64,000 nucleotides of DNA from Achromobacter xylosoxidans A8 (lineage in GTDB: Bacteria; Pseudomonadota; Gammaproteobacteria; Burkholderiales; Burkholderiaceae_B): NCBI RefSeq assembly GCF_000165835.1, contig NC_014640.1:5456001-5520000 (forward strand). The letters run 5' to 3'. Positions 1-64,000 of the stretch are shown piece after piece. The translations under genes were made by a program, and so were the position numbers. The notes beneath the pieces are model-generated. The model searched no databases and was not told the DNA's origin. It worked only from the letters and a program-made list of their open reading frames with translations. Numbering within the stretch: position 1 is the stretch's first letter; every line of letters starts with the position of its first letter.

Positions 1-561
1 CGCGACGGCAACATGGTGGCCGCCACCCCGTCAGGCGGCTGGCTGTCGTCCAGCCCCGTGGTGCCCGGCCTGGGCTTCCCGCTGACCACCCGCCTGCAAA
101 TGACCTGGCTCGACGACGGCGTGCCGGGCCAGTTGCAACCGGGCAAGCGCCCTTGCACCACCTTGTCGCCCGGCCTGGCCCTGCGCGACGGCCAGCCCTA
201 CATGGCTTTCGGCACGCCGGGCGGCGATCAGCAGGACCAATGGACGGTGGCGTTCTTCCTGCGCCATGTCATGGGCATGAATCTGCAGGAGGCAATCGAA
301 GCGCCCTCCTGGCACGTCGATCATTTCCCGGGCTCGTTCTGGCCTCGCAGCCTGACCTTGAACCGGCTGACCGTGGAATCGCGCATGCCGGCCGCCACGC
401 TGGAGGCGTTGCGCGCGGCGGGCCACGAGGTCAAGGTAGGGCCGGACTGGTCGGAAGGCCGCATCAGCGCCTGTACTCGCGAACCTGCCGCCGGCGGCGG
501 CCTGCTGCTGCGCGCCGGCGCCAACCCGCGCGGCATGCAGGGCTATGCCGCTGGCCGCTGA
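1..561 (+). CDS. Gamma-glutamyltransferase, C-terminal part (5' truncated by window edge)
   Basis: Reading frame is open from the first base and ends at a TGA, so this is the tail of a longer gene. The residues resemble the small, catalytic half of gamma-glutamyltransferases: a segment PCTTLSPGLALRDGQP, then FGTPGGDQQDQW, then GMNLQEAIEAP, which is the usual order in that subunit. The family cleaves or transfers the gamma-glutamyl group of glutathione and related compounds and is usually periplasmic. The self-cleavage threonine would lie upstream of the window. The Bug receptor gene follows after 55 bases on the same strand, so the two may share a transcript, perhaps for salvage of a gamma-glutamyl or amidated compound (inference). 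Confidence 0.85.
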   Translation, partial: RDGNMVAATPSGGWLSSSPVVPGLGFPLTTRLQMTWLDDGVPGQLQPGKRPCTTLSPGLALRDGQPYMAFGTPGGDQQDQWTVAFFLRHVMGMNLQEAIEAPSWHVDHFPGSFWPRSLTLNRLTVESRMPAATLEALRAAGHEVKVGPDWSEGRISACTREPAAGGGLLLRAGANPRGMQGYAAGR

Positions 562-616
562 ACCTGTTTCATCCAACCGGCAGACAGACCGGACACTACG
601 CAAAGGGGTAAACACC

Positions 617-1591
617 ATGACACTGCAATTCAAACGACTGCTGCGCACCTGCGCGCTGGGATTGGCGCTGGTCGCACCGGCGCTCACGCACGCCGCCTGG
701 CCCGAAAAACCCATCACCCTGATCGTGCCCTGGGCCGCGGGCGGTTCCACCGACATCCTGGCGCGCGTGCTGTCCGAAGGCCTGACCCAGTCGCTGGGCC
801 AACCCGTCATCGTGGAAAACCGCTCGGGCGCGTCCGGCAACATCGGCACCACCTTCGTGGCCCGCGCCAAGCCCGACGGCTACACCTTGCTGGTGGGCTC
901 GATGAGCACCCACACGATGAACCAGGCGCTCTACTCCAGCATGCCGTTCGACGGCGTGAAGGACTTCACGCCCATCGCCGAACTCGCGCTGGTCACCAAC
1001 ACCCTGGTGGTGAACCCGTCGGTGCCGGCGTCCAACGTCAAGGAATTCATCGCCTACCTGAAGGCCAATCCCGGCACCGTGGCCTACGCTTCCGCCGGCC
1101 AGGGTTCCACCAACCATCTGAGCGCCGCGCTGTTCGAGAAGGCCGCCGGCGTGAAGATGATGCACATCCCCTATCGCGGCGGTGCGCCCGCGGTGCTGGA
1201 CACCGTGGCCGGCCGCACCCAGGTGCTGTTCAGCGCCGGCACGCAGACCCTGCCGCACGTGCAGAACGACAAGCTGAAGCTCCTGGCCGTCACCGAGGAA
1301 GCGCGTTCGCCCCTGCTGCCCAAAGTACCCACGGTGGCCGAGACCCTGCCGGGCTATGAACTGTCGGTCTGGTACGGCGCCTTCGGCCCGGCAGGCATGC
1401 CACCCGAGCTGACCGCGCGCCTGAACCGCGAGATCAACCTGATCCTCAAGCGGCCCGAAGTCATCAAGAAAATGGGCGACATGGGCGTGCTGCTGACCGA
1501 GACCACGCCGGAACAGTTCGGCCAGATCCTGGCGCGCGACGCGGACAAGTACGGCAAGCTGATCAAAGAACTGGGCATCACCGCCGAATGA
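617..1591 (+). CDS. Bug-family tripartite tricarboxylate transporter substrate-binding protein
   Basis: A 324-residue periplasmic solute receptor. The start at MTLQFKRLL is chosen because AAAGGGG sits just before it and it opens a clean signal peptide (positive start, hydrophobic core, cleavage near THA/AWPEKPI). The mature N-terminus with PITLIVPWAAGGSTDILAR and the later VENRSGASGNIG and IPYRGGAPAV segments are typical of the Bug family, which is greatly expanded in Bordetella and relatives and binds carboxylates or amides. No TctA/TctB membrane partner is nearby, as is usual for these isolated receptors. It overlaps the next gene by four bases (ATGA), implying coupled translation. The ligand cannot be read from sequence. 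Confidence 0.92.
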   Translation: MTLQFKRLLRTCALGLALVAPALTHAAWPEKPITLIVPWAAGGSTDILARVLSEGLTQSLGQPVIVENRSGASGNIGTTFVARAKPDGYTLLVGSMSTHTMNQALYSSMPFDGVKDFTPIAELALVTNTLVVNPSVPASNVKEFIAYLKANPGTVAYASAGQGSTNHLSAALFEKAAGVKMMHIPYRGGAPAVLDTVAGRTQVLFSAGTQTLPHVQNDKLKLLAVTEEARSPLLPKVPTVAETLPGYELSVWYGAFGPAGMPPELTARLNREINLILKRPEVIKKMGDMGVLLTETTPEQFGQILARDADKYGKLIKELGITAE

Positions 1592-2100
1592 CCGTCAGCA
1601 TCCATCCCGCCCCGCCAGCGCAGGCCGGCGTTGCCGCCATCGCCCAGGCTTACGCCGCCGCCGATCCCGCCGCGGCCTTCCGCGCCATCGATGCCCATGC
1701 GCACGCCGCGCTGGCGCACACGCTGTGCACGGTCAACCGCTATGACGCGCAGGCCATGCGGGTGGTGCGGCTGTACAGCTCCAACCCCGAGGCCTATCCG
1801 CCCGGCGGCAGCAAGGACAAGAGCGGCACCGCCTGGGGCCGCCACGTCCTGCTGGAGCAGAAGTTGTTCGTGGGCGAAGGCGAGGAAGCGATCCGCGAGT
1901 TCTTCAATGACCACGACGCGATCCAGCGCCTGGGCCTGCGCTCCGTCATCAACGTGCCGGTGGTGTATGGCGAAGTCTGCCTGGGCACCGTCAACTTCCT
2001 GATGCCGCGCGCGGCGGTTTCGGACGCCGACGTGCAGGCTGCGCAGTTGGCGGGCCTGCTGGCCCTGCCGGCATTCCAGGCGCTGCGCCCGCAGGCCTGA
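1588..2100 (+). CDS. GAF domain-containing protein
   Basis: A 170-residue soluble protein that looks like a single GAF domain. The segment from about residue 40 to 160 contains RVVRLYSSNPEAYPPGGSK, RLGLRSVINVPVVYGEVCLGTVNFL, and an acidic stretch ahead of it, following the beta-alpha pattern of small-molecule-binding GAF folds (free-methionine-sulfoxide-reductase-like or sensory). It lacks a transmembrane segment and any attached output domain. The start codon overlaps the stop of the Bug receptor by four bases, so the two proteins are probably made together. Function is not known; a cytoplasmic sensor or an enzyme acting on the imported compound are both possible. Confidence 0.8.
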   Translation: MTVSIHPAPPAQAGVAAIAQAYAAADPAAAFRAIDAHAHAALAHTLCTVNRYDAQAMRVVRLYSSNPEAYPPGGSKDKSGTAWGRHVLLEQKLFVGEGEEAIREFFNDHDAIQRLGLRSVINVPVVYGEVCLGTVNFLMPRAAVSDADVQAAQLAGLLALPAFQALRPQA

Positions 2101-2104
2101 AGCA

Positions 2105-2126
2105 GCGGGGCCCGCCTGGGCCCCGC
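2105..2126. terminator. Hairpin between convergent genes, terminator-like
   Basis: A perfect inverted repeat with nine-base arms GCGGGGCCC and GGGCCCCGC around a GCCT loop, lying between the converging GAF and phnE genes. Neither side has a T tract, so it may act as a 3' end protector or a Rho-associated pause instead of a strong intrinsic terminator. Confidence 0.5.
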
Positions 2127-2130
2127 GCCC

Positions 2131-2925
2131 TCAGATCAGCGCGCGGCGGATACGCGCCGAGGCCATGTCGATCACGACCACGAAGGCCACGATGATGATC
2201 ATCACCGCGCAGGTTTCGGCGTAGCGGAAGCTGCGGATGATCTCCCACAATACGGTGCCGATGCCGCCCGCGCCCACGATGCCGACCACCGAGGCCGAGC
2301 GCACGTTGGATTCGAAGCGGTAGAGCGAATACGAGATCCACAGCGGCAGCACCTGCGGGATCACGCCGTAGACGATTTCCTCCAACGCATTCGCGCCAGT
2401 GGCGCGCACGCCCTCCACCGGCCGCGGATCGATCGCCTCGACCGCTTCCGAGAACAGCTTGGCCAGCACGCCGGTGGTATGCACCCACAGCGCCAGCACC
2501 CCGGCGAACGGGCCCAGGCCCACCGCCACGATGAACAGCATCGCGAACACCATTTCATTGATGGCGCGGCAGGCGTCCATCAGGCGCCGCATCGGCTGGT
2601 ACACCCAGGCCGGCACGATGTTCGACGAGCACAGCAGCCCCAGCGGCACGGCCACCACGATGGCCAGGAAAGTGCCCCAGACCGCGATCTGCACGGTGAC
2701 GATCATCTCGTCCAGGTACATGCGCCAGTCGCGGAAATTCGGCGGAAAGAAGTCAGCCGCGAACTCGGCCATGTTGCCCGAATCGCGCAGCAGGTCGAGG
2801 GGCCGCATGTCCGCGCCCTTCCACGACATGACCAGCAGCGCCAGCACGACGCCCCATACGAGCAGGACTGGCAGCGACGATCGCGGCGCGGCGGAAAGGC
2901 GAGAGGTCTGCATGGCTACGTTCAT
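2131..2925 (-). CDS. phnE: Phosphonate-type ABC transporter permease PhnE
   Basis: A 264-residue inner-membrane permease with about six hydrophobic segments. The region with [24 protein letters not shown] is the EAA loop that contacts the ATPase, and [16 protein letters not shown] near the C-terminus is a characteristic PhnE signature. It is the third gene of a minus-strand phnC-phnD-phnE set importing phosphonates, phosphite or a related phosphorus compound. No carbon-phosphorus lyase gene is visible in the window, so the substrate is not fixed by context. A strong hairpin separates it from phnD and may lower its expression relative to the binding protein. The in-frame ATG twelve bases further in is an alternative start. 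Confidence 0.9.
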
Positions 2926-2963
2926 AAGAAAAGGCGATCCGCGTGATGGTTTTTTTGGTTGCG

Positions 2964-2999
2964 GGCCAGCCGGCGCGCCCCGCGGCGCGCCGGCTGGCC
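2964..2999. other. Large intercistronic hairpin between phnD and phnE
   Basis: A perfect 16-base-pair stem of almost pure GC, left arm GGCCAGCCGGCGCGCC, with a four-base CCGC loop. In the direction of transcription (minus) it lies just after the phnD stop and is not followed by a T tract, so it does not look like a full terminator. It resembles the mRNA-protecting hairpins seen after other binding-protein genes. Confidence 0.6.
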
Positions 3000-3009
3000 G
3001 GTAAGAGAC

Positions 3010-3990
3010 TTATTGCTTGGCGGCGGGCTGGCCCAGGCTGGCCAGCTTGCTGTCCAGTTCGGCCAGCTGCTTCTGCTTTTCGGCCTGGCCCAGCGTGGCG
3101 TCGGCTTCGACCTTGGCCTTCTCGCGCGCCAGTTCGATCTGGCGGATCGGCACCAATTGCTGGTTGTCGGAGGGACGGAAGCCCTGGTAGGTCAGCGCCT
3201 TCAGGTTGGCCAGTTCGCGCTCGGCGTCCTTGCCCTTGCCGTAGTTGACGAAGAAGTCGCGGATGCGGGCCTTCAGGTCGGCGGGCAGGTCGCTGCGCAT
3301 GACCAACGGATCCGCCGGGATCAGCGGCGACTTCCACAGCACGCGCACGCTGTCGTTGGCGTCCTTGCCGGTGTTCAGGCGATAACGCTCCAGCGCCTCG
3401 GTGTTGTTGACGGCCACGTCCACCTGCTTGTTGATGACCGACAGCAGATTGGTTTCGTGGTTGCTGGCGCGCACCGTCTTGAAGAAGGTCTTGGGCTCGA
3501 TCTTGTTGGCGGCCCACAGGTAATAGCCCGGCACGGCCGTGCCCGAGGTCGAGTTGGGATCGCCCGCGCCGTAGCTCAACGTGCCGCCGCGCTTGAGCAC
3601 GTCGTCCAGCGTCTTCAGGTTGCTGTCCTTGTTGACGATCAGCAGCGACCAGTAGCCGGGATTGCCGTCCTTGTCGATGACGGAGGCGAACACTTCGCCC
3701 TTGGCGCGGTCCACCGCTTCGATCGCGGACTTGTTGCCGAACCAGCCCATCTGCACCTTGTTGAAGCGCATGCCTTCGATGATGCCGGCGTAGTCGGACG
3801 CGAAGAAGGGCTTGACCGGCACGCCGATGGCGCGGCTCAGGTCGTCGATGACCGGCTGCCAGACCGACTTCAGGTTGGTGGAAGATTCCGTCGAGATGAT
3901 GCCGAAGTTCAGGGTCTTGGCGTCTTCGGCGTGGACCTGGGTGGACAGGGCCGCGGCGGCGATCAGGGTGACAAAGGTTCTGCGTAGCAT
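3010..3990 (-). CDS. phnD: Phosphonate-type ABC transporter substrate-binding protein PhnD
   Basis: A 326-residue periplasmic receptor. It begins with a short signal peptide (MLRRTFVTLIAAAALSTQVHA/ED) and continues with TLNFGIISTESSTNLKSVW, the usual PhnD opening, and VQMGWFGNKSAIEA, which lines the phosphonate pocket in this family. The last roughly 40 residues are charged and likely helical (LAREKAKVEADATL..., EKQKQLAELDSKLA), as in E. coli PhnD. A GGAG lies about eleven bases before the ATG. It is the middle gene of phnCDE, 32 bases after phnC. The exact ligand, whether phosphonate, phosphite or a phosphate ester, cannot be told from sequence. Confidence 0.92.
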   Translation of the reverse strand: MLRRTFVTLIAAAALSTQVHAEDAKTLNFGIISTESSTNLKSVWQPVIDDLSRAIGVPVKPFFASDYAGIIEGMRFNKVQMGWFGNKSAIEAVDRAKGEVFASVIDKDGNPGYWSLLIVNKDSNLKTLDDVLKRGGTLSYGAGDPNSTSGTAVPGYYLWAANKIEPKTFFKTVRASNHETNLLSVINKQVDVAVNNTEALERYRLNTGKDANDSVRVLWKSPLIPADPLVMRSDLPADLKARIRDFFVNYGKGKDAERELANLKALTYQGFRPSDNQQLVPIRQIELAREKAKVEADATLGQAEKQKQLAELDSKLASLGQPAAKQ

Positions 3991-4022
3991 GGAAGGCTCC
4001 GGGATAAACGGGTCGGGAAGAA

Positions 4023-4859
4023 TCAGGCGGCTTGCGCCAATCGGGACAGCGGCGCCATGCCGGGCATGGCCGGCGCTTGCGGCGCGTATTCGGGAAGCAA
4101 CTCGCTCAGTTCGGAGCCGTACAGGTCGCTGAGCATGGACGGCGTCAGGTCCGCGGAAGGACCGTCATAGACCACCTTGCCGTGGCGCAGCGCGACCACC
4201 CGCGGGCAGTAGCGCAAGGCCACATCCACCTGGTGCAGCGACACCACCACCGCCACCTTGCGGCTGCGGTTGATCTGGGCCAGCGTGTCCATCACGCGGC
4301 GCGAGGATTCCGGGTCGAGCGAGGCGATGGGTTCGTCGGCCAGGATCACGCGGGCGTTCTGCACCAGGGTGCGGGCGATGGCCGCGCGCTGCTGCTGGCC
4401 GCCGGACAGCGTCGAAGCGCGTTGAAATGCGTAGTCGTCTATACCAACCTGGGCAAGCGCTTCGAGGCCTTGGCGCACTTCGCCGCGCAGGAACCAGCGC
4501 GTCAGGCTGCGCCACAGCGGCACGCGCGGCAGCAGGCCGGTCAGCACATTGGTGATGACCGGCAGGCGGCCCACCAGATTGAATTGCTGGAACACGAAAC
4601 CGATGCCGGCGCGCGCGGAGCGCACGTCGCGGCTCAGGCGGCCGTCGCGCTGGATCATGCGGCCGTTGACGGCCACGCTTCCCGCATCGCCCGCCACGAA
4701 GCCCGACAGGTGACGCAGCAAGGTCGACTTGCCCGAACCCGAGGCGCCCAGCAAGGCAACCATCTCGCCGTCGGCCACTTGCAGGTTCACGCCGTCCAGC
4801 GCCTTGGCGCCGGCGTGGAAGCTCTTGCTGAGCCCTAGTACTTCGATGGCGTAAGTCAT
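4023..4859 (-). CDS. phnC: Phosphonate-type ABC transporter ATP-binding protein PhnC
   Basis: A 278-residue cytoplasmic ATPase powering PhnDE. Visible motifs are Walker [11 protein letters not shown]-loop [10 protein letters not shown], signature LSGGQQQR, Walker [17 protein letters not shown] and the switch histidine in VVSLHQVD. The start [14 protein letters not shown] is chosen because GGGGA precedes it and because it matches where PhnC proteins normally begin; an in-frame ATG 27 bases upstream would add an unlikely extension. It is the first gene of the operon; its promoter must lie in the roughly 200 bases shared with the divergent GFA gene. The C-terminal tail after ELLPEY is proline- and alanine-rich and variable. 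Confidence 0.92.
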
Positions 4860-5056
4860 CGTTGAATCCCCATGGAATGTGTTCATGGCCGCATTCTGTT
4901 TTCGCGGCATGACAGCACGATGACCTGGGAATCGATTCATTTGGCGGAAAATAGGGACACCGCAATGATCTGAAAGACGTTCGTCATAAATGGCCGGTTC
5001 CAGCCCGGCGCGCCCAGGTATATTGGAAATATTCCCTCACCAGCCTGGCGTTCATC

Positions 5057-5488
5057 ATGATCAAAGGTTCCTGCCTGTGCAGCCGAGTCGCCTACGAGAT
5101 CAGCGGCCCGCTTACCGACGCCCTCAACTGCCATTGCACGATCTGCCGCAAAGCGCATGGCGCCGCGTTCCGCAGCCGGGCCACGGTCCAGGCCAAGGAC
5201 TTCGCCTGGACGCGGGGCGAAAACCACGTCACGTGGTATTGCTCGTCCCCTGGCAGCTACCGCGGCTTCTGCGAAGCCTGCGGCACGCCCTTGCTGACCC
5301 GTTTCGATCAGACCCCGGACGTCTACGGCTTGCCGCTGGGTCCGCTGGACGATGACCCGGGCATCAAGCCGGCCGCCCATTGTCATGTGGCCAGCAAGGC
5401 GCCCTGGTTCGACATCAGCGACGATCTGCCGCAATACCCCGACGCGTATGGCGCGATGGAAGAAGACCATCCGCAAGCGGTTACATAA
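5057..5488 (+). CDS. GFA (CENP-V type) zinc protein
   Basis: A 143-residue cytoplasmic protein of the GFA/CENP-V fold, named after glutathione-dependent formaldehyde-activating enzyme. The zinc-binding pattern is complete: GSCLCSRVAYEI near the N-terminus, NCHCTICRKAHGAAF at about residues 24-38, and FCEACGTPL at about 75-83. Length is typical. These proteins bind zinc and sometimes glutathione, but most lack a proven reaction, so the formaldehyde label should not be taken literally. It sits upstream of an ArsR/SRPBCC pair on the same strand but is separated from them by the operator palindromes, so it is probably its own unit. Confidence 0.85.
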   Translation: MIKGSCLCSRVAYEISGPLTDALNCHCTICRKAHGAAFRSRATVQAKDFAWTRGENHVTWYCSSPGSYRGFCEACGTPLLTRFDQTPDVYGLPLGPLDDDPGIKPAAHCHVASKAPWFDISDDLPQYPDAYGAMEEDHPQAVT

Positions 5489-5490
5489 AA

Positions 5491-5551
5491 ATTCAACCGA
5501 GAAGTTGAATTTCTTCGGGAGGGTGGGCTATATTCAACCTTATGGTTGAAT
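5491..5551 (+). promoter_or_regulatory. Double palindromic operator of the ArsR-type regulator
   Basis: Two copies of one palindrome. The first (5491-5510) is ATTCAAC, six bases, GTTGAAT. The second (5532-5551) is ATTCAACC, TTAT, GGTTGAAT and contains the regulator's own ATG at 5542. Their centres are 41 bases apart, close to four helical turns, so dimers would bind on the same face. The region between is AT-rich and could hold the promoter. Autorepression by the downstream ArsR protein is the obvious reading. Confidence 0.75.
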
Positions 5552-5907
5552 CAAATCCCTCCCCCGTCCTCGATGCCGTCTTTCGCGCGCTGGCCGATCC
5601 CACGCGCCGCGACATGCTGCGCAGCCTGGCCCAGGGCGAGCAGACCATAGGCGAGCTGGCGGCGCCCCACAGCATGAGTTTCGCGGGCGCCTCCAAGCAT
5701 GTGCAGGCCCTGGAACGCGCCGGCCTGGTCCGGCGCTCCATCCGCGGCCGCACGCATGTATGCAGCCTCAATCCGGAACCCATGGCCGAGGCCATGCAGT
5801 GGCTGCGCTTCTATGAACAATTCTGGTCGGGCAAGCTGGGCGCGCTGGAAGCCGCGCTCATCGCCAGCCGCCCCCCGGCCGCATCTTCTGGAGAACAACA
5901 TGAGTGA
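5542..5907 (+). CDS. ArsR-family winged-helix transcriptional regulator
   Basis: A 121-residue DNA-binding protein. The N-terminal FRALADPTRRDMLRSLAQGEQTIGEL and recognition region SFAGASKHVQALERAGLVRR are the classic ArsR winged helix-turn-helix. No CxC or other metal-binding cysteine set is present, which fits the subgroup that pairs with SRPBCC/AHSA1 proteins rather than metal sensors. The ATG lies within an ATTCAACC palindrome, so binding would block both transcription and, sterically, the start region. It overlaps the following SRPBCC gene by eight bases, so the two are coexpressed. The effector is unknown. Confidence 0.9.
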   Translation: MVESNPSPVLDAVFRALADPTRRDMLRSLAQGEQTIGELAAPHSMSFAGASKHVQALERAGLVRRSIRGRTHVCSLNPEPMAEAMQWLRFYEQFWSGKLGALEAALIASRPPAASSGEQHE

Positions 5908-6448
5908 TCACGGCGTCGTCCTGGACCCCACCTCCATCCGCTTCACGCGGCTCCTGCCCGCCAGCGTCGACGAGGTCTGGGCCTTTCTCACTGAATCGGA
6001 AAAGCGGGGCCTCTGGCTGGCGTCCGGGGACATGGAACTGCGCGAGGGCGGCGGCGTCACGCTGCGCTTCATGCATGCCGACCTGTCCTCGGTGGCCGAG
6101 CCCGTGCCCGAGGCCTACAAACCGTATGAAGGCGGCGTCACCACGCAAGGCATCATCACGCGCTGCGAACCGCCGCGGTTGTTGGCGTTCACGTGGGGCG
6201 GCTCCCCCGGCCATCCGTCCGAAGTCACGTTCGAGCTGTCGCCCCAAGGCCAGGAGACACGCCTGGTGCTGACGCACCGCAAGCTGTCCTCGCGCGATGG
6301 CATGGTGGACGTGGCCGGCGGCTGGCATGTGCATCTGGGCGTGCTCGAAGCCCGGCTGGCCGGCCGCGCTCCAGGCCCGTTCTGGTCCGTTCTCGGCCGG
6401 GTGGAAGAAGAATATCGGGAGCGGATCCCGTCCGGCCAGAGTCGTTGA
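5900..6448 (+). CDS. SRPBCC (AHSA1-like) domain protein
   Basis: A 182-residue single-domain protein of the START/Bet v 1-like superfamily. The start MSDHGVVLDP is taken because GGAGAA precedes it by a good distance and it is the usual N-terminus before SIRFTRLLPASVDEVWAFLTESEKRGLW, the domain's first strand and helices. Further typical pieces are FTWGGSPGHPSEVTFEL and WHVHLGVLEARL. The fold makes a hydrophobic cavity for a lipid or aromatic ligand. Genes of this type are commonly partnered with the ArsR regulator as here; the biochemical role is not known and the pair may respond to a hydrophobic compound (inference). Confidence 0.85.
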   Translation: MSDHGVVLDPTSIRFTRLLPASVDEVWAFLTESEKRGLWLASGDMELREGGGVTLRFMHADLSSVAEPVPEAYKPYEGGVTTQGIITRCEPPRLLAFTWGGSPGHPSEVTFELSPQGQETRLVLTHRKLSSRDGMVDVAGGWHVHLGVLEARLAGRAPGPFWSVLGRVEEEYRERIPSGQSR

Positions 6449-6939
6449 GCAACAACTATCACGGCGCAGTGACAGATAAATACTGGCTAATCGCTGCGCT
6501 TTGCAGTAACATAAGTCCGTGATTTTTCCGCAAAAACCGGGCTTCGGTCACTCTGCGTGCCAACCTGTACCCCCTGCGGGCATTGCTCCGGGCCAACCCA
6601 GGACGTGCCCGGCTTTGCCGGAACAACCCCGCCCCCACCGGGCGCACCGCCAACCCAACGGTCGCGGGGCCCGGCAGCAACAGATCCATCCCGCTTCTTC
6701 CGGCGATTTGCGCAAAACGCGCCGCCGCGACCAAGCCGCGCACCGCGCACACATTACCCTCGCGGCGCGAGTATCCGTCATTTCAGACATCCGCTTCGGA
6801 TGCCGTGGCCCCTACCCGCGCTTGCCCGGACGTTTTACGTTCAAACCGCTGGATCCGCTAGTCCGGGTCCGACGCGCTTGCCGCCTTGCGCGGCGTGCCT
6901 TGCCGCCGGCATGGCTGCGCGTTTTGATAGGAGAAAAGA
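6449..6939. other. 490-base gap upstream of infA without a convincing gene
   Basis: The stretch is GC-rich with scattered AT patches and several frames that stay open only by base composition. One short hairpin CATCCG-CTT-CGGATG lies at 6788-6802. Just before infA there is a very good ribosome binding site (AGGAGA). It probably holds the infA promoter and a long leader; I found no RNA gene or conserved motif in it. Confidence 0.5.
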
Positions 6940-7203
6940 ATGGCTAAAGAAGAACTCATCGAACTGGACGGCATCGTTGACGAAGTGCTGCCCGATAGCC
7001 GCTACCGCGTGAAGCTGGACAACGGCATCGAAGTCGGCGCCTACGCCTCCGGCCGCATCCGCAAGCACCGCATCCGCATCCTGGCGGGCGACCGCGTCAC
7101 CCTGGAAATGTCGCCGTATGACCTGACCAAGGGCCGCATCAACTTCCGCCACAAGGACGAGCGCGGTCCCGCCCCGCAGCGTCCCCAGCAGTTCCGCCGC
7201 TAA
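6940..7203 (+). CDS. infA: Translation initiation factor IF-1
   Basis: An 87-residue single OB-fold protein that binds the ribosomal A site during initiation. The sequence [24 protein letters not shown], then [30 protein letters not shown], is unmistakable IF-1. It carries a short C-terminal extension ([13 protein letters not shown]), basic and disordered. The AGGAGA site is ideally placed. It is not next to the ribosomal protein operon, so it may be the second infA copy that beta-proteobacteria such as Bordetella and Burkholderia often keep (inference; not provable from this window). A possible weak terminator stem follows at about 7216-7236. Confidence 0.96.
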
Positions 7204-7357
7204 GCCAGGACCACAGGGCCGGCCCCGCGCCGGCTCCCTTCCTTTCGCGCCAGCCCTAAACCTGGACCGCGAAATGCCGTAATGCGTGGAGCGCCCGTTC
7301 ATGAAAGAATGGCGCCCTCTGCCAGGCGCAACGCCGGCAGGAAGAGCATGAAGCAAG

Positions 7358-7645
7358 ATGGACCTGACACAAGATCTGCAAGCCGCCGCTGACCAGCTTA
7401 CCCTTGCGCGAAGAAAATTCGTCAAGGGCGAGGAAGGCCTGCGCCTGCTGCACCAGTCGCGCGAGGCCTTCATCAACAGCCTGCGCAATACCGGCCTGAC
7501 TTACGCCGACGCCAAGACCAAGTACGACAACTGTCTGGACGACCAGGAAGCCGAGCAGCTCCACGTGCGGCAGCAGATGGACTATGCGGAACGCGTGCAC
7601 CAGCACGTGCTGCACCTGATCGCGCAGCAGGCCGCCACGGCCTGA
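7358..7645 (+). CDS. Small hypothetical helical protein
   Basis: A 95-residue protein with no signal peptide or membrane segment and no family I recognise. It is rich in A, Q, L and charged residues and probably almost entirely alpha-helical (LQAAADQLTLARRKFVKGEEGLRLL, EAEQLHVRQQMDYAERVHQHVLHLIAQQ). Codon use has the strong third-position GC of neighbouring genes, so it is likely translated even though its ribosome binding site is weak (GAAGCAAG). It stands alone between infA and the convergent M23 peptidase gene. No function is assigned. Confidence 0.65.
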   Translation: MDLTQDLQAAADQLTLARRKFVKGEEGLRLLHQSREAFINSLRNTGLTYADAKTKYDNCLDDQEAEQLHVRQQMDYAERVHQHVLHLIAQQAATA

Positions 7646-7690
7646 AGGCGCGCGGAGCGGCCCCTGCGGCGCCCCCCGCCCCCAGCGGGA

Positions 7691-8557
7691 TCAGGGTTTG
7701 AATGCCCCGATGAAGATGGCCGGATCGACGCGCGCGTCGTTCAGGCTGACGTTCCAGTGCAGATGCGGACCGGTCGCGCGGCCGGTCGCCCCCACCTTCC
7801 CCACCAGTCCGCCGCGCGGCACCTCGTCGCCGACTTTCACGTCGATGGCCGACATGTGGCAGAACATGCTGACGAAGCCCTGGCCATGGTCCAGGAACAC
7901 CGTCTTGCCATTGAAGAAGTAATCCCCCACCAGCACCACCACACCTGCGGCCGGCGCCTTGATCGGCGTGCCCGAGGGTACGGCAAAATCCAGGCCCGAA
8001 TGCGGATTGCGTTCCTCGCCATTGAAGAAGCGCCGCAGGCCGAACGGGCTGGACAGGCGGCCGCCGTTCACCGGACGGTCCAGCAGCAGGTTGCTGGGCG
8101 TGACGCCGGCGCGATAGGCGCGGTTGGCTGCGGCCTGCTCGGCCTGTTCGCGTTCGATGCGCTTCATGTCGTCCGGATCCGGATTGACCTGGCGCGGATT
8201 CTTCAGCGTGATGTGCTGGGCCTTGTATTCCTTGGCGCCTACCTTGAACGGCAGCGCGCGCTTGCCTTGCGCGTCCTTGACCTCCGCCTGCTGTTCGCCC
8301 GGCTTCACGCTGAGCGGGATGCCGACCACGGCGATCCACTGCTTGCCCTCTTCGCGCACCACCAGCACGCGCCGCCCCAGGAAAGTGACTTCGGGCGCGC
8401 GCTCGGCGTTGCCCAGGCCGAGGACAGCGACGCCGCCCGGCACGGGAACGTTGAGCTTGCGGCTGATGAAGCCGGCCTGCTGTGCGCGGGCCGGCAGGCC
8501 CAGGCAGAGAGCGGCCGCGGCCAAGCCCAGCCGCAGGACGTCGCGACGATGATGCAT
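7691..8557 (-). CDS. M23-family metallopeptidase, peptidoglycan hydrolase type
   Basis: A 288-residue exported protein. The N-terminus MHHRRDVLRLG with a following hydrophobic run and PARAQQ is a signal peptide, possibly Tat-type because of the RR. The C-terminal LytM domain has the zinc ligands H186 and D190 in HSGLD and the HLH at 265-267, so it should be catalytically active, unlike EnvC/NlpD activators. A beta-rich region precedes it. The ATG used here starts after the stop of the upstream lipoprotein; a GTG 15 bases upstream would give a ten-base overlap. Likely role is cleavage of peptidoglycan cross-bridges in the periplasm. Confidence 0.9.
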   Translation of the reverse strand: MHHRRDVLRLGLAAAALCLGLPARAQQAGFISRKLNVPVPGGVAVLGLGNAERAPEVTFLGRRVLVVREEGKQWIAVVGIPLSVKPGEQQAEVKDAQGKRALPFKVGAKEYKAQHITLKNPRQVNPDPDDMKRIEREQAEQAAANRAYRAGVTPSNLLLDRPVNGGRLSSPFGLRRFFNGEERNPHSGLDFAVPSGTPIKAPAAGVVVLVGDYFFNGKTVFLDHGQGFVSMFCHMSAIDVKVGDEVPRGGLVGKVGATGRATGPHLHWNVSLNDARVDPAIFIGAFKP

Positions 8558-8562
8558 GGCGT

Positions 8563-8901
8563 TCACAGGCACAGGTTGGCGGGCTCGATGATGCTCTGGT
8601 CGCGGCGCGCGATGCGCGTGGACAGGCGCACGTCGGTCTTGCCCTTCCAGTGTATGGTCGTCAGCACGGCCTCGACCCCCAGGCTGTCTTCCTGGATCAG
8701 TTCAAAGCCGTTGCGCACCGCCTTCTGCTGGAAATTGATGCCCAGGTTCTTCCACGATTCCGCCACGCAGGCCGTGTAGTCCTCGGGCGTGCGCTGGGTG
8801 GAGCCGTAGAAGACCGGATCGCGGTCGCGCACGTCTTTGACGTTGGCGCAGGCCGACAAGGCTGCCAGGACAGTAAGGGACAAAACGGTGCGGACCTTCA
8901 T
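8563..8901 (-). CDS. Small putative lipoprotein
   Basis: A 112-residue protein with a lipoprotein signal peptide: MKVRTVLSLTVLAALSACANV, lipobox LSAC with the cysteine at about residue 18. After acylation about 95 residues would remain. The mature part (DPVFYGSTQRTPEDYTACVAESWKNL) has two further cysteines that could form a disulfide. No family is recognised. It is directly upstream of the M23 peptidase gene with only five bases between them, so the two probably work together in the envelope. The residue after the acylated cysteine is A rather than D, so the outer membrane is the likely destination. Confidence 0.75.
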   Translation of the reverse strand: MKVRTVLSLTVLAALSACANVKDVRDRDPVFYGSTQRTPEDYTACVAESWKNLGINFQQKAVRNGFELIQEDSLGVEAVLTTIHWKGKTDVRLSTRIARRDQSIIEPANLCL

Positions 8902-8962
8902 GGCGATGGGACTCTCGAGCGGTGGGAGGTGAAAGGGGCGGCCAATATAACGCAGCGCCGGA

Positions 8963-9595
8963 TCAAGCCTGCGGCGCGCGGCGGGCCGATTTGGGACGAA
9001 AGGCTGTAATGACTTCCGGCCGGGTCTCGGCGTACGGGCCGCCGATGAGATCGATGCAATAGGGGATGGCGGCGAAGATGCCCGGCACCAGCACGGCGCC
9101 GTCCTCGCCCTTCAGCCCTTCCAGCGTTTCACGGATGGATTTCGGCTGGCCGGGCAGGTTCACGATCAAGGCGGCATGGGCGGGAGTTTCCCGGATGACC
9201 GCCACCTGGCGCGACAGGATGGCCGTGGGCACGAAGCGCAGGCTGATCTGGCGCATCTGCTCGCCGAAGCCGGGCATTTCCTTGGTGGCGACGGCAAGCG
9301 TCGCCTCCGGCGTGACGTCGCGGCGCGCCGGACCGGTGCCGCCAGTGGTCAGGACCAGGTCGCAGCCGCAGCCGTCCACCAGCTCGATCAGCGTCTCCGA
9401 GATGCGCGCGGGCTCGTCGGGGATCAGCCGGTCCACCGCCTGCCAGGGCGAGGCCAGGGCACCGCCCAGCCATTCGCGCAGCGCGGGCAGTCCCAGGTCC
9501 TGGTACGTGCCGCTGGAGGCGCGGTCGGAAACGGACACCAGGCCCACGATCAGTTCGTCGGGGTGCTTGCGGGCGATACGGGTAGTGGTGGTCAT
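8963..9595 (-). CDS. mogA: Molybdopterin adenylyltransferase MogA
   Basis: A 210-residue enzyme that adenylylates molybdopterin before molybdenum insertion. It matches E. coli MogA closely over LIVGLVSVSDRASSGTYQD, LVLTTGGTGPARRDVTPEATL, MPGFGEQMRQISL and LPGQPKSIRETLEGL. The ATG giving MTTTTRIARKHPDEL is used because it gives the family length; two upstream in-frame ATGs at 9622 and 9661 would add low-complexity extensions and have no better ribosome site. The product supports molybdenum enzymes such as the nitrate reductase encoded later in the window. Its neighbour dltD is divergent. Confidence 0.92.
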   Translation of the reverse strand: MTTTTRIARKHPDELIVGLVSVSDRASSGTYQDLGLPALREWLGGALASPWQAVDRLIPDEPARISETLIELVDGCGCDLVLTTGGTGPARRDVTPEATLAVATKEMPGFGEQMRQISLRFVPTAILSRQVAVIRETPAHAALIVNLPGQPKSIRETLEGLKGEDGAVLVPGIFAAIPYCIDLIGGPYAETRPEVITAFRPKSARRAPQA

Positions 9596-9874
9596 GGGCT
9601 GCACGATCTGGGTAAGGGGCATGCGGGCGGCGCGGTTGCGGCGGCGGGCGAGGTCAATCATGGAAATCCAGAAGAACCCCGCCACAGCGATGCTATCGCA
9701 TTCTTTCCCTGCGGGAATCGCGGCGGCAGGCCGCGCACCGGCGCCGGACCCTGTGGCAAAAAGGCGAATCGGCTTTGGCCCCGCTTTCCCGCGCTTGTTC
9801 CGGTCATTCCTGCTCGATAACATCCGCTAACAAACCTCCCCTATAGAGAGAGCCCCGCGCGGCATTGGTTCCCC

Positions 9875-10999
9875 ATGTTCAAACGCACACTACGGCAGCA
9901 TGCGCTGGCGGCGGCGCTGGCCCTGGCGGTGGCGACTGCCGCCGGGTGGGCCGCCCTGCACGCCCTGGCGCTGAAGACGGAGCCGGTGCCGGCGGCCGCG
10001 CCGGGCATCTACATCCCCAATCTGGGCAATACGCTGCAGGAACAGACGCGCAACCTGTCCCGCATGAGCCAGGCCTTGCGCACGGGCGACCGGCTGGTGA
10101 TCCTGGGCTCGTCCGAGTTGACCAGCAACGACCTGCGTTTCGTGCCCTACCGCTACCTGGCCGACGAATTGCAGATGCCGGTGCTGGCCTACGGCCATTC
10201 GGGCTTCCAGTCGCTGGGCATGCAGCTGGTGCTGGCGGCGGTGGCCGAGGACTTGTCGCCGGCGTCGCGCGTGGTCGTGATGCTGTCGCCGGGGTGGTTC
10301 GACGGCGAGGGCGGGCTGGGGCCGGACGAATTCAAGGAGCACGCCAATCCGCTGCTGCCCCGCTTGCTGCGGCAGCCCGAGGGCCGCGCGGAGCTGGTCC
10401 GCTGGCTGCAGGCCAAGGGCGATGCGGGCGTCGCCTGGTCGATGGCGGCCGAGCAGGCTTACGTCTTCCGCCAGCGCCTGGTCGATCTATGGGCGCCCGC
10501 CCATGCGGCGCCCGCCCCCGAGCGCGAACGCGAGGGGCCGCCCACGGCCGCCCGGGTGGTCGATTGGGAAGCGCTGGCGGCCCAGGCGCAAGGCGCGGAA
10601 CAAGCCCTGATGGGCGGCAACCGCTACGCGGTGCGAGACGAGTTCTTCAATAAATACCTGCGCAGCATTCCCGCAGGCGGCAAGACCGCCTATCAGCCGC
10701 AGCCGCTGACCGGCCGCGACGAGCTGCGCGAACTGGACGCCCTGATGGCTTTGCTGCGCCAGCGCGGCGTCGATGCCCTCTTTGTCATGCAGCCGCTGCA
10801 CCCCCTGGCTTTCAAGGATCTGGACCGCTTCGGCCCGGTGCAGCGGGAAGTCGCGGCGCTGTGCCAGCGCTACGCCATGCGCTGCATGGATATGTACAGC
10901 GCCCCCTTCGAAGTGGGGACGCTGCGCGACGTGCAGCACCTGGGAGAGCTGGGCTGGCTGCGCGTGAACCAGAAGATCGCGGAAGTTTTCTACCCATGA
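9875..10999 (+). CDS. dltD: DltD-family acyl (D-alanyl) transferase/esterase
   Basis: A 374-residue protein with an N-terminal membrane anchor (about residues 9-30) and a periplasmic SGNH-like domain. Family marks are LVILGSSELTSND with the nucleophile at about Ser80, the SPGWF segment after strand VVVML, and the C-terminal DVQHLGELGW with Asp352 and His355, corresponding to the rest of the catalytic triad. In Gram-positives DltD transfers D-alanine onto teichoic acid; in Bordetella a dlt-like (dra) locus modifies the cell surface. Here dltA, dltB and dltC are not adjacent: mogA is divergent upstream. A tiny DltX-like gene follows 13 bases later. Confidence 0.8.
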   Translation: MFKRTLRQHALAAALALAVATAAGWAALHALALKTEPVPAAAPGIYIPNLGNTLQEQTRNLSRMSQALRTGDRLVILGSSELTSNDLRFVPYRYLADELQMPVLAYGHSGFQSLGMQLVLAAVAEDLSPASRVVVMLSPGWFDGEGGLGPDEFKEHANPLLPRLLRQPEGRAELVRWLQAKGDAGVAWSMAAEQAYVFRQRLVDLWAPAHAAPAPEREREGPPTAARVVDWEALAAQAQGAEQALMGGNRYAVRDEFFNKYLRSIPAGGKTAYQPQPLTGRDELRELDALMALLRQRGVDALFVMQPLHPLAFKDLDRFGPVQREVAALCQRYAMRCMDMYSAPFEVGTLRDVQHLGELGWLRVNQKIAEVFYP

Positions 11000-11012
11000 A
11001 GGAAGGCCGGCA

Positions 11013-11138
11013 ATGAAACGAACCCTGTGGCTGTGCCTGCTTTACCTGGGCGTCCTGGCGGTGATGCTGATCCAGGCGGACACTGCGGCGAACCTGGGCA
11101 AACCGATGGAAATCGAGTTCCAGTATTCGAAATTCTGA
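11013..11138 (+). CDS. DltX-like 41-residue membrane peptide ending in FxYxxF
   Basis: A 41-codon gene not usually called because of its size. GAAGG sits at a good distance from its ATG, and it starts 13 bases after dltD. The product has one hydrophobic helix (TLWLCLLYLGVLAVMLI, residues 4-20), a short linker, and ends exactly in EFQYSKF. That C-terminus satisfies FxYxxF, the conserved terminal motif of DltX, the small dlt-operon protein whose terminal tyrosine is proposed to carry the D-alanyl group between DltB and DltD. Position, size, topology and terminal motif all agree. Known: motif and role in Gram-positives. Inferred: same role here. Confidence 0.7.
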   Translation: MKRTLWLCLLYLGVLAVMLIQADTAANLGKPMEIEFQYSKF

Positions 11139-11242
11139 CCCGGGGCGGGGTCCCTTGCCTGCACTTGGTAGCCGCAAGCAACCAGTGACAGGTCACAAAT
11201 CTGCAATAATCGGCTCCTCTCGCCGGAACCTCCCCCGCCTCC

Positions 11243-12718
11243 ATGTTCGACCTCTTCCACGGCCTAGACCTCTGGGTTGGCCTCAGCCTTGCGCTGGCCC
11301 TGACATTCGTCCTGGCCTTCGAATTCATCAACGGATTCCATGACACGGCGAACGCCGTGGCCACGGTCATCTACACCAAGGCCATGCCGCCGCATCTGGC
11401 GGTAGTGCTTTCCGGCATATTCAACTTCCTCGGCGTGCTGCTGGGCGGCGTGGGCGTGGCCTATGCCATCGTGCACCTGCTGCCGGTGGAACTGCTGATC
11501 AATGTGGACACGGGCCGCGGGCTGGCCATGGTGTTCGCCATGCTGGCCGCGGCCATCGCCTGGAACCTGGGCACCTGGTACTTCGGCATCCCGGCGTCCA
11601 GCTCGCACACGCTGATCGGCTCGATCCTGGGCGTGGGCCTGGCCAATGCGCTGATCACCGACCTGCCGCTGGCGGACGGCGTCAACTGGGGAAAGGCCAT
11701 CGACATCGGCCTGTCCCTGGTGGTGTCGCCGGTGGCCGGCTTCCTGGTGGCGGGCGGCCTGCTGCTGGCGCTCAAGCGCTGGCTGCCGCTGTCGAAGATG
11801 CACAAGACGCCGGAACAGCGCCGCGCCCTCGACAACAAAAAGCATCCGCCCTTCTGGAACCGCCTGGTGCTGGTGCTGTCCGCCATGGGCGTGAGCTTCG
11901 TGCACGGCTCCAACGACGGCCAGAAAGGGATCGGCCTGATCATGCTGGTGCTGATCGGCATCGTCCCCGCCAATTTCGTGCTGGACACCAACAGCACCAC
12001 CTACCAGATCGAACGCACCCGCGACGCCGCCAACCACCTGAACGTGTTCTACCAGCGCAACGAAGCCATGCTGGGCGACTACCTGGCGCTCAAGCGCGTG
12101 GACGCGACCACCGAGCTGCCGCGCAACTTCCGCTGCGATCCCGAGCTGACCATGCCGACCATCGCCGCGCTGCAGACCGATCTGCACGGCGTGTCGAATT
12201 ACGCCGACCTGTCGGCCGAAAAGCGCATCTCCGTGCGCCGCTACCTGCTCTGCCTGGACGACACGGCCAAGAAGGTCGCGCGCATCGAAGGCCTGCCCGC
12301 GCGCGAACGCGCCGACCTGCAACGCCTGCGCGCCGATCTGACGGCCACCACCGAATACGCCCCCTTCTGGGTGATCGTGGCGGTCGCACTGGCGCTGGGC
12401 GCGGGCACCATGGTCGGCTGGCGCCGCGTGGTGCTGACGGTGGGCGAAAAGATCGGCAAGCAGGGCATGACCTATGCACAGGGCATGTCCGCACAGGTGA
12501 CCGCCATGGGCGCCATCGGCATCGCCAACGTCTTCAGCCTGCCGGTGTCCACCACCCACGTGCTGTCCTCGGGCGTGGCCGGAACGATGATCGCCAACAA
12601 GAGCGGCCTGCAAGGCAGCACCGTGCGCAACATCCTGATGGCCTGGGTGCTGACCCTGCCCGCCTCGATGCTGCTGGCCGCCGGCCTGTTCTGGATTGGA
12701 GTGCAGATCGCCGGCTGA
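11243..12718 (+). CDS. pit: PiT-family inorganic phosphate transporter
   Basis: A 491-residue inner-membrane carrier for phosphate (as neutral metal-phosphate) driven by protons. Both PiT signature repeats are visible: FEFINGFHDTANAVATVIYTKA near residues 27-48 and FVHGSNDGQKGIGLIMLVL near residue 220, separated by a long hydrophilic loop after about residue 255 and followed by more membrane spans including SLPVSTTHVLSSGVAG. Length matches E. coli PitA (499). There is no adjacent PhoU-like (DUF47) gene. An 11-base-pair hairpin follows the stop. The start is MFDLFHGLDLWVG; a CCTCC-rich stretch precedes it and no strong ribosome site is seen. Confidence 0.93.
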   Translation: MFDLFHGLDLWVGLSLALALTFVLAFEFINGFHDTANAVATVIYTKAMPPHLAVVLSGIFNFLGVLLGGVGVAYAIVHLLPVELLINVDTGRGLAMVFAMLAAAIAWNLGTWYFGIPASSSHTLIGSILGVGLANALITDLPLADGVNWGKAIDIGLSLVVSPVAGFLVAGGLLLALKRWLPLSKMHKTPEQRRALDNKKHPPFWNRLVLVLSAMGVSFVHGSNDGQKGIGLIMLVLIGIVPANFVLDTNSTTYQIERTRDAANHLNVFYQRNEAMLGDYLALKRVDATTELPRNFRCDPELTMPTIAALQTDLHGVSNYADLSAEKRISVRRYLLCLDDTAKKVARIEGLPARERADLQRLRADLTATTEYAPFWVIVAVALALGAGTMVGWRRVVLTVGEKIGKQGMTYAQGMSAQVTAMGAIGIANVFSLPVSTTHVLSSGVAGTMIANKSGLQGSTVRNILMAWVLTLPASMLLAAGLFWIGVQIAG

Positions 12719-12726
12719 TGGTCTTA

Positions 12727-12753
12727 CGGCCGTGCAGGCAATCTGCACGGCCG
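12727..12753 (+). terminator. Hairpin after pit, terminator-like
   Basis: Perfect 11-base-pair stem CGGCCGTGCAG / CTGCACGGCCG with a GCAAT loop, nine bases after the pit stop. No T run follows, so it may be a 3' stabiliser or a weak terminator. Confidence 0.5.
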
Positions 12754-12816
12754 ATGCAACACTCTGGCTACCCTGCCAGGCTTCCGCCCGGCATGGCCCG
12801 CGTCTACCATGACGCC

Positions 12817-13470
12817 ATGGCTACCTCAAATCCCATCCTGCATTACATTTTCGACCCGCTCTGCGGCTGGTGCTACGGCGCCGCGCCGCTGGTGGAAGCG
12901 GCTTGCGCCGTGCCCGGCCTGGACATCGCGCTGCACGGGGGCGGCATGATGACGGGCGGCAACCGCCAGCCGGTCACGGACAGGCTGCGCCGCTATGTCA
13001 TGCCGCATGACGAACGCATCGCCGGCCTGACCGGCCAGCCCTTCGGCGACGACTACTACGACGGCCTGTTGCGCGATGAGGGCGCGGTGTTCGATTCGGA
13101 GCCGCCCACCACCGCCATCCTGGCCGCGCAGACGCTGGCCGGGCGCGGACTGGACATGCTCAAGCGCATCCAGCGCGCCCACTACGTGCAGGGCCTGCGC
13201 ATCGCCGATCCGGCGGTGCTGGAGTCGCTGGCGGCCGACATCGGCCTGAACCCGGAAGCCTTCCGCGCCGCCTATGCCGCAGCCCAGGGGGCCGAAACCG
13301 CCGCGCACATCACCGCCAGCCGCAGGCTGCTGGCGCAGGTCGGCGGCAGCGGCTTTCCCACCCTGGCGCTGGAACGCGCTGGCGTCTACGAAATGCTGGA
13401 GCCCAGCCGCTACCTGGGCCGTCCCGAGGAATGGCAGGCAGACCTGCGCGCGCGCATCGGGCGCGGTTAA
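12817..13470 (+). CDS. DsbA/FrnE-family thioredoxin-fold protein
   Basis: A 217-residue cytoplasmic thioredoxin-fold protein. The active-site motif CGWC occurs in HYIFDPLCGWCYGAAPLVEA at about residues 9-28, and the later GGSGFPTLALE supplies the cis-proline loop. An all-helical insertion lies between, as in 2-hydroxychromene isomerase and FrnE relatives. There is no signal peptide with the MATSNPILHY start; upstream in-frame starts give only arginine-rich leader. These proteins are thiol-disulfide oxidoreductases or glutathione-dependent isomerases. It converges with the glutathione S-transferase gene, 16 bases apart. Confidence 0.85.
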   Translation: MATSNPILHYIFDPLCGWCYGAAPLVEAACAVPGLDIALHGGGMMTGGNRQPVTDRLRRYVMPHDERIAGLTGQPFGDDYYDGLLRDEGAVFDSEPPTTAILAAQTLAGRGLDMLKRIQRAHYVQGLRIADPAVLESLAADIGLNPEAFRAAYAAAQGAETAAHITASRRLLAQVGGSGFPTLALERAGVYEMLEPSRYLGRPEEWQADLRARIGRG

Positions 13471-13486
13471 AGCCTGCGGCGGCGCC

Positions 13487-14101
13487 TCAGGCTTCCTCGA
13501 TGTCCCCGTCGCGCTGCAAGGCCCGGTGCATGGCCGGGCGATCACCCAGCCGTTCCGCATAGGCGGTGAACACAGGCGTCTCAGGCACGATTTTTACTTG
13601 CATCATGTACTGCAGGGTGCCGCCCAGCACGATATCCACCGCCGAAAACCTGTCTCCCAGGAAAAATGGACGCGCCTGCAAGACCCGGGTCAAAACCTGC
13701 TCGACCTCGTCGGCCGACCCCCAGCCCAGCGCGCTGCCAGGGTGCGGCGTCTTGAAGGCTCGCTCGGCCATGGCAGGCTCGAACACGCCGGTGGAATACG
13801 CCAGCCAGGTCAGGTAAGGACCGCGCAGCGCGTCGCCCACGACCGGCCCCAGGCCGGCTTGCGGGAACAGATCGGTCAGATAAAGGGCAATGGCCGGCGT
13901 TTCGAAGACCGGCACGCCGTCATGTACCAAGGCCGGCACCTTGCGATGCGGATGGATGTCGATGTAGTCCGAGGGCATATGGCCCGCGCCGTCGCTGCCG
14001 CGGATGGACACCATTTCGGTGTCGTAGGGCACGCCCAGTTCTTCGAGCAGCCAAAGTATCCGGAACGACCGCGAGCGCGGCGCATGATAAAGCGTAAGCA
14101 T
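13487..14101 (-). CDS. Glutathione S-transferase family protein
   Basis: A 204-residue cytoplasmic glutathione transferase. The N-terminal thioredoxin-like half has MLTLYHAPRSRSFRILWLLEELGVPYD, cis-proline region HRKVPALVHDG and glutathione-contact VFETPAIALYLTD; the helical C-terminal half ends with PFFLGDRFSAVDIVLG, the N-capping box. The start at MLTLYHAP is the family's usual one; an upstream ATG would add nine residues. It lies 42 bases after azlD on the same strand and could be the last gene of the cbpA-cbpM-azlCD run. Substrate is unknown. Confidence 0.9.
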   Translation of the reverse strand: MLTLYHAPRSRSFRILWLLEELGVPYDTEMVSIRGSDGAGHMPSDYIDIHPHRKVPALVHDGVPVFETPAIALYLTDLFPQAGLGPVVGDALRGPYLTWLAYSTGVFEPAMAERAFKTPHPGSALGWGSADEVEQVLTRVLQARPFFLGDRFSAVDIVLGGTLQYMMQVKIVPETPVFTAYAERLGDRPAMHRALQRDGDIEEA

Positions 14102-14143
14102 GGTCGGCCTCCGTGGAAGTCCAACCATTTTGCTCCGCAGGCG

Positions 14144-14491
14144 TTACGCCGCCAAGGCCAGCAACACCCCGTATCCCGCCATGCCCAGCAGCACCGCGAC
14201 GCCGGCATTGCTGACCAGGCGCGCAGCCACGGCGGTCACGACCAGGCCGCCGACGTAGGGGCCGATATTCGCCGCCTGGTCGCCAGCGGCCAGCAGGTCG
14301 GGCACGATCACCGCCGCCGCGATCCCGGCCAGCAGCGACGGCCCCAAGGCGGCCAGCGCCGAACCTTCGCGCGACAGGTGGCGCAGCAGCCGGCTGCGCT
14401 CGGACAGCATGAAAGGCAAGGCGCGCGTCAGGTAGGTGATGGCCGCCATGGCGATCACCGCGCCCCAGAAACCCAGTCCGTCGGTGTTCAT
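14144..14491 (-). CDS. azlD: AzlD-family branched-chain amino acid exporter subunit
   Basis: A 115-residue inner-membrane protein with about four hydrophobic segments. TYLTRALPFML near residues 17-27 and GPYVGGLVVTAVAARL in the middle are typical of AzlD, the small partner of AzlC. Together they form a two-part exporter of branched-chain amino acids (YgaZH type). The start MNTDGLGFWG overlaps the azlC stop by four bases, giving coupled translation and equal amounts of the two subunits. Length is normal for the family. Confidence 0.9.
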   Translation of the reverse strand: MNTDGLGFWGAVIAMAAITYLTRALPFMLSERSRLLRHLSREGSALAALGPSLLAGIAAAVIVPDLLAAGDQAANIGPYVGGLVVTAVAARLVSNAGVAVLLGMAGYGVLLALAA

Positions 14492-15225
14492 GCGGACCTC
14501 CGCAGGCGATAGGCGGCGCAGCCGATGACCGCGCCGGCCAGGATGGCGAGGCTGGTATGGCCCAGCGCGGCCACGGCGCCGGCGCCGGCCACCGCCGCGA
14601 TGATGGGCAGGCCCATGCCCCGCTTTGCGCTCTGGCACACCAGGGCCATGAACAGCGCGGGCAGCGCAAAGCGCATCACCTGGGACAGCATGGGGTAGTG
14701 GCGCTCCAGTCCGTCTCCCGCGTACACGCCGACGGCGGTCCCGGCGATCCAGGTCAGCCAGGCGCCCAGACCCAGCGCGATCATCCAGCGCTGGCGGCCC
14801 GCGGGCTCCACGGCCTGCAGGCGGTTGAAGGCCGTGGCGAAGACCTCATCGGTGAGCAGGAACGCAACCTTCAGGCGCTGATTCAGCGCCGCGGGCAGGA
14901 AACGCGACAGCAGCGGACCGTACAACAGATGGCGGGCGTTGAGCAGCGAGCACAGCGCCACCACCCATAGCCACGGGGTGCCGGCCTTGATGGAAGCGAG
15001 CAGCAGGAATTGGCTGGCGCCGGCGTAGACCAGCACGGAAATCAGCACCACTTGCAGCGGCGACAAGCCCGCCGCCACGCCGGCGATGCCGAAGGTCACG
15101 GCCACCGGGAAGTAGCCGATCATGACGGGCAGGCAAGATTTCAGGCCATCGATGCGGGCGCTGCCCGCAAGAGCGGGCGCGGGGGCAGGAGGTGTCTGCA
15201 AGGGTTTTCGCTGGTGTCGTTCCAC
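14488..15225 (-). CDS. azlC: AzlC-family branched-chain amino acid exporter subunit
   Basis: A 245-residue multi-span inner-membrane protein. The conserved stretch PVMIGYFPVAVTFGIAGVAAGLSPLQ, SVLVYAGASQF and LLNARHLLYGP identify AzlC (YgaZ). With AzlD it exports valine, leucine, isoleucine and perhaps methionine. About 25 polar residues precede the first membrane segment. Downstream azlD overlaps it by four bases. Upstream cbpM ends 32 bases before, so read-through from the chaperone genes is possible; no terminator is visible in between. Confidence 0.92.
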   Translation of the reverse strand: MERHQRKPLQTPPAPAPALAGSARIDGLKSCLPVMIGYFPVAVTFGIAGVAAGLSPLQVVLISVLVYAGASQFLLLASIKAGTPWLWVVALCSLLNARHLLYGPLLSRFLPAALNQRLKVAFLLTDEVFATAFNRLQAVEPAGRQRWMIALGLGAWLTWIAGTAVGVYAGDGLERHYPMLSQVMRFALPALFMALVCQSAKRGMGLPIIAAVAGAGAVAALGHTSLAILAGAVIGCAAYRLRRSA

Positions 15226-15257
15226 AACCAGCTAGTTTACCCATCCGCGCACCGCCG

Positions 15258-15581
15258 TTACTTGTCTTCCAGGCCCAGCGCGCGCAGTTGCGCCTTCAGG
15301 CGGCGGACTTCCTGGCTCAGGTCCAGGATCAGCGCCGCCGCGTCCAGGCCCGCGCCATAGTCCCGCAACAGGCGGCGGGCGTCCAGCGCGCGCTGCAAGT
15401 CTGCGCTGTAGAAGCGCCATTCGGCGGGTCCCTGGCCGCTGGCGGTGACGATGCCGACCTCGACCAGGCGCACGACCCATTCGACTTCCTCGCCGCAGGC
15501 GCGGGCCAGATCGTCGGCGGACAGCGGCCGGGACTTGCCCACGACCGTGGCGCTGGTGACGACTATTTTTTTCATGGTCAT
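15258..15581 (-). CDS. cbpM: Chaperone modulator CbpM
   Basis: A 107-residue protein that binds the J-domain of CbpA and inhibits its co-chaperone and DNA-binding activity. The N-terminal half reads as a MerR-like winged helix (SADDLARACGEEVEWVVRLVEVGIV) with a C-terminal coiled coil (LDLSQEVRRLKAQLRALGLE), the CbpM pattern. The ATG overlaps the cbpA stop by four bases; a second ATG two codons in is equally possible as the start. The tight cbpA-cbpM coupling is the standard arrangement. Confidence 0.9.
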   Translation of the reverse strand: MTMKKIVVTSATVVGKSRPLSADDLARACGEEVEWVVRLVEVGIVTASGQGPAEWRFYSADLQRALDARRLLRDYGAGLDAAALILDLSQEVRRLKAQLRALGLEDK

Positions 15582-16522
15582 ACCCCCAGGTGGCGCCGCG
15601 GATTGAAGGGCAGGTCCTGCTGCAGCTTGCGGTAGGCCTCCTTGGCCGCCTCGCTGTCAGCGGGCGGCAAGACCAGGTCCAGCACCAGGTAAAGATCTCC
15701 CGGAGGATCGCCTGGAATGCCGCGGCCGCGCAGGCGCAGCTTGCGGCCGTTGGCTGACCCTGCGGGGATCGAGACTTCGACCGTGCCACCCGGCGTGGGC
15801 GCATGCACGCTGGCGCCCAATGCGGCTTCCCAGGGCGCCACCGGCAGCGTCATGTAGAGATCGCGGCCGTCGGCGCGGTAGCGCGGATGCGGCTTGAAGC
15901 GGACTTCCAGATAAAGGTCGCCGTTCTCGCCGCCGCCGTAGCCCGGCATGCCCTGCCCGGCCAGCCGGATGTACTGGCCTTCGCGCACGCCGGGGGGAAT
16001 GCGCACGCTGAGCGTGCGGGTTTGCATGTGCGGGCGACCCTGATCGTCCATCTGCATGGAACGCAGGCTGATGTCGCGCGTGGCGCCCTTGAGCGCATCT
16101 TCGAGGTCCACCTCGATCGCGGCGTGGTGGTCCTCGCCGCGCGCGCGGAACTCCTGTTGCTGCTGCGTCCCGCCGCGCCGGCTGCGGCCGCCGAACAGCG
16201 AGGAGAAGAACTCGCTGAACTGCGCCTCGTCGCCGGGCGCCGCGCCGCGGTGGAATTCGAAGCCTTCGTCCCAGCCGGGCGGCGGCTGGAAGCTGCCCTC
16301 GGGCGATACGCCGGCGGCCAGATTGTCGTAGGCCAGGCGCTTTTCCTTGTCGCGCAGCACGTCGTAGGCTTCGTTGACGTCGCGCATGCGCGTCTCGGCG
16401 TCGCTTTCCTTGCTGACGTCGGGATGGTATTTGCGGGCGAGCTTGCGGTAGGCGCGCCGGATGTCGTCTTCGGAGGCCTCCCGCTCCACGCCTAGAATGC
16501 TGTAGTAGTCCTTGAACTCCAT
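15578..16522 (-). CDS. cbpA: DnaJ-like co-chaperone / curved DNA-binding protein CbpA
   Basis: A 314-residue J-protein. The J-domain covers about residues 1-70 with the HPD motif at 33-35 (YHPDVSK). A Gly/Phe-containing linker follows, then two beta-sandwich substrate-binding domains (LSVRIPPGVREGQYIRLAGQG, VEVSIPAGSANGRKLRLRGRG). No zinc-finger cysteine repeats are present, which separates it from DnaJ. It stimulates DnaK and in E. coli also condenses DNA in stationary phase. It heads the cbpA-cbpM pair and is divergent from the cupin gene 182 bases away. Confidence 0.93.
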   Translation of the reverse strand: MEFKDYYSILGVEREASEDDIRRAYRKLARKYHPDVSKESDAETRMRDVNEAYDVLRDKEKRLAYDNLAAGVSPEGSFQPPPGWDEGFEFHRGAAPGDEAQFSEFFSSLFGGRSRRGGTQQQQEFRARGEDHHAAIEVDLEDALKGATRDISLRSMQMDDQGRPHMQTRTLSVRIPPGVREGQYIRLAGQGMPGYGGGENGDLYLEVRFKPHPRYRADGRDLYMTLPVAPWEAALGASVHAPTPGGTVEVSIPAGSANGRKLRLRGRGIPGDPPGDLYLVLDLVLPPADSEAAKEAYRKLQQDLPFNPRRHLGV

Positions 16523-16704
16523 TTGCAGCCCTTGGCAAAGCGTTGCGGCCGCCTCCGGTTGCGCCGGATCCGGCCTGGGATATCAAGAAGATAGGGGTTA
16601 TGGAGCGATTTTTCAATGCGCCAGGCCAAGCCTGTTCCCGGCCTGGCGTAGTATCTGTTCTTTCAACGGGGCGATTCCGCCCGGACCACAACGCAGGATT
16701 CACA

Positions 16705-17034
16705 ATGAAGATGAGCAACATCCCCTTCGGCACCACCGACTGGTCCGAGGTGGAACGCACCGAACACGCCGGCGACACCGGCATGGCCTATTGGCGCACC
16801 CGGCAGTTCGGCGACCTGCGCGTGCGCATGGTCGAATACACGCCGGGCTACCTGGCCGACCACTGGTGCAGCAAGGGCCACATCCTGTTCTGCCTGGAAG
16901 GCGAACTGCACACCGAGCTGGAAGACGGACGGCAGTTCGTGCTGACGCCCGGCATGAGCTACCAGGTCGCGGACCAGGCCGAGCCGCACCGCTCGTCCAC
17001 CGCCGTGGGCGCCAAGCTCTTCATCGTCGACTGA
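16705..17034 (+). CDS. DHCW-motif-type cupin fold protein
   Basis: A 109-residue single-domain cupin. The line YLADHWCSKGHILFCLEGEL contains the DH-C-H cluster and histidine typical of this small cupin family; TELEDGRQFVLTPGMSYQVADQAEPHRS forms the second cupin motif. The start MKMSNIPFGTTDW is the family's usual one. Histidine and cysteine could bind a metal, but the activity is not known. It is divergent from cbpA and stands 107 bases before the glutathione transferase gene. Confidence 0.85.
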   Translation: MKMSNIPFGTTDWSEVERTEHAGDTGMAYWRTRQFGDLRVRMVEYTPGYLADHWCSKGHILFCLEGELHTELEDGRQFVLTPGMSYQVADQAEPHRSSTAVGAKLFIVD

Positions 17035-17141
17035 GGCCCCGGCGCGACAGGCCCCCCGCAGATGCGTTACGCTTTAAAGTGAAGTAGCCGCGGCCTGCCG
17101 CCGCGGCGCATGCCATTTGCCGTCTGACCGGAGACTAGATT

Positions 17142-17777
17142 TTGGGCGCCCCGCTTACGCTATTCGTCGATTCCCTGTTCCTCAGCCCCTACGCCATGTC
17201 GGCCTATGTGGCGCTGACTGAAAAACAGCTGCCGTTCGAGGTGCGCCCCATCGACCTGGAAGCGGGTGAGCAACGCATGCAGCCTTATCAAAGCCGCGCG
17301 CTGACCTCCCGGGTGCCGGCATTGACCCACGCGGACTTCTGCCTGACCGAGTCCAGCGCCATCACCGAATACCTGGAAGACGCCTTCCCCGCACCGGTGC
17401 ACGCCGCGCTCTATCCGCGCGACCTGCGCCAGCGCGCCCGCGCCCGCCAGTTGCAGGCCTGGCTGCGCAGCGACCTGGGCGCGCTGCGCCAGGAACGGCC
17501 GACCGAAACCGTGTTCTACGGCGCCGCCGGTCTGCCGCTATCGGATGCCGCGCACGCCGCCGCGGCCAAGCTCATCCACGTGGGCACCCATCTGCTGGGC
17601 ACGGGCCAGACTTCGGTGTTCGATGAATGGAGCATCGCGGATACGGATCTCGCGGTCATGCTCAAGCGTCTGTTCCAGGACGACCTGCCCGACGCCCTGC
17701 GCGCCTATGCCGATGCCCAGTGGCAGCGCCCCTCCGTCCAGAAATGGCTGGAGCACAACGCCGCCGCGCGCGCCTGA
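17142..17777 (+). CDS. yfcF: YfcF-like glutathione transferase
   Basis: A 211-residue glutathione transferase of the YfcF subgroup. The N-terminal half LTLFVDSLFLSPYAMSAYVALTEKQLPFE has the conserved serine-containing loop, SRVPALTHADFCLTESSAITEYLED the glutathione site; the C-terminal half has VFDEWSIADTDLAVML. E. coli YfcF helps detoxify peroxides. The start appears to be TTG, with GGAG about ten bases before it, since no ATG gives the N-terminal strand. The VOC gene follows after 17 bases, so both could be detoxification genes in one operon. Confidence 0.85.
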   Translation: MGAPLTLFVDSLFLSPYAMSAYVALTEKQLPFEVRPIDLEAGEQRMQPYQSRALTSRVPALTHADFCLTESSAITEYLEDAFPAPVHAALYPRDLRQRARARQLQAWLRSDLGALRQERPTETVFYGAAGLPLSDAAHAAAAKLIHVGTHLLGTGQTSVFDEWSIADTDLAVMLKRLFQDDLPDALRAYADAQWQRPSVQKWLEHNAAARA

Positions 17778-17794
17778 CCCGAGCGGGAGCCGCG

Positions 17795-18193
17795 ATGCAA
17801 CTGCTGGATCACGTCTCCATCGCCGTTTCCCGCCTGGACACCGCCCGGCCCTTCTACGACGCCATCATGCAGGCGCTGGGCGCGGACAAGGTCTATGACC
17901 GCCCCGACGCGCTCGGCTACGGTGAACGCTGCCGGGCCGGCCACAGCCAGCACAGCTACCTGTCCGTATTCGCCGACGCCGCCGCCGCTGCCCCGGCCGC
18001 GCGCCGCCACTGGTGCTTCAAGGCGCCCAGCCGCGCCGCGGTCGACGCATTCCACGCCGCCGGCCTGGCCCATGAGGGGCGCGACGACGGCGCGCCGGGC
18101 CTGCGCGAGCATTATCATCCCCACTACTACGCCGCTTTCCTGCTGGACCCTTCGGGCAACCGCATCGAAGCAGTCTGCCACGACCCGGTTTGA
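17795..18193 (+). CDS. VOC family (glyoxalase-like) protein
   Basis: A 132-residue vicinal-oxygen-chelate protein with the paired beta-alpha-beta-beta-beta modules: MQLLDHVSIAVSRLDTARPFYDAIM at the front and YAAFLLDPSGNRIEAVCH at the back. Metal ligands are likely H6 in LDHVSI and the C-terminal E in RIEAVC. GGGAG stands before the ATG. Members include glyoxalase I, dioxygenases and resistance proteins; this subgroup is unassigned. The glutathione transferase upstream makes a glutathione-linked detoxification role plausible but unproved. Confidence 0.85.
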   Translation: MQLLDHVSIAVSRLDTARPFYDAIMQALGADKVYDRPDALGYGERCRAGHSQHSYLSVFADAAAAAPAARRHWCFKAPSRAAVDAFHAAGLAHEGRDDGAPGLREHYHPHYYAAFLLDPSGNRIEAVCHDPV

Positions 18194-18243
18194 ACTGTCG
18201 CCCGGCTGCCCGGCCCTAAAGGGGACGGGGAGATCAGTCCCAT

Positions 18244-18257
18244 TTGACCTGCGTCAA
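18244..18257 (+). promoter_or_regulatory. FNR/ANR-type box upstream of the DUF3141 operon
   Basis: Perfect palindrome TTGAC-CTGC-GTCAA. It fits the FNR/ANR/DNR half-site pattern TTGAn with four spacer bases. Its centre is about 124 bases before the operon's first ATG. If bound at the usual -41.5 position, transcription would begin near 18292. This suggests induction at low oxygen. Confidence 0.6.
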
Positions 18258-18263
18258 GACCCT

Positions 18264-18293
18264 TGATGTTGCACCGCAACATCAGTTGCGGTG
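18264..18293 (+). promoter_or_regulatory. Two overlapping palindromes upstream of the DUF3141 operon
   Basis: TGATGTTGC-ACC-GCAACATCA (18264-18284) and CACCGCAAC-ATCA-GTTGCGGTG (18272-18293) are both perfect nine-base inverted repeats and share the middle segment, so as structures they exclude each other. As DNA they present repeated TTGC/GCAA half-sites like those bound by PHA-pathway regulators such as PhaR. A function as operator is more likely than as RNA, since the start of transcription is probably at or after them. Confidence 0.5.
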
Positions 18294-18374
18294 TAATGGA
18301 GAGGTCAACTCGGCCGGTTCCACTCGGAATCGGCGCGGCGGTTCGCCGCCGCAAGCAACCTACAGGAGATCGCC

Positions 18375-20753
18375 ATGGCCGGATCCGGCAACGATCGCGT
18401 ACCCGCCCCGCCCTTCAACCCCTGGACGGCCGCCTACGAATACGCAGTGGACGCCTGGCAGCGCGGCGTGCTTTACGCCGATGTGATGCGCCAGCGCGGC
18501 AACCAGTACCACGAGCACATGGCCAAGCGCGCCCCGAATGTGCTGAGCATGGAATCCGAATTGGTGATGGACGGCCGCTGCCTGCCGCGGCCCGTCAACT
18601 ACGGCCTGCTGCGCATCAAGCCGCCGGAAGGCGTGGAAACCGATCCCATCAAGCGCCCCTTCCTGGTGGTCGACCCGCGCGCCGGACACGGCCCCGGCAT
18701 CGGCGGCTTCAAGCCCGAGAGCGAGATCGGCGTGGCGCTGCGCGCCGGCCACCCCTGCTACTTCGCCACCTTCCTGCCGCAGCCCATGCCGACCCAGACC
18801 GTCGAGGACGTGATGATGGCCGAGGCCCGCTTCCTCGAGGAAATCATCGCGCTGCACCCCAACGCCGAAGGCAAGCCGGTGGTGGTGGCCAACTGCCAGG
18901 CGGGCTGGCAGATCATGATGACTGCCGCAGTCCGCCCCGAACTGTTCGGCCCCATCATCGTGGCAGGCGCCCCCCTGTCCTACTGGGCCGGCTGGCGCGG
19001 CATGAACCCCATGCGCTACGCCGGTGGCCTGTTGGGCGGCAGCTGGCTCACCGCCATGACCAGCGACCTGGGCGACGGAAAATTCGACGGCGCCTGGCTG
19101 GTGCAGAACTTCGAGAACCTGAATCCGGCCAACACGCTGTGGTCCAAGCAGTACAACCTGTACGCCAATGTCGACACCGAGGCCAAGCGCTACCTGAGCT
19201 TCGAGAAATGGTGGGGCGGCCATGTCTTCCTGAACGGCCCGGAAATCCAGTACATCGTCGACAACCTGTTCGTGGGCAACCGCCTGGCCACCGCCGGCCT
19301 GGTGACCTCGGACGGCATCCGCATCGACCTGCGCAACATCCGCTCGCCCATCGTGGTGTTCTGCTCCAAGGGCGACAACATCACGCCCCCGCCGCAGGCG
19401 CTGGGCTGGATCCCCGACCTGTACCAGGACGAATCCGAAGTGCTGGCGCATGGCCAGACCATCGTCTATGCCGTGCATGAAAGCATCGGCCATCTGGGCA
19501 TCTTCGTGTCCGGCAGCGTGGCGCGCAAGGAGCACCAGGAATTCACGTCCAACATCGACATGATCGACGTGCTGCCGCCGGGCATTTACCAGGCCGAGAT
19601 CGCCGACAAGACGCCCGACACGCCCAACGCCGACCTGGCTTTCGGCAACTACGTGCTGTCGTTCGAGCAGCGCACGCTGGACGACGTGCGCGCCATCGTC
19701 GAGCGCAACGAAGAGGACGACCGGCGCTTCGCCGCCGTCGCCCGCATTTCCGACATCAACCTGGGCATGTACCGCAGCTTCGTGCAGCCCTGGCTGCGCG
19801 CCCTGGTGACGCCGCAGTCGGCGGAGTGGTCGCAGCGCCTGCATCCGCTGCGCCTGCCCTATGAACTGATCTCGGACCGCAATCCGGTCATCGCGCCCAT
19901 CGCGCAGGTTGCCGAACAGGTGCGCGAACACCGCCAGCCTGCGTCGGCCGACAACCCCTTCCTGATGGCCCAGGAAATGTTCTCGAACCTGATCGAGACC
20001 AGCCTGAACATCTGGCAGGAACTGCGCGATTCCGCCGACGAACGCACCTTCATGGGCGTGTACGGTTCGCCTCTGGTGCAAGACCTGGCCGGCCTGGGCG
20101 CGCGCTCCGGCCCGCCGCGCAAGCATCCCGGCGTATCGCCCGAGCATCGCCGCTTCATGGAAGAGCGCGCCGCCGAGCTGCGTTCGCTGATGCTGGAAGG
20201 CGGCCTGCGCGTGGCTGCGATCCGCATGCTGCTGTATGTGTCGGGCGCCGAAGGCGGCCTGGACGAGCGCAGCTACGCGCTGATCCGCAAGATGCGCGCC
20301 GAATCCGACACCGCGCTGTCGCTGCAGGAATTCAAGGACATCATCCGCGACCAGGCCTTGATGATGACGCTGGATGCGGCTTCCGCCATCCAGGCCATAC
20401 CGCATTTGCTGGAGGACGCGCCCGCCCCCGCGATCCGTGAAGCGCTGGACACCATGAAGCACGTGCTGGAAGCCGCCGAGCCGCTGAGCGAGGCCGCCCG
20501 CACCAGTCTGGACGAAATGGAACGCCTCTTCGAGTACGCCGAGCGCCGCGCGCAGAAGCGCGACGAGGCCCAGCAACCGGCGCCCAAGAAAGCGCCGGCG
20601 GTTGCGCGCAAATCGGTGCGCGCAGCGGCGGCCCGGCACGACGCGCCCTCGGCCGCGGCCGAACCTGCCGTCCCGGTGCGCGCCAAGCGCAGCGCCTCCG
20701 CCAAACCCGCCGCGCGTCCCGCGCGCAAATCCGCCAAGGCAAAATCCGCATGA
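18375..20753 (+). CDS. DUF3141 protein, PHA-synthase-like alpha/beta hydrolase
   Basis: A 792-residue protein. The first roughly 450 residues resemble the alpha/beta-hydrolase core of poly-3-hydroxyalkanoate synthases (FLVVDPRAGHGPGIGGFKPES; nucleophile-elbow-like VVANCQAGWQIMM with a cysteine as in PhaC; VFCSKGDNITPPPQAL; histidine in VHESIGHLGIF). A helical middle follows, then a tail after about residue 700 very rich in K, A, P and R, histone- or phasin-like. The gene leads a four-gene operon: the next gene overlaps by four bases. DUF3141 proteins are recurrently found with Pta, AckA and FabI; the product of the pathway is unknown. Confidence 0.85.
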   Translation: MAGSGNDRVPAPPFNPWTAAYEYAVDAWQRGVLYADVMRQRGNQYHEHMAKRAPNVLSMESELVMDGRCLPRPVNYGLLRIKPPEGVETDPIKRPFLVVDPRAGHGPGIGGFKPESEIGVALRAGHPCYFATFLPQPMPTQTVEDVMMAEARFLEEIIALHPNAEGKPVVVANCQAGWQIMMTAAVRPELFGPIIVAGAPLSYWAGWRGMNPMRYAGGLLGGSWLTAMTSDLGDGKFDGAWLVQNFENLNPANTLWSKQYNLYANVDTEAKRYLSFEKWWGGHVFLNGPEIQYIVDNLFVGNRLATAGLVTSDGIRIDLRNIRSPIVVFCSKGDNITPPPQALGWIPDLYQDESEVLAHGQTIVYAVHESIGHLGIFVSGSVARKEHQEFTSNIDMIDVLPPGIYQAEIADKTPDTPNADLAFGNYVLSFEQRTLDDVRAIVERNEEDDRRFAAVARISDINLGMYRSFVQPWLRALVTPQSAEWSQRLHPLRLPYELISDRNPVIAPIAQVAEQVREHRQPASADNPFLMAQEMFSNLIETSLNIWQELRDSADERTFMGVYGSPLVQDLAGLGARSGPPRKHPGVSPEHRRFMEERAAELRSLMLEGGLRVAAIRMLLYVSGAEGGLDERSYALIRKMRAESDTALSLQEFKDIIRDQALMMTLDAASAIQAIPHLLEDAPAPAIREALDTMKHVLEAAEPLSEAARTSLDEMERLFEYAERRAQKRDEAQQPAPKKAPAVARKSVRAAAARHDAPSAAAEPAVPVRAKRSASAKPAARPARKSAKAKSA

Positions 20754-21694
20754 CGCTGCCCCCTACGTCCCATTACGACAGGCTCATCGCGCGCGCGCAG
20801 ACGCTGGCGCCGGCGCATTGCGCCATCGCCCATCCTTGCGACGAACCCTCGCTGTCGGCTGCGCTGGAAGCGCGCGACCTGGGCCTGCTCAAGCCCATCC
20901 TGGTGGGTCCCGAGCAGAAGATCCGCGCCACCGCCGCCGAGCACAAGCTGAACCTGGGCGATGCCCGCATCGTCGACGCGCCGCACAGCCACGCGGCCGC
21001 TGAATGCGCGGTCGCGCTGGTGCGCAGCGGCGAAGCCGAACTGCTGATGAAAGGCAGCCTGCACACGGACGAACTCATGCATGAAGTGGTGGCGCGCAGC
21101 ACCGGGCTGCGCAGCAGCCGGCGCATCAGCCACGTCTTCATCATGGAAGTGCCGACCTACGCGGAACCGCTCTTCATCACCGACGCCGCCATCAATATCT
21201 TCCCGGACCTGGAAACCAAGGCCGACATCATCCGCAACGTGATCGACCTGCACCACGGCTTGGGCCTGGGCGAGCCGCGCGTGGCCATCCTGTCGGCGGT
21301 CGAGCAGGTCAACCCCAGCATCCCCAGCACCATCGAAGCCGCCGCGCTGTGCAAGATGGCCGACCGCGGCCAGATCGCGGGCGGCCTGCTGGACGGCCCG
21401 CTGGCGCTGGATAACGCCATCAGCCCCGACGCCGCCCGCATCAAGGGCATCCGCTCGCCGGTGGCCGGCGTGGCTCAGGTGCTGGTCGTGCCTGATCTGG
21501 AAGCCGGCAACATGCTGGCCAAGAACCTGACCTTCCTGGCCAACGCCGAAGCGGCCGGTATCGTGCTGGGCGCGCGCGTGCCCATCATCCTGACCAGCCG
21601 CGCCGACAGCCCGCGCTCGCGCCTCGCGTCCTGCGCGGTGGCCGCCATCTACGCGCATCACCTGGCCCAGCAACAGGCCCGCCCGCTCGCTTGA
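20750..21694 (+). CDS. Phosphate acetyl/butyryltransferase
   Basis: A 314-residue phosphotransacylase converting acyl-CoA and phosphate to acyl phosphate. It has the single PTA_PTB catalytic domain, without the N-terminal DRTGG regions of long Pta: ELLMKGSLHTDELMHEVV, FITDAAINIFPDLETKADI, and GGLLDGPLALDNAIS. The size fits short Pta or Ptb enzymes, so acetyl-, propionyl- or butyryl-CoA are possible substrates. It overlaps the DUF3141 gene by four bases and precedes acetate kinase by 31 bases, making a complete acyl-CoA to acid plus ATP route. Confidence 0.9.
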   Translation: MTLPPTSHYDRLIARAQTLAPAHCAIAHPCDEPSLSAALEARDLGLLKPILVGPEQKIRATAAEHKLNLGDARIVDAPHSHAAAECAVALVRSGEAELLMKGSLHTDELMHEVVARSTGLRSSRRISHVFIMEVPTYAEPLFITDAAINIFPDLETKADIIRNVIDLHHGLGLGEPRVAILSAVEQVNPSIPSTIEAAALCKMADRGQIAGGLLDGPLALDNAISPDAARIKGIRSPVAGVAQVLVVPDLEAGNMLAKNLTFLANAEAAGIVLGARVPIILTSRADSPRSRLASCAVAAIYAHHLAQQQARPLA

Positions 21695-21725
21695 CGCGCC
21701 GCTCACCATCCGGAATCACAGCGCC

Positions 21726-22910
21726 ATGACCGATACCATCCTCGTCATCAACGCCGGCAGTTCCAGCATCAAGTTCTACCTGTACGACATCGACGGCGCG
21801 CAGGAGCTGGCCCCGCGCCTGGGCGGCCAGCTCGAAGGCATAGGCACCTCGCACCCCAAGCTGAAAGTGCGCGATGCCGCCGGCCAGACCCTGGTCGAAC
21901 GCGAGATCGCGCCCAGCCACGCGCCCGACGTGCCCAACGGCCAGGAAGTGGTCGGCACTTGGCTCAGCGGCCACCTCGGCGGCGCGCCGCTGGCCGTGGG
22001 CCACCGCGTGGTGCACGGCGGACCCGACCTGTCCGAGCCGGTACTGATCGACGACGCCATCCTGGCCAAGCTCGACACCTTCACCCCGCTGGCGCCGCTG
22101 CACCAGCCGAACAACCTGGCGCCCATCCGCGTGATCCGCGAGCGCCGCCCCTGGATCCCGCAAGTCGCCTGCTTCGACACCGCGTTCCACCGCAGCCATT
22201 CCGACGTGGCCGACCGCTACGCCCTGCCGGAACGGCTGTACCAGGAAGGCGTGCGCCGCTACGGCTTCCATGGCCTGTCCTACGAGTACATCGCGCAGCG
22301 CCTGCGGAAGGCGCTGCCGGACATCGCCGGCGGCAAGATCATCGTGGCCCATCTGGGCTCGGGCGTTTCCGCCTGCGCCATGCACCACGGCAAGAGCGTG
22401 GACAGCACCATGGGCTTCACCGCGCTGGAAGGCCTGCCCATGGGCACCCGCCCCGGCCGCCTGGATCCCGGCGTGGTGCTGTGGATGATGGAACGCGGCA
22501 TGAACCACGACGAGATCGAGCACCTGCTCTATCACGATTGCGGCATGAAAGGCCTATCCGGCATCAGCAACGACATGCGCGAACTGCTGGCCAGCGACGC
22601 CCCTTCGGCCAAGCTGGCGCTGCAGTATTTCGCCTGGCGCGTGGCCGAGGGCATGATAGGCCTGGCCTGCGCCATGAACGGCGTGGACGGCATCGTCTTC
22701 ACCGCGGGTGTGGGCGAGAACTCCGCCGAGATCCGCCAGGCCATCAGCGAGCACTGGGGCTGGCTGGGCATCAAGCTGGACCCGGAACGCAACGCCCGCC
22801 ACGGGCCGCGCATCTCCGCCGACGACAGCCGCATCGGCGTCTACGTGGTGCGCACCAACGAAGAACTGATCATCGCCCAGCACACGCTGGCGCTGGTGAA
22901 GCAGCGATGA
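21726..22910 (+). CDS. ackA: Acetate kinase
   Basis: A 394-residue kinase making ATP and acetate from acetyl phosphate. Signatures are ILVINAGSSSIKFYLYD at the N-terminus, the acetate-site region GHRVVHGG, RRYGFHGLSYEYIAQR, the nucleotide-binding HLGSGVSACAMHHGKSVDSTMGFT and GIVFTAGVGENSAEIR. Length is normal. It is the third gene of the DUF3141-pta-ackA-fabI operon. With the upstream FNR-type box this suggests substrate-level ATP formation from acyl-CoA at low oxygen (inference). Confidence 0.95.
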   Translation: MTDTILVINAGSSSIKFYLYDIDGAQELAPRLGGQLEGIGTSHPKLKVRDAAGQTLVEREIAPSHAPDVPNGQEVVGTWLSGHLGGAPLAVGHRVVHGGPDLSEPVLIDDAILAKLDTFTPLAPLHQPNNLAPIRVIRERRPWIPQVACFDTAFHRSHSDVADRYALPERLYQEGVRRYGFHGLSYEYIAQRLRKALPDIAGGKIIVAHLGSGVSACAMHHGKSVDSTMGFTALEGLPMGTRPGRLDPGVVLWMMERGMNHDEIEHLLYHDCGMKGLSGISNDMRELLASDAPSAKLALQYFAWRVAEGMIGLACAMNGVDGIVFTAGVGENSAEIRQAISEHWGWLGIKLDPERNARHGPRISADDSRIGVYVVRTNEELIIAQHTLALVKQR

Positions 22911-23680
22911 GCGCGGCACTGCCGCTGGCCGGCAAGCGCGGCCTGGTGACCGGCATCGCCAACGCGGACTCGATCGCCTGGGGCTGCGCCAAGGCCTTCC
23001 GCGCCCTGGGCGCGGAGCTGGCCGTGACCTACCTGAACGACAAGGCGCTGCGCCACGTGGAGCCGCTGGCCCGCCAGGTGGACGCGCCGCTGCTGCTGCC
23101 GCTGGACCTGACGCGCGCAGGCCAACTCGAGGCTGTCTTCGACAGCGTGGCCGCCGAATGGGGCCAGCTGGATTTCGTGCTGCACTCCATCGCCTTCGCG
23201 CCGCGCGACGATCTGCACGGCCGCGTGACCGACTGCTCGCGCGAGGGCTTCCTGCAGGCCATGGACCTGTCCTGCTGGTCCTTCATCCGCATGGCCAAGC
23301 TGGCCGAGCCGCTGATGCGCAAGGGCGGCGCGCTGTTCTGCATGAGCTACTACGGTTCGCAGATGGTGGTCGAGCACTACAACATGATGGGGCCGGTGAA
23401 GGCCGCGCTGGAATCCGCCACCCGCTACCTGGCGGCGGAACTGGGTCCGCAGGGCATACGCGTGCACGCGATATCGCCGGGACCGTTGAAGACGCGCGCC
23501 GCCTCGGGCATCGCCGAATTCGACACGCTGCTGGACCGCGCCCAGTCCAAGGCGCCCGCGCGCAGCCTGGTGTCCATCGACGACGTGGGCGAAGCCACCG
23601 CCTGGCTCGCCACCGACGCCGCCCGCCGCATGACCGGGCAGACGATATACATCGACGGCGGTTATCACATCATCGACTAG
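22907..23680 (+). CDS. fabI: Enoyl-ACP reductase FabI-like
   Basis: A 257-residue short-chain dehydrogenase of the FabI type. The cofactor-binding N-terminus LAGKRGLVTGIANADSIAWGCAKA lacks the canonical TGxxxGxG, as in FabI; catalytic Tyr158 and Lys165 are in HYNMMGPVKAALE; substrate loop ISPGPLKTRAASGI follows. It overlaps ackA by four bases. In this cluster it is probably a second copy dedicated to the pathway instead of housekeeping fatty-acid synthesis (inference). Its stop is only two bases from the convergent SulP stop. Confidence 0.9.
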   Translation: MSAALPLAGKRGLVTGIANADSIAWGCAKAFRALGAELAVTYLNDKALRHVEPLARQVDAPLLLPLDLTRAGQLEAVFDSVAAEWGQLDFVLHSIAFAPRDDLHGRVTDCSREGFLQAMDLSCWSFIRMAKLAEPLMRKGGALFCMSYYGSQMVVEHYNMMGPVKAALESATRYLAAELGPQGIRVHAISPGPLKTRAASGIAEFDTLLDRAQSKAPARSLVSIDDVGEATAWLATDAARRMTGQTIYIDGGYHIID

Positions 23681-23682
23681 CG

Positions 23683-25371
23683 CTAGCCGAGCGCCGCGGG
23701 CGGCGCCTGGCGCCAGCGTTCGATCGCTTCCACCGCCTGCTCGGGACTGCCGAAGATCTTTTCACGGCCGATCTTCTTGACCAGGCCCGAGCGTTCCAGC
23801 GCGGTGCGGAACTGGCCGTGCCCGCCCGCGACCAGCAGCGTGATGCCGCGCTCGTCCAGCGCATGCTTCAATTCATACAACGCTTCGACCGCGTCGGCGT
23901 CGGCCTGGGTCATGGCTTCGGCATCCAGCACGAACCACTGCACGTCGCCCGCCTGCTCGATGATCTCGCGCGCACGCCGGCGAAAGGCGTCAGCGTTGAA
24001 GAACCACACCGATGACTCGAACAGCCAGATCACCGCGCCCGGCACCGGCTGGGCCTCGGGATTCAGGTGCAGCTTGCCCAGCACGGTTTCCCCGGGCAAG
24101 CGGCCCAGCAAGGCATCGCGCGGATTGCCGGACACGTACATCGCATACAGCAAGGTGGCGCCCACCGACACCGCCACGCCCTGCAGCACGCCAAAACCCA
24201 CCACTCCCACCGCGGCCAGAATGCCGAACGCCAGCTCGATGCGCGAGATGCGCGCCAGGCGCATGAAGGCGTGGCCGTCGAACAGGCTGATGGCGGCCAG
24301 CAGCAGGATGGCCGACAGCACGGCCTGCGGCAGCCAGAACAGCGGCCCGCTCAAGAGGCTCACCACCACCGCCAGCGCCACCGCCGCGGTGACGCTGACC
24401 AGCGGCGAAGAACCGCCCGCCACCAGCCCCACCGCCGTGCGCGAGTCCGCGCCCGTCACCACGAAGCCCTGGAACAGGCCCGCCGCCATATTGGCCGCGC
24501 CAAAGCCCACCAGCTCGCGGTTGGGATCCACGTGTTCGCCCGTGCGCGCGGCGAAGCTGCGCGCCGTCACGATGCCGCTGGAAAAGCTGACCACCAAGAC
24601 CCCCGCCGCGCCCAGCAGGATGCCGTCCAGGCCCTCCAGCCGCACCGGCAGGCTCAGCGCCGGCAAACCGGCGGGCACCTCGCCCACCACGGCGATGCCC
24701 AGCCCGGGAAAGTTGAACAGCCACGACAGCAGGCAGGCCAGCACCACCAGCAGGATGGGCCCTGGCCAGGTGGGCCGCCATCGCTTCACCGCCACCAGCA
24801 GCGCGCAGGAGGTCAGGCCCAGGATCAACGTCGGGATCTGGATTTCGGGCAGGCGCCGCGACAACTCCAGGAAGGGATGCACCAGGCCGCTGTTGCGCAG
24901 GCCCACCCCCGTCAGGCCGCTCAGCTGCGACAGGGCCAGCGTAATCGCCACCCCCGCCATGTAGCCGATCAGCACCGGTCGCGACAGCAGGTTGGCCAGC
25001 ACGCCCAGCCGCAGCGCGCGCGCGATCAGGCAGCCCACGCCCACCGTCAAGGCGATGCCGGTGGCGGCCACCAGCCGGTCTTCCGGCGAGGTCAGCGCCA
25101 TCCCGGTCAGGGTGGCGGCGATCAGGGTGCAGGTGGCCGTGTCCGGCCCGACGATCAAGGTGCGCGACGAACCGAACAAGGCGTAACCCAGCATCCCGGC
25201 GATGGCCGCCCACAGGCCGGCCACGGGCGGCACGCCCATCATGGCCGCGTAGGCCAGACCCACCGGCAGCGCCACCGCCGCCACGCTCAGCCCGGCGGTG
25301 ACGTCGCGCCGCGCCGATTCCCGGGTGATGCCGCGGAAGTTGTTGAGGCCGGGAATGAAACGTAAGTTCAT
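23683..25371 (-). CDS. SulP-family anion transporter with STAS domain
   Basis: A 562-residue inner-membrane transporter. The start MNLRFIPGLNNFRGIT leads into DVTAGLSVAAVALPVGLAYAAMMGVPPVAGLWAA, the SulP signature, followed by about a dozen membrane spans (GPDTATCTLIAAT, GAANMAAGLFQGFVVTGADSRTAV). A cytoplasmic STAS domain covers the last 120 residues (VQWFVLDAEAMTQADADAVEAL). SulP members carry sulfate, bicarbonate or dicarboxylates; no carbonic anhydrase is attached and the substrate is undetermined. The pgk terminator upstream separates it from the glycolytic operon. It is convergent with fabI. Confidence 0.92.
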   Translation of the reverse strand: MNLRFIPGLNNFRGITRESARRDVTAGLSVAAVALPVGLAYAAMMGVPPVAGLWAAIAGMLGYALFGSSRTLIVGPDTATCTLIAATLTGMALTSPEDRLVAATGIALTVGVGCLIARALRLGVLANLLSRPVLIGYMAGVAITLALSQLSGLTGVGLRNSGLVHPFLELSRRLPEIQIPTLILGLTSCALLVAVKRWRPTWPGPILLVVLACLLSWLFNFPGLGIAVVGEVPAGLPALSLPVRLEGLDGILLGAAGVLVVSFSSGIVTARSFAARTGEHVDPNRELVGFGAANMAAGLFQGFVVTGADSRTAVGLVAGGSSPLVSVTAAVALAVVVSLLSGPLFWLPQAVLSAILLLAAISLFDGHAFMRLARISRIELAFGILAAVGVVGFGVLQGVAVSVGATLLYAMYVSGNPRDALLGRLPGETVLGKLHLNPEAQPVPGAVIWLFESSVWFFNADAFRRRAREIIEQAGDVQWFVLDAEAMTQADADAVEALYELKHALDERGITLLVAGGHGQFRTALERSGLVKKIGREKIFGSPEQAVEAIERWRQAPPAALG

Positions 25372-25479
25372 GATGCTGCGAGGGAAAATCGGGAAGGAAG
25401 CGCGCTCGGAGCGGCTGTTTGCGCCAAGGCTACACCAAGCCGGCCAAACCGGGGCAGCCGCCATCAAATAGCCTGCATG

Positions 25480-25505
25480 AAAAAGCCGCCCCATCGGGGC
25501 GGCTT
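25480..25505 (-). terminator. Rho-independent terminator of pgk
   Basis: On the minus strand AAGCCGCCCC, a short loop and GGGGCGGC are followed by TTTTT, 22 bases after the pgk stop. It closes the tkt-gap-pgk operon. Confidence 0.85.
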
Positions 25506-25527
25506 CGGCTTTGCAGGGCAAACCGCT

Positions 25528-26724
25528 TTACTTGGCGTAGCGGGCTTCCAGCACGGCCACGGCGGGCAGGGTCTTGCCTTCCAGGAATTCCAGGAAAGCG
25601 CCGCCGCCGGTCGAGATGTAGCCGACCTGCTCGCCGATGCCGTACTTGGCGATGGCGGCCAGCGTGTCGCCGCCACCGGCGATCGAGAAGCCTGCCGATT
25701 CGGCGATCGCACGCGCCACCACTTCGGTGCCGTTGGCGAACTGGTCGAACTCGAACACGCCCACGGGGCCGTTCCAGACGATGGTGCCGGCTTGCTTCAG
25801 GATCTCGGCCAGTTGCGCCGCGGTCTTGGGGCCGATGTCCAGAATCATGTCGTCGTCGGCCACGTCTTCAGCCGCCTTGACGGTGGCTTCGGCGTCGGCG
25901 CCGAATGCCTTGGCGCACACCACGTCCACCGGAATCGGCACGGCCGCGCCGCGCTGCTTCATGATGTCGATCACGGCGCGCGCCTGGTCGACCTGGTCGG
26001 GTTCGGCCAACGACTTGCCGATGGACAGGCCGGCGGCCAGCATGAAGGTGTTGGCGATGCCGCCGCCCACCACCAACTGGTCGACCTTGTCGGCCAGCGA
26101 TTGCAGGATCGACAGCTTGGTCGACACCTTGGAGCCGCCCACGATGGCGACCAGCGGGCGCTTGGGCTCGTGCAACGCACGGCCCAGGGCGTCCAGTTCG
26201 GCGGCCAGCAGCGGGCCGGCGCAGGCCACGGGCGCAAAGCGCGCGATGCCATGGGTGGTGGCTTCGGCGCGGTGGGCAGTGCCGAACGCGTCATTGACGT
26301 AGACGTCGCACAGCGCCGCCATCTTCCTGGACAGCGTCTCGTCGTCCTTCTTTTCGCCAACGTTGACGCGGCAGTTTTCCAGCAGCACGACCTGGCCGTG
26401 ATCGACCTGGACGCCATCGACCCAGTCGCGCACCAGTTGCACAGGCATGCCCAGCAGTTCGGACAGGCGCTGGCCGACCTTGGCCAGCGAATCGGCGTCG
26501 GTCAGCACGCCTTCCTTGGGACGGCCCAGGTGCGACGTGACCATGACGGCGGCGCCAGCGTCCAGCGCCATGCGGATGCCGGGCACCGAGGCGCGGATGC
26601 GGGTGTCTTCGCTGATGCGGCCGGCGTCGTCGAACGGCACGTTCAGATCGGCGCGGATGAACACGCGCTTGCCGGACAGGGCGCCGGACTTGGCCAGCGC
26701 GGACAGAGTGTTGACCTTGGACAT
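25528..26724 (-). CDS. pgk: Phosphoglycerate kinase
   Basis: A 398-residue glycolytic/Calvin-cycle enzyme transferring phosphate from 1,3-bisphosphoglycerate to ADP. Marks are [27 protein letters not shown], the substrate-site [16 protein letters not shown], and the C-terminal nucleotide loop [13 protein letters not shown]. The start [14 protein letters not shown] is the family's usual one; an upstream in-frame ATG adds 17 residues without support. It is the last gene of tkt-gap-pgk, 95 bases after gap, and the spacer holds a compound hairpin that may adjust its expression. Confidence 0.96.
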
Positions 26725-26751
26725 ATTTGGATTCCTACGATGGGCGTACAA

Positions 26752-26800
26752 AGGGGACGAACCCATTTTCCGCAAGCGCGGAAAACAAATCCGTCCCCTC
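26752..26800. repeat. Compound inverted repeat between gap and pgk (REP-like)
   Basis: Outer arms AGGGGACG (26752-26759) and CGTCCCCT (26793-26800) enclose an inner perfect hairpin TTTTCCGC-AAGC-GCGGAAAA (26766-26785). The flanking AAAGGGGACG also occurs at 18218-18227 before the DUF3141 operon, where GGGAC/GTCCC arms surround another short spacer. It may be a dispersed intergenic element of this genus. Confidence 0.55.
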
Positions 26801-26819
26801 TATGGACTAGCCGTGTTGC

Positions 26820-29881
<3,062 letters not shown>

Positions 29882-30147
29882 TCGGAAGGCTCTTTGAAGC
29901 TGGCGGGCCTACGATCGAAATAGGGGCCAGTTGAGTAGGTTGCGAAGCATGGGATTTTAGCATCCAGGGGTTTCCCCGACGCCATCGGCCAGAAGGCGGC
30001 CCCGTGCTAGGCTACTGGCCCGAGAACAAGCGCCCCCACGCCGGGCCCGCTGCGCCGGCTAGCTGCTCCCCAAGAAGCGTTTTTTGCCTTGGAACGGCCC
30101 GGCGGCAAGAAAGTCTTTCTCCACATCAGATCAGTTTGCGCACATTC

Positions 30148-30879
30148 ATGTCAGCCCCCCGTTTCTTCTGCGACATCCCCCTGACCGCCGGCGCCCGCGT
30201 GGCGCTGCCGGACGCCTTGGCGCACCATGCGCTGCGCGTCCTCCGGCTGCGCGCGGGCGAAGCCGTGGCGCTGTTCAACGGCCAGGGCGGCGAATATCCC
30301 GCCACCCTCGAAGTGGACGGCAAGGCCGGCTTTGCCCAACTGGGCCAATTCCTGCCGCGCGAGGCTGAACTGGCCGGACGCATTACTTTGGTGCAGGGGC
30401 TGCCCTCCGGGGACAAGATGGACTGGGTGGTGGAGAAGGCCGTGGAGCTGGGCGCCGCGCGCGTCTGCCCCATCGCCGCGCAGCGCAGCGTGCTGCAATT
30501 GTCGGGCCCCCGGCTCGACAAGCGCGTGGCGCACTGGCAGCGCATCGCGCAATCCGCCAGCGAACAATGCGGCCGCAACCGGCTGATGGCGGTGGACGCC
30601 CCGTTCACGCTGGCCGACTGGCTGCAACAGCCCGCCGACGGCCTGCGGCTAATGTGTCATCCCGAAGCGAGTGACGACCTTGCCGGCGCGCTGCGTGCCG
30701 TGCCGAACCTGCAGGCCCTGACCTTGCTGGTGGGGCCCGAAGGCGGATGGTCGGACAAGGAATTGGCCCAGGCCCGCGAGGCGGGCGTGCAGGCCGTGCG
30801 CTTCGGCCCCCGGGTGCTGCGCACCGAGACCGCGGGACTGGCGCTGCTGTCGGCGGCCAGCGCGCTGCTGGCCTGGTAA
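30148..30879 (+). CDS. rsmE: 16S rRNA m3U1498 methyltransferase RsmE
   Basis: A 243-residue SPOUT-fold methyltransferase. The N-terminal PUA-like part carries HHALRVLRLRAGEAVALFNGQGGEY; the C-terminal knot has LLVGPEGGWSDKELAQAREAG and FGPRVLRTETAGLALLSA, the S-adenosylmethionine site. It methylates U1498 in 16S rRNA. The start MSAPRFFCDIPL is taken from the family pattern; no clear ribosome binding site is seen, and the upstream in-frame ATGs give an unlikely leader. It converges with the barstar gene, ten bases apart. Confidence 0.94.
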   Translation: MSAPRFFCDIPLTAGARVALPDALAHHALRVLRLRAGEAVALFNGQGGEYPATLEVDGKAGFAQLGQFLPREAELAGRITLVQGLPSGDKMDWVVEKAVELGAARVCPIAAQRSVLQLSGPRLDKRVAHWQRIAQSASEQCGRNRLMAVDAPFTLADWLQQPADGLRLMCHPEASDDLAGALRAVPNLQALTLLVGPEGGWSDKELAQAREAGVQAVRFGPRVLRTETAGLALLSAASALLAW

Positions 30880-30889
30880 GGCGGTCAGA

Positions 30890-31357
30890 TCAGTTGTCTT
30901 CGCCGTAGGGCGCTGCCGCCACGCCGGGCTCGGGGTCCGGATGGCGTCCGGCGTGCTCGATGACATACGAAAAAATGCGACCGTTTTCGCGCGCGAAATC
31001 CGCCGCGTCGGAGCACACGGTTTCGATGCGACCGGCGTCTTCTTCCAGCGCCGGATCGCCCGAATGCAGCTTGTACAGCCACAGCACCACGCCGGTCTTG
31101 TGGTCCAGCACGGTGTCGCACAGGCAGTCGTAGAGCGCGTCCAGGTTGCCGCCGAAGTACTCGGGGAAATCCACTGCCTTGACGATGGCGCGCAGCACCG
31201 CGGAACGGCTGCGGGCAGGATCGCAATTGGCGACGAACAGGGCCAGGCCAAGCTCATGGGCGGCATCCACCACGGCCTTCTTGTCCAGCCCGTCATGGGC
31301 CAGCGCACCGCCGCGCATCAGCTGCCGCTGCAGAGTAGATTGGCCATTGCGCGTCAT
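30890..31357 (-). CDS. Barstar-family protein
   Basis: A 155-residue acidic protein whose centre matches barstar, the inhibitor of the ribonuclease barnase: AIVKAVDFPEYFGGNLDALYDCLCD at about residues 56-80 is the diagnostic helix-loop with FPEYFGGNLDAL. An extra N-terminal arm (residues 1-30) and an acidic C-terminus (GRHPDPEPGVAAAPYGEDN) are longer than in classical 90-residue barstar. No barnase-like toxin gene is next to it. Its start overlaps the patatin stop by four bases, so it is coexpressed with a phospholipase. It could protect against an imported nuclease or serve another protein contact. Confidence 0.85.
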   Translation of the reverse strand: MTRNGQSTLQRQLMRGGALAHDGLDKKAVVDAAHELGLALFVANCDPARSRSAVLRAIVKAVDFPEYFGGNLDALYDCLCDTVLDHKTGVVLWLYKLHSGDPALEEDAGRIETVCSDAADFARENGRIFSYVIEHAGRHPDPEPGVAAAPYGEDN

Positions 31358-32583
31358 GCCTGAGCCCCCTTGAAAAAGGCGATCACTTCGTCGTTACGCT
31401 GCATCGTATCGGCATAACCCAGTTCAATCAATCGCTTGGTGTAGCTGGATTCAAATAAGAGGTAGGACATCAGCGACCCGCCGCCGGGACGGTCTGGGTC
31501 GGACGATACACCGAGTACGCGGAAAAGGGCACGGGCCTGGGCCGGCATATCCTGCAAATGTTCCAGCGCCATGACATCCAGCGATTGGCTGGGGGTGATC
31601 GTCAGGACCTCGATGCGGCGCGCGTGGCCCTGCCCGCCGTCCGAACTGGACTGGTCCATCAGGAAGTTGATGCGCTCCAGGCGCTCGACGTCGGCCGACA
31701 GGCCGTCCAGGAAAATGCTGGCCAGCGCATGTCCGCCGACCTGGGCCAGCGAGGGATAAGGCGGCGAATCCTCGCGGTTTTCAGGGTGGGTTTCATCGCG
31801 GAAGCCCGTGCCTATCACCAGCACCCGATGCGCCCCCAGGTGTATCGCCGGACTGATGGGCGCAAGCTGGCGCATCGAGCCGTCGCCGCACCACTCCCCC
31901 TTGCCATGCACCTGCACCTGGCGGGCCGGGAAGACGAAGGGAATGGCGGACGAGGCCATCAGGTGGTCGATGCCGATGGGCGTGGGCAGCGCCAGCCGCA
32001 GATAGCGGTGCCAGGGCTCGATGGGCGTGTGCGCCTGGTAGAAGGTCAAGTGCTCGCCGCTGGTGTAGCCCGAGGCCGTGATCGCCAACGCCGACAGCGC
32101 GCCGCTTTCAAGATTGGTGCGCAGGTGCTGGAAGTCCAGCACCCGCTCCAGCAAGCCCTGCATGGGGCTGTTGTCCAGCAGCGAATGGGGCCGCTTGCGC
32201 GTCAGGCCCGAGTACATCCACCCCAGCGACAGCAAGCCCAGCCAGCGCACGCCGGTACGGATCAGGCCGGGCGCATCGGCCCGGTAGATCATGTCGGTAT
32301 TCAGGGAGGACCACAGCCGGCGGATGCGGCGCACGCCCAGATGGGGCCGGTCGGCGCGGCAGGCCAGCGCGGCGGCGTTGATGGCGCCGGCGGAGGTGCC
32401 GCAGATGATGTGGAAAGGATTTTGAAAGCGCGAGTGCCAGTCCGGATCCAGCAACTCCATGATGGCGCTGAGCACGCCCACCTGATAGGCGGCGCGGGCG
32501 CCGCCTCCGGTCAGGACCAGGCCGGTCGGCGTGCGCGGGCACGCCGGACCGGGTGGCGTCACATCAACGCGGTGTATTGACAT
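31354..32583 (-). CDS. Patatin-like phospholipase
   Basis: A 409-residue lipid acyl hydrolase. The oxyanion motif TGGGARAAYQVGVL is at about residues 25-38, nucleophile Ser64 in CGTSAGAIN, and the catalytic aspartate in the WCGDGSMRQLAPIS stretch, in place of the usual DGG. No signal peptide is visible, so it is cytoplasmic or secreted by another route. Its first 20 bases overlap the end of maeB and its last four overlap the barstar gene. It may act in membrane lipid turnover; the substrate is unknown. Confidence 0.9.
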   Translation of the reverse strand: MSIHRVDVTPPGPACPRTPTGLVLTGGGARAAYQVGVLSAIMELLDPDWHSRFQNPFHIICGTSAGAINAAALACRADRPHLGVRRIRRLWSSLNTDMIYRADAPGLIRTGVRWLGLLSLGWMYSGLTRKRPHSLLDNSPMQGLLERVLDFQHLRTNLESGALSALAITASGYTSGEHLTFYQAHTPIEPWHRYLRLALPTPIGIDHLMASSAIPFVFPARQVQVHGKGEWCGDGSMRQLAPISPAIHLGAHRVLVIGTGFRDETHPENREDSPPYPSLAQVGGHALASIFLDGLSADVERLERINFLMDQSSSDGGQGHARRIEVLTITPSQSLDVMALEHLQDMPAQARALFRVLGVSSDPDRPGGGSLMSYLLFESSYTKRLIELGYADTMQRNDEVIAFFKGAQA

Positions 32584-34852
32584 CGACCACCGTCATCGCG
32601 GTCATGTTGACGATGCGGCGCACGGTGGAACTGGAGGTCAGGATGTGCACCGGCGCGTTCGCGCCCAGCAGGAACGGACCCACCGCCACGTTGCCGCCCG
32701 CGGCCGTCTTGAGCAGGTTGTAGGCGATGTTGCCCGAGTCCACGTTCGGGCACACCAGCAGGTTGGCCTGGCCCTTGAGCGTGGACGACGGCAAGATACG
32801 CATGCGCAGCGCTTCATCCAGCGCGCAGTCGCCATGCATTTCGCCGTCGATCTCCAGGTCCGGCGCGGCCTGGCGCACCAACTCCAGCGCGCGGCGCATC
32901 TTCGCGCCCGAGGCCGAACTGCCCGAACCGAAGTTCGAACGCGACAGCAGCGCGATCTTGGGCGCCAGATACATGCGGCGCATCTCGTTGGCGGCGGCGA
33001 TGGTGAATTCGGCGATCTGCTCGGCCGAGGGTTCGTCGTTGACATGCGTGTCCACCAGCACCACCGTGCGCTCATTCAGCAGCAGGATGTTCATGGCGGC
33101 GTACACATTGTGCCCAGGGCGACGGCCGATGACTTCGTCCACGAAGCGCAGATGGTCATGGTACGCGCCCACCGAACCGCAGACCATGCCGTCGGCATCA
33201 CCCAGGCGCACCATCATCGCGCCGATCAGGGTCATGCGGCGGCGCATTTCCACGCGCGCCATTTCCTTGGTGATGCCACGACGGCACATCAGTTCCCAGT
33301 ACGTGGTCCAGTACTGGTGGAAGCGCTCGTCGTATTCCGGGTTGGTGACTTCGACGTCCTCGCCCAGGCGCAGCCGCAGGCCCAGCTTTTCGATGCGGGT
33401 CAGCAGCACCGACGGACGGCCCACCAGAATGGGACGGGCCAGGCCTTCGTCCACGATCACCTGCACCGCGCGCAGCACGCGTTCGTCCTCGCCTTCGGCA
33501 AACACGATGCGGGCCGGAGCGCCTTCGCGCACGATGCGCTTGGCCGCCGAGAACAGCGGCTTCATGAAGGCGCCCGAGTGGTACACGAACTGCTGCAACT
33601 GCTCTTCGTAGGCTTCCAGGTCGGCCAGCGGACGCGTGGCCACGCCGCCTTCCATCGCGGCCTTGGCCACCGCCGGGGCGATGCGCACGATCAGGCGCGG
33701 ATCGAAGGGCTTGGGGATCAGGTATTCAGGGCCGAACGAAATATCGTAGGTGCCATAGGCCGCCGCCACGACTTCGTTCTGTTCCTCTTCGGCCAGCTCG
33801 GCGATGGCGTAGACCGCCGCCTTTTCCATTTCGCGGGTGATGGTAGTGGCGCCCACGTCCAGCGCGCCGCGGAAGATGTAGGGGAAGCACAGCACGTTGT
33901 TGACCTGGTTCGGATAGTCCGAACGGCCGGTCGCCATGACCACGTCGTCGCGCACCGATTGCGCCAGTTCCGGCAGGATCTCGGGCGTGGGGTTGGCCAG
34001 CGCCAGGATCAGCGGGCGCGGGCCCATCGCCGCGACCATCTCGGGCTTGAGCACGCCGCCGGCCGACAGGCCCAGGAACACGTCGGCGTCCTGGATCACT
34101 TCGGCCAGCTTGCGGGCCTCGGTCTTCTGCGCGAAGCGCGCCTTGTCCGGGTCCATCAGCACGGTGCGGCCTTCGTAGACCACGCCTTCGATGTCGGTGA
34201 CCCAGACATTTTCCAGCGGCAGGCCCAGGTCCACCATCAGGTCCAGGCAGGCCAGCGCGGCCGCGCCCGCGCCCGAGGTCACCACCTTGACCTGCTTGAT
34301 GTCCTTGCCCACGACTTTCAGGCCGTTGATGAAGGCGGCCGACACGCAGATCGCGGTGCCGTGCTGGTCGTCATGGAAGACCGGGATCTTCATGCGCTCG
34401 CGCAGCTTGCGCTCCACGGTGAAGCATTCCGGCGCCTTGATGTCTTCAAGATTGATGCCGCCGAAGGTGGCTTCCAAGCCGGCGATGATCTCGACCAGCT
34501 TGTCCGGGTCGGTCTCGTTGATCTCGATGTCGAAGACGTCCAGGCCGGCGAACTTCTTGAACAGCACCGCCTTGCCTTCCATCACCGGCTTGGAGGCCAG
34601 CGCGCCGATGTTGCCCAGGCCCAGCACCGCGGTGCCGTTGGTGATCACGCCGACCAAGTTGCCGCGCGCCGTATAGCGGTACACATTGGCCGGGTCCGCA
34701 ACGATTTCTTCACAGGCTGCCGCCACTCCAGGCGAGTACGCCAGGGCCAGGTCGCGCTGATTGGTGAGCTGCTTGGTCGGCGTAACCGAGATTTTGCCGG
34801 GGCGACCAAGCTCATGGTATTCAAGGGCGGCTTTGCGGAGATTGGCATCCAT
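32564..34852 (-). CDS. maeB: NADP-dependent malic enzyme MaeB with C-terminal phosphotransacetylase-like domain
   Basis: A 762-residue two-part enzyme. The N-terminal malic enzyme (about residues 1-430) shows [24 protein letters not shown] start region, [21 protein letters not shown], and [16 protein letters not shown] for NADP. The C-terminal part resembles phosphotransacetylase ([31 protein letters not shown]) and is regarded as regulatory, sensing acetyl-CoA. Length is as in E. coli MaeB. It converts malate to pyruvate, giving NADPH. The patatin gene starts inside its last codons. Confidence 0.95.
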
Positions 34853-34994
34853 AGGGGCGTCTACTAGCTAGAGTGTGTGACACGAAAGGGGGGAATTCTA
34901 TTCCGATGGCGGACGCCGCGATACCTCGGCAATCCCCGCCTGCCCCTTGGATAAGCATGCGCATCCCATGTTAGCGCCGGCTTACAAATTGTCG

Positions 34995-35882
34995 CTATTC
35001 CGCGATGTGGAATAGGGGAAAACGACCATCGGGATCGAATAGCGCCTTCACCCGGGAATCCAGCCGGGTGGTAGCCAGGCCGGGCGGCTCGTCCCCGCCC
35101 ACGGGCGCTTGCGGCGCGGGCGCGGCCTCAGCCAGCGTCACCGCCTGCACCCAGGCCAGCGTGCCGCCGTGTCCCAGCAGCAGATGCGCCAGGTTGACGG
35201 TGGCGGGCGCTTCCGGCTTCAGGGCGTCCAGCCGGTAGCGGCCCAGCCAGCGCTCGCCGTCCCGGGTGGCGAAGGCATCGCCGCCCGAAGCCAGCTGGAA
35301 CAACGCCGGGATCAGGCGCTGCACGGTGGCGGAACGCAGGGGCTGGACGTCCGACTCGCCGAAGGGTCCCAGGGTTTCCTCGATGCCGTCCGCCAGCATC
35401 ACGTCCAGGGCCAGCACCCCCGAGTCCGCGCAGCGCCCGGCGGGCCAGTTGGCCTTGGCCGCCAGCCACGCGGCCAGCGTCAGGTCCGCGGGCAGGCCGG
35501 CGAACTGCCTCAGCCCGGCCTCGGCCAGCGCCGCCACCAGCGTCCCAGGCTGCGCGCGCCAGCGCCCGGTATCGCCGGACAGGCGCACCAGCCCGGTCAG
35601 GGCGGACGGATCCACCCGCAGAAGCGGGCCGCGGGTCGCCTCGAACGGTCCTTCGGCTCCCGCCAGCGCCAGCGTCACGCGGTATTCGGCGCAAAGCGTG
35701 CGCGCATGCGCCACGTCCGCGTCCCGCGCCGCTGCCAGCACGCCGCGGGGGCCGCCCTCTTCCGCCTCGCCCAGATCTCGGACGGATCCCTGGCAGAGCA
35801 GGGCCAGCCGCTCCATGAAGGCCGACCACGGGCTGCGGGCCGGACGACGGCCCAGGAGGAAAGCGCGCCGGGATGGCTGCAT
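34995..35882 (-). CDS. Divergent FAD-linked oxidase-like protein with a Tat-like N-terminus
   Basis: A 295-residue protein. The start MQPSRRAFLLGRRPARSPW contains SRRAFLLG, a good twin-arginine motif. The rest follows the rhythm of GlcE/FAD-binding-4 proteins: DADVAHARTLCAEYRVTLALAG, LLRVDPSALTGLVRL, WRAQPGTLVAALAEAGL, DSGVLALDVMLADG, and the ending VKALFDPDGRFPLFH. However, the glycine-histidine pocket motif that holds the flavin pyrophosphate is not evident, so it may have lost flavin binding. Its ATG overlaps an ATG on the opposite strand, in the leader of the aminotransferase. Function unknown. Confidence 0.55.
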   Translation of the reverse strand: MQPSRRAFLLGRRPARSPWSAFMERLALLCQGSVRDLGEAEEGGPRGVLAAARDADVAHARTLCAEYRVTLALAGAEGPFEATRGPLLRVDPSALTGLVRLSGDTGRWRAQPGTLVAALAEAGLRQFAGLPADLTLAAWLAAKANWPAGRCADSGVLALDVMLADGIEETLGPFGESDVQPLRSATVQRLIPALFQLASGGDAFATRDGERWLGRYRLDALKPEAPATVNLAHLLLGHGGTLAWVQAVTLAEAAPAPQAPVGGDEPPGLATTRLDSRVKALFDPDGRFPLFHIAE

Positions 35883-35925
35883 GACTACAATTCCTTTTTC
35901 ACTACGAAACGCCTTCGAGAATCCG

Positions 35926-37086
35926 ATGCCCCGCCTTGCCCATCGCACCAATGATTTCCTGACCTTCCAGGTAATGGAACTATTCAAGCAGGCGCAAGCG
36001 CTGCAGGCGGCGGGCAAGGACATTATCAGCCTGGGCATCGGCGAACCGGACTTTACCGCGCCCCCCCAGGTCGTGGAAGCGCTGGAGCGCGCGGCGCGCG
36101 CCGGCCTCAGCGGCTACAGCCCCTCGGCCGGCCTGACGCCGCTGCGCGAGGCCATCGCCCAGTTCTACCACGAGCAGTTCGGCGCCAAGATCAATCCGGC
36201 CCGCGTCATCGTCACCGCGGGCGCCTCCGGCGCCCTGACGCTGGCCTGCGCAGCGCTGGTCAACCAGGGCGGCGAAGTGCTGATGCCGGATCCGTCCTAC
36301 CCCGCCAACAGTAATTTCGTGCTGGCGGTGGGGGGCGTGCCGCGCCTGATCCCCAGCACGGCGGCCAAGCGCTTCCAGCTGTCGGCGCAGGACGTGGCCA
36401 GCCACTGGACGCCCGCCACCCAGGGGGTGCTGGTCGCCTCGCCCAGCAACCCCACCGGCACGTCCATCGACCACGGCGAACTGGCCGAACTGCTGGCGCA
36501 GGTCCGCGCCCGCGACGGCTTCGCCATCGTCGATGAAATCTATCTGGGCCTGTCCTACGAAGGCCAACCACGCTCGGCCCTGACCCTGGACGACGACGTC
36601 ATCGTCATCAACAGCTTCTCGAAGTACTTCCACATGACGGGCTGGCGCCTGGGCTGGATGATCGTGCCCGAGGACATGGTGGCGCCGGTGGAGAAAATCG
36701 CCGCCAGCCTGGCGATCTGCGCGCCCACGCTGGCGCAGCACGCTGCGCTGGCCTGCTTCTCGCCGGGCGCCATGAAGACCTTCGAGCACCGCCGCGAAGC
36801 CTTCAAGCAGCGCCGCGACTACCTGCTGCCGGAATTCGAGCGCCTGGGCATCCAGGTGCCGGTCAAGCCGGACGGCGCTTTCTATATCTATGCCGACATC
36901 GCCAACCTGGGCATGGACAGCGCCGCGTTCTCGCAGCGCCTGCTGCTGGAAGCCGGCGTGGCCGCCGTGCCGGGCCTGGACTTCGGGCCGGCCCATGGCG
37001 GCCACACCATGCGCTTTTCCTATGCCACCGGCCTGGACCGGCTGGAGGAGGCGGTCGCCCGCATCGGCCGCCTGCTGCAAGGCTGA
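35926..37086 (+). CDS. Class I/II pyridoxal-phosphate aminotransferase
   Basis: A 386-residue aspartate-aminotransferase-fold enzyme. Marks are SLGIGEPDFTAPPQVVEAL, ASPSNPTGTSI, DEIYLGLSYEG and the cofactor lysine K233 in NSFSKYFHMTGWRLGW. The start MPRLAHRTNDFLTFQVMELF is usual for the group; an in-frame ATG at 35881 would add 15 residues. Amino donor and acceptor cannot be read from the sequence; alanine or branched-chain substrates are possible. A strong hairpin follows the stop and serves both this gene and the convergent transglycosylase. Confidence 0.92.
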   Translation: MPRLAHRTNDFLTFQVMELFKQAQALQAAGKDIISLGIGEPDFTAPPQVVEALERAARAGLSGYSPSAGLTPLREAIAQFYHEQFGAKINPARVIVTAGASGALTLACAALVNQGGEVLMPDPSYPANSNFVLAVGGVPRLIPSTAAKRFQLSAQDVASHWTPATQGVLVASPSNPTGTSIDHGELAELLAQVRARDGFAIVDEIYLGLSYEGQPRSALTLDDDVIVINSFSKYFHMTGWRLGWMIVPEDMVAPVEKIAASLAICAPTLAQHAALACFSPGAMKTFEHRREAFKQRRDYLLPEFERLGIQVPVKPDGAFYIYADIANLGMDSAAFSQRLLLEAGVAAVPGLDFGPAHGGHTMRFSYATGLDRLEEAVARIGRLLQG

Positions 37087-37096
37087 CCCCAAAAAC

Positions 37097-37123
37097 AAAG
37101 CGCGTCCGCAGGGGACGCGCTTT
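37097..37123. terminator. Bidirectional terminator between aminotransferase and transglycosylase
   Basis: Stem AAAGCGCGTCC / GGACGCGCTTT, 11 base pairs with a five-base loop. On the minus strand it runs into TTTGTTTTTGG, a good T tract; on the plus strand the T run is three bases. Confidence 0.8.
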
Positions 37124-37144
37124 GCAATCGGGCCGGGCCGGCTG

Positions 37145-37966
37145 TCAGTCGCGCGCCAGCGCGATGCCGGAGGCCAGCGCCAGGCGCCGGCGTTCCGCCT
37201 GCACCTTGGCGCCATAGCCGTTGTCGTCCGGTCCCGTGGAACCCACGTAACAGGCCAGGCCGCCATCCACCGAACCGCGGCGGTTGATGCAGTCGCGCAG
37301 GATGGTGGCGCCCACGCCGATATTGGCGGCGGGATCCAGCGCGGTCTTGCCGACCGCGTCGAATTTGTCCTGGTGCACGCTGGTCATCACCTGCATCAGC
37401 CCCTGGGCGCCCACATGGCTTTCGGCCAGGGGGTTATAGCGGGACTCGATGGCGATCACGGCCAGCACCAGCAGCGGGTCCAGCTGCTTTTCGCGGCTGA
37501 CCTTGTACACGACGTTCAAGAGCGGGCCGGTGGCGTCATAGGCGACCTTGTACTTGCGCGAAATATAGTTGCGCAAGGCTTCCGCCTGAGGACCGGTGGC
37601 GGTCATCACGGCAGGCTTCTTGGGCGCCGGCGGGGCGACACGGGCTGGCCCCAGCATGCCGGTGGCATTGCTGGCGGGGGCAGTGGGAACGGCCATGGCA
37701 ATTGCCGACGCACTGTCGGAACCCAGTTCGGAACCGGCTTCGGATTCGACGCCGGTTTGCATGGATGAAGGCGCTAGGGCGGTCAACAAGGCTTTGTGCA
37801 CTTGCAATGCCTGGTCGCGCAAACCAGGCAGGGCGAATCCCATGCTTACCGTCACAATGACCGCAATGCCCAGATAAACGGAGCAGATGCGCAGGGACTC
37901 GGCAAGATATTGGTGCACTCCTTGGGCCAGGCTTCGGAACAGGCTGGCCACTGACGCATCGGGCAT
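37145..37966 (-). CDS. SLT-domain lytic transglycosylase
   Basis: A 273-residue membrane-anchored peptidoglycan lyase. AGGAGG directly before the ATG makes the start secure. A membrane segment (SVYLGIAVIVTVSMGFALPG, about residues 29-48) is followed by a low-complexity linker rich in A, P and S. The catalytic domain starts near residue 150: Glu174 in LAVIAIESRYNPLAESHVGA, then GLMQVMTSVH and NIGVGATILRDCI. It cleaves the glycan strand to anhydromuropeptides in the periplasm. It is divergent from the UbiD gene. Confidence 0.92.
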   Translation of the reverse strand: MPDASVASLFRSLAQGVHQYLAESLRICSVYLGIAVIVTVSMGFALPGLRDQALQVHKALLTALAPSSMQTGVESEAGSELGSDSASAIAMAVPTAPASNATGMLGPARVAPPAPKKPAVMTATGPQAEALRNYISRKYKVAYDATGPLLNVVYKVSREKQLDPLLVLAVIAIESRYNPLAESHVGAQGLMQVMTSVHQDKFDAVGKTALDPAANIGVGATILRDCINRRGSVDGGLACYVGSTGPDDNGYGAKVQAERRRLALASGIALARD

Positions 37967-38048
37967 AAAACCTCCTGCGTTAAAAAAGAGGGAGTCAATG
38001 TTAACCTCTCTGTCTACCCAACATGTAACCAAATAGCTGGGATCTGTA

Positions 38049-39593
38049 GTGAAATACCGCGACCTTAGAGACTTCATCGCCCAACTTGAACGCATGGGCG
38101 AGCTCAGACGCATCGCTGCGCCGGTGTCCACCCGGCTGGAAATGACTGAAATATCGGACCGTGTCCTGCGCGCGGAAGGGCCCGCCCTGCTGTTTGAAAA
38201 CGCGCAGCACAACGGGCAGCCCGCGCAGATGCCGGTGCTGACCAACCTGTTCGGCACCCCGGCCCGCGTGGCCCGCGGCATGGGCGCCGACGACGTCAGC
38301 GCCCTGCGCGACATCGGCGAACTGCTGGCATCGCTGCGCGAACCCGAAGCGCCCAAGGGCCTGCGCGACGCGCTGGCCAAGGTCTCGATGCTGAAGTCCG
38401 CGCTGTGGGACATGAGCCCCAAGAACGTCAAAAGCCCCGCCTGCCAGGAAATCGTCTGGGAAGGCAAGGACGTGGACCTGAACCGCCTGCCGATCCAGAC
38501 CTGCTGGCCCGGCGACGTCGCGCCGCTCCTGACCTGGGGCCTGGTAATCACGCGCGGCCCCAACGCGCGCCGCCAGAACCTGGGCATCTACCGCCAGCAA
38601 CTGCTGGGCCCCAACAAACTGATCATGCGCTGGCTGTCGCACCGCGGCGGCGCGCTGGACTTCCGCGACCACGCCCTGGCACATCCCGGCACGCCCTTCC
38701 CCATCGCCGTCGCCCTGGGCGCCGATCCGGCCACCACGCTGGGCGCGGTCACGCCCGTGCCCGACAGCCTGTCCGAATACCAGTTCGCGGGCCTGCTGCG
38801 CGGTTCCCGCACCGAGGTCGCCAAGGCCCTGGGCAGCGACCTGTCCGTGCCGGCCTGGGCGGAAATCGTGCTGGAAGGCCATCTGCTGCCGTCCTCCGAC
38901 CCGCGCGCCATCGCGCCGGTCGTGCCCGAAGGCGTCAACCCGCCGCCGAACACCGATTACGAAATGGCGCTGGAAGGCCCCTATGGCGACCATACCGGCT
39001 ACTACAACGAGCAGGACTGGTTCCCCGTCTTCACGGTGGAGCGGATCACGATGCGGCGCAATCCCATCTACCACTCCACCTACACCGGCAAACCGCCAGA
39101 CGAGCCCGCGGTGCTGGGCGTGGCACTCAACGAGGTCTTCGTGCCGCTGCTGCGCCGCCAGTTGCCGGAAATCGTGGACTTCTACCTGCCGCCGGAAGGC
39201 TGCAGCTACCGCCTGGCGGTGGTCTCGATCCGCAAGCAATACGCCGGCCACGCCAAGCGCGTCATGTTCGGCCTGTGGAGCATCCTGCGCCAGTTCATGT
39301 ACACCAAATTCATCGTGGTGGTGGACGAGGACATCAATCCGCGCGACTGGAAGGAAGTGGTGTGGGCGATGACCACCCGCATGGATCCGGTGCGCGACAC
39401 CTTGCTGGTGGAGAACACCCCCATCGACTACCTGGACTTCGCCTCGCCGGTATCCGGCCTGGGCGGCAAGATGGGCATGGACGCCACCAACAAGTGGCCC
39501 GGCGAAACCAACCGCGAATGGGGCACGCCTATCGCCATGGATGCGGACGTCAAGAAGCGGGTGGATGAGATGTGGGGGCAGTTGGGCTTGTAG
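38049..39593 (+). CDS. ubiD: UbiD-family (de)carboxylase
   Basis: A 514-residue prenylated-FMN-dependent decarboxylase. It matches UbiD over [60 protein letters not shown], with catalytic glutamates and arginine region, and [17 protein letters not shown]. Length and ending fit the 4-hydroxy-3-polyprenylbenzoate decarboxylase of ubiquinone synthesis. The start is GTG, matching the usual [10 protein letters not shown]-terminus. The flavin prenyltransferase UbiX is not in the window. Confidence 0.93.
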
Positions 39594-39636
39594 ACTGCAG
39601 GCCGGCGCAACGTCCCTCCGATATGCAGCCCGGATT

Positions 39637-40557
39637 TCAGCGGGGCAGGATCAGAAAGCGTTGATCCTGCCCTGGCCCCAGCCTGGCGACCAAGGCGCTG
39701 TTCTCCTGCGCGCTACGCGCTACCAATCCAGTCAGCACGGCCAACGAATTGATCCGATGCGTCTGCGCCAAATGCTGAAAGCGTCTGATTTCAGCCGCCG
39801 AGCAGGCCCTTCGTGCGTCCCGCAGCAAGCCGTTGGCCTGCAACAACCGCAGGTTTTCCGGATGGACCAGCATCAGCAGGCTTTCCGCCTTTGCAGCCTT
39901 TTCCTGCAAGTGCTGCAAAGCGTCCGTTTCGGTCAGCACGCCATAGCGCTTCCAGGCCGGTTCATGGTGAAACAGGCGATTGCGGAAGTCGCGCAGCGTG
40001 GCGACCAGATCGTGCACGTGGGCCAGCATCGCGCCAGCCTGGCGCAACGGCCACTTTCCACGAAACACGGCAGACAAGTGCTTGGGCCAGATCAGCCCGC
40101 GCCCCATGAACTCCGCATCCAGCAGAAATTCCCAGGTCGAGAACTCCGTCTTGGCGATGATGCCGTGATGCTGCGGCGTTACGTTGCCGCGTGCTGCGTG
40201 GCGACGGCGCTGCTCGGCAACATAGTTGCGAGTCGCCTTGGCGAAGTTCTCTCGCACCGCTTGCACCGCATGCGGCGCATCCGCGCCGGATGCGAAGGAG
40301 CGATAACGTAGTTTTCCGCCCGCCCACCAGAACCGTCCCTGGTCAGCCACAAGCGCTTGATCGATGGCGTTGCGCAAGGTGACTTCCACCGCGCCCATCA
40401 ACGGGTAGAGGGCGCCGCAGACGTGCGCATTCCATAGATACGCACCCATCAGTTCCACGTCGTTCGCCGGCTGGAACACACTTTGATAGCTGCTGATGCG
40501 CTCGTTCGTGATGAGCGCATCAATCAGCAGCGGACGGTACTGCAATGTATGGGGCAT
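39637..40557 (-). CDS. Abi-like HEPN protein (abortive-infection type)
   Basis: A 306-residue protein of the Abi_2/AbiD-AbiF type. It shows the conserved opening ISSYQSVFQPANDVELMGAYLWNAHVCGAL, GAVEVTLRNAID, FSTWEFLLDAEF, and the HEPN ribonuclease signature Rx4H in RNRLFHHEPAWKR at about residues 192-204. HEPN proteins of this family cut RNA and block phage growth in some hosts. The start at MPHTLQYRPLL is preferred; an ATG at 40623 would add 22 residues, and neither has a good ribosome site. It stands alone, converging with ubiD, without a visible antitoxin or integrase. Confidence 0.8.
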   Translation of the reverse strand: MPHTLQYRPLLIDALITNERISSYQSVFQPANDVELMGAYLWNAHVCGALYPLMGAVEVTLRNAIDQALVADQGRFWWAGGKLRYRSFASGADAPHAVQAVRENFAKATRNYVAEQRRRHAARGNVTPQHHGIIAKTEFSTWEFLLDAEFMGRGLIWPKHLSAVFRGKWPLRQAGAMLAHVHDLVATLRDFRNRLFHHEPAWKRYGVLTETDALQHLQEKAAKAESLLMLVHPENLRLLQANGLLRDARRACSAAEIRRFQHLAQTHRINSLAVLTGLVARSAQENSALVARLGPGQDQRFLILPR

Positions 40558-40686
40558 GTAGCCAAACCTGGAAGAAGGGTCAGGCCGTTGACGGCGGCCG
40601 ACGGAAATACATACAATCTTCATAAGGTTGGTGATGGCTTCCAATGGGCGCAAGCCTACGACCCATCATGTAAGACCTGATACCCA

Positions 40687-40716
40687 CCCCGGCCTGGAGC
40701 CGGGGCTTTTCTTTTC
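40687..40716 (+). terminator. Plus-strand intrinsic terminator without an upstream plus-strand gene
   Basis: CCCCGGC, CTGGA, GCCGGGG followed by CTTTTCTTTT. The nearest annotated plus-strand gene upstream is ubiD, more than a kilobase away with the antisense Abi gene between. It lies in the roughly 310-base gap 40558-40866, which contains no clear gene, and may end a small RNA. Confidence 0.7.
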
Positions 40717-40817
40717 TGGCGCGGGGAACATCACGCCAATGCTATTTCTTCCCCGCTCCCCTAGGCCGAGCATCGGCGCAGTCCAGCAGAATGCGACGCT
40801 GAAGCCCCCCTTAAATG

Positions 40818-40847
40818 AAAAACCCGTCAACGTTCTGACGGGTTTTT
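40818..40847. terminator. Intrinsic terminator of the yqjDEK set
   Basis: AAAAACCCGTCA, six-base loop, TGACGGGTTTTT. On the minus strand the T run follows the stem 20 bases after the yqjK-like stop. The structure is symmetrical and would also work on the plus strand. Confidence 0.85.
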
Positions 40848-40866
40848 CACAGGCAAAGCCGCAGCG

Positions 40867-41235
40867 TCAGCGTTGGCCAGTCGCCGCATCATCATCGCGC
40901 CGCGAGTTCTGCCAGGCCTTGAACAATTGCCAGCCGACAAAGGCGCCGCCGGCGATCTTCAAGAGCTTGGAGCGCTTGCCGCCGCGCATGATCATGGCGG
41001 ACAACGATGAGCTGACGATGGGATAGCGCCGCGCCAGGCTGATGGCCTGCAAGGCCCAGCGCGATGCGCCGCCCGAGGCCAGGCCCGGCAGCAGTCCCTT
41101 GAGGAGCGCCGCAGGTTCCAGCTTGCGTCCGGTTGACGCGATGCTTTGCGCCAGCGATTCGCGTTCGATGGCGGCGCGGGCGCGCAGCAATTCGATGCGC
41201 ACGGCGCGGTCGACCGTGGGAGACCTTTTCGTCAT
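40867..41235 (-). CDS. YqjK-like small protein
   Basis: A 122-residue protein, basic, with a central amphipathic or hydrophobic part (WALQAISLARRYPIVSSSLSAMIM) and a positively charged GGKRSKLLKIAGGAFVGWQLFKAW near the end. It is third in a run with DUF883 and holin-like genes, the same order as yqjD-yqjE-yqjK in E. coli, and is assigned from that order and its general make-up. Three bases separate it from the preceding gene. The role is unknown; the set is linked to the inner membrane and stationary phase in E. coli. Confidence 0.65.
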   Translation of the reverse strand: MTKRSPTVDRAVRIELLRARAAIERESLAQSIASTGRKLEPAALLKGLLPGLASGGASRWALQAISLARRYPIVSSSLSAMIMRGGKRSKLLKIAGGAFVGWQLFKAWQNSRRDDDAATGQR

Positions 41236-41238
41236 GCT

Positions 41239-41655
41239 TCAGCCCTCCTCGCGCCGGCGCGCCTGCGCTTCGTCGTCGTCCTGCGCGTCGCGCACCCGCT
41301 CCAGCAGTTCGGCGTCGCGCCCGAGTTCTTCGAGCGTGGCGGAGAACGGCGGCGCACCATAGACCAGCCCGTGGCGCACCGCCACCAGCAAGGCCACGCC
41401 GACCAGACCGTAGAAACCCGCCAGCAGGCCCAGGGCCAGATAGCGGTCTTCAGTGGGCCAGAACGCCACCGCGACCGTGACGGTGAAGACCAGCACCGCC
41501 AGCGTCAGGAACAGCAGCGCAGCAAACGCCATGCCCAAAAGCTTGAGCAGGCGCGCTTTTTCGTCCGCCGCTTCCAGCGCCAGCAATTCCAGGCGCGTGC
41601 GCAACAGCCCGACCACGCTGGAGGCAACGCCGAAAACAGATTTTCGTAGACCCAT
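41239..41655 (-). CDS. YqjE-like phage-holin-family membrane protein
   Basis: A 138-residue protein with two membrane segments (LGMAFAALLFLTLAVLVFTVTVAVAF and ALGLLAGFYGLVGVALLVAVRHGL). The N-terminus SSVVGLLRTRLELLALEAADEKARL is the hallmark of the YqjE/holin-superfamily-III proteins, which are chromosomal and not lytic in known cases. The C-terminus is highly charged (DAELLERVRDAQDDDEAQARRREE). It lies between the DUF883 gene and the YqjK-like gene, all on one strand. Confidence 0.8.
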   Translation of the reverse strand: MGLRKSVFGVASSVVGLLRTRLELLALEAADEKARLLKLLGMAFAALLFLTLAVLVFTVTVAVAFWPTEDRYLALGLLAGFYGLVGVALLVAVRHGLVYGAPPFSATLEELGRDAELLERVRDAQDDDEAQARRREEG

Positions 41656-41724
41656 GGCTGAAAAGGACGCCGGGCGGGAAGCGCGGCCTTGCGCCCGCGC
41701 CGCCCGCCCGGATGTCCTGCCCTA

Positions 41725-42042
41725 TCAGCGGCGGCTGATCAGCAAGCCGAGCAGCAGGCCGGTCACGCCTGCGATGCCGATGGCTTGCCAGGGATTGTCG
41801 TGCACGTAGTCATCGGTCGCGCGGGCAGCCTTGCGGCCGCGTTCCAGCACGGCGTCCTGTGCTTCGTACAGGGCTTCGCGCGTGCGCTTCAGGGACGTCA
41901 ACGCGCGGTCGCGCAATTCGTTGGCCTTGTCGCCCGTGCTGCTGGCGGCTTCGCGCAGCAGGCTTTCGGCGTCATTCAGGCTGGACTTGACACTGTCGAT
42001 GAGTTTTTCTTTTGCGACTTCTTCGGATTTTCTCGTGGCCAT
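41725..42042 (-). CDS. DUF883 (YqjD/ElaB) ribosome-associated membrane protein
   Basis: A 105-residue protein with a long helical, charged N-terminal part (KEKLIDSVKSSLNDAESLLREAASSTGDKANELRDRAL) and a C-terminal membrane anchor (QAIGIAGVTGLLLGLLISRR) with the GVTGLLLGLLI glycine pattern of YqjD/ElaB. In E. coli these bind ribosomes at the inner membrane in stationary phase. AGGAG stands ahead of the ATG. It is first of the yqjDEK-like set. Confidence 0.9.
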   Translation of the reverse strand: MATRKSEEVAKEKLIDSVKSSLNDAESLLREAASSTGDKANELRDRALTSLKRTREALYEAQDAVLERGRKAARATDDYVHDNPWQAIGIAGVTGLLLGLLISRR

Positions 42043-42125
42043 TATTTGAGCTCCTGTTGTGTGTCAATGACGGAACCATCATACCAGCCGCCATGCGGGA
42101 CACACGGCGCGCTTGCTACGGGGTG

Positions 42126-42851
42126 CTACTTGATTTGCGTAATCTCAACGGCGGACTTGACGCCGCCCTGATCGATGTCCTGCTTCATCACCAGATTGAT
42201 CGCCGGACAGTACCAGTCCGTCACGGTGGTGTTCATGCCCGGGATGGGAATGGTCAACCCCTGGAACGTGGCCATGGTCGGATCGGAGTTGCGGGTGTAG
42301 GTGATCGGATGGCAGGACTGCGAGCCCAGGGCCGTCTTCACCGACGTCTTCTGACCCACGGTTTTCTCGCCGATGCGCACGGTGGTGCTGGGCTGGCCGC
42401 CCACCGGCGCTTCCTTGCCGATCTTGAGGCGGAAGGACGAGCCGGGCAGCTTCTGGCCGGCGCTAAGCTGGCCGTCATAGGCGAAGAGACCCAGCATGCG
42501 CAGGTCGAACTGACCTTCGGAAGGCTTGGGCGCTTCGCCCGCGCTGGCATAGCGCAGAAAGGTGGCCTGGCCGCCCTTGACCGTCATCAGGTAGTCCAGC
42601 TTGGACTTGCCTGGCGGCAGGCCGGCATAACTGAACGTGGCCACGCCTTGCACGCGCGCGCGGCAGTTGTCGCCATTGCTTTTTGTAACTTCGGCGAAGG
42701 TCAGGTCGGCGCCCAGCGCCAGGTTGCCGGTGCCGGTCAGTTGCACCGCGCCGCCGTCATGCATGAACTGCGCATCGCACACGCCGGCCTGCGCCGCAGC
42801 GGCCGCGCCCAGCGCGCCCACCGTAAAAACCAGGGATGCCATTTTTCGCAT
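42126..42851 (-). CDS. Hypothetical exported protein
   Basis: A 241-residue protein with a clear signal peptide (MRKMASLVFTVGALGAAAAAQAG) and a mature part dominated by beta strands and polar residues. Cysteines in GVCDAQF, DNCRARV, SQSCHPI and DWYCPAI could form two disulfides in the periplasm. I recognise no family. The chosen ATG has TGGAG upstream; another in-frame ATG six codons earlier is possible. It lies 126 bases downstream of nasA on the same strand and 83 bases before the DUF883 gene. Membership in either unit is unclear. Confidence 0.6.
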   Translation of the reverse strand: MRKMASLVFTVGALGAAAAAQAGVCDAQFMHDGGAVQLTGTGNLALGADLTFAEVTKSNGDNCRARVQGVATFSYAGLPPGKSKLDYLMTVKGGQATFLRYASAGEAPKPSEGQFDLRMLGLFAYDGQLSAGQKLPGSSFRLKIGKEAPVGGQPSTTVRIGEKTVGQKTSVKTALGSQSCHPITYTRNSDPTMATFQGLTIPIPGMNTTVTDWYCPAINLVMKQDIDQGGVKSAVEITQIK

Positions 42852-42977
42852 CGTCACAAGCCACTCCATGAATCCGGAAAAAACCGCCCGCGCCTGGCGC
42901 AGGGTTGGCTTGATACTACACCGGTTGCAAAGCCCGGCGCGTGTCGGAACGTGTCGGCGCGGCCGCGCCAGCGGCGG

Positions 42978-45707
42978 CTACGCAGGGGTGTCAGCAAGCG
43001 CGGCGCGGCTGATCAGCGCCTGGATCTCCGGCACGCAGGAACCGCAGCCGGTGCCGCAGCCCAGGGTGGATTTCAAGGCCGCCAGATCGCAGCCTTGAGC
43101 GATGCCGGCCAGGATCGCGGCCTCGCTCACGCCGTTGCAGACGCAGACCGCGCGCGAGCGGACGGCCCCCGCGATCCGCCCCGTCAGCAGCGCCGCCACG
43201 CTGGCCGGCGCATCGCCGCCGCCGGCCCAGGACAGCAGCGCATCCTGCGCCCGCAGGTCGCCGGCCAGCAGGAAGCCATACAAGGCGCCATGCGCCACCC
43301 TGACCCTGCGCATCTGGCCGCGCGCGGGGTCGTCGAAAGCCACATCGGGCTCGAGCAGGCCCAGCGCATCCGCCATCGCTGCCAGCTCCTGCGCCGGCGG
43401 CGCGGCGCAGGCCGCCAGGCGCATGCGCACGCCGCCCGCGCCCACCGGCAGGACCACCGCGTAGTCGAAGCGCCGCAGCCACGGCGCCAGCCGCGCGCGC
43501 AGCGTGGCGCCGTCGCCCTGCAGCCAGCCGGCCGCCTGCCACGCCAGGCCGGCCGGTTCCGCGGACACGGCGCAGTGCTTGAGTTCGGGCTGGCGCGAAA
43601 TGGGATCGGCGGCCGGATTGGTCAGCGCATTCACCCCCAGCCCGGCCATATAGGCGCTGCCCCAATGCATGGGCAGGAACACCTGCCCAGGCGCCAGCGC
43701 ATCATCCGCCTGCACGGGTAGCACCACACTACCCCGGCGCGAGGCCAGCCTGGCCAGCGCGCCGGGCGCCAGCGCCAACCGGCGCATATCCTCGGGATGC
43801 ATGGACACCCAGGGTTCCTCGACATGCTGCGTCAGCGCGCGGGCCAGGGACGTGCGCGCCATGGTGTGCCAGTGGTCGCGCAGGCGGCCGGTAGTAAGCC
43901 GCAGCGGATACTGCGGCGTAATGGCTTCGGCGACCGGCCGGTACTCCACGTCGCAGAACCGCGCACGTCCGCTGGCGGTGGGAAACACTCCATTGGCATA
44001 CAGGCGCGCCGTGCCTTGCCCTTGCCGGTAGGGCCATTGCTGCGGCCCGTGCGCGTGCAGTGTCGCGTAATCCAGCGCGCTGTAGTCCAAGTCCCGGCCC
44101 GCCGTCGTACGGGCATGCTCGGCAAAGACTTCGCTTTCATCCCGGTAGGCGAACAGCGCCGCCTTGTGCGGGGCCATGCGGGCAGCCAGGCGCAGCGCGA
44201 CCGCCTGCGCCAAGCGCCAGTCCGGCTGCGCATCGCCTGGCGGATCGATCGCCGCGCGCACGCGGCTGATGCGCCGTTCCGAATTGGTGACCGTGCCAGA
44301 TTTCTCGGGCCAGGTCGCAGCCGGCAGCACCAGGTCGGCGTAAGCCAGCGTTTCGGTGCCTGCGTACGCCTCCTGCACGATGACGAACTCGGCGCGCTCC
44401 AGCGCCGCGCGAACCCGGGCCTGATCCGGCAAGGACTGCGCCGGGTTGGTGGCCGCGATCCACAGCACCTTGATGCGCCCTTCCAGCACCGCGTCGAACA
44501 TCTCCAGCGCGGTGGCGCCCGGCGCCTGCGGCAAGGCGTCCACGCCCCACAACGCCGCGGTTTCCGCGCGATCCGAGGACGATGCGGGATCGCGGTGGCC
44601 CGGCAGCAGCGTGGCCATGCCGCCGGCCTCCCGGCCGCCCATCGCATTGGGTTGCCCCGTCAGCGAGAATGGCCCCGCGCCCGGCTTGCCGATCTGCCCG
44701 GTCGCCAGATGCAGGTGTATCAGCGCGGCGTTCTTGTCGGTGCCGCTGGCCGACTGGTTCAAGCCCATGGTGTAGAGCGACAGCGCCGCGCCCGCCGCGC
44801 CGAACCAGCGCGCCGCCTGGATGATGTCCGCTGCCGGCACGCCGCAGATCGCCTGCGCCGCTTGCGGCGTGTACTGCCGCACATGCTGCATCAGCGCCTC
44901 GAAGCCCTCGGTATGGCGCTGGATGTAGCCGTAGTCCAGCAAACCCTCCTGCTCCATGACATTGAGCATGGCGTGGAACAGGGCCACGTCGGTGCCTGGC
45001 GCCAACTGCAGGTGGAGGTCGGCGAACGCCGCGGTATCGGTGCGCCGCGGGTCCGCGACGATCACCTTCATGCCCGGGCGCAGCGCCCGCGCGGCCTCCA
45101 GCCGCCGGAACAGCACGGGATGCGCATACGCCATGTTGGAGCCGGCGATCAGCACCGTGTCCGCCAGGTCCAGGTCTTCGTAGCAGGCGGGCGGCGCGTC
45201 CGCGCCCAGGGTGCGCTTGTAGCCCGACACCGCGCTGGACATGCACAGGCGCGAATTGGTGTCGATGTTGTTGGTGCCGGCCAGCGCGCGCGCCAGCTTG
45301 TTGAAAACGGCGTAGTCCTCGGTCAGCAACTGCCCCGACAAATAGAAGCCCACGGCGTCCGGCCCATGCCGCGCAATCGTGTCGGCCAGCTTGGCCGCCG
45401 CGATATCCAGCGCCTGCTCCAGCGCGATGCTGCGCATGGCCTGGCCGCGCGTCTCGCGCCATTGCGCCGACAGCACCCGCGCGCCGTCGCGCCGCACCGT
45501 GTCCGCCAACGCCAGGCCTTTGCTGCACAGCCTGCCGCGGTTGGCGGGATGCTGCTCGTCGCCGCGCACGCGCAGCACGGCGCCATCGCGCGTCTCTACC
45601 CGCACGCCGCAGCCGGTGCCGCAATAGCAGCATACCGACGCCACTTCGCGCACGCCTTGCGGCGCCGCGTCCACGATATCGATCCGGCGAGCCATGGGCG
45701 CATCCAT
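42978..45707 (-). CDS. nasA: Assimilatory nitrate reductase, catalytic subunit NasA
   Basis: A 909-residue cytoplasmic molybdenum enzyme reducing nitrate to nitrite. The N-terminal 4Fe-4S site is C26-x2-C29-x3-C33-x27-C61 (CCYCGTGCG, GRLCSKG). Molybdopterin-binding regions include NNIDTNSRLCMSSAVSGYK and the C-terminal LTTGRLRDHWHTMART. The end carries a BFD-like 2Fe-2S domain (CVCNGVSEAAI, GCGTGCGSCVPE) that receives electrons. It is the last gene of nrtA-nrtB-nrtD-flavoprotein-nasA, three bases after the flavoprotein gene. MogA and CysG in this window supply related cofactor pathways. Confidence 0.95.
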   Translation of the reverse strand: MDAPMARRIDIVDAAPQGVREVASVCCYCGTGCGVRVETRDGAVLRVRGDEQHPANRGRLCSKGLALADTVRRDGARVLSAQWRETRGQAMRSIALEQALDIAAAKLADTIARHGPDAVGFYLSGQLLTEDYAVFNKLARALAGTNNIDTNSRLCMSSAVSGYKRTLGADAPPACYEDLDLADTVLIAGSNMAYAHPVLFRRLEAARALRPGMKVIVADPRRTDTAAFADLHLQLAPGTDVALFHAMLNVMEQEGLLDYGYIQRHTEGFEALMQHVRQYTPQAAQAICGVPAADIIQAARWFGAAGAALSLYTMGLNQSASGTDKNAALIHLHLATGQIGKPGAGPFSLTGQPNAMGGREAGGMATLLPGHRDPASSSDRAETAALWGVDALPQAPGATALEMFDAVLEGRIKVLWIAATNPAQSLPDQARVRAALERAEFVIVQEAYAGTETLAYADLVLPAATWPEKSGTVTNSERRISRVRAAIDPPGDAQPDWRLAQAVALRLAARMAPHKAALFAYRDESEVFAEHARTTAGRDLDYSALDYATLHAHGPQQWPYRQGQGTARLYANGVFPTASGRARFCDVEYRPVAEAITPQYPLRLTTGRLRDHWHTMARTSLARALTQHVEEPWVSMHPEDMRRLALAPGALARLASRRGSVVLPVQADDALAPGQVFLPMHWGSAYMAGLGVNALTNPAADPISRQPELKHCAVSAEPAGLAWQAAGWLQGDGATLRARLAPWLRRFDYAVVLPVGAGGVRMRLAACAAPPAQELAAMADALGLLEPDVAFDDPARGQMRRVRVAHGALYGFLLAGDLRAQDALLSWAGGGDAPASVAALLTGRIAGAVRSRAVCVCNGVSEAAILAGIAQGCDLAALKSTLGCGTGCGSCVPEIQALISRAALADTPA

Positions 45708-45710
45708 TTC

Positions 45711-46931
45711 CTATTCCCCCGCCGCGCCTTCGCCCTGCATGAGCCGTTCGCGCAGCGCGCCGATGCGCCGGCCCTCGCGGATCAGCCGCACATACCAGGC
45801 GCTGTCCGCCGTGTCGCCATACAGGCAGGCGCCCACCAGCTTGTCGTCGCGGATCACCAGTTTCTTGTAGACGCCGCCCGGGGTATCGGCCAGCGTGATC
45901 GCTTCGGTCTGCTCGCCTCCCGCGAAATCGCCGGCGGAAAACAGGTCGATGCCGGTGACCTTGAGACGGGTCGAAGTCACGCTGCCTTGGTAGCGCCCGA
46001 TGCCATGCAGCGCCAGGTGATTGGCCGCCACTTTCGCCTGTTCGTACAGGGGCGCGACCAGCCCGTAGGCGGTGCCGCGATGGCTCACGCATTCGCCCAC
46101 GGCGTAGATGCGCGGGTCATAGGTCTGCAAGGTATCGCTGACCACCACGCCACGATTCACATGCAGGCCGCAACGCTCGGCCAGTTCGGTGTTGGGCCTG
46201 ACGCCCACAGCCATCACCACCAGGTCCGCCCGAATCTCTTCGCCGTCCGCGAAGCGCAGCGCGCGCACTCGTCCGTCGGTCCCGCCCAGGATCTCGCGGG
46301 TCTGGCGTCCCAGCAGGAACTTCAGGCCACGCGCCTCCAGGCCACGGCGCAGCATGGTTGCGGCGCCTTCGTCCAGCTGCCGGTCCAGCAGCGATTCCCC
46401 CAGATGCACCACGGACACGTCCATGCCGCGCGCGGCCAGGCCGTTGGCAGCCTCCAGGCCCAGCAGGCCGCCGCCTATCACCACTGCGTGCCGGTAGCGC
46501 GATGACGCCTCTATCATCCGGTTCACGTCGCCGATATCGCGAAAGGCGATGACGCCGTCCAGGTCGCTACCGGGCACCGGCAGAATGAACGGATTCGAGC
46601 CCGTGGCCAGCAGCAGCCGGTCATAGGGCGCCTCGGTGCCATCATCGGCCAGCACCACCCGGCGCGCGCGATTCACGGCGACCACCTTGCGCTCGAGCAG
46701 CAGACGAATGCCGTGACAGGCGTACCAGTCCTCGTCATTAAGCACGATGTCCCGCAAGCTCTGCTCGCCCGTCAGCACCGGCGACAGCAGGATGCGGTTG
46801 TAGTTGGGATACGGCTCAGCGCCGAACACCGTGATCTCGTACAGATCGGGCGCCAGCTTCAGCAGTTCTTCCAGCGTGCGCATGCCCGCCATGCCGTTGC
46901 CGACCACCACCAGCTTCTGCTTCGCATCCAT
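45711..46931 (-). CDS. NirB-like FAD/NAD(P)H oxidoreductase of nitrate assimilation
   Basis: A 406-residue flavoprotein matching the N-terminal third of the large nitrite reductase subunit NirB: LVVVGNGMAGMRTLEELL for FAD, YNRILLSPVLTGE, a second nucleotide fold at VVIGGGLLGLEAANGLAARG, and GVRPNTELAERCGL and YAVGECVSHRG. The BFD cysteine domain and siroheme domain of NirB are absent, so it is not nitrite reductase. Its 2Fe-2S partner is probably the BFD domain at the end of NasA, giving an NADH-to-NasA electron path (inference). It is nine bases downstream of nrtD. Confidence 0.88.
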   Translation of the reverse strand: MDAKQKLVVVGNGMAGMRTLEELLKLAPDLYEITVFGAEPYPNYNRILLSPVLTGEQSLRDIVLNDEDWYACHGIRLLLERKVVAVNRARRVVLADDGTEAPYDRLLLATGSNPFILPVPGSDLDGVIAFRDIGDVNRMIEASSRYRHAVVIGGGLLGLEAANGLAARGMDVSVVHLGESLLDRQLDEGAATMLRRGLEARGLKFLLGRQTREILGGTDGRVRALRFADGEEIRADLVVMAVGVRPNTELAERCGLHVNRGVVVSDTLQTYDPRIYAVGECVSHRGTAYGLVAPLYEQAKVAANHLALHGIGRYQGSVTSTRLKVTGIDLFSAGDFAGGEQTEAITLADTPGGVYKKLVIRDDKLVGACLYGDTADSAWYVRLIREGRRIGALRERLMQGEGAAGE

Positions 46932-46939
46932 GGCTGCCT

Positions 46940-47815
46940 CTAGGCGGCTGCGCGCGATGCGCCGGCCTCGGCCAGTGGCTGCGGGTCCACCGTCAGGGCC
47001 GCATTGGCCTGGTGCGCCGCCTGCGAACGCTCCGGGTTGCCATGGCGACGATGCAGAAAATCCACCACCGCGGCGCGGCACGCCAGATAGTCCGCGTCAT
47101 TGGCCAGCCGTACGCGGTCGCGCGGCCGGGACAAGGGCACCGGCAGGATCTCGCCGATGGTCGCAGCCGGGCCATTGGTCAGCATCACGATGCGGTCGGA
47201 TAGCAGCACGGCTTCATCCACGTCGTGCGTGACCATGACAGTGGTGGTGCGCGTCTTGGCGACGATCTTCAGCAACTCGTCTTGCAGGTGCGCGCGAGTC
47301 AGCGCATCGAGCGCGCCGAAGGGCTCGTCCATCAGCAGCACGCCCGGCTCGATCGCCAGCGCTCGCGCAATGCCCACGCGCTGCTTCATGCCACCGGATA
47401 TTTCGCGCGGCAGCTTATTCTGCGCCGGCAACAGGCCCACCAGTTCCAGCGCGGCGCGTGTGCGCTCGTTCAGCTGCGCGCGCTTTTCCGTCGCGCCGAA
47501 CACCCGTTCCACCGCCAAGTACACGTTCTGGAAGCAGCTCAGCCACGGCAGCAGCGAATGGTTCTGGAACACCACGGCGCGGTCCGGGCCGGGGCCGGTG
47601 ATCTCGCGCTCAGCGCACAGCAGCACGCCGCTGGTGGGGCGGGTCAGGCCGGCGATGAGATTGAGCAAGGTCGACTTGCCGCAGCCGGAATGGCCGATCA
47701 AGGTGATGAACTCGCCCTGTTCCACGGTCAGGTCGATATCGCGCAACGCCACGAATGCGCCCTTGCGGGTGCTGAACGTCTGACCCACGCGCTCGATGCG
47801 TACGTATTTCTTCAT
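46940..47815 (-). CDS. nrtD: Nitrate ABC transporter ATP-binding protein NrtD
   Basis: A 291-residue ATPase energising nitrate uptake. Walker A is LIGHSGCGKST, signature ISGGMKQRVGIARALA, Walker B VLLMDEPFGALDALTR, switch MVTHDVDEA. It has the single-domain form (no NrtC fused receptor domain). The sequence DRAVVFQNHSLLPWLSCFQNV is typical of nitrate/taurine/cyanate ATPases. It starts four bases after nrtB. The C-terminal about 60 residues with FLHRRHGNPERSQAAH are variable. Confidence 0.93.
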   Translation of the reverse strand: MKKYVRIERVGQTFSTRKGAFVALRDIDLTVEQGEFITLIGHSGCGKSTLLNLIAGLTRPTSGVLLCAEREITGPGPDRAVVFQNHSLLPWLSCFQNVYLAVERVFGATEKRAQLNERTRAALELVGLLPAQNKLPREISGGMKQRVGIARALAIEPGVLLMDEPFGALDALTRAHLQDELLKIVAKTRTTTVMVTHDVDEAVLLSDRIVMLTNGPAATIGEILPVPLSRPRDRVRLANDADYLACRAAVVDFLHRRHGNPERSQAAHQANAALTVDPQPLAEAGASRAAA

Positions 47816-47819
47816 GGCG

Positions 47820-48650
47820 CTATTCCTCGGTATAGGTGAAACGGCGGGCCAGGGCGACCAGCAGGGTTTCCAGTAGCAGCCCCACGATGCCGATCACGAA
47901 AATCGCGATGACGATGTGCTCCACTTTCAGGTTGTTCCATTCGTCCCAGAGCCAGAAGCCAATGCCGGTGCCGCCGGTCAGCATTTCCGCCGCCACGATC
48001 ACCAGCCAGGCGGTGCCGATGGACAGCCGCACGCCGGTCAGCACGTAGGGCAGCACGGCGGGCAGCAGCACCTTGGTGGTTACTTTCCATTCGGACAGGT
48101 TCAGCACCCGCGCCACGTTCAGGTAGTCCTGCGGCACGCGCGACACGCCGACCGCGGTGTTGATGATCATGGGCCAGATCGAACAGATGAAAATGGCCCA
48201 GATGGCGGCCGGGTTGGCCGCCTTGAACAGCAACAGCCCCAGCGGCAGCCACGCCAGCGGCGACACCGGCCGCAGCAGGCTGACGATGGGCGAGAACATG
48301 GCCCGCACCGCCGCATAGCGGCCGATGGCGAAACCCGCCGGAATCCCGATCAGCGCGGCCAGGCCGAAGCCGATCGCCACGCGTTCCAGCGATGCCAGCA
48401 GGTTCCAGCCTATGCCTTTGTCATTCGGGCCGTTGTCGTAGAACGGATCGGAAAAGAGTTCGACGGCCGCGCGCCAGGTGACGCCGGGCGTGGGAATTTC
48501 CGGTATCCGCAGCGCCACCACCTGCCACACCAGCACAAACAATGCGAAGCCCGCCACGGGCCCTACCACGGCCCGCAGCGCGAGCTCCAGGCGTTCACGC
48601 CAAAGGGCAATGAATTCATCGCCGCGGCTCATCGTCGTTACGCTAGACAT
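47820..48650 (-). CDS. nrtB: Nitrate ABC transporter permease NrtB
   Basis: A 276-residue inner-membrane permease with six predicted spans. ATPase-contact loop: VSRVPQDYLNVARVLNLSEWKVTTKVLLPAVLPYVLTG, and WLVIVAAEMLTGGTGIGFWLWDEWN, characteristic of the nitrate/sulfonate group. The start at MSSVTTMSRGDEF is chosen because AAAGGGAG precedes it; the longer frame has no ribosome site. It lies 13 bases after nrtA. Confidence 0.93.
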   Translation of the reverse strand: MSSVTTMSRGDEFIALWRERLELALRAVVGPVAGFALFVLVWQVVALRIPEIPTPGVTWRAAVELFSDPFYDNGPNDKGIGWNLLASLERVAIGFGLAALIGIPAGFAIGRYAAVRAMFSPIVSLLRPVSPLAWLPLGLLLFKAANPAAIWAIFICSIWPMIINTAVGVSRVPQDYLNVARVLNLSEWKVTTKVLLPAVLPYVLTGVRLSIGTAWLVIVAAEMLTGGTGIGFWLWDEWNNLKVEHIVIAIFVIGIVGLLLETLLVALARRFTYTEE

Positions 48651-48663
48651 TGCATGCTCCCTT

Positions 48664-49965
48664 TCAGACCTTGACCTTGAATCCGTCGGCGTAGGCCGCG
48701 GGGTTGCTGCCGTCCCAGACCACGCCATCGATGAGTTTCGAGCTGCGCATCTCGCTGGCCGGCAGCGGCGCGCCGGCGGCCTGCGCCGCCTGCTTGTAGA
48801 GGTCGATACGGTTGACCTGTTTCGCCACCGTCAGGTAATCGGGATGATCTTTGAGCAGCCCCCAACGCTTGTGCTGGGTGAGGAACCACATGCCATCGCT
48901 CAGGTACGGGAAGTTGGCGGAACCATCGGCGTAAAAGCGCATGGCATGCTCGTCGGTCCAGCGCTTGCCCAGCCCGTCCTCGTAGCGGCCCAGCATGCGG
49001 TCGACGATGCCGCTGGCATCCGTGTTGACGTAGGATTTGGCCGCGATGGTCTCGGCGGCTTTCTGGCGGTTGGCGGGCGAGGCGTCGATCCATTTACCGG
49101 CCTCGAGTATCGCGGCCGTGACCGCGCGCGCGGTGTTCGGATGGCGCGACACGAAGTCCGCGCTCGTGCCCAGCACCTTCTCGGGGTGATCGGTCCAGAT
49201 GCCCTGCGAGGTCACGGCCGTGTAGCCGATCTTGTCCAGGATGGCGCGCGCGCCCCAGGGCTCGCCCACGCAATAGCCATCCATGTTGCCCACGCGCATG
49301 TTGGCCACCATCTGCGGCGGCGGCACGGTGATGACCTTGGCGTCCTTCATGGGATGGATGCCATAGGAAGCCAGCCAGTAATACAGCCACATCGCGTGCG
49401 TGCCGGTGGGAAAGGTCTGCGCAAAGGTGTATTCGCGCTTGTCGGACGCCATCAATTTGGCCAGCGATTCGCCGTCGCGCACGCCCGCCTCCAGCAGCTT
49501 GTTCGACAGCGTGATGGCCTGGCCGTTCTGGTTCAGGCTCATCAGCACGGCCATGTCCTTCTTCGGCCCGCCTATGCCCATATGCACGCCGTAGACCATG
49601 CCGTACAGCACGTGCACCATGTCCAGTTCGCCGTTCATGAGCTTGTCGCGCACGGCGGCCCAGGAGGCTTCCTTGGAAGGCGTGATCGTCACGCCGTGCT
49701 TCTTGTCCAGGCCCAGCACCGAAGCCATCACGACCGAAGCGCAATCGGTCAGCGGAATGAAGCCGATCTTGACCTCGGTCTTCTCCGGCGCGTCGGTGCC
49801 GGCGGCCCAGGCGCCGGCGCGCACCAGCGGGTCGACCAGCGACAGCAGGCTGGCGCCGGCCACCGCGCGCGCCGTGCCGCAGAGCCATTTGCGGCGTCCG
49901 GCGTTGGCGCTGAGGTCCCCGCCGGCGGCGGCGTCGGTGGAGGGGCTACGGGTCGATGGCGTCAT
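48664..49965 (-). CDS. nrtA: Nitrate-binding ABC transporter protein NrtA, Tat-type signal
   Basis: A 433-residue periplasmic receptor. AGGAG precedes the ATG. The N-terminus has twin arginines R24-R25 in GRRKWLCG followed by VAGASLLSLV, a Tat signal, then the mature start KTEVKIGFIPLTDCASVVMASVLGLDKK. NrtA family marks are VHVLYGMVYGVHMGIGGPKKDMAVLMSLNQNG and MVANMRVGNMDGYCVGEPWGARA. It is the first gene of the nitrate operon. Its leader carries a sigma-54 promoter, two hairpins for NasT and a terminator. The related cytoplasmic sensor NasS lacks such an export signal, so this is taken as NrtA. Confidence 0.92.
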   Translation of the reverse strand: MTPSTRSPSTDAAAGGDLSANAGRRKWLCGTARAVAGASLLSLVDPLVRAGAWAAGTDAPEKTEVKIGFIPLTDCASVVMASVLGLDKKHGVTITPSKEASWAAVRDKLMNGELDMVHVLYGMVYGVHMGIGGPKKDMAVLMSLNQNGQAITLSNKLLEAGVRDGESLAKLMASDKREYTFAQTFPTGTHAMWLYYWLASYGIHPMKDAKVITVPPPQMVANMRVGNMDGYCVGEPWGARAILDKIGYTAVTSQGIWTDHPEKVLGTSADFVSRHPNTARAVTAAILEAGKWIDASPANRQKAAETIAAKSYVNTDASGIVDRMLGRYEDGLGKRWTDEHAMRFYADGSANFPYLSDGMWFLTQHKRWGLLKDHPDYLTVAKQVNRIDLYKQAAQAAGAPLPASEMRSSKLIDGVVWDGSNPAAYADGFKVKV

Positions 49966-49979
49966 GCATGGCTCCTGGC

Positions 49980-50032
49980 AAAAAAAACGTCCCGCGCGCC
50001 ATGGATTCCTATCCGGTGGCGCTGCGGAACGT
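49980..50032 (-). terminator. Intrinsic terminator in the nrtA leader (NasT-controlled attenuator)
   Basis: On the minus strand ACGTTCCGC, a bulged A and GCGCC pair with GGCGCGCGGGACGT, giving 14 pairs (one G-U), followed at once by eight T. The T run ends ten bases before the AGGAG of nrtA. The stem's first arm is shared with the second hexaloop hairpin, so only one can form. Confidence 0.88.
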
Positions 50033-50090
50033 CGTTGTCCCTGACCGCTGATCGCGGCGCGTTGCGTCGGGCCACCTTCATTGGCAGCCC
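50026..50090 (-). promoter_or_regulatory. ANTAR two-hairpin motif in the nrtA leader RNA
   Basis: Hairpin 1 (50069-50090): GGGCUGCC, loop AAUGAA, GGUGGCCC. Hairpin 2 (50026-50041): GGGAC, loop AACGAC, GUUCC. Both have six-base loops with A at position 1 and G at position 4, the pattern that ANTAR proteins bind. The right arm of hairpin 2 is also the left arm of the terminator. About 27 bases with one small GCGG stem separate them. NasT binding would hold hairpin 2 and let transcription proceed. Confidence 0.8.
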
Positions 50091-50101
50091 GATTCCACTG
50101 A

Positions 50102-50117
50102 AGCAAATGCTGTGCCA
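50102..50117 (-). promoter_or_regulatory. Sigma-54 promoter of the nrtA operon
   Basis: On the minus strand TGGCAC-AGCAT-TTGCT, with GG and GC exactly ten bases apart, a full -24/-12 match. Transcription would start near 50091, so the message would begin directly with the first ANTAR hairpin. Confidence 0.85.
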
Positions 50118-50248
50118 GAAAGAAAAAACCATGGCCCGATGGGCCGCCAGGCCGCGCCTGCGCTGGCGCGGCCTGGCGTTGCGCCGCGGCGTCAGGGATG
50201 GCGGAAAACAGGGCGTGAACCAACTTGGTGCGCAGCCGGTTGCGGCAG

Positions 50249-50265
50249 CGCACCATCCGCGTGCG
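50249..50265. promoter_or_regulatory. Possible NtrC binding site between the divergent promoters
   Basis: CGCAC, seven bases, GTGCG: same geometry as the NtrC consensus TGCAC-N7-GTGCA with one change per half-site. Centre about 87 bases before the predicted nasT start and 166 before that of nrtA, suitable for an enhancer. GC-rich sequence gives chance matches, so this is tentative. Confidence 0.4.
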
Positions 50266-50317
50266 GTCCGCGCTCCGCCGCTGTGCGCGCCCCAGCGGCC
50301 TGCGCCGCAAAACGCGG

Positions 50318-50334
50318 TGGCATGGAACTTGCAT
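50318..50334 (+). promoter_or_regulatory. Sigma-54 promoter of nasT
   Basis: TGGCAT-GGAAC-TTGCAT on the plus strand, GG and GC ten bases apart. Predicted start near 50344, leaving a leader of about 17 bases to the nasT ATG with an AGAGGGG ribosome site. It makes nasT itself nitrogen-controlled. Confidence 0.8.
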
Positions 50335-50360
50335 GACTGGACGCATCAGAGGGGAATCAC

Positions 50361-50945
50361 ATGCTCAAGGTCATGCTGCTCAACGATGGCGAAGGACACG
50401 CGGCGTCGCTGCGGCAGACGCTCGCCGCGGCAGGCGTGCGCGTCGTGGCCGAAATGGCGCCGGACATGGATCTGGCCGCCGCCATTGCGCAGGCGGCGCC
50501 CGACGTGGTGCTGATCGACAGCGACGCGCCCGGCCGGGACACGCTGGAGAACGTTTGCGTGGCCAGCGAACACAGCGATCGCCCGGTCGTGATGTTCACC
50601 GACAACGGCAATCGCGAAACCATACGCAGCGCCTTGCGCGCCGGCGTCGCGGCCTACGTGGTGGGCGACGTGCCAGCCGGCCGCATCGAGCCGCTCTTGA
50701 CGGTGGCGATCGAACGCTTCGCCATGGAGAAGTCGCGGCGCGAGGAGCTGCGCGAAGCGCAATTGCGCCTGGCCGACCGCCAATGGGTGGAAAAGGCCAA
50801 GGGCATCCTGATGAAGGCGCGTTCGATTTCCGAGGACGAGGCCCACGGCCTGCTGCGCCAACGCGCCATGCAAAGCCAGAAACGGCTGGGCGAGGTCGCC
50901 CGGGAAGTCGTGGAGATGAGCGCCTGGCTGGGCAAATCCACTTAA
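50361..50945 (+). CDS. nasT: NasT-type ANTAR-domain antiterminator
   Basis: A 194-residue response-regulator-like RNA-binding protein. The first about 120 residues form a receiver fold with the acceptor-position Asp53 in [10 protein letters not shown], but the N-terminal acidic cluster reads LLNDGE, so phosphorylation is doubtful. The ANTAR domain covers about 132-186 ([31 protein letters not shown]). NasT binds paired hexaloop hairpins and prevents termination ahead of nitrate genes; such a target is in the divergent nrtA leader. In other bacteria NasS holds NasT inactive without nitrate; no NasS gene is next to it. Confidence 0.92.
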
Positions 50946-51010
50946 TAAGCTTTGGTTATATGGAACAAAGAAATCAAAAGTTGTGGGGATGAAGCCCCCT
51001 TCCTATGATC
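50946..51010 (+). promoter_or_regulatory. AT-rich promoter region of cysG, possible CysB-type site
   Basis: A short stretch of markedly lower GC than its surroundings (TTTGGTTATATGGAACAAAG) lies between nasT and cysG. Its make-up resembles CysB-family target regions ahead of sulfur assimilation genes, but no exact consensus can be shown. It may give cysG its own promoter. Confidence 0.35.
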
Positions 51011-51048
51011 CAACGACACTATGCCGGGTACGCCCGAGGCGGGCATTC

Positions 51049-52464
51049 ATGAAGCTTTTCCCGATTTTTGCCGATCTGAAAGACAGGCTGGTCCTGGTGG
51101 TAGGCGGCGGCGCCGTCGCCGAACGCAAGACGCTCGCGCTGCTGGAAGCCTCGGCCGACGTGCTGCTGGGCGCGCCGGAACTGACGCCCGCCCTGGCCGC
51201 CCTGGCCGCTGAAGGCCGCATTCGCCATCTGTCCGGCCGTTTCAATCCCGCCTGGCTCGACGAGGTCTGGTTGGTGGTCGCCGCCACCGATGACCGCGAC
51301 ACCAACGCCGCCGTGTCCGAGGCCGCCGTCGCCCGGCGCATCTTCAGCAACGTGGTGGACGATCCTGAGCTGTCGTCCTTCCAGGTGCCGTCCATCGTCG
51401 ACCGCTCACCCGTGATCGTCGCGATTTCCTCGTCTGGCGTGGCGCCGGTGCTGGCGCGTCGCATCCGGGAACGCATCGAATCGCTGTTCGACCATACTCT
51501 GGGCCAGTTGGCCGGGCTGGCCGCCAGCTACCGCAAGCGCATCCGCGCCAGCCATCCCGACCTGGGCGCGCGCCGCCGCTTCTACGACTGGCTGCTGGAC
51601 GGCCCGGTGGCCGGCTTCCTGCGCCAGCAACAGCCGGCCCAGGCCGAGGCCGCGCTGGCGGCGGCATTGGCGGCGCCGCGTGCGCCCGACGCCGGCAGCG
51701 TGGTACTGGTGGGCGCTGGACCCGGCGACCCCGGCCTGTTGACGCTGAAAGCGCTGCGCGCGCTGAATGAAGCCGACGTCATCCTGCACGACCGCCTGGT
51801 CAGCAGCGAGGTCATGTCGCTGGCGCGCCGCGACGCCGAACGCGTATCGGTCGGCAAGCTGCCCGGCGAGGACCACAACGCCACTCAGGCGCGCATCCAC
51901 AGGCTGATGGTCGAACATGCGCGCGCCGGCCGTCGCGTGGTGCGGCTCAAGGGCGGCGACGCCTTCATTTTCGGCCGGGGCGGAGAAGAGCTGGAGTACC
52001 TGCGCGCGCATGGCGTGCGCTATGAAGTAGTGCCCGGCATCACCGCCGCGCTGGCCTGTGCGGCCTACGCCGGCATCCCGTTGACGCATCGGGAACACGC
52101 CCAGTCCGTCCGCCTGATCACCGCGCACTGCCGCGAAGACGAAGACAACCTGGACTGGCCCGCGCTGGCCCGTGAAAAACAGACCCTGGCTTTCTACATG
52201 GGCGTCGGGCAACTGGATCTGCTGACCGGCCGCCTGCTGGCCCATGGCCGCGCGCCAGACACGCCCTTCGCCCTGATCGAAAACGGCAGCCGGCCCGAGC
52301 AGCGCGTGCTGTCCGGCACGCTGGAGCAACTGCCGGTCCTGGCGGCCGAGCACGCCATCCGCTCCCCCGCGCTCTTGATCGTGGGAGAGGTGGCGGGATT
52401 GGCGCCGCAACTGCAGTGGTTCGGCCAGCACATCGAGGGGCGGGTCGAGTGCATGGCGGCCTGA
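51049..52464 (+). CDS. cysG: Siroheme synthase CysG
   Basis: A 471-residue enzyme making siroheme from uroporphyrinogen III. N-terminal dehydrogenase/ferrochelatase: [27 protein letters not shown] with the NAD fold, and [26 protein letters not shown]-terminal methyltransferase from about residue 225: [62 protein letters not shown]. The ATG used is the family's start; the longer frame adds a leader. Siroheme serves nitrite and sulfite reductases; the position beside nitrate genes suggests the former, though nirBD is not here. A bidirectional terminator follows. Confidence 0.95.
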
Positions 52465-52501
52465 CGCAGTGAGCACAGGCCGACCTCGCCAGGCCAAATG
52501 A

Positions 52502-52531
52502 AAAACGCCAGCCGCTTCCGGCTGGCGTTTT
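52502..52531. terminator. Bidirectional terminator between cysG and upp
   Basis: Perfect stem AAAACGCCAGCCG / CGGCTGGCGTTTT, 13 pairs, CTTC loop. It gives TTTT on both strands at the stem base and ends both converging genes. Confidence 0.9.
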
Positions 52532-52554
52532 GGCTCATTGCCGTGCCCCGACCG

Positions 52555-53193
52555 CTATTCCGTCTTTTGGGTGGTGCCGAAGATACGGTCGCCGGCATCG
52601 CCCAGGCCAGGCATGATGTAGCCGTGCTCGTTCAGGCCGTCGTCGATGGACGCGGTGTAGATGTGCACGTCGGGGTGCTTGGCCAGCACCGCGTCGATGC
52701 CGACCGGCGCCGCGACCAGCACCAGGGCGCGGATTTCCTTGCAGCCGGCGCGCTTGAGCAGGTCGATCGCGGCGACCATGGAGCCGCCCGTGGCCAACAT
52801 CGGATCGACGATCAGGGCCAGGCGCTGGTCCAGTTCGCCCACCAGGCGTTCCAGGTAGGTATGCGCTTCCAGCGTTTCTTCGTTGCGGGCCACGCCCACC
52901 ACGCTGACCTTGGCGCCCGGAATCAGGCTGAGCACGCCGTCCAGCATGCCAATGCCGGCGCGCAGGATGGGCACCACGGTGACCTTCTTGCCGGCGATCT
53001 TCTCGACCTGCACCGAACCACACCAGCCCTCGACGGTGGCGGGCGCCAGCGGCAGGTCCTTGGACGCTTCGTAAGTGAGCAGCGCGCCCACTTCCTGCGA
53101 CAGCTCACGGAAGCTCTTGGTGCTGAGGTCGGCGCGGCGCATGATCCCGAGCTTGTGGCGGATCAGCGGATGGCGGATTTCGTGCACGGGCAT
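52555..53193 (-). CDS. upp: Uracil phosphoribosyltransferase
   Basis: A 212-residue pyrimidine salvage enzyme converting uracil and PRPP to UMP. It contains [29 protein letters not shown] at the N-terminus, the PRPP-binding [21 protein letters not shown], and the uracil site [16 protein letters not shown]. Length is standard. It stands alone without a uracil permease beside it. Downstream is the shared terminator with cysG. Confidence 0.96.
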
Positions 53194-53269
53194 GTGCGTA
53201 ACTCTCCAGAATATTGATAGACAGGGTTTTCGCCTCAGGCGGAACCATGACGGCGCGGCGCAGGCATGC

Positions 53270-54718
53270 TTATTGTTCGGTAAGCCAGGCGATCAGGGCG
53301 TCGTCGAAGGCGCGCACGGCGCCCGCCTGTTCGTGGTTGACGATGCTGACCACCACGTAGCGCTTGCCGCTGGCGCCCAGCACATAGCCCGCGATGGAGC
53401 GCACGTCGCGCAGCGAGCCGGTCTTCAGGTGGGCCATGCCCGCCGTGCCATCGCCCTTCAGGCGGCGGCGCACCGTGCCGTCCACGCCGGCGATCGCGAA
53501 AGAGGAGATGTACTCCGGCATGACGGGCGAGTTCCAGGCCACGGTCAGCATCGACGCCAGGCTGTCGGCCGACACCCGCGCATCGCGCGACAGGCCGGCG
53601 CCGTTGTCGATGACCAGTTCGGGCATGTCCAGGCCCTGCCTGGCCAGCAGTTCCTTGGCCACGGTTTCGCTGCTGGAGACGGTGGCAGGCCGCCGGCCGC
53701 GCTCGGCGCCCAGGGTCAGCAGCAAGGTGCGCGCCATGACGTTGTTGCTGCGCTTGTTGATCTGGCGGATCGCCTCGGCCAGCGTGGGCGAATCATGCGA
53801 GGCCAGCACCACCGCGTCGGGCGGCACCATGCCGGAACGGACCTGGCCCTTGAAGGTGCCTCCCAGCTCCTTCCAGAGCATGCGGAACACCTCGGTGGCG
53901 TAGTCGGGCTGCGACAGCGCCAGGCGGTACAGGCTGAATTCGCCGCAGGAGCCGGCCACCTTGCCGTTCACGCGGATGGTCACGCCCTGCTGGGTGATCA
54001 ACGGTTCGGTGGTCACCACCGGCGCGCCCGGGCAACGGGCGTCGCTCCATTCGACGCGGCCCTCGATCTTCAGGCCCGGCAGCGGCGGATCGATCAGCGG
54101 CACCCATTTGTTGGCGGCGGGGTCCGGCGTGAACAGCAGCCGCAGCGCGCCAAAGCCCACCATCAAGGCGTCCGGGCTGGCGTTATAGGCCCGGTCCGGA
54201 GCGCCGTCGAAGGCGCCGGGGTCGGTCGCGACCTGGCCGAAGATGCTGCGGTCGATGACCAGGTCATTGATCTGCTTGACGCCGCGCAGGCGCAATTCGC
54301 GCAGCAGCACCCACAGGTCCTGCAACAGGAATTGCGGATCGCCCCCTGCCCGCAGGTACAGCGGGCCGCTCAGCACGCCCTTGGCGTCGGGCCGCGCGCC
54401 GGGCGCCGTCATGAACTCGGTGCGCCAGACGTAGTTGGGCCCCAGTTCGGACAGCGCGGCCCAGGTCGTGACCAGCTTCATCACCGAGGCGGGATTGCGC
54501 GACTCCTTGGCGTTCAACGCCACCAGCCGCGGCCCGCCCACCTCCTGCACCACCAGGGACAGGGAGCTGTCAGGCAGCTTGCTGGCCTTCCAGGCGTTCA
54601 CCACGTTGGGCGGCAAGCCGGGAACCTGCGCCCCGGCCACCCCCGCCACCGCGGCCAGCAGCCCGCCGGCCAGCCATCGCTTCAGCCCGCCCATACGCAT
54701 ATTCGCTCGTCCCGTCAT
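53270..54718 (-). CDS. dacB: D-alanyl-D-alanine carboxypeptidase/endopeptidase DacB (PBP4 type)
   Basis: A 482-residue periplasmic penicillin-binding protein trimming or opening peptidoglycan cross-links. Signal peptide: [20 protein letters not shown]. Active-site motifs are S78-V-M-K81 in [14 protein letters not shown] in [12 protein letters not shown], and KTG in [12 protein letters not shown] large insertion lies between the first two motifs, as in class C PBP4. The start at [10 protein letters not shown] is chosen for length; two other ATGs follow within eight codons. It is 110 bases downstream of the binding-protein gene. Confidence 0.92.
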
Positions 54719-54828
54719 GCCACGCCCACCCGGTTGCTCGTCCTGCAAAACCGAGAGCATACAAAACCTGGAAGGATTGCGGCGTGGTGGGCCTTCCTCC
54801 CGCCACGCCCGAAGGAGCGAAATGCTCC

Positions 54829-55986
54829 CTACTTCTGCAGCCGCCACTTGCCGGAAGCGACGGTCGCCATCACCAGCGCCCGCTCATCCAGCCCGTTGTG
54901 GTCGGTGGGACTCATATTGACCACGCCGGTCGCGGTGGGCAGGTTCTTGACGTTTTCCAGCGCATCGCGCAGCGCCGCCCGGAACTCGGGCGTGCCGGGC
55001 TTGGCGGTCTTCAGCGCCACCGGGACGGCCTGCTGCAGCAGCAGGCCGACGTCCCAGGTATAGGCGGCGAACAGGGACACCGTGCCCGCGCCGTTGGCCG
55101 CCTCGTACTTCTTGGCGAAGGCCTGGGCGGTGGACTTGACGGGGTTGGTATCCGGCAGCAGGTCGGCCACCATCACCGGCCCCACCGGCACCCAGGCGCC
55201 CTCACAGGCATCGCCACAGACCCGCAGGAAGTCGTTGTTGGCCACGCCGTGGTTGAAATAGATCTTGCCCTTGTAGCCGCGCTCGCGCAGCGCCCGGGCC
55301 GGCATGGCGGCAGGCGTGCCCGAGGCGCCGACCACCACGGCGTCAGGCGCCGCGCCGATCACCTTCAGCGTCTGGGCCACGGCGGAAGTATCCGTGGGCG
55401 CAAAGGCTTCCTTGCCCACCACCTCGATACCGTGCTTTTTGGCCGCCTTCTCGATTTCCACCCAGAAGGTCTCGCCCAACGCGTTGTTGAAGCCGATGAA
55501 GGCCAGCTTCTTCACGCCGTTGGCCGCGGCGTGCCGCGCAATGCCTTCTGCCATCAGCGAATCGGAGTGCGGGGTCTTGAACACCCAGCGGCGCTTGTCG
55601 TCCACCGGCTCGATCAGCCGCGCCGACGAGGCCAGCGTGATCACGGGCGTGGTTCCGCTGGCCACGGTGTCCAGCATGGCCATGGTGTTGGGCGTGGTGG
55701 AAGAGCCGACGATCAGATCAACCTTGTTCTCCGAGATCAGCTTATGGGAATTGCTGACCGCACGGGTGGTGTCGGACGCGTCGTCCAGCACCACGTACTC
55801 GACCTTGACGCCGCCGATCTCGGTGGGCAGCAGGCTGATGGTGTTGCGTTCGGGGATGCCCAGCGAAGCCTGGGGACCGGTGGTGGACAGGGTGGCGCCG
55901 ATTTTCACCTGGGCCAGCGCGGGCGCGGCGCCCGCGGCCAGCAGGGCGGCCAGCGTGGCGGCCATGAGGGTACGACTAGGGGTCAT
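54829..55986 (-). CDS. Leu/Ile/Val-type ABC transporter substrate-binding protein
   Basis: A 385-residue type I periplasmic receptor. The signal peptide (LMAATLAALLAAGAAPALAQ) leads to VKIGATLSTTGPQASLGIPERNTISLLP, the usual opening of LivK-like proteins. Ligand-contact regions include SSTTPNTMAMLDTVASGTTPVITLASSA and YKGKIYFNHGVANND. No permease or ATPase genes adjoin it, so it must use a system encoded elsewhere or act as a receptor. A divergent IclR gene 235 bases away is the probable regulator. In this group aromatic acids are frequent ligands, but nothing here proves that. Confidence 0.9.
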   Translation of the reverse strand: MTPSRTLMAATLAALLAAGAAPALAQVKIGATLSTTGPQASLGIPERNTISLLPTEIGGVKVEYVVLDDASDTTRAVSNSHKLISENKVDLIVGSSTTPNTMAMLDTVASGTTPVITLASSARLIEPVDDKRRWVFKTPHSDSLMAEGIARHAAANGVKKLAFIGFNNALGETFWVEIEKAAKKHGIEVVGKEAFAPTDTSAVAQTLKVIGAAPDAVVVGASGTPAAMPARALRERGYKGKIYFNHGVANNDFLRVCGDACEGAWVPVGPVMVADLLPDTNPVKSTAQAFAKKYEAANGAGTVSLFAAYTWDVGLLLQQAVPVALKTAKPGTPEFRAALRDALENVKNLPTATGVVNMSPTDHNGLDERALVMATVASGKWRLQK

Positions 55987-56221
55987 GCGGAGTCTCCTTG
56001 GATACGCGGATGTCTTATGCTTGGCGCCGATCCGCTACGGCGTGGAACTCTGGTTATACGGCGGGGAACCCGGCGGGCGGGTACCTCGGGGGCCCGCTGC
56101 GGGTTTGTCCGCAGAGGCTCGCGGCGCGGTGCGGCTGCGTCATTGCTGGTCTCCACGTTGCCAGTGACTGGCTGGCGCTGTATTTTTTAGTGATACACGT
56201 ATTCTAATAAGAGACAAATTC

Positions 56222-57037
56222 ATGTCAACAGATAGCAGCACGGGGATCCAATCAGCCGAAATCGCCCTGGACGTGCTGACCCGGCTGGCCGAATTGGGCG
56301 GCGCCCTGTCCGTGTCCGAACTGGGCCGCAGCCTGGACATGCCGCGTGCCAAGGTGCACCGCTACCTGGTGTCGCTGGAGCGGCGCGGTTATGTAGAGCA
56401 GGACGCGGCCAGCGCCCGCTATCGGCTAGGCCCGCAGGCCCTGCACACCGGGCTGGCGGCGCTGGCCGAGGTGGATTTCGTGAAGCTGGCCGCTGGCAGC
56501 CTGGACGGCCTGAGCGCCGCCATCGGCCAGACCGTATTCATTTCCGTCTGGGGCCAGCACGGCCCCACCATCGTGCAATGGCGCGACGCGCGGCTGCCGG
56601 TGACCGTCAACGTGCGGGTGGGCTCGGTGCTGCCGCTGCTCAACAGCGCCACCGGCCGGGTCTTCGCCGCCTGGCTGCCCGAATCCCTGGCCCTGCCGCG
56701 GGCGCTGGCCGAGTGGGATGCGCTGCGCGCCCATGACCCCGATGCCGCCCGGGTGCTGGACGCAACCGAACCGCCCGCCGATCCCGCCGCCGCGCTGCGC
56801 CGGCAATGGCAGGCGACGCGCCAGCGCGGCTACGCCAGCGTCAGCGGTCACTTGCTGCATGGCATCGCCTCGGCCGCGGTGCCGGTGCTGGACGCGCAAG
56901 GCCATCTGGCCGGCGCCTTCACCAGCCTGGGGCTGCACGGCAGCTTCGACCTGTCGCCGGACGGCGAACCCGTGCGGGCGCTGAGCGCGGCCGCGGCGGA
57001 TTGTTCGCGCCGGCTGGGATGGAGCCCATCGCGCTGA
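56222..57037 (+). CDS. IclR-family transcriptional regulator
   Basis: A 271-residue regulator. The winged helix-turn-helix is at about residues 10-72 ([45 protein letters not shown]), followed by the effector domain with [21 protein letters not shown] and [15 protein letters not shown]. It is divergent from the isolated Leu/Ile/Val-type receptor and probably controls it. The intergenic part contains GTGATACACGTATTC with a small ATAC/GTAT dyad near 56193 that could be an operator. Ligand unknown. Confidence 0.92.
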
Positions 57038-57173
57038 ACCGCGGGCGTGGCGGCCTTCCGTCCCCCGGCCGGGCGCCTCGATTTTGCGGCCGCTTTACAA
57101 TACAGGGTTGCCCCGGGCCTGCCCGGCTCGTTTTCGCCCCTCTTTTTGCCGCCCTTGCCGGACGGATAGCCGC

Positions 57174-59365
<2,192 letters not shown>

Positions 59366-59378
59366 AGCGCGGCGCGGG

Positions 59379-60182
59379 CTAGCGGCGGGGGCCGATCTGG
59401 AAGCGGCGAAGCTCCTCGTCGATGGCCTGCGCCAATTCCGCGCCGCGACTGCGCGGCATGCGGTTCGCCGGCGCAACTATCCCTAGCGCCGCGGTGCCGC
59501 TGGCGCCGACGGCGAATGCCACGCCCACTCCCCCCACGCCTTGGCCGCTCACCTGGGTATAGCCTTGCGTGCGCGCCTGCCGAACCCAGCGCAGCAATTT
59601 CGACAGCGACAGGTCTTTCGCCAGGTATTGCCGCCGGTGGCGTTCGAAATGCGCTCCGATCCTGTCGTCGTCCCATTGCGCCAGCAACGCAAAGCTGGGA
59701 ATACCCAACCCCAGCAGACGCGCTCCTCCCACGTAATCGGCGTAGGACCGGATGGGGCGCGAACCTTCCTCCAGATGCAGGCAGTGGCTGTAGTCGCCAC
59801 TACGGACCACCAGGAAAGTGTGCTCATCCGAACGGCGCGCCAGCGCCTTCATGACGGGAACACAGATCTGCGTCAGCGGCGCCTGCGCCAACGCCACCAG
59901 GCCCATCCCCATCGACTCCAATCCCAGGCAATAGGCGCCGCTGACCGCGTCGCGCCTTGCATAGCCAGCGGATACGAGCACCGACAACATGCGATATGCG
60001 GTCGTCCGGTCGAGCCCCGAATGCGCCACCAGGTCGCGCAGCGCCATGCCGCCCGCCTGTTCGACGCTCAGTAGCCGCAGCAGGTCCAACGCCCGGCCGA
60101 TGCTCTGTGCTCCGCGCACGGGCCGCGACGCCGAAACGGGGGAACAGGATCGTGTGGCAGTTGCGCGCGGCATGGTCGGCAT
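59379..60182 (-). CDS. IclR-family regulator of the acyl-CoA carboxylase operon
   Basis: A 267-residue regulator. The DNA-binding part is GAQSIGRALDLLRLLSVEQAGGMALRDLVAHSGLDRTTAYRMLSVLVSAGYARR; the effector part contains EHTFLVVRSGDYSHCLHLEEGSRPI and GVGVAFAVGASGTAALGIVAP. It is divergent from the carboxylase-dehydrogenase-hydratase operon with 164 bases between, which hold a tandem TTGTGCACA repeat. A start three codons further in is possible. The inducer is probably a CoA or carboxylic acid of that pathway (inference). Confidence 0.92.
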   Translation of the reverse strand: MPTMPRATATRSCSPVSASRPVRGAQSIGRALDLLRLLSVEQAGGMALRDLVAHSGLDRTTAYRMLSVLVSAGYARRDAVSGAYCLGLESMGMGLVALAQAPLTQICVPVMKALARRSDEHTFLVVRSGDYSHCLHLEEGSRPIRSYADYVGGARLLGLGIPSFALLAQWDDDRIGAHFERHRRQYLAKDLSLSKLLRWVRQARTQGYTQVSGQGVGGVGVAFAVGASGTAALGIVAPANRMPRSRGAELAQAIDEELRRFQIGPRR

Positions 60183-60236
60183 TCCAGGGGTCTAGTCCAG
60201 ATGGGTCGATCATAGCGAGATTGTCAGCGAGGCGGA

Positions 60237-60254
60237 TTGTGCACATTGTGCACA
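60237..60254. promoter_or_regulatory. Tandem TTGTGCACA operator in the IclR/carboxylase intergenic region
   Basis: Two direct copies of TTGTGCACA end to end; each includes the self-complementary TGTGCACA. The segment is about 90 bases before the carboxylase ATG and 55 bases before the regulator's ATG. A likely binding site of the divergent IclR protein. Confidence 0.6.
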
Positions 60255-60346
60255 CACGGACAGATAGTCGTTGCCGCGTCTGCGCAGCTGGCCTGGAATG
60301 TCTCCACAACGGCCTGCAGCCACGAAAAACATAACCGCGACGAGAC

Positions 60347-61960
60347 ATGATTCCCTACCAATCCCGCCTTCCCGCCGGATCCCCCGCCTTCACCGAACAA
60401 CGCGCCGGCATGCTGGCCCTCATCGCAGAAATGCGGGCGCTTGAACAACGCGCCCGCGACGCGTCCGAGCGCGCCGCACCGGCCTTCGCTCGGCGCGGCG
60501 CCTTGTTGCCGCGTGAACGTGTCGACCGCCTGCTTGACCCTGGCCGGCCTTTCCTGCCGCTGGCGACGCTGGCGGGATACGGCATGGATGGCGCCGACCT
60601 GGACGCCTGCGTACCGGGAGGGTCGCAGATCGCCGGGATCGGCTACGTCAGCGGCGTGCGCTGCATGGTCATCGCCACGGACTCCGGCATCGAGGCCGGC
60701 GCGCTCACGGAAGCCGGCAATATGAAGCTCATGCGCTGCCAGGAGATCGCGCTCGAGAACCGCCTGCCCTTCGTGCATCTGGTGGAGTCCGCCGGCGCCA
60801 ACCTGCGCAAGTACCGAGTCGACAAATTCATCCGCGGCGGCGGCATGTTCTACAACCTGGCGCGCCTGTCGGCCGCCGGCCTGCCGGTCATCACCGTGGT
60901 GCATGGCTCATCGACCGCGGGCGGCGCCTACATGCCGGGCCTGTCCGACTACGTAATCATGGTGCGCAGACAGGCCAAGGCGTTCCTCGCCGGCCCCCCG
61001 TTACTCAAAGCGGCGACGGGCGAAGTGGCCAGCGCCGAAGAACTGGGCGGCGCCGACATGCACGCCCGCATCAGCGGCCTGGCCGAATACGTGGCGGAAG
61101 ACGACGCCCACGCCATCGCCATCGCCCGCGCGGTGTTGGACACCCTGCCCTGGCCGCGGGCGGCCGCCGCGGGCATCGCCACTCCGCCACGCCTGGATCC
61201 GGACGAATTGGCTGGCGTCATGGTGCTGGAGCACCGCCGGCCCATCGATATGCGGGAAATCATTGCTCGCGTGGTGGACGATTCTCTTTGGCTCGACTTC
61301 AAGCCGGACTATGGCGCGCAGACAATCTGCGGACATGCCCGCATCGACGGCCACGCGGTGGGAGTCGTCAGCAACAACGGTCCCATCGATCCTGCAGGCG
61401 CGACCAAAGCAACGCAATTCATCCATCTCTGCAATCAATCCGGCACGCCGCTGCTGTTCTTGCAGAACACCACCGGCTTCATCGTGGGCCGCGCCTCGGA
61501 AGAGGCCGGCATGATCAAGCATGGCTCGAAGATGATCCAGGCTCTGTCCAACTCCCGCGTGCCGCAGATCACCATCCATTGCGGCGCCTCTTTCGGCGCG
61601 GGCAACTACGGCATGTGCGGACGCGCATTCCGCCCCCGCTTCTGCTTCTCGTGGCCCAATGCCCGCACCGCGGTCATGGGCGGCGAGCAAGCGGCCGGCA
61701 CGCTGGAGATCATCGCCCGCCAGCAAGCCGAACGCGGCGGACGTCCCGTTGACGAGGCGGCCCTGGCCGCACAGAAGGCCGAAGTCATCGCGAATTTCGA
61801 CCGGCAGGCCCGCGCCTTCTACACCAGCGGACACTTGCTCGACGACGGCGTGATCGATCCGCGGGACACCCGCGCGGTGCTCGCGTTCGTGCTTGCCACC
61901 ATCGCCGAAGGCCAGGCGCGATCGCCGCAGCCGATGCAATTCGGCGTGCCGCGCTTCTGA
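60347..61960 (+). CDS. Acyl-CoA carboxylase beta (carboxyltransferase) subunit, MCC/GCC type
   Basis: A 537-residue biotin-dependent carboxyltransferase of the methylcrotonyl-/geranyl-CoA carboxylase group. Marks: LVESAGANLRKYRVDKFIRGGGMFYNLARLSAAGLP, HGSSTAGGAYMPGLSDYVIMV, PLLKAATGEVASAEELGGADMHA, LQNTTGFIVGRASEEAGMIKHGSKM, and ARTAVMGGEQAAGTL. These are the acyl-CoA and biotin sites. The order carboxylase-dehydrogenase-hydratase resembles atuCDE of acyclic terpene breakdown more than liuABCD of leucine breakdown, in which the dehydrogenase comes first. The biotin-carrying alpha subunit would be expected past the right edge. Confidence 0.88.
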   Translation: MIPYQSRLPAGSPAFTEQRAGMLALIAEMRALEQRARDASERAAPAFARRGALLPRERVDRLLDPGRPFLPLATLAGYGMDGADLDACVPGGSQIAGIGYVSGVRCMVIATDSGIEAGALTEAGNMKLMRCQEIALENRLPFVHLVESAGANLRKYRVDKFIRGGGMFYNLARLSAAGLPVITVVHGSSTAGGAYMPGLSDYVIMVRRQAKAFLAGPPLLKAATGEVASAEELGGADMHARISGLAEYVAEDDAHAIAIARAVLDTLPWPRAAAAGIATPPRLDPDELAGVMVLEHRRPIDMREIIARVVDDSLWLDFKPDYGAQTICGHARIDGHAVGVVSNNGPIDPAGATKATQFIHLCNQSGTPLLFLQNTTGFIVGRASEEAGMIKHGSKMIQALSNSRVPQITIHCGASFGAGNYGMCGRAFRPRFCFSWPNARTAVMGGEQAAGTLEIIARQQAERGGRPVDEAALAAQKAEVIANFDRQARAFYTSGHLLDDGVIDPRDTRAVLAFVLATIAEGQARSPQPMQFGVPRF

Positions 61961-61988
61961 AACCAATAACCAGAACCAAGGAGACGAC

Positions 61989-63152
61989 ATGCTCTACACC
62001 CAGCAACACCGCGAACTGATGGACAGCCTCAGGCGCTTCATCGCCGCCGAGATCGACCCTTACGTGGACGAATGGGAAGCCGCCGAGATCTTCCCGGCGC
62101 GCGAACTGTTCAGGAAGATGGGGCCACTGGGATACCTGGGCATTACGAAGCCCGAAGCCTACGGTGGCCTGGGCTTGGACTTCTCATACGCCATGGCGGC
62201 CTCCGAGGCCATGGGATACGCCCGCGCGCAAGGAGTCGCGATGGGCATCGGCGTACAGACCAATATGGCCACCCCCGCGCTGGCCGCGTTCGGCTCCGAC
62301 GCGCTGCGCCAGGAGTTCCTGGCGCCCGCGATAGCTGGCGAGGCGGTCGCGTCCATCGGCGTATCCGAACAGGGCGCGGGATCGGATGTGGCATCTCTCA
62401 AGACCCGCGCGCGGCGCGACGGCGACGACTATGTGATCAGCGGATCGAAGATGTGGATCACCAATGGCACCCAGGCAGACTGGATCTGCCTGTTGTGCAA
62501 TACCTCCGAGGGCAATCCGCACAAGAACAAGTCGCTCATCGTGGTGCCGCTGCGGGAAAACGGCAAACGCGTGCGCGGCGTCGAGGTGCAGAAGATCCGC
62601 AAGCTCGGCATGTGGAGTTCGGACACCGCGCAGATCTTCCTCGACGAAGTCCGCGTGCCCGTGCGCAACCGCATCGGCGAGGAAGGCATGGGCTTCATCT
62701 ACCAGATGAAGCAGTTCCAGGAAGAGCGTCTGGACGGCGCAGCGCGGCGGCTGGCCGCCATCATGTGGATTCAGGAGACCGTGGACTACCTGCGGCAACG
62801 CCAGGCCTTCGGCCGCCCGCTGCTGGACAACCAGTACATCCAGTTCAAACTGGCCGAACTCAAGACCGAACTGGAGGCGCTGCGCGGGCTGATCTATCTT
62901 GCGACCCAAACCTATATCGAAGGCGGCGACGTCGTCGAGCTTGCGTCCATGGCCAAGCTGAAGGCAGGACGCCTGTCGCGCGAGATCACCGATTGGTGCA
63001 TGCAATTCCAGGGCGGCATGGGCTACACCTGGGACAACCCGGTGTCCCGCGCCTATCGCGACTACCGGCTGTGCTCCATCGGCGGAGGCGCCGACGAGGT
63101 CATGCTGATGGTGATCGCCCGCCACATGGGCCTGATGGCCAAGAAAGCCTGA
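61989..63152 (+). CDS. Acyl-CoA dehydrogenase
   Basis: A 387-residue flavoprotein oxidising an acyl-CoA to the enoyl-CoA. AAGGAGACGAC precedes the ATG. Marks: LGYLGITKPEAYGGLGLDFSY, IGVSEQGAGSDVASLKTRA and WITNGTQADW around the FAD, QFQEERLDGA near the substrate, RQAFGRPLLDNQYIQFKLAEL, and QFQGGMGYTWDNPVSRAYRDYRL at the end. A catalytic glutamate in the C-terminal helices is expected but I cannot place it with certainty. Similar to citronellyl-CoA dehydrogenase (AtuD) in operon position. Followed after six bases by the hydratase gene. Confidence 0.9.
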   Translation: MLYTQQHRELMDSLRRFIAAEIDPYVDEWEAAEIFPARELFRKMGPLGYLGITKPEAYGGLGLDFSYAMAASEAMGYARAQGVAMGIGVQTNMATPALAAFGSDALRQEFLAPAIAGEAVASIGVSEQGAGSDVASLKTRARRDGDDYVISGSKMWITNGTQADWICLLCNTSEGNPHKNKSLIVVPLRENGKRVRGVEVQKIRKLGMWSSDTAQIFLDEVRVPVRNRIGEEGMGFIYQMKQFQEERLDGAARRLAAIMWIQETVDYLRQRQAFGRPLLDNQYIQFKLAELKTELEALRGLIYLATQTYIEGGDVVELASMAKLKAGRLSREITDWCMQFQGGMGYTWDNPVSRAYRDYRLCSIGGGADEVMLMVIARHMGLMAKKA

Positions 63153-63158
63153 GGCCCC

Positions 63159-64000
63159 ATGGAACACGTCTATCAGCATCTGATCGTCACGCGCCTGCGC
63201 GGCTTGTTGTTCGTGACGCTCAATCGTCCCGAAACGCGCAACGCGCTGGGCGCCGAAGTCGTGGCCGAAATGGACCGCGCCATTGCCGGCGCGCCCGGCG
63301 AGCCGCCGCCTCGGGCGGTGATCCTGCGTGGCAGCGGCGGCTTCTTCAGTGCCGGCGGCAACGTCGGCAACTTCTCCGCGCATCTTGGCGAACCCGCGCC
63401 GCAGCCCGACCCCGTAGCGGCGCGCAACCGCGAGTTCGGCCGCTTCATGGAGCGTCTGGCGGCGCTGCCCATGCCGGTCATCGCCGCCGTGGAAGGCGCG
63501 GCGATGGGCGGCGGCATGGGCCTGGCCTGCGCGGCGGACATCGTGCTGGCGACTCGGGACGCGCGCTTCGCGCTGAGCGAAACGCGGCTGGGCCTGATTC
63601 CGGCGCAGATCGCCCCCTTTGTCGTGGCGCGGCTGGGGTTGCGCGTCGCGCGCCGGCTGGGGATCAGCGGCGAGCGGATTCATGGAGAGGCAGCCCTGCG
63701 CCTGGGAATGGCGGACGAACTGGCTGACGACAGCGCATCGCTCGACATATTGCTGGCGCGCTGGCTTAGCGACATATGCGCCTGCGCGCCGCGCGCCAAC
63801 GCGCTGATCAAGCCCCTGCTGGCCGAATGCTCCGCACCCCCTGCCGCCGCCAATGGCGCACTCGATCGCGCGGCCGCGCTGTTCGCCCGCTGCCTGCGCG
63901 ACGAAGGCGCCGAAGGCATCGAGGCTTTCCGCAAGCGCCAGCCTCCGCGCTGGGCCGAAACCATTGCCGCCGAAGACGTGCGCCAGGCCTGCACCAGCCT
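63159..64000 (+). CDS. Enoyl-CoA hydratase/isomerase family protein, 3' truncated by window edge
   Basis: About 280 residues are visible and the frame is open at the window end. Crotonase marks: VTRLRGLLFVTLNRPETRNALGAEVV, FFSAGGNVGNFSAHLG for the first oxyanion strand, VIAAVEGAAMGGGMGLACAADIVLATRDARFALSETRLGLIP for the second oxyanion hole and catalytic loop. The visible size already passes a normal hydratase core of 260. It is third in the operon, where AtuE (isohexenylglutaconyl-CoA hydratase) or LiuC (methylglutaconyl-CoA hydratase) would stand. It starts six bases after the dehydrogenase. Confidence 0.88.
   Translation, partial: MEHVYQHLIVTRLRGLLFVTLNRPETRNALGAEVVAEMDRAIAGAPGEPPPRAVILRGSGGFFSAGGNVGNFSAHLGEPAPQPDPVAARNREFGRFMERLAALPMPVIAAVEGAAMGGGMGLACAADIVLATRDARFALSETRLGLIPAQIAPFVVARLGLRVARRLGISGERIHGEAALRLGMADELADDSASLDILLARWLSDICACAPRANALIKPLLAECSAPPAAANGALDRAAALFARCLRDEGAEGIEAFRKRQPPRWAETIAAEDVRQACTS

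Follow-up and report, generated by a model that had tools for sequence, protein, structure and literature searches.

In Gram-positive bacteria, teichoic acids are D-alanylated by the products of the dltXABCD operon. One account of this pathway (PMC12148441) describes how the MBOAT protein DltB takes D-alanine off DltC and loads it onto a tyrosine within the terminal FXYXXF of DltX, a peptide that binds both DltB and DltD, after which a serine of DltD receives the D-alanine. The same account describes PatA as using a fused hexapeptide for the same chemistry, and other MBOAT-SGNH pathways as having no DltX-like peptide. The dra locus of Bordetella pertussis (BP2987-BP2991) is described as required for the incorporation of D-alanine into the outer membrane (PMC9858536). 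On the Enterobacter cloacae plasmid pGX1Z-1L (L181), a 40-aa peptide ending in FEYQKF overlaps a DltD and is followed by an MBOAT, an AMP-binding protein and an acyl carrier. This dlt-like operon, of order D-X-B-A-C, has an IS on each side, and the plasmid was typed as conjugative.

Here we describe a locus of Achromobacter xylosoxidans A8 in which a DltD-family gene, dltD2 (D2), is followed by a gene for a DltX-like peptide, dltX2 (X2), within a window of 64,000 nucleotides (C1:5456001-5520000 of the 7.36-Mb genome). The genome has the DltD catalytic residues, a single-pass F-x-Y-x-x-F peptide, an MBOAT, a ligase and a carrier in common with the Gram-positive dltXABCD system, but Achromobacter is Gram-negative, its second D-X pair is encoded apart from the operon, and its X peptides are unmatched by Pfam DltX. 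The complete operon of A8, at about C1:674-678 kb, is probably the same kind of locus as dra of B. pertussis, judging from the role described for the latter, and the pair in the window comes on top of it. PatA/PatB and other MBOAT-SGNH pairs likewise pass an acyl group through a hexapeptide tyrosine to an SGNH serine (PMC12148441), but by that account their hexapeptide is fused to the MBOAT, whereas that of Achromobacter is a separate peptide, present twice. On pGX1Z-1L, in contrast, all parts lie in one operon, with no extra pair within the 11-kb stretch. The relay chemistry is already known; as far as the searched literature shows, the novelty lies in a D-X pair that stands on its own, in addition to a complete operon with a single MBOAT, and in the titles and abstract openings searched we found no second DltD-DltX pair in Achromobacter or Bordetella.

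Results and Discussion

The dltD2-dltX2 locus

The features of the locus are collected in Table 1.

Table 1. Features of the dltD2-dltX2 locus, in window coordinates
Feature	Position	Strand	Description
mogA (context)	8963-9823	-	Longest ORF; divergent from D2
Promoter-like element	9795-9823	+	5' of dltD2; TTGTTC, 17 bases, TAACAT; identified by conservation
dltD2 (D2)	9875-10999	+	374 aa; DltD-family SGNH transferase with N-terminal hydrophobic helix; Pfam DltD, invariant residues
D2 Ser80 codon	10112-10114	+	Catalytic residue
D2 Asp352 codon	10928-10930	+	Catalytic residue
D2 His355 codon	10937-10939	+	Catalytic residue
AGGAAGG	11000-11006	+	Ribosome-binding-like stretch directly 5' of the X2 ATG
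dltX2 (X2)	11013-11138	+	41 aa, single-pass; C-terminus EFQYSKF
X2 Tyr38 codon	11124-11126	+	Proposed acyl-carrying residue
pit-type phosphate transporter (context)	11243-12718	+	3' of X2

D2 matched the Pfam DltD model with an E-value of 4.9e-44 (151.5 bits against a cut-off of 22.7), and its NCBIfam LTA_DltD equivalog score of 89.3 was under the cut-off of 150. The three catalytic residues were invariant in a 17-sequence alignment of diverse relatives and in all 89 DltD rows compared (36 D2 and 53 operon DltD sequences), which bears out the family assignment and the Ser80, Asp352 and His355 motifs of the initial annotation. A profile of D2 relatives matched four solved DltD structures (6o93, 3bma, 7dxm and 6pfx). 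The best named relatives of D2 are from Achromobacter, with 96% identity to an A. aegrifaciens protein. A phage origin was rejected, as D2 had no match in the phage collection.

X2 begins 13 bases after the D2 stop, and the ribosome site, the one helix and the FQYSKF terminus that had been read from the sequence were all confirmed. Its one strong hydrophobic stretch averages 2.1 on the Kyte-Doolittle scale over 19 residues from residue 4, and the MKR preceding it suggests an N-in/C-out orientation. Some annotation sources label X2 a hypothetical protein. Among the 331 window ORFs of 30-120 codons, X2 was the only one with an F-x-Y-x-x-F end, compared with none of 15,997 in 20 single-base-shuffled windows. 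We compared 33 D2 loci of the genus, namely the window and 32 relatives, leaving out the second-DltD genomes G061-G064 and G066. An X2-type peptide ending in EFQY[S/Q]KF followed D2 in all 33, at distances from the D2 stop of -4 to 67 bases, so that in none of these loci had the end or the ORF been lost while dltD was kept. The 33 sequences were all distinct, with a pN/pS of 0.10, and of the 41 codons, 35 varied at third positions, 14 at first and five at second positions. X2 is a real gene, given its presence behind D2 in 33/33 loci and its pN/pS; a chance ORF is rejected on these grounds and by the shuffled windows.

As described at the outset, mogA is divergent on one side, pit lies on the other, and no dltA, dltB or dltC adjoins the pair. 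The mogA gene probably starts further in than its longest ORF, whose match to the family covers it only from residue 89 on. Within the promoter-like element, CTTGT and GATAACAT formed a footprint kept over the 33 genus loci; a scan of the window stretch for promoter consensus sequences listed neither this element nor any other. By eye, the D2 upstream region and that of the main operon had no common element (26 of 31 operon loci aligned, five being omitted for want of a usable dltC start). The stretch just before pit is kept in three genus relatives that have mogA and pit adjacent with neither D2 nor X2 between them (G003, G007 and G022), so D2-X2 appears to form a separate unit between mogA and pit. 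A complete dltC-D-X-B-A operon directly follows pit in three of six such loci (L094, L095 and L096, the first two matched to Candidimonas), and pit is absent from the stretch fetched in the other three; that an operon should stand beside pit as D2-X2 does in Achromobacter may be chance or an old shared site.

A complete operon elsewhere in the genome

A family search of the genome gave one MBOAT match and two DltD matches. The MBOAT lies within a complete operon (L002) of order dltC-D1-X1-dltB-dltA, whose parts by family are an acyl carrier, a DltD (D1), a peptide (X1), the MBOAT and an AMP-binding ligase. The initial annotation had supposed the MBOAT partner to be encoded elsewhere or replaced: MBOAT, DltA and DltC genes were all found in this one operon, and a replaced or absent MBOAT was rejected, with DltB in the genome and no second MBOAT found there. 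Its description of an isolated DltD holds for the surroundings of D2 and fails genome-wide, where the full operon has its own D1 and X1. The window locus is a second D-X pair, neither a lone relic nor a system with a replaced MBOAT. Among NCBIfam models, the operon MBOAT and ligase matched DltB and DltA best, in each case below the equivalog cut-off, and for this reason D-alanine is only the presumed substrate.

X1 (L002:6076-6285) has a 4-base overlap with the D1 stop, and its C-terminus is FQYQQF. Within Achromobacter its N-terminal tail is very variable (about 41 to 69 residues in total from the ATG), and its helix and C-terminus are nearly invariant. The operon DltB has no fused FxYxxF end and would thus need a separate shuttle. 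An X1-type peptide was present in all 61 other operon stretches, from 56 relatives' genomes.

A profile of nine X peptides found two full-length X in the A8 genome, each of them following a different DltD, with no other match at an E-value under 0.8; X2 matched over its full length, X2 being the profile's own first row. The nine peptides, which include X1, X2 and one enterobacterial sequence, have L10, Y11, Y38 and F41 in common. In single-DltD genomes we found one full-length X in 14/14 examined (of 17 seen), with an additional weak partial match in G022 (E 0.09), and in G106, which has two DltD matches, the profile found two X. Pfam DltX (PF12459) matched neither X2 nor X1, nor anything else in the genome, at E-values up to 10, and no Pfam or NCBIfam model matched X1 above its cut-off. 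A search of solved structures returned no DltX-like chain, only three weak, unrelated matches. X2 has the single membrane helix and C-terminal FxYxxF that characterize DltX, and each peptide has a dlt gene as neighbour, X2 lying beside D2 and X1 between D1 and dltB. In agreement with the initial annotation, a DltD and a DltX-like peptide, the putative parts of an acyl-tyrosine relay, are present in this Gram-negative.

Distribution and divergence of D2

A second DltD was present in 38 of 43 genomes of the genus, the exceptions being G003, G007, G022, G033 (57% complete) and G065. In G022 the stretch preceding D2 in its relatives is still there, and from this D2-X2 was probably lost in that genome. 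The pair also occurs in three genomes of a second genus, g31 (matched to Bordetella hinzii, B. pseudohinzii and B. genomosp. 12), at a different chromosomal site, with a pheT/ihfA-like gene and a MerR-like gene as neighbours (names from reading the ORFs). The D2 clade is thus common to Achromobacter and some Bordetella, always with its own X2. Four g31 genomes (G104, G107, G110 and G113) have an operon DltD and no D2. In a further g31 genome, G106, one stop interrupts the D2 frame, and dltB and dltA each match in two separate frames, as if the extra pair were decaying together with the operon, a single case in which assembly errors are possible. More broadly, DltD was found in 59 of 268 genomes of the family, in one of 369 drawn from the class (A8 itself) and in none of 24 genomes of other families.

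The tree was built from 54 chosen rows, and two sets of sequences retrieved by a protein search served as outgroups; the program warned that long branches meet. An earlier tree, whose only outgroup sat on a very long branch, was not used for rooting. D2 formed one clade (100/98), separate from a clade of the family's operon DltDs (100/100) that included the D1 set (94/70). Given these separate clades, D2 probably either predates the divergence of Achromobacter, Bordetella and Candidimonas, and was lost in places afterwards, or was acquired. A recent copy of D1 is not favoured, as D2 branches outside the family's operon DltDs, subject to the long-branch warning. Two further deep DltD groups were seen (P0078 and P0090-P0141), with one member labelled Gammaproteobacteria and one Bacillota.

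Fifteen positions were at least 97% conserved within both the D2 and operon groups, yet differed between them. Thr83, Asp143, Gln354 and Gly357 were present in 36/36 D2 sequences, where the operon DltDs had S, A, M and A in 52, 53, 53 and 52 of 53, respectively; all four lie near in sequence to catalytic residues or to the conserved SP-W-F block. Both D2 and X2 are under purifying selection. Over the same 528 pairs from 33 genomes, pN/pS was 0.196 for D2 and 0.084 for D1, with the higher pN in D2 in 525, and this roughly twofold faster evolution would fit relaxed constraint as well as it would a new role.

Proposed function and alternatives

X2 has the parts of a shuttle and the operon DltB is the only donor found in the genome, and on these grounds we lean, with little to spare, towards D2-X2 being a second module, made up of a transferase and its shuttle, that is served by the one DltB of the dra-type operon. 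We infer a route in which DltA and DltC of the operon would prepare an acyl thioester, presumably of D-alanine by family, DltB would hand the acyl group across the membrane to X2 at Tyr38, just as X1 would be loaded on its own tyrosine, and Ser80 of D2 would take the group on to a periplasmic or outer-membrane acceptor. As each DltD is accompanied by a peptide of its own (X1 for D1, X2 for D2), the shuttle is probably an adaptor deciding which DltD docks on DltB. The separate promoter-like element, the conserved differences and the age of D2 suggest that D2 would most likely serve an acceptor or growth condition different from that of D1. That one MBOAT has two delivery arms, each DltX-like peptide being matched to its own DltD so that the exchange of a 41-residue peptide and its transferase branches the exporter to two different envelope acceptors, is a more tentative proposal, to which we give somewhat less than an even chance.

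The use of DltB by both pairs is supported by exclusion. DltB lay beside D1 in all 36 D2-bearing genomes tested for MBOAT (33 Achromobacter and three g31), and it was the sole MBOAT match in 12 of the 33 Achromobacter genomes. At least one further match in the other 21 counts against the module, as do the capacity of a family search to miss a remote MBOAT, the lack of a Pfam DltX match for X1 and X2, the roughly twofold faster evolution of D2, and the dispensability of the pair, five of the 43 genus genomes (one of them 57% complete) having one DltD only.

The main rival to a different acceptor is that D2-X2 is a back-up isoenzyme, duplicating the reaction of D1-X1 on that pair's acceptor, with its own promoter adjusting the level of modification. 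Identical catalytic residues, a shuttle end of the same kind in both pairs, the conserved promoter-like element before D2 and the optional nature of the pair in the genus would all fit such a role, but D2 falls outside the family's operon DltDs in the tree (with the long-branch warning), the 15 conserved positions differ between the two groups, and a simple back-up would not need a peptide of its own. We regard a back-up role as rather unlikely, while taking it seriously. It is improbable that D2-X2 works free of DltB, shifting acyl groups between envelope polymers or removing them, with X2 as a mere anchor or carrier: DltD is an SGNH hydrolase-type protein, and the FmtA esterase of Staphylococcus aureus is described as needed for D-alanylation of wall teichoic acid (PMC12505958), but the FxYxxF end is the MBOAT-contacting part of DltX as described in PMC12148441, and no D2 was found without DltB in the 36 genomes. 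A slowly decaying paralogue without function is very improbable, for although D2-X2 is absent in some species, has a stop in G106 and includes a D2 that evolves faster than D1, the catalytic residues and shuttle end are kept in 33/33 genus loci and pN/pS is 0.10 for X2 and 0.20 for D2.

Conclusions

A small DltX-like gene is part of the dlt operons in this family (61/61 stretches), and one detected MBOAT together with two D-X pairs offers a natural experiment on whether the peptide and transferase set the acceptor. This bears on the partner choice of DltX-type peptides and on the targets of dlt acylation in Gram-negative bacteria, where, judging from the second pair, a single membrane enzyme may supply two distinct delivery arms.
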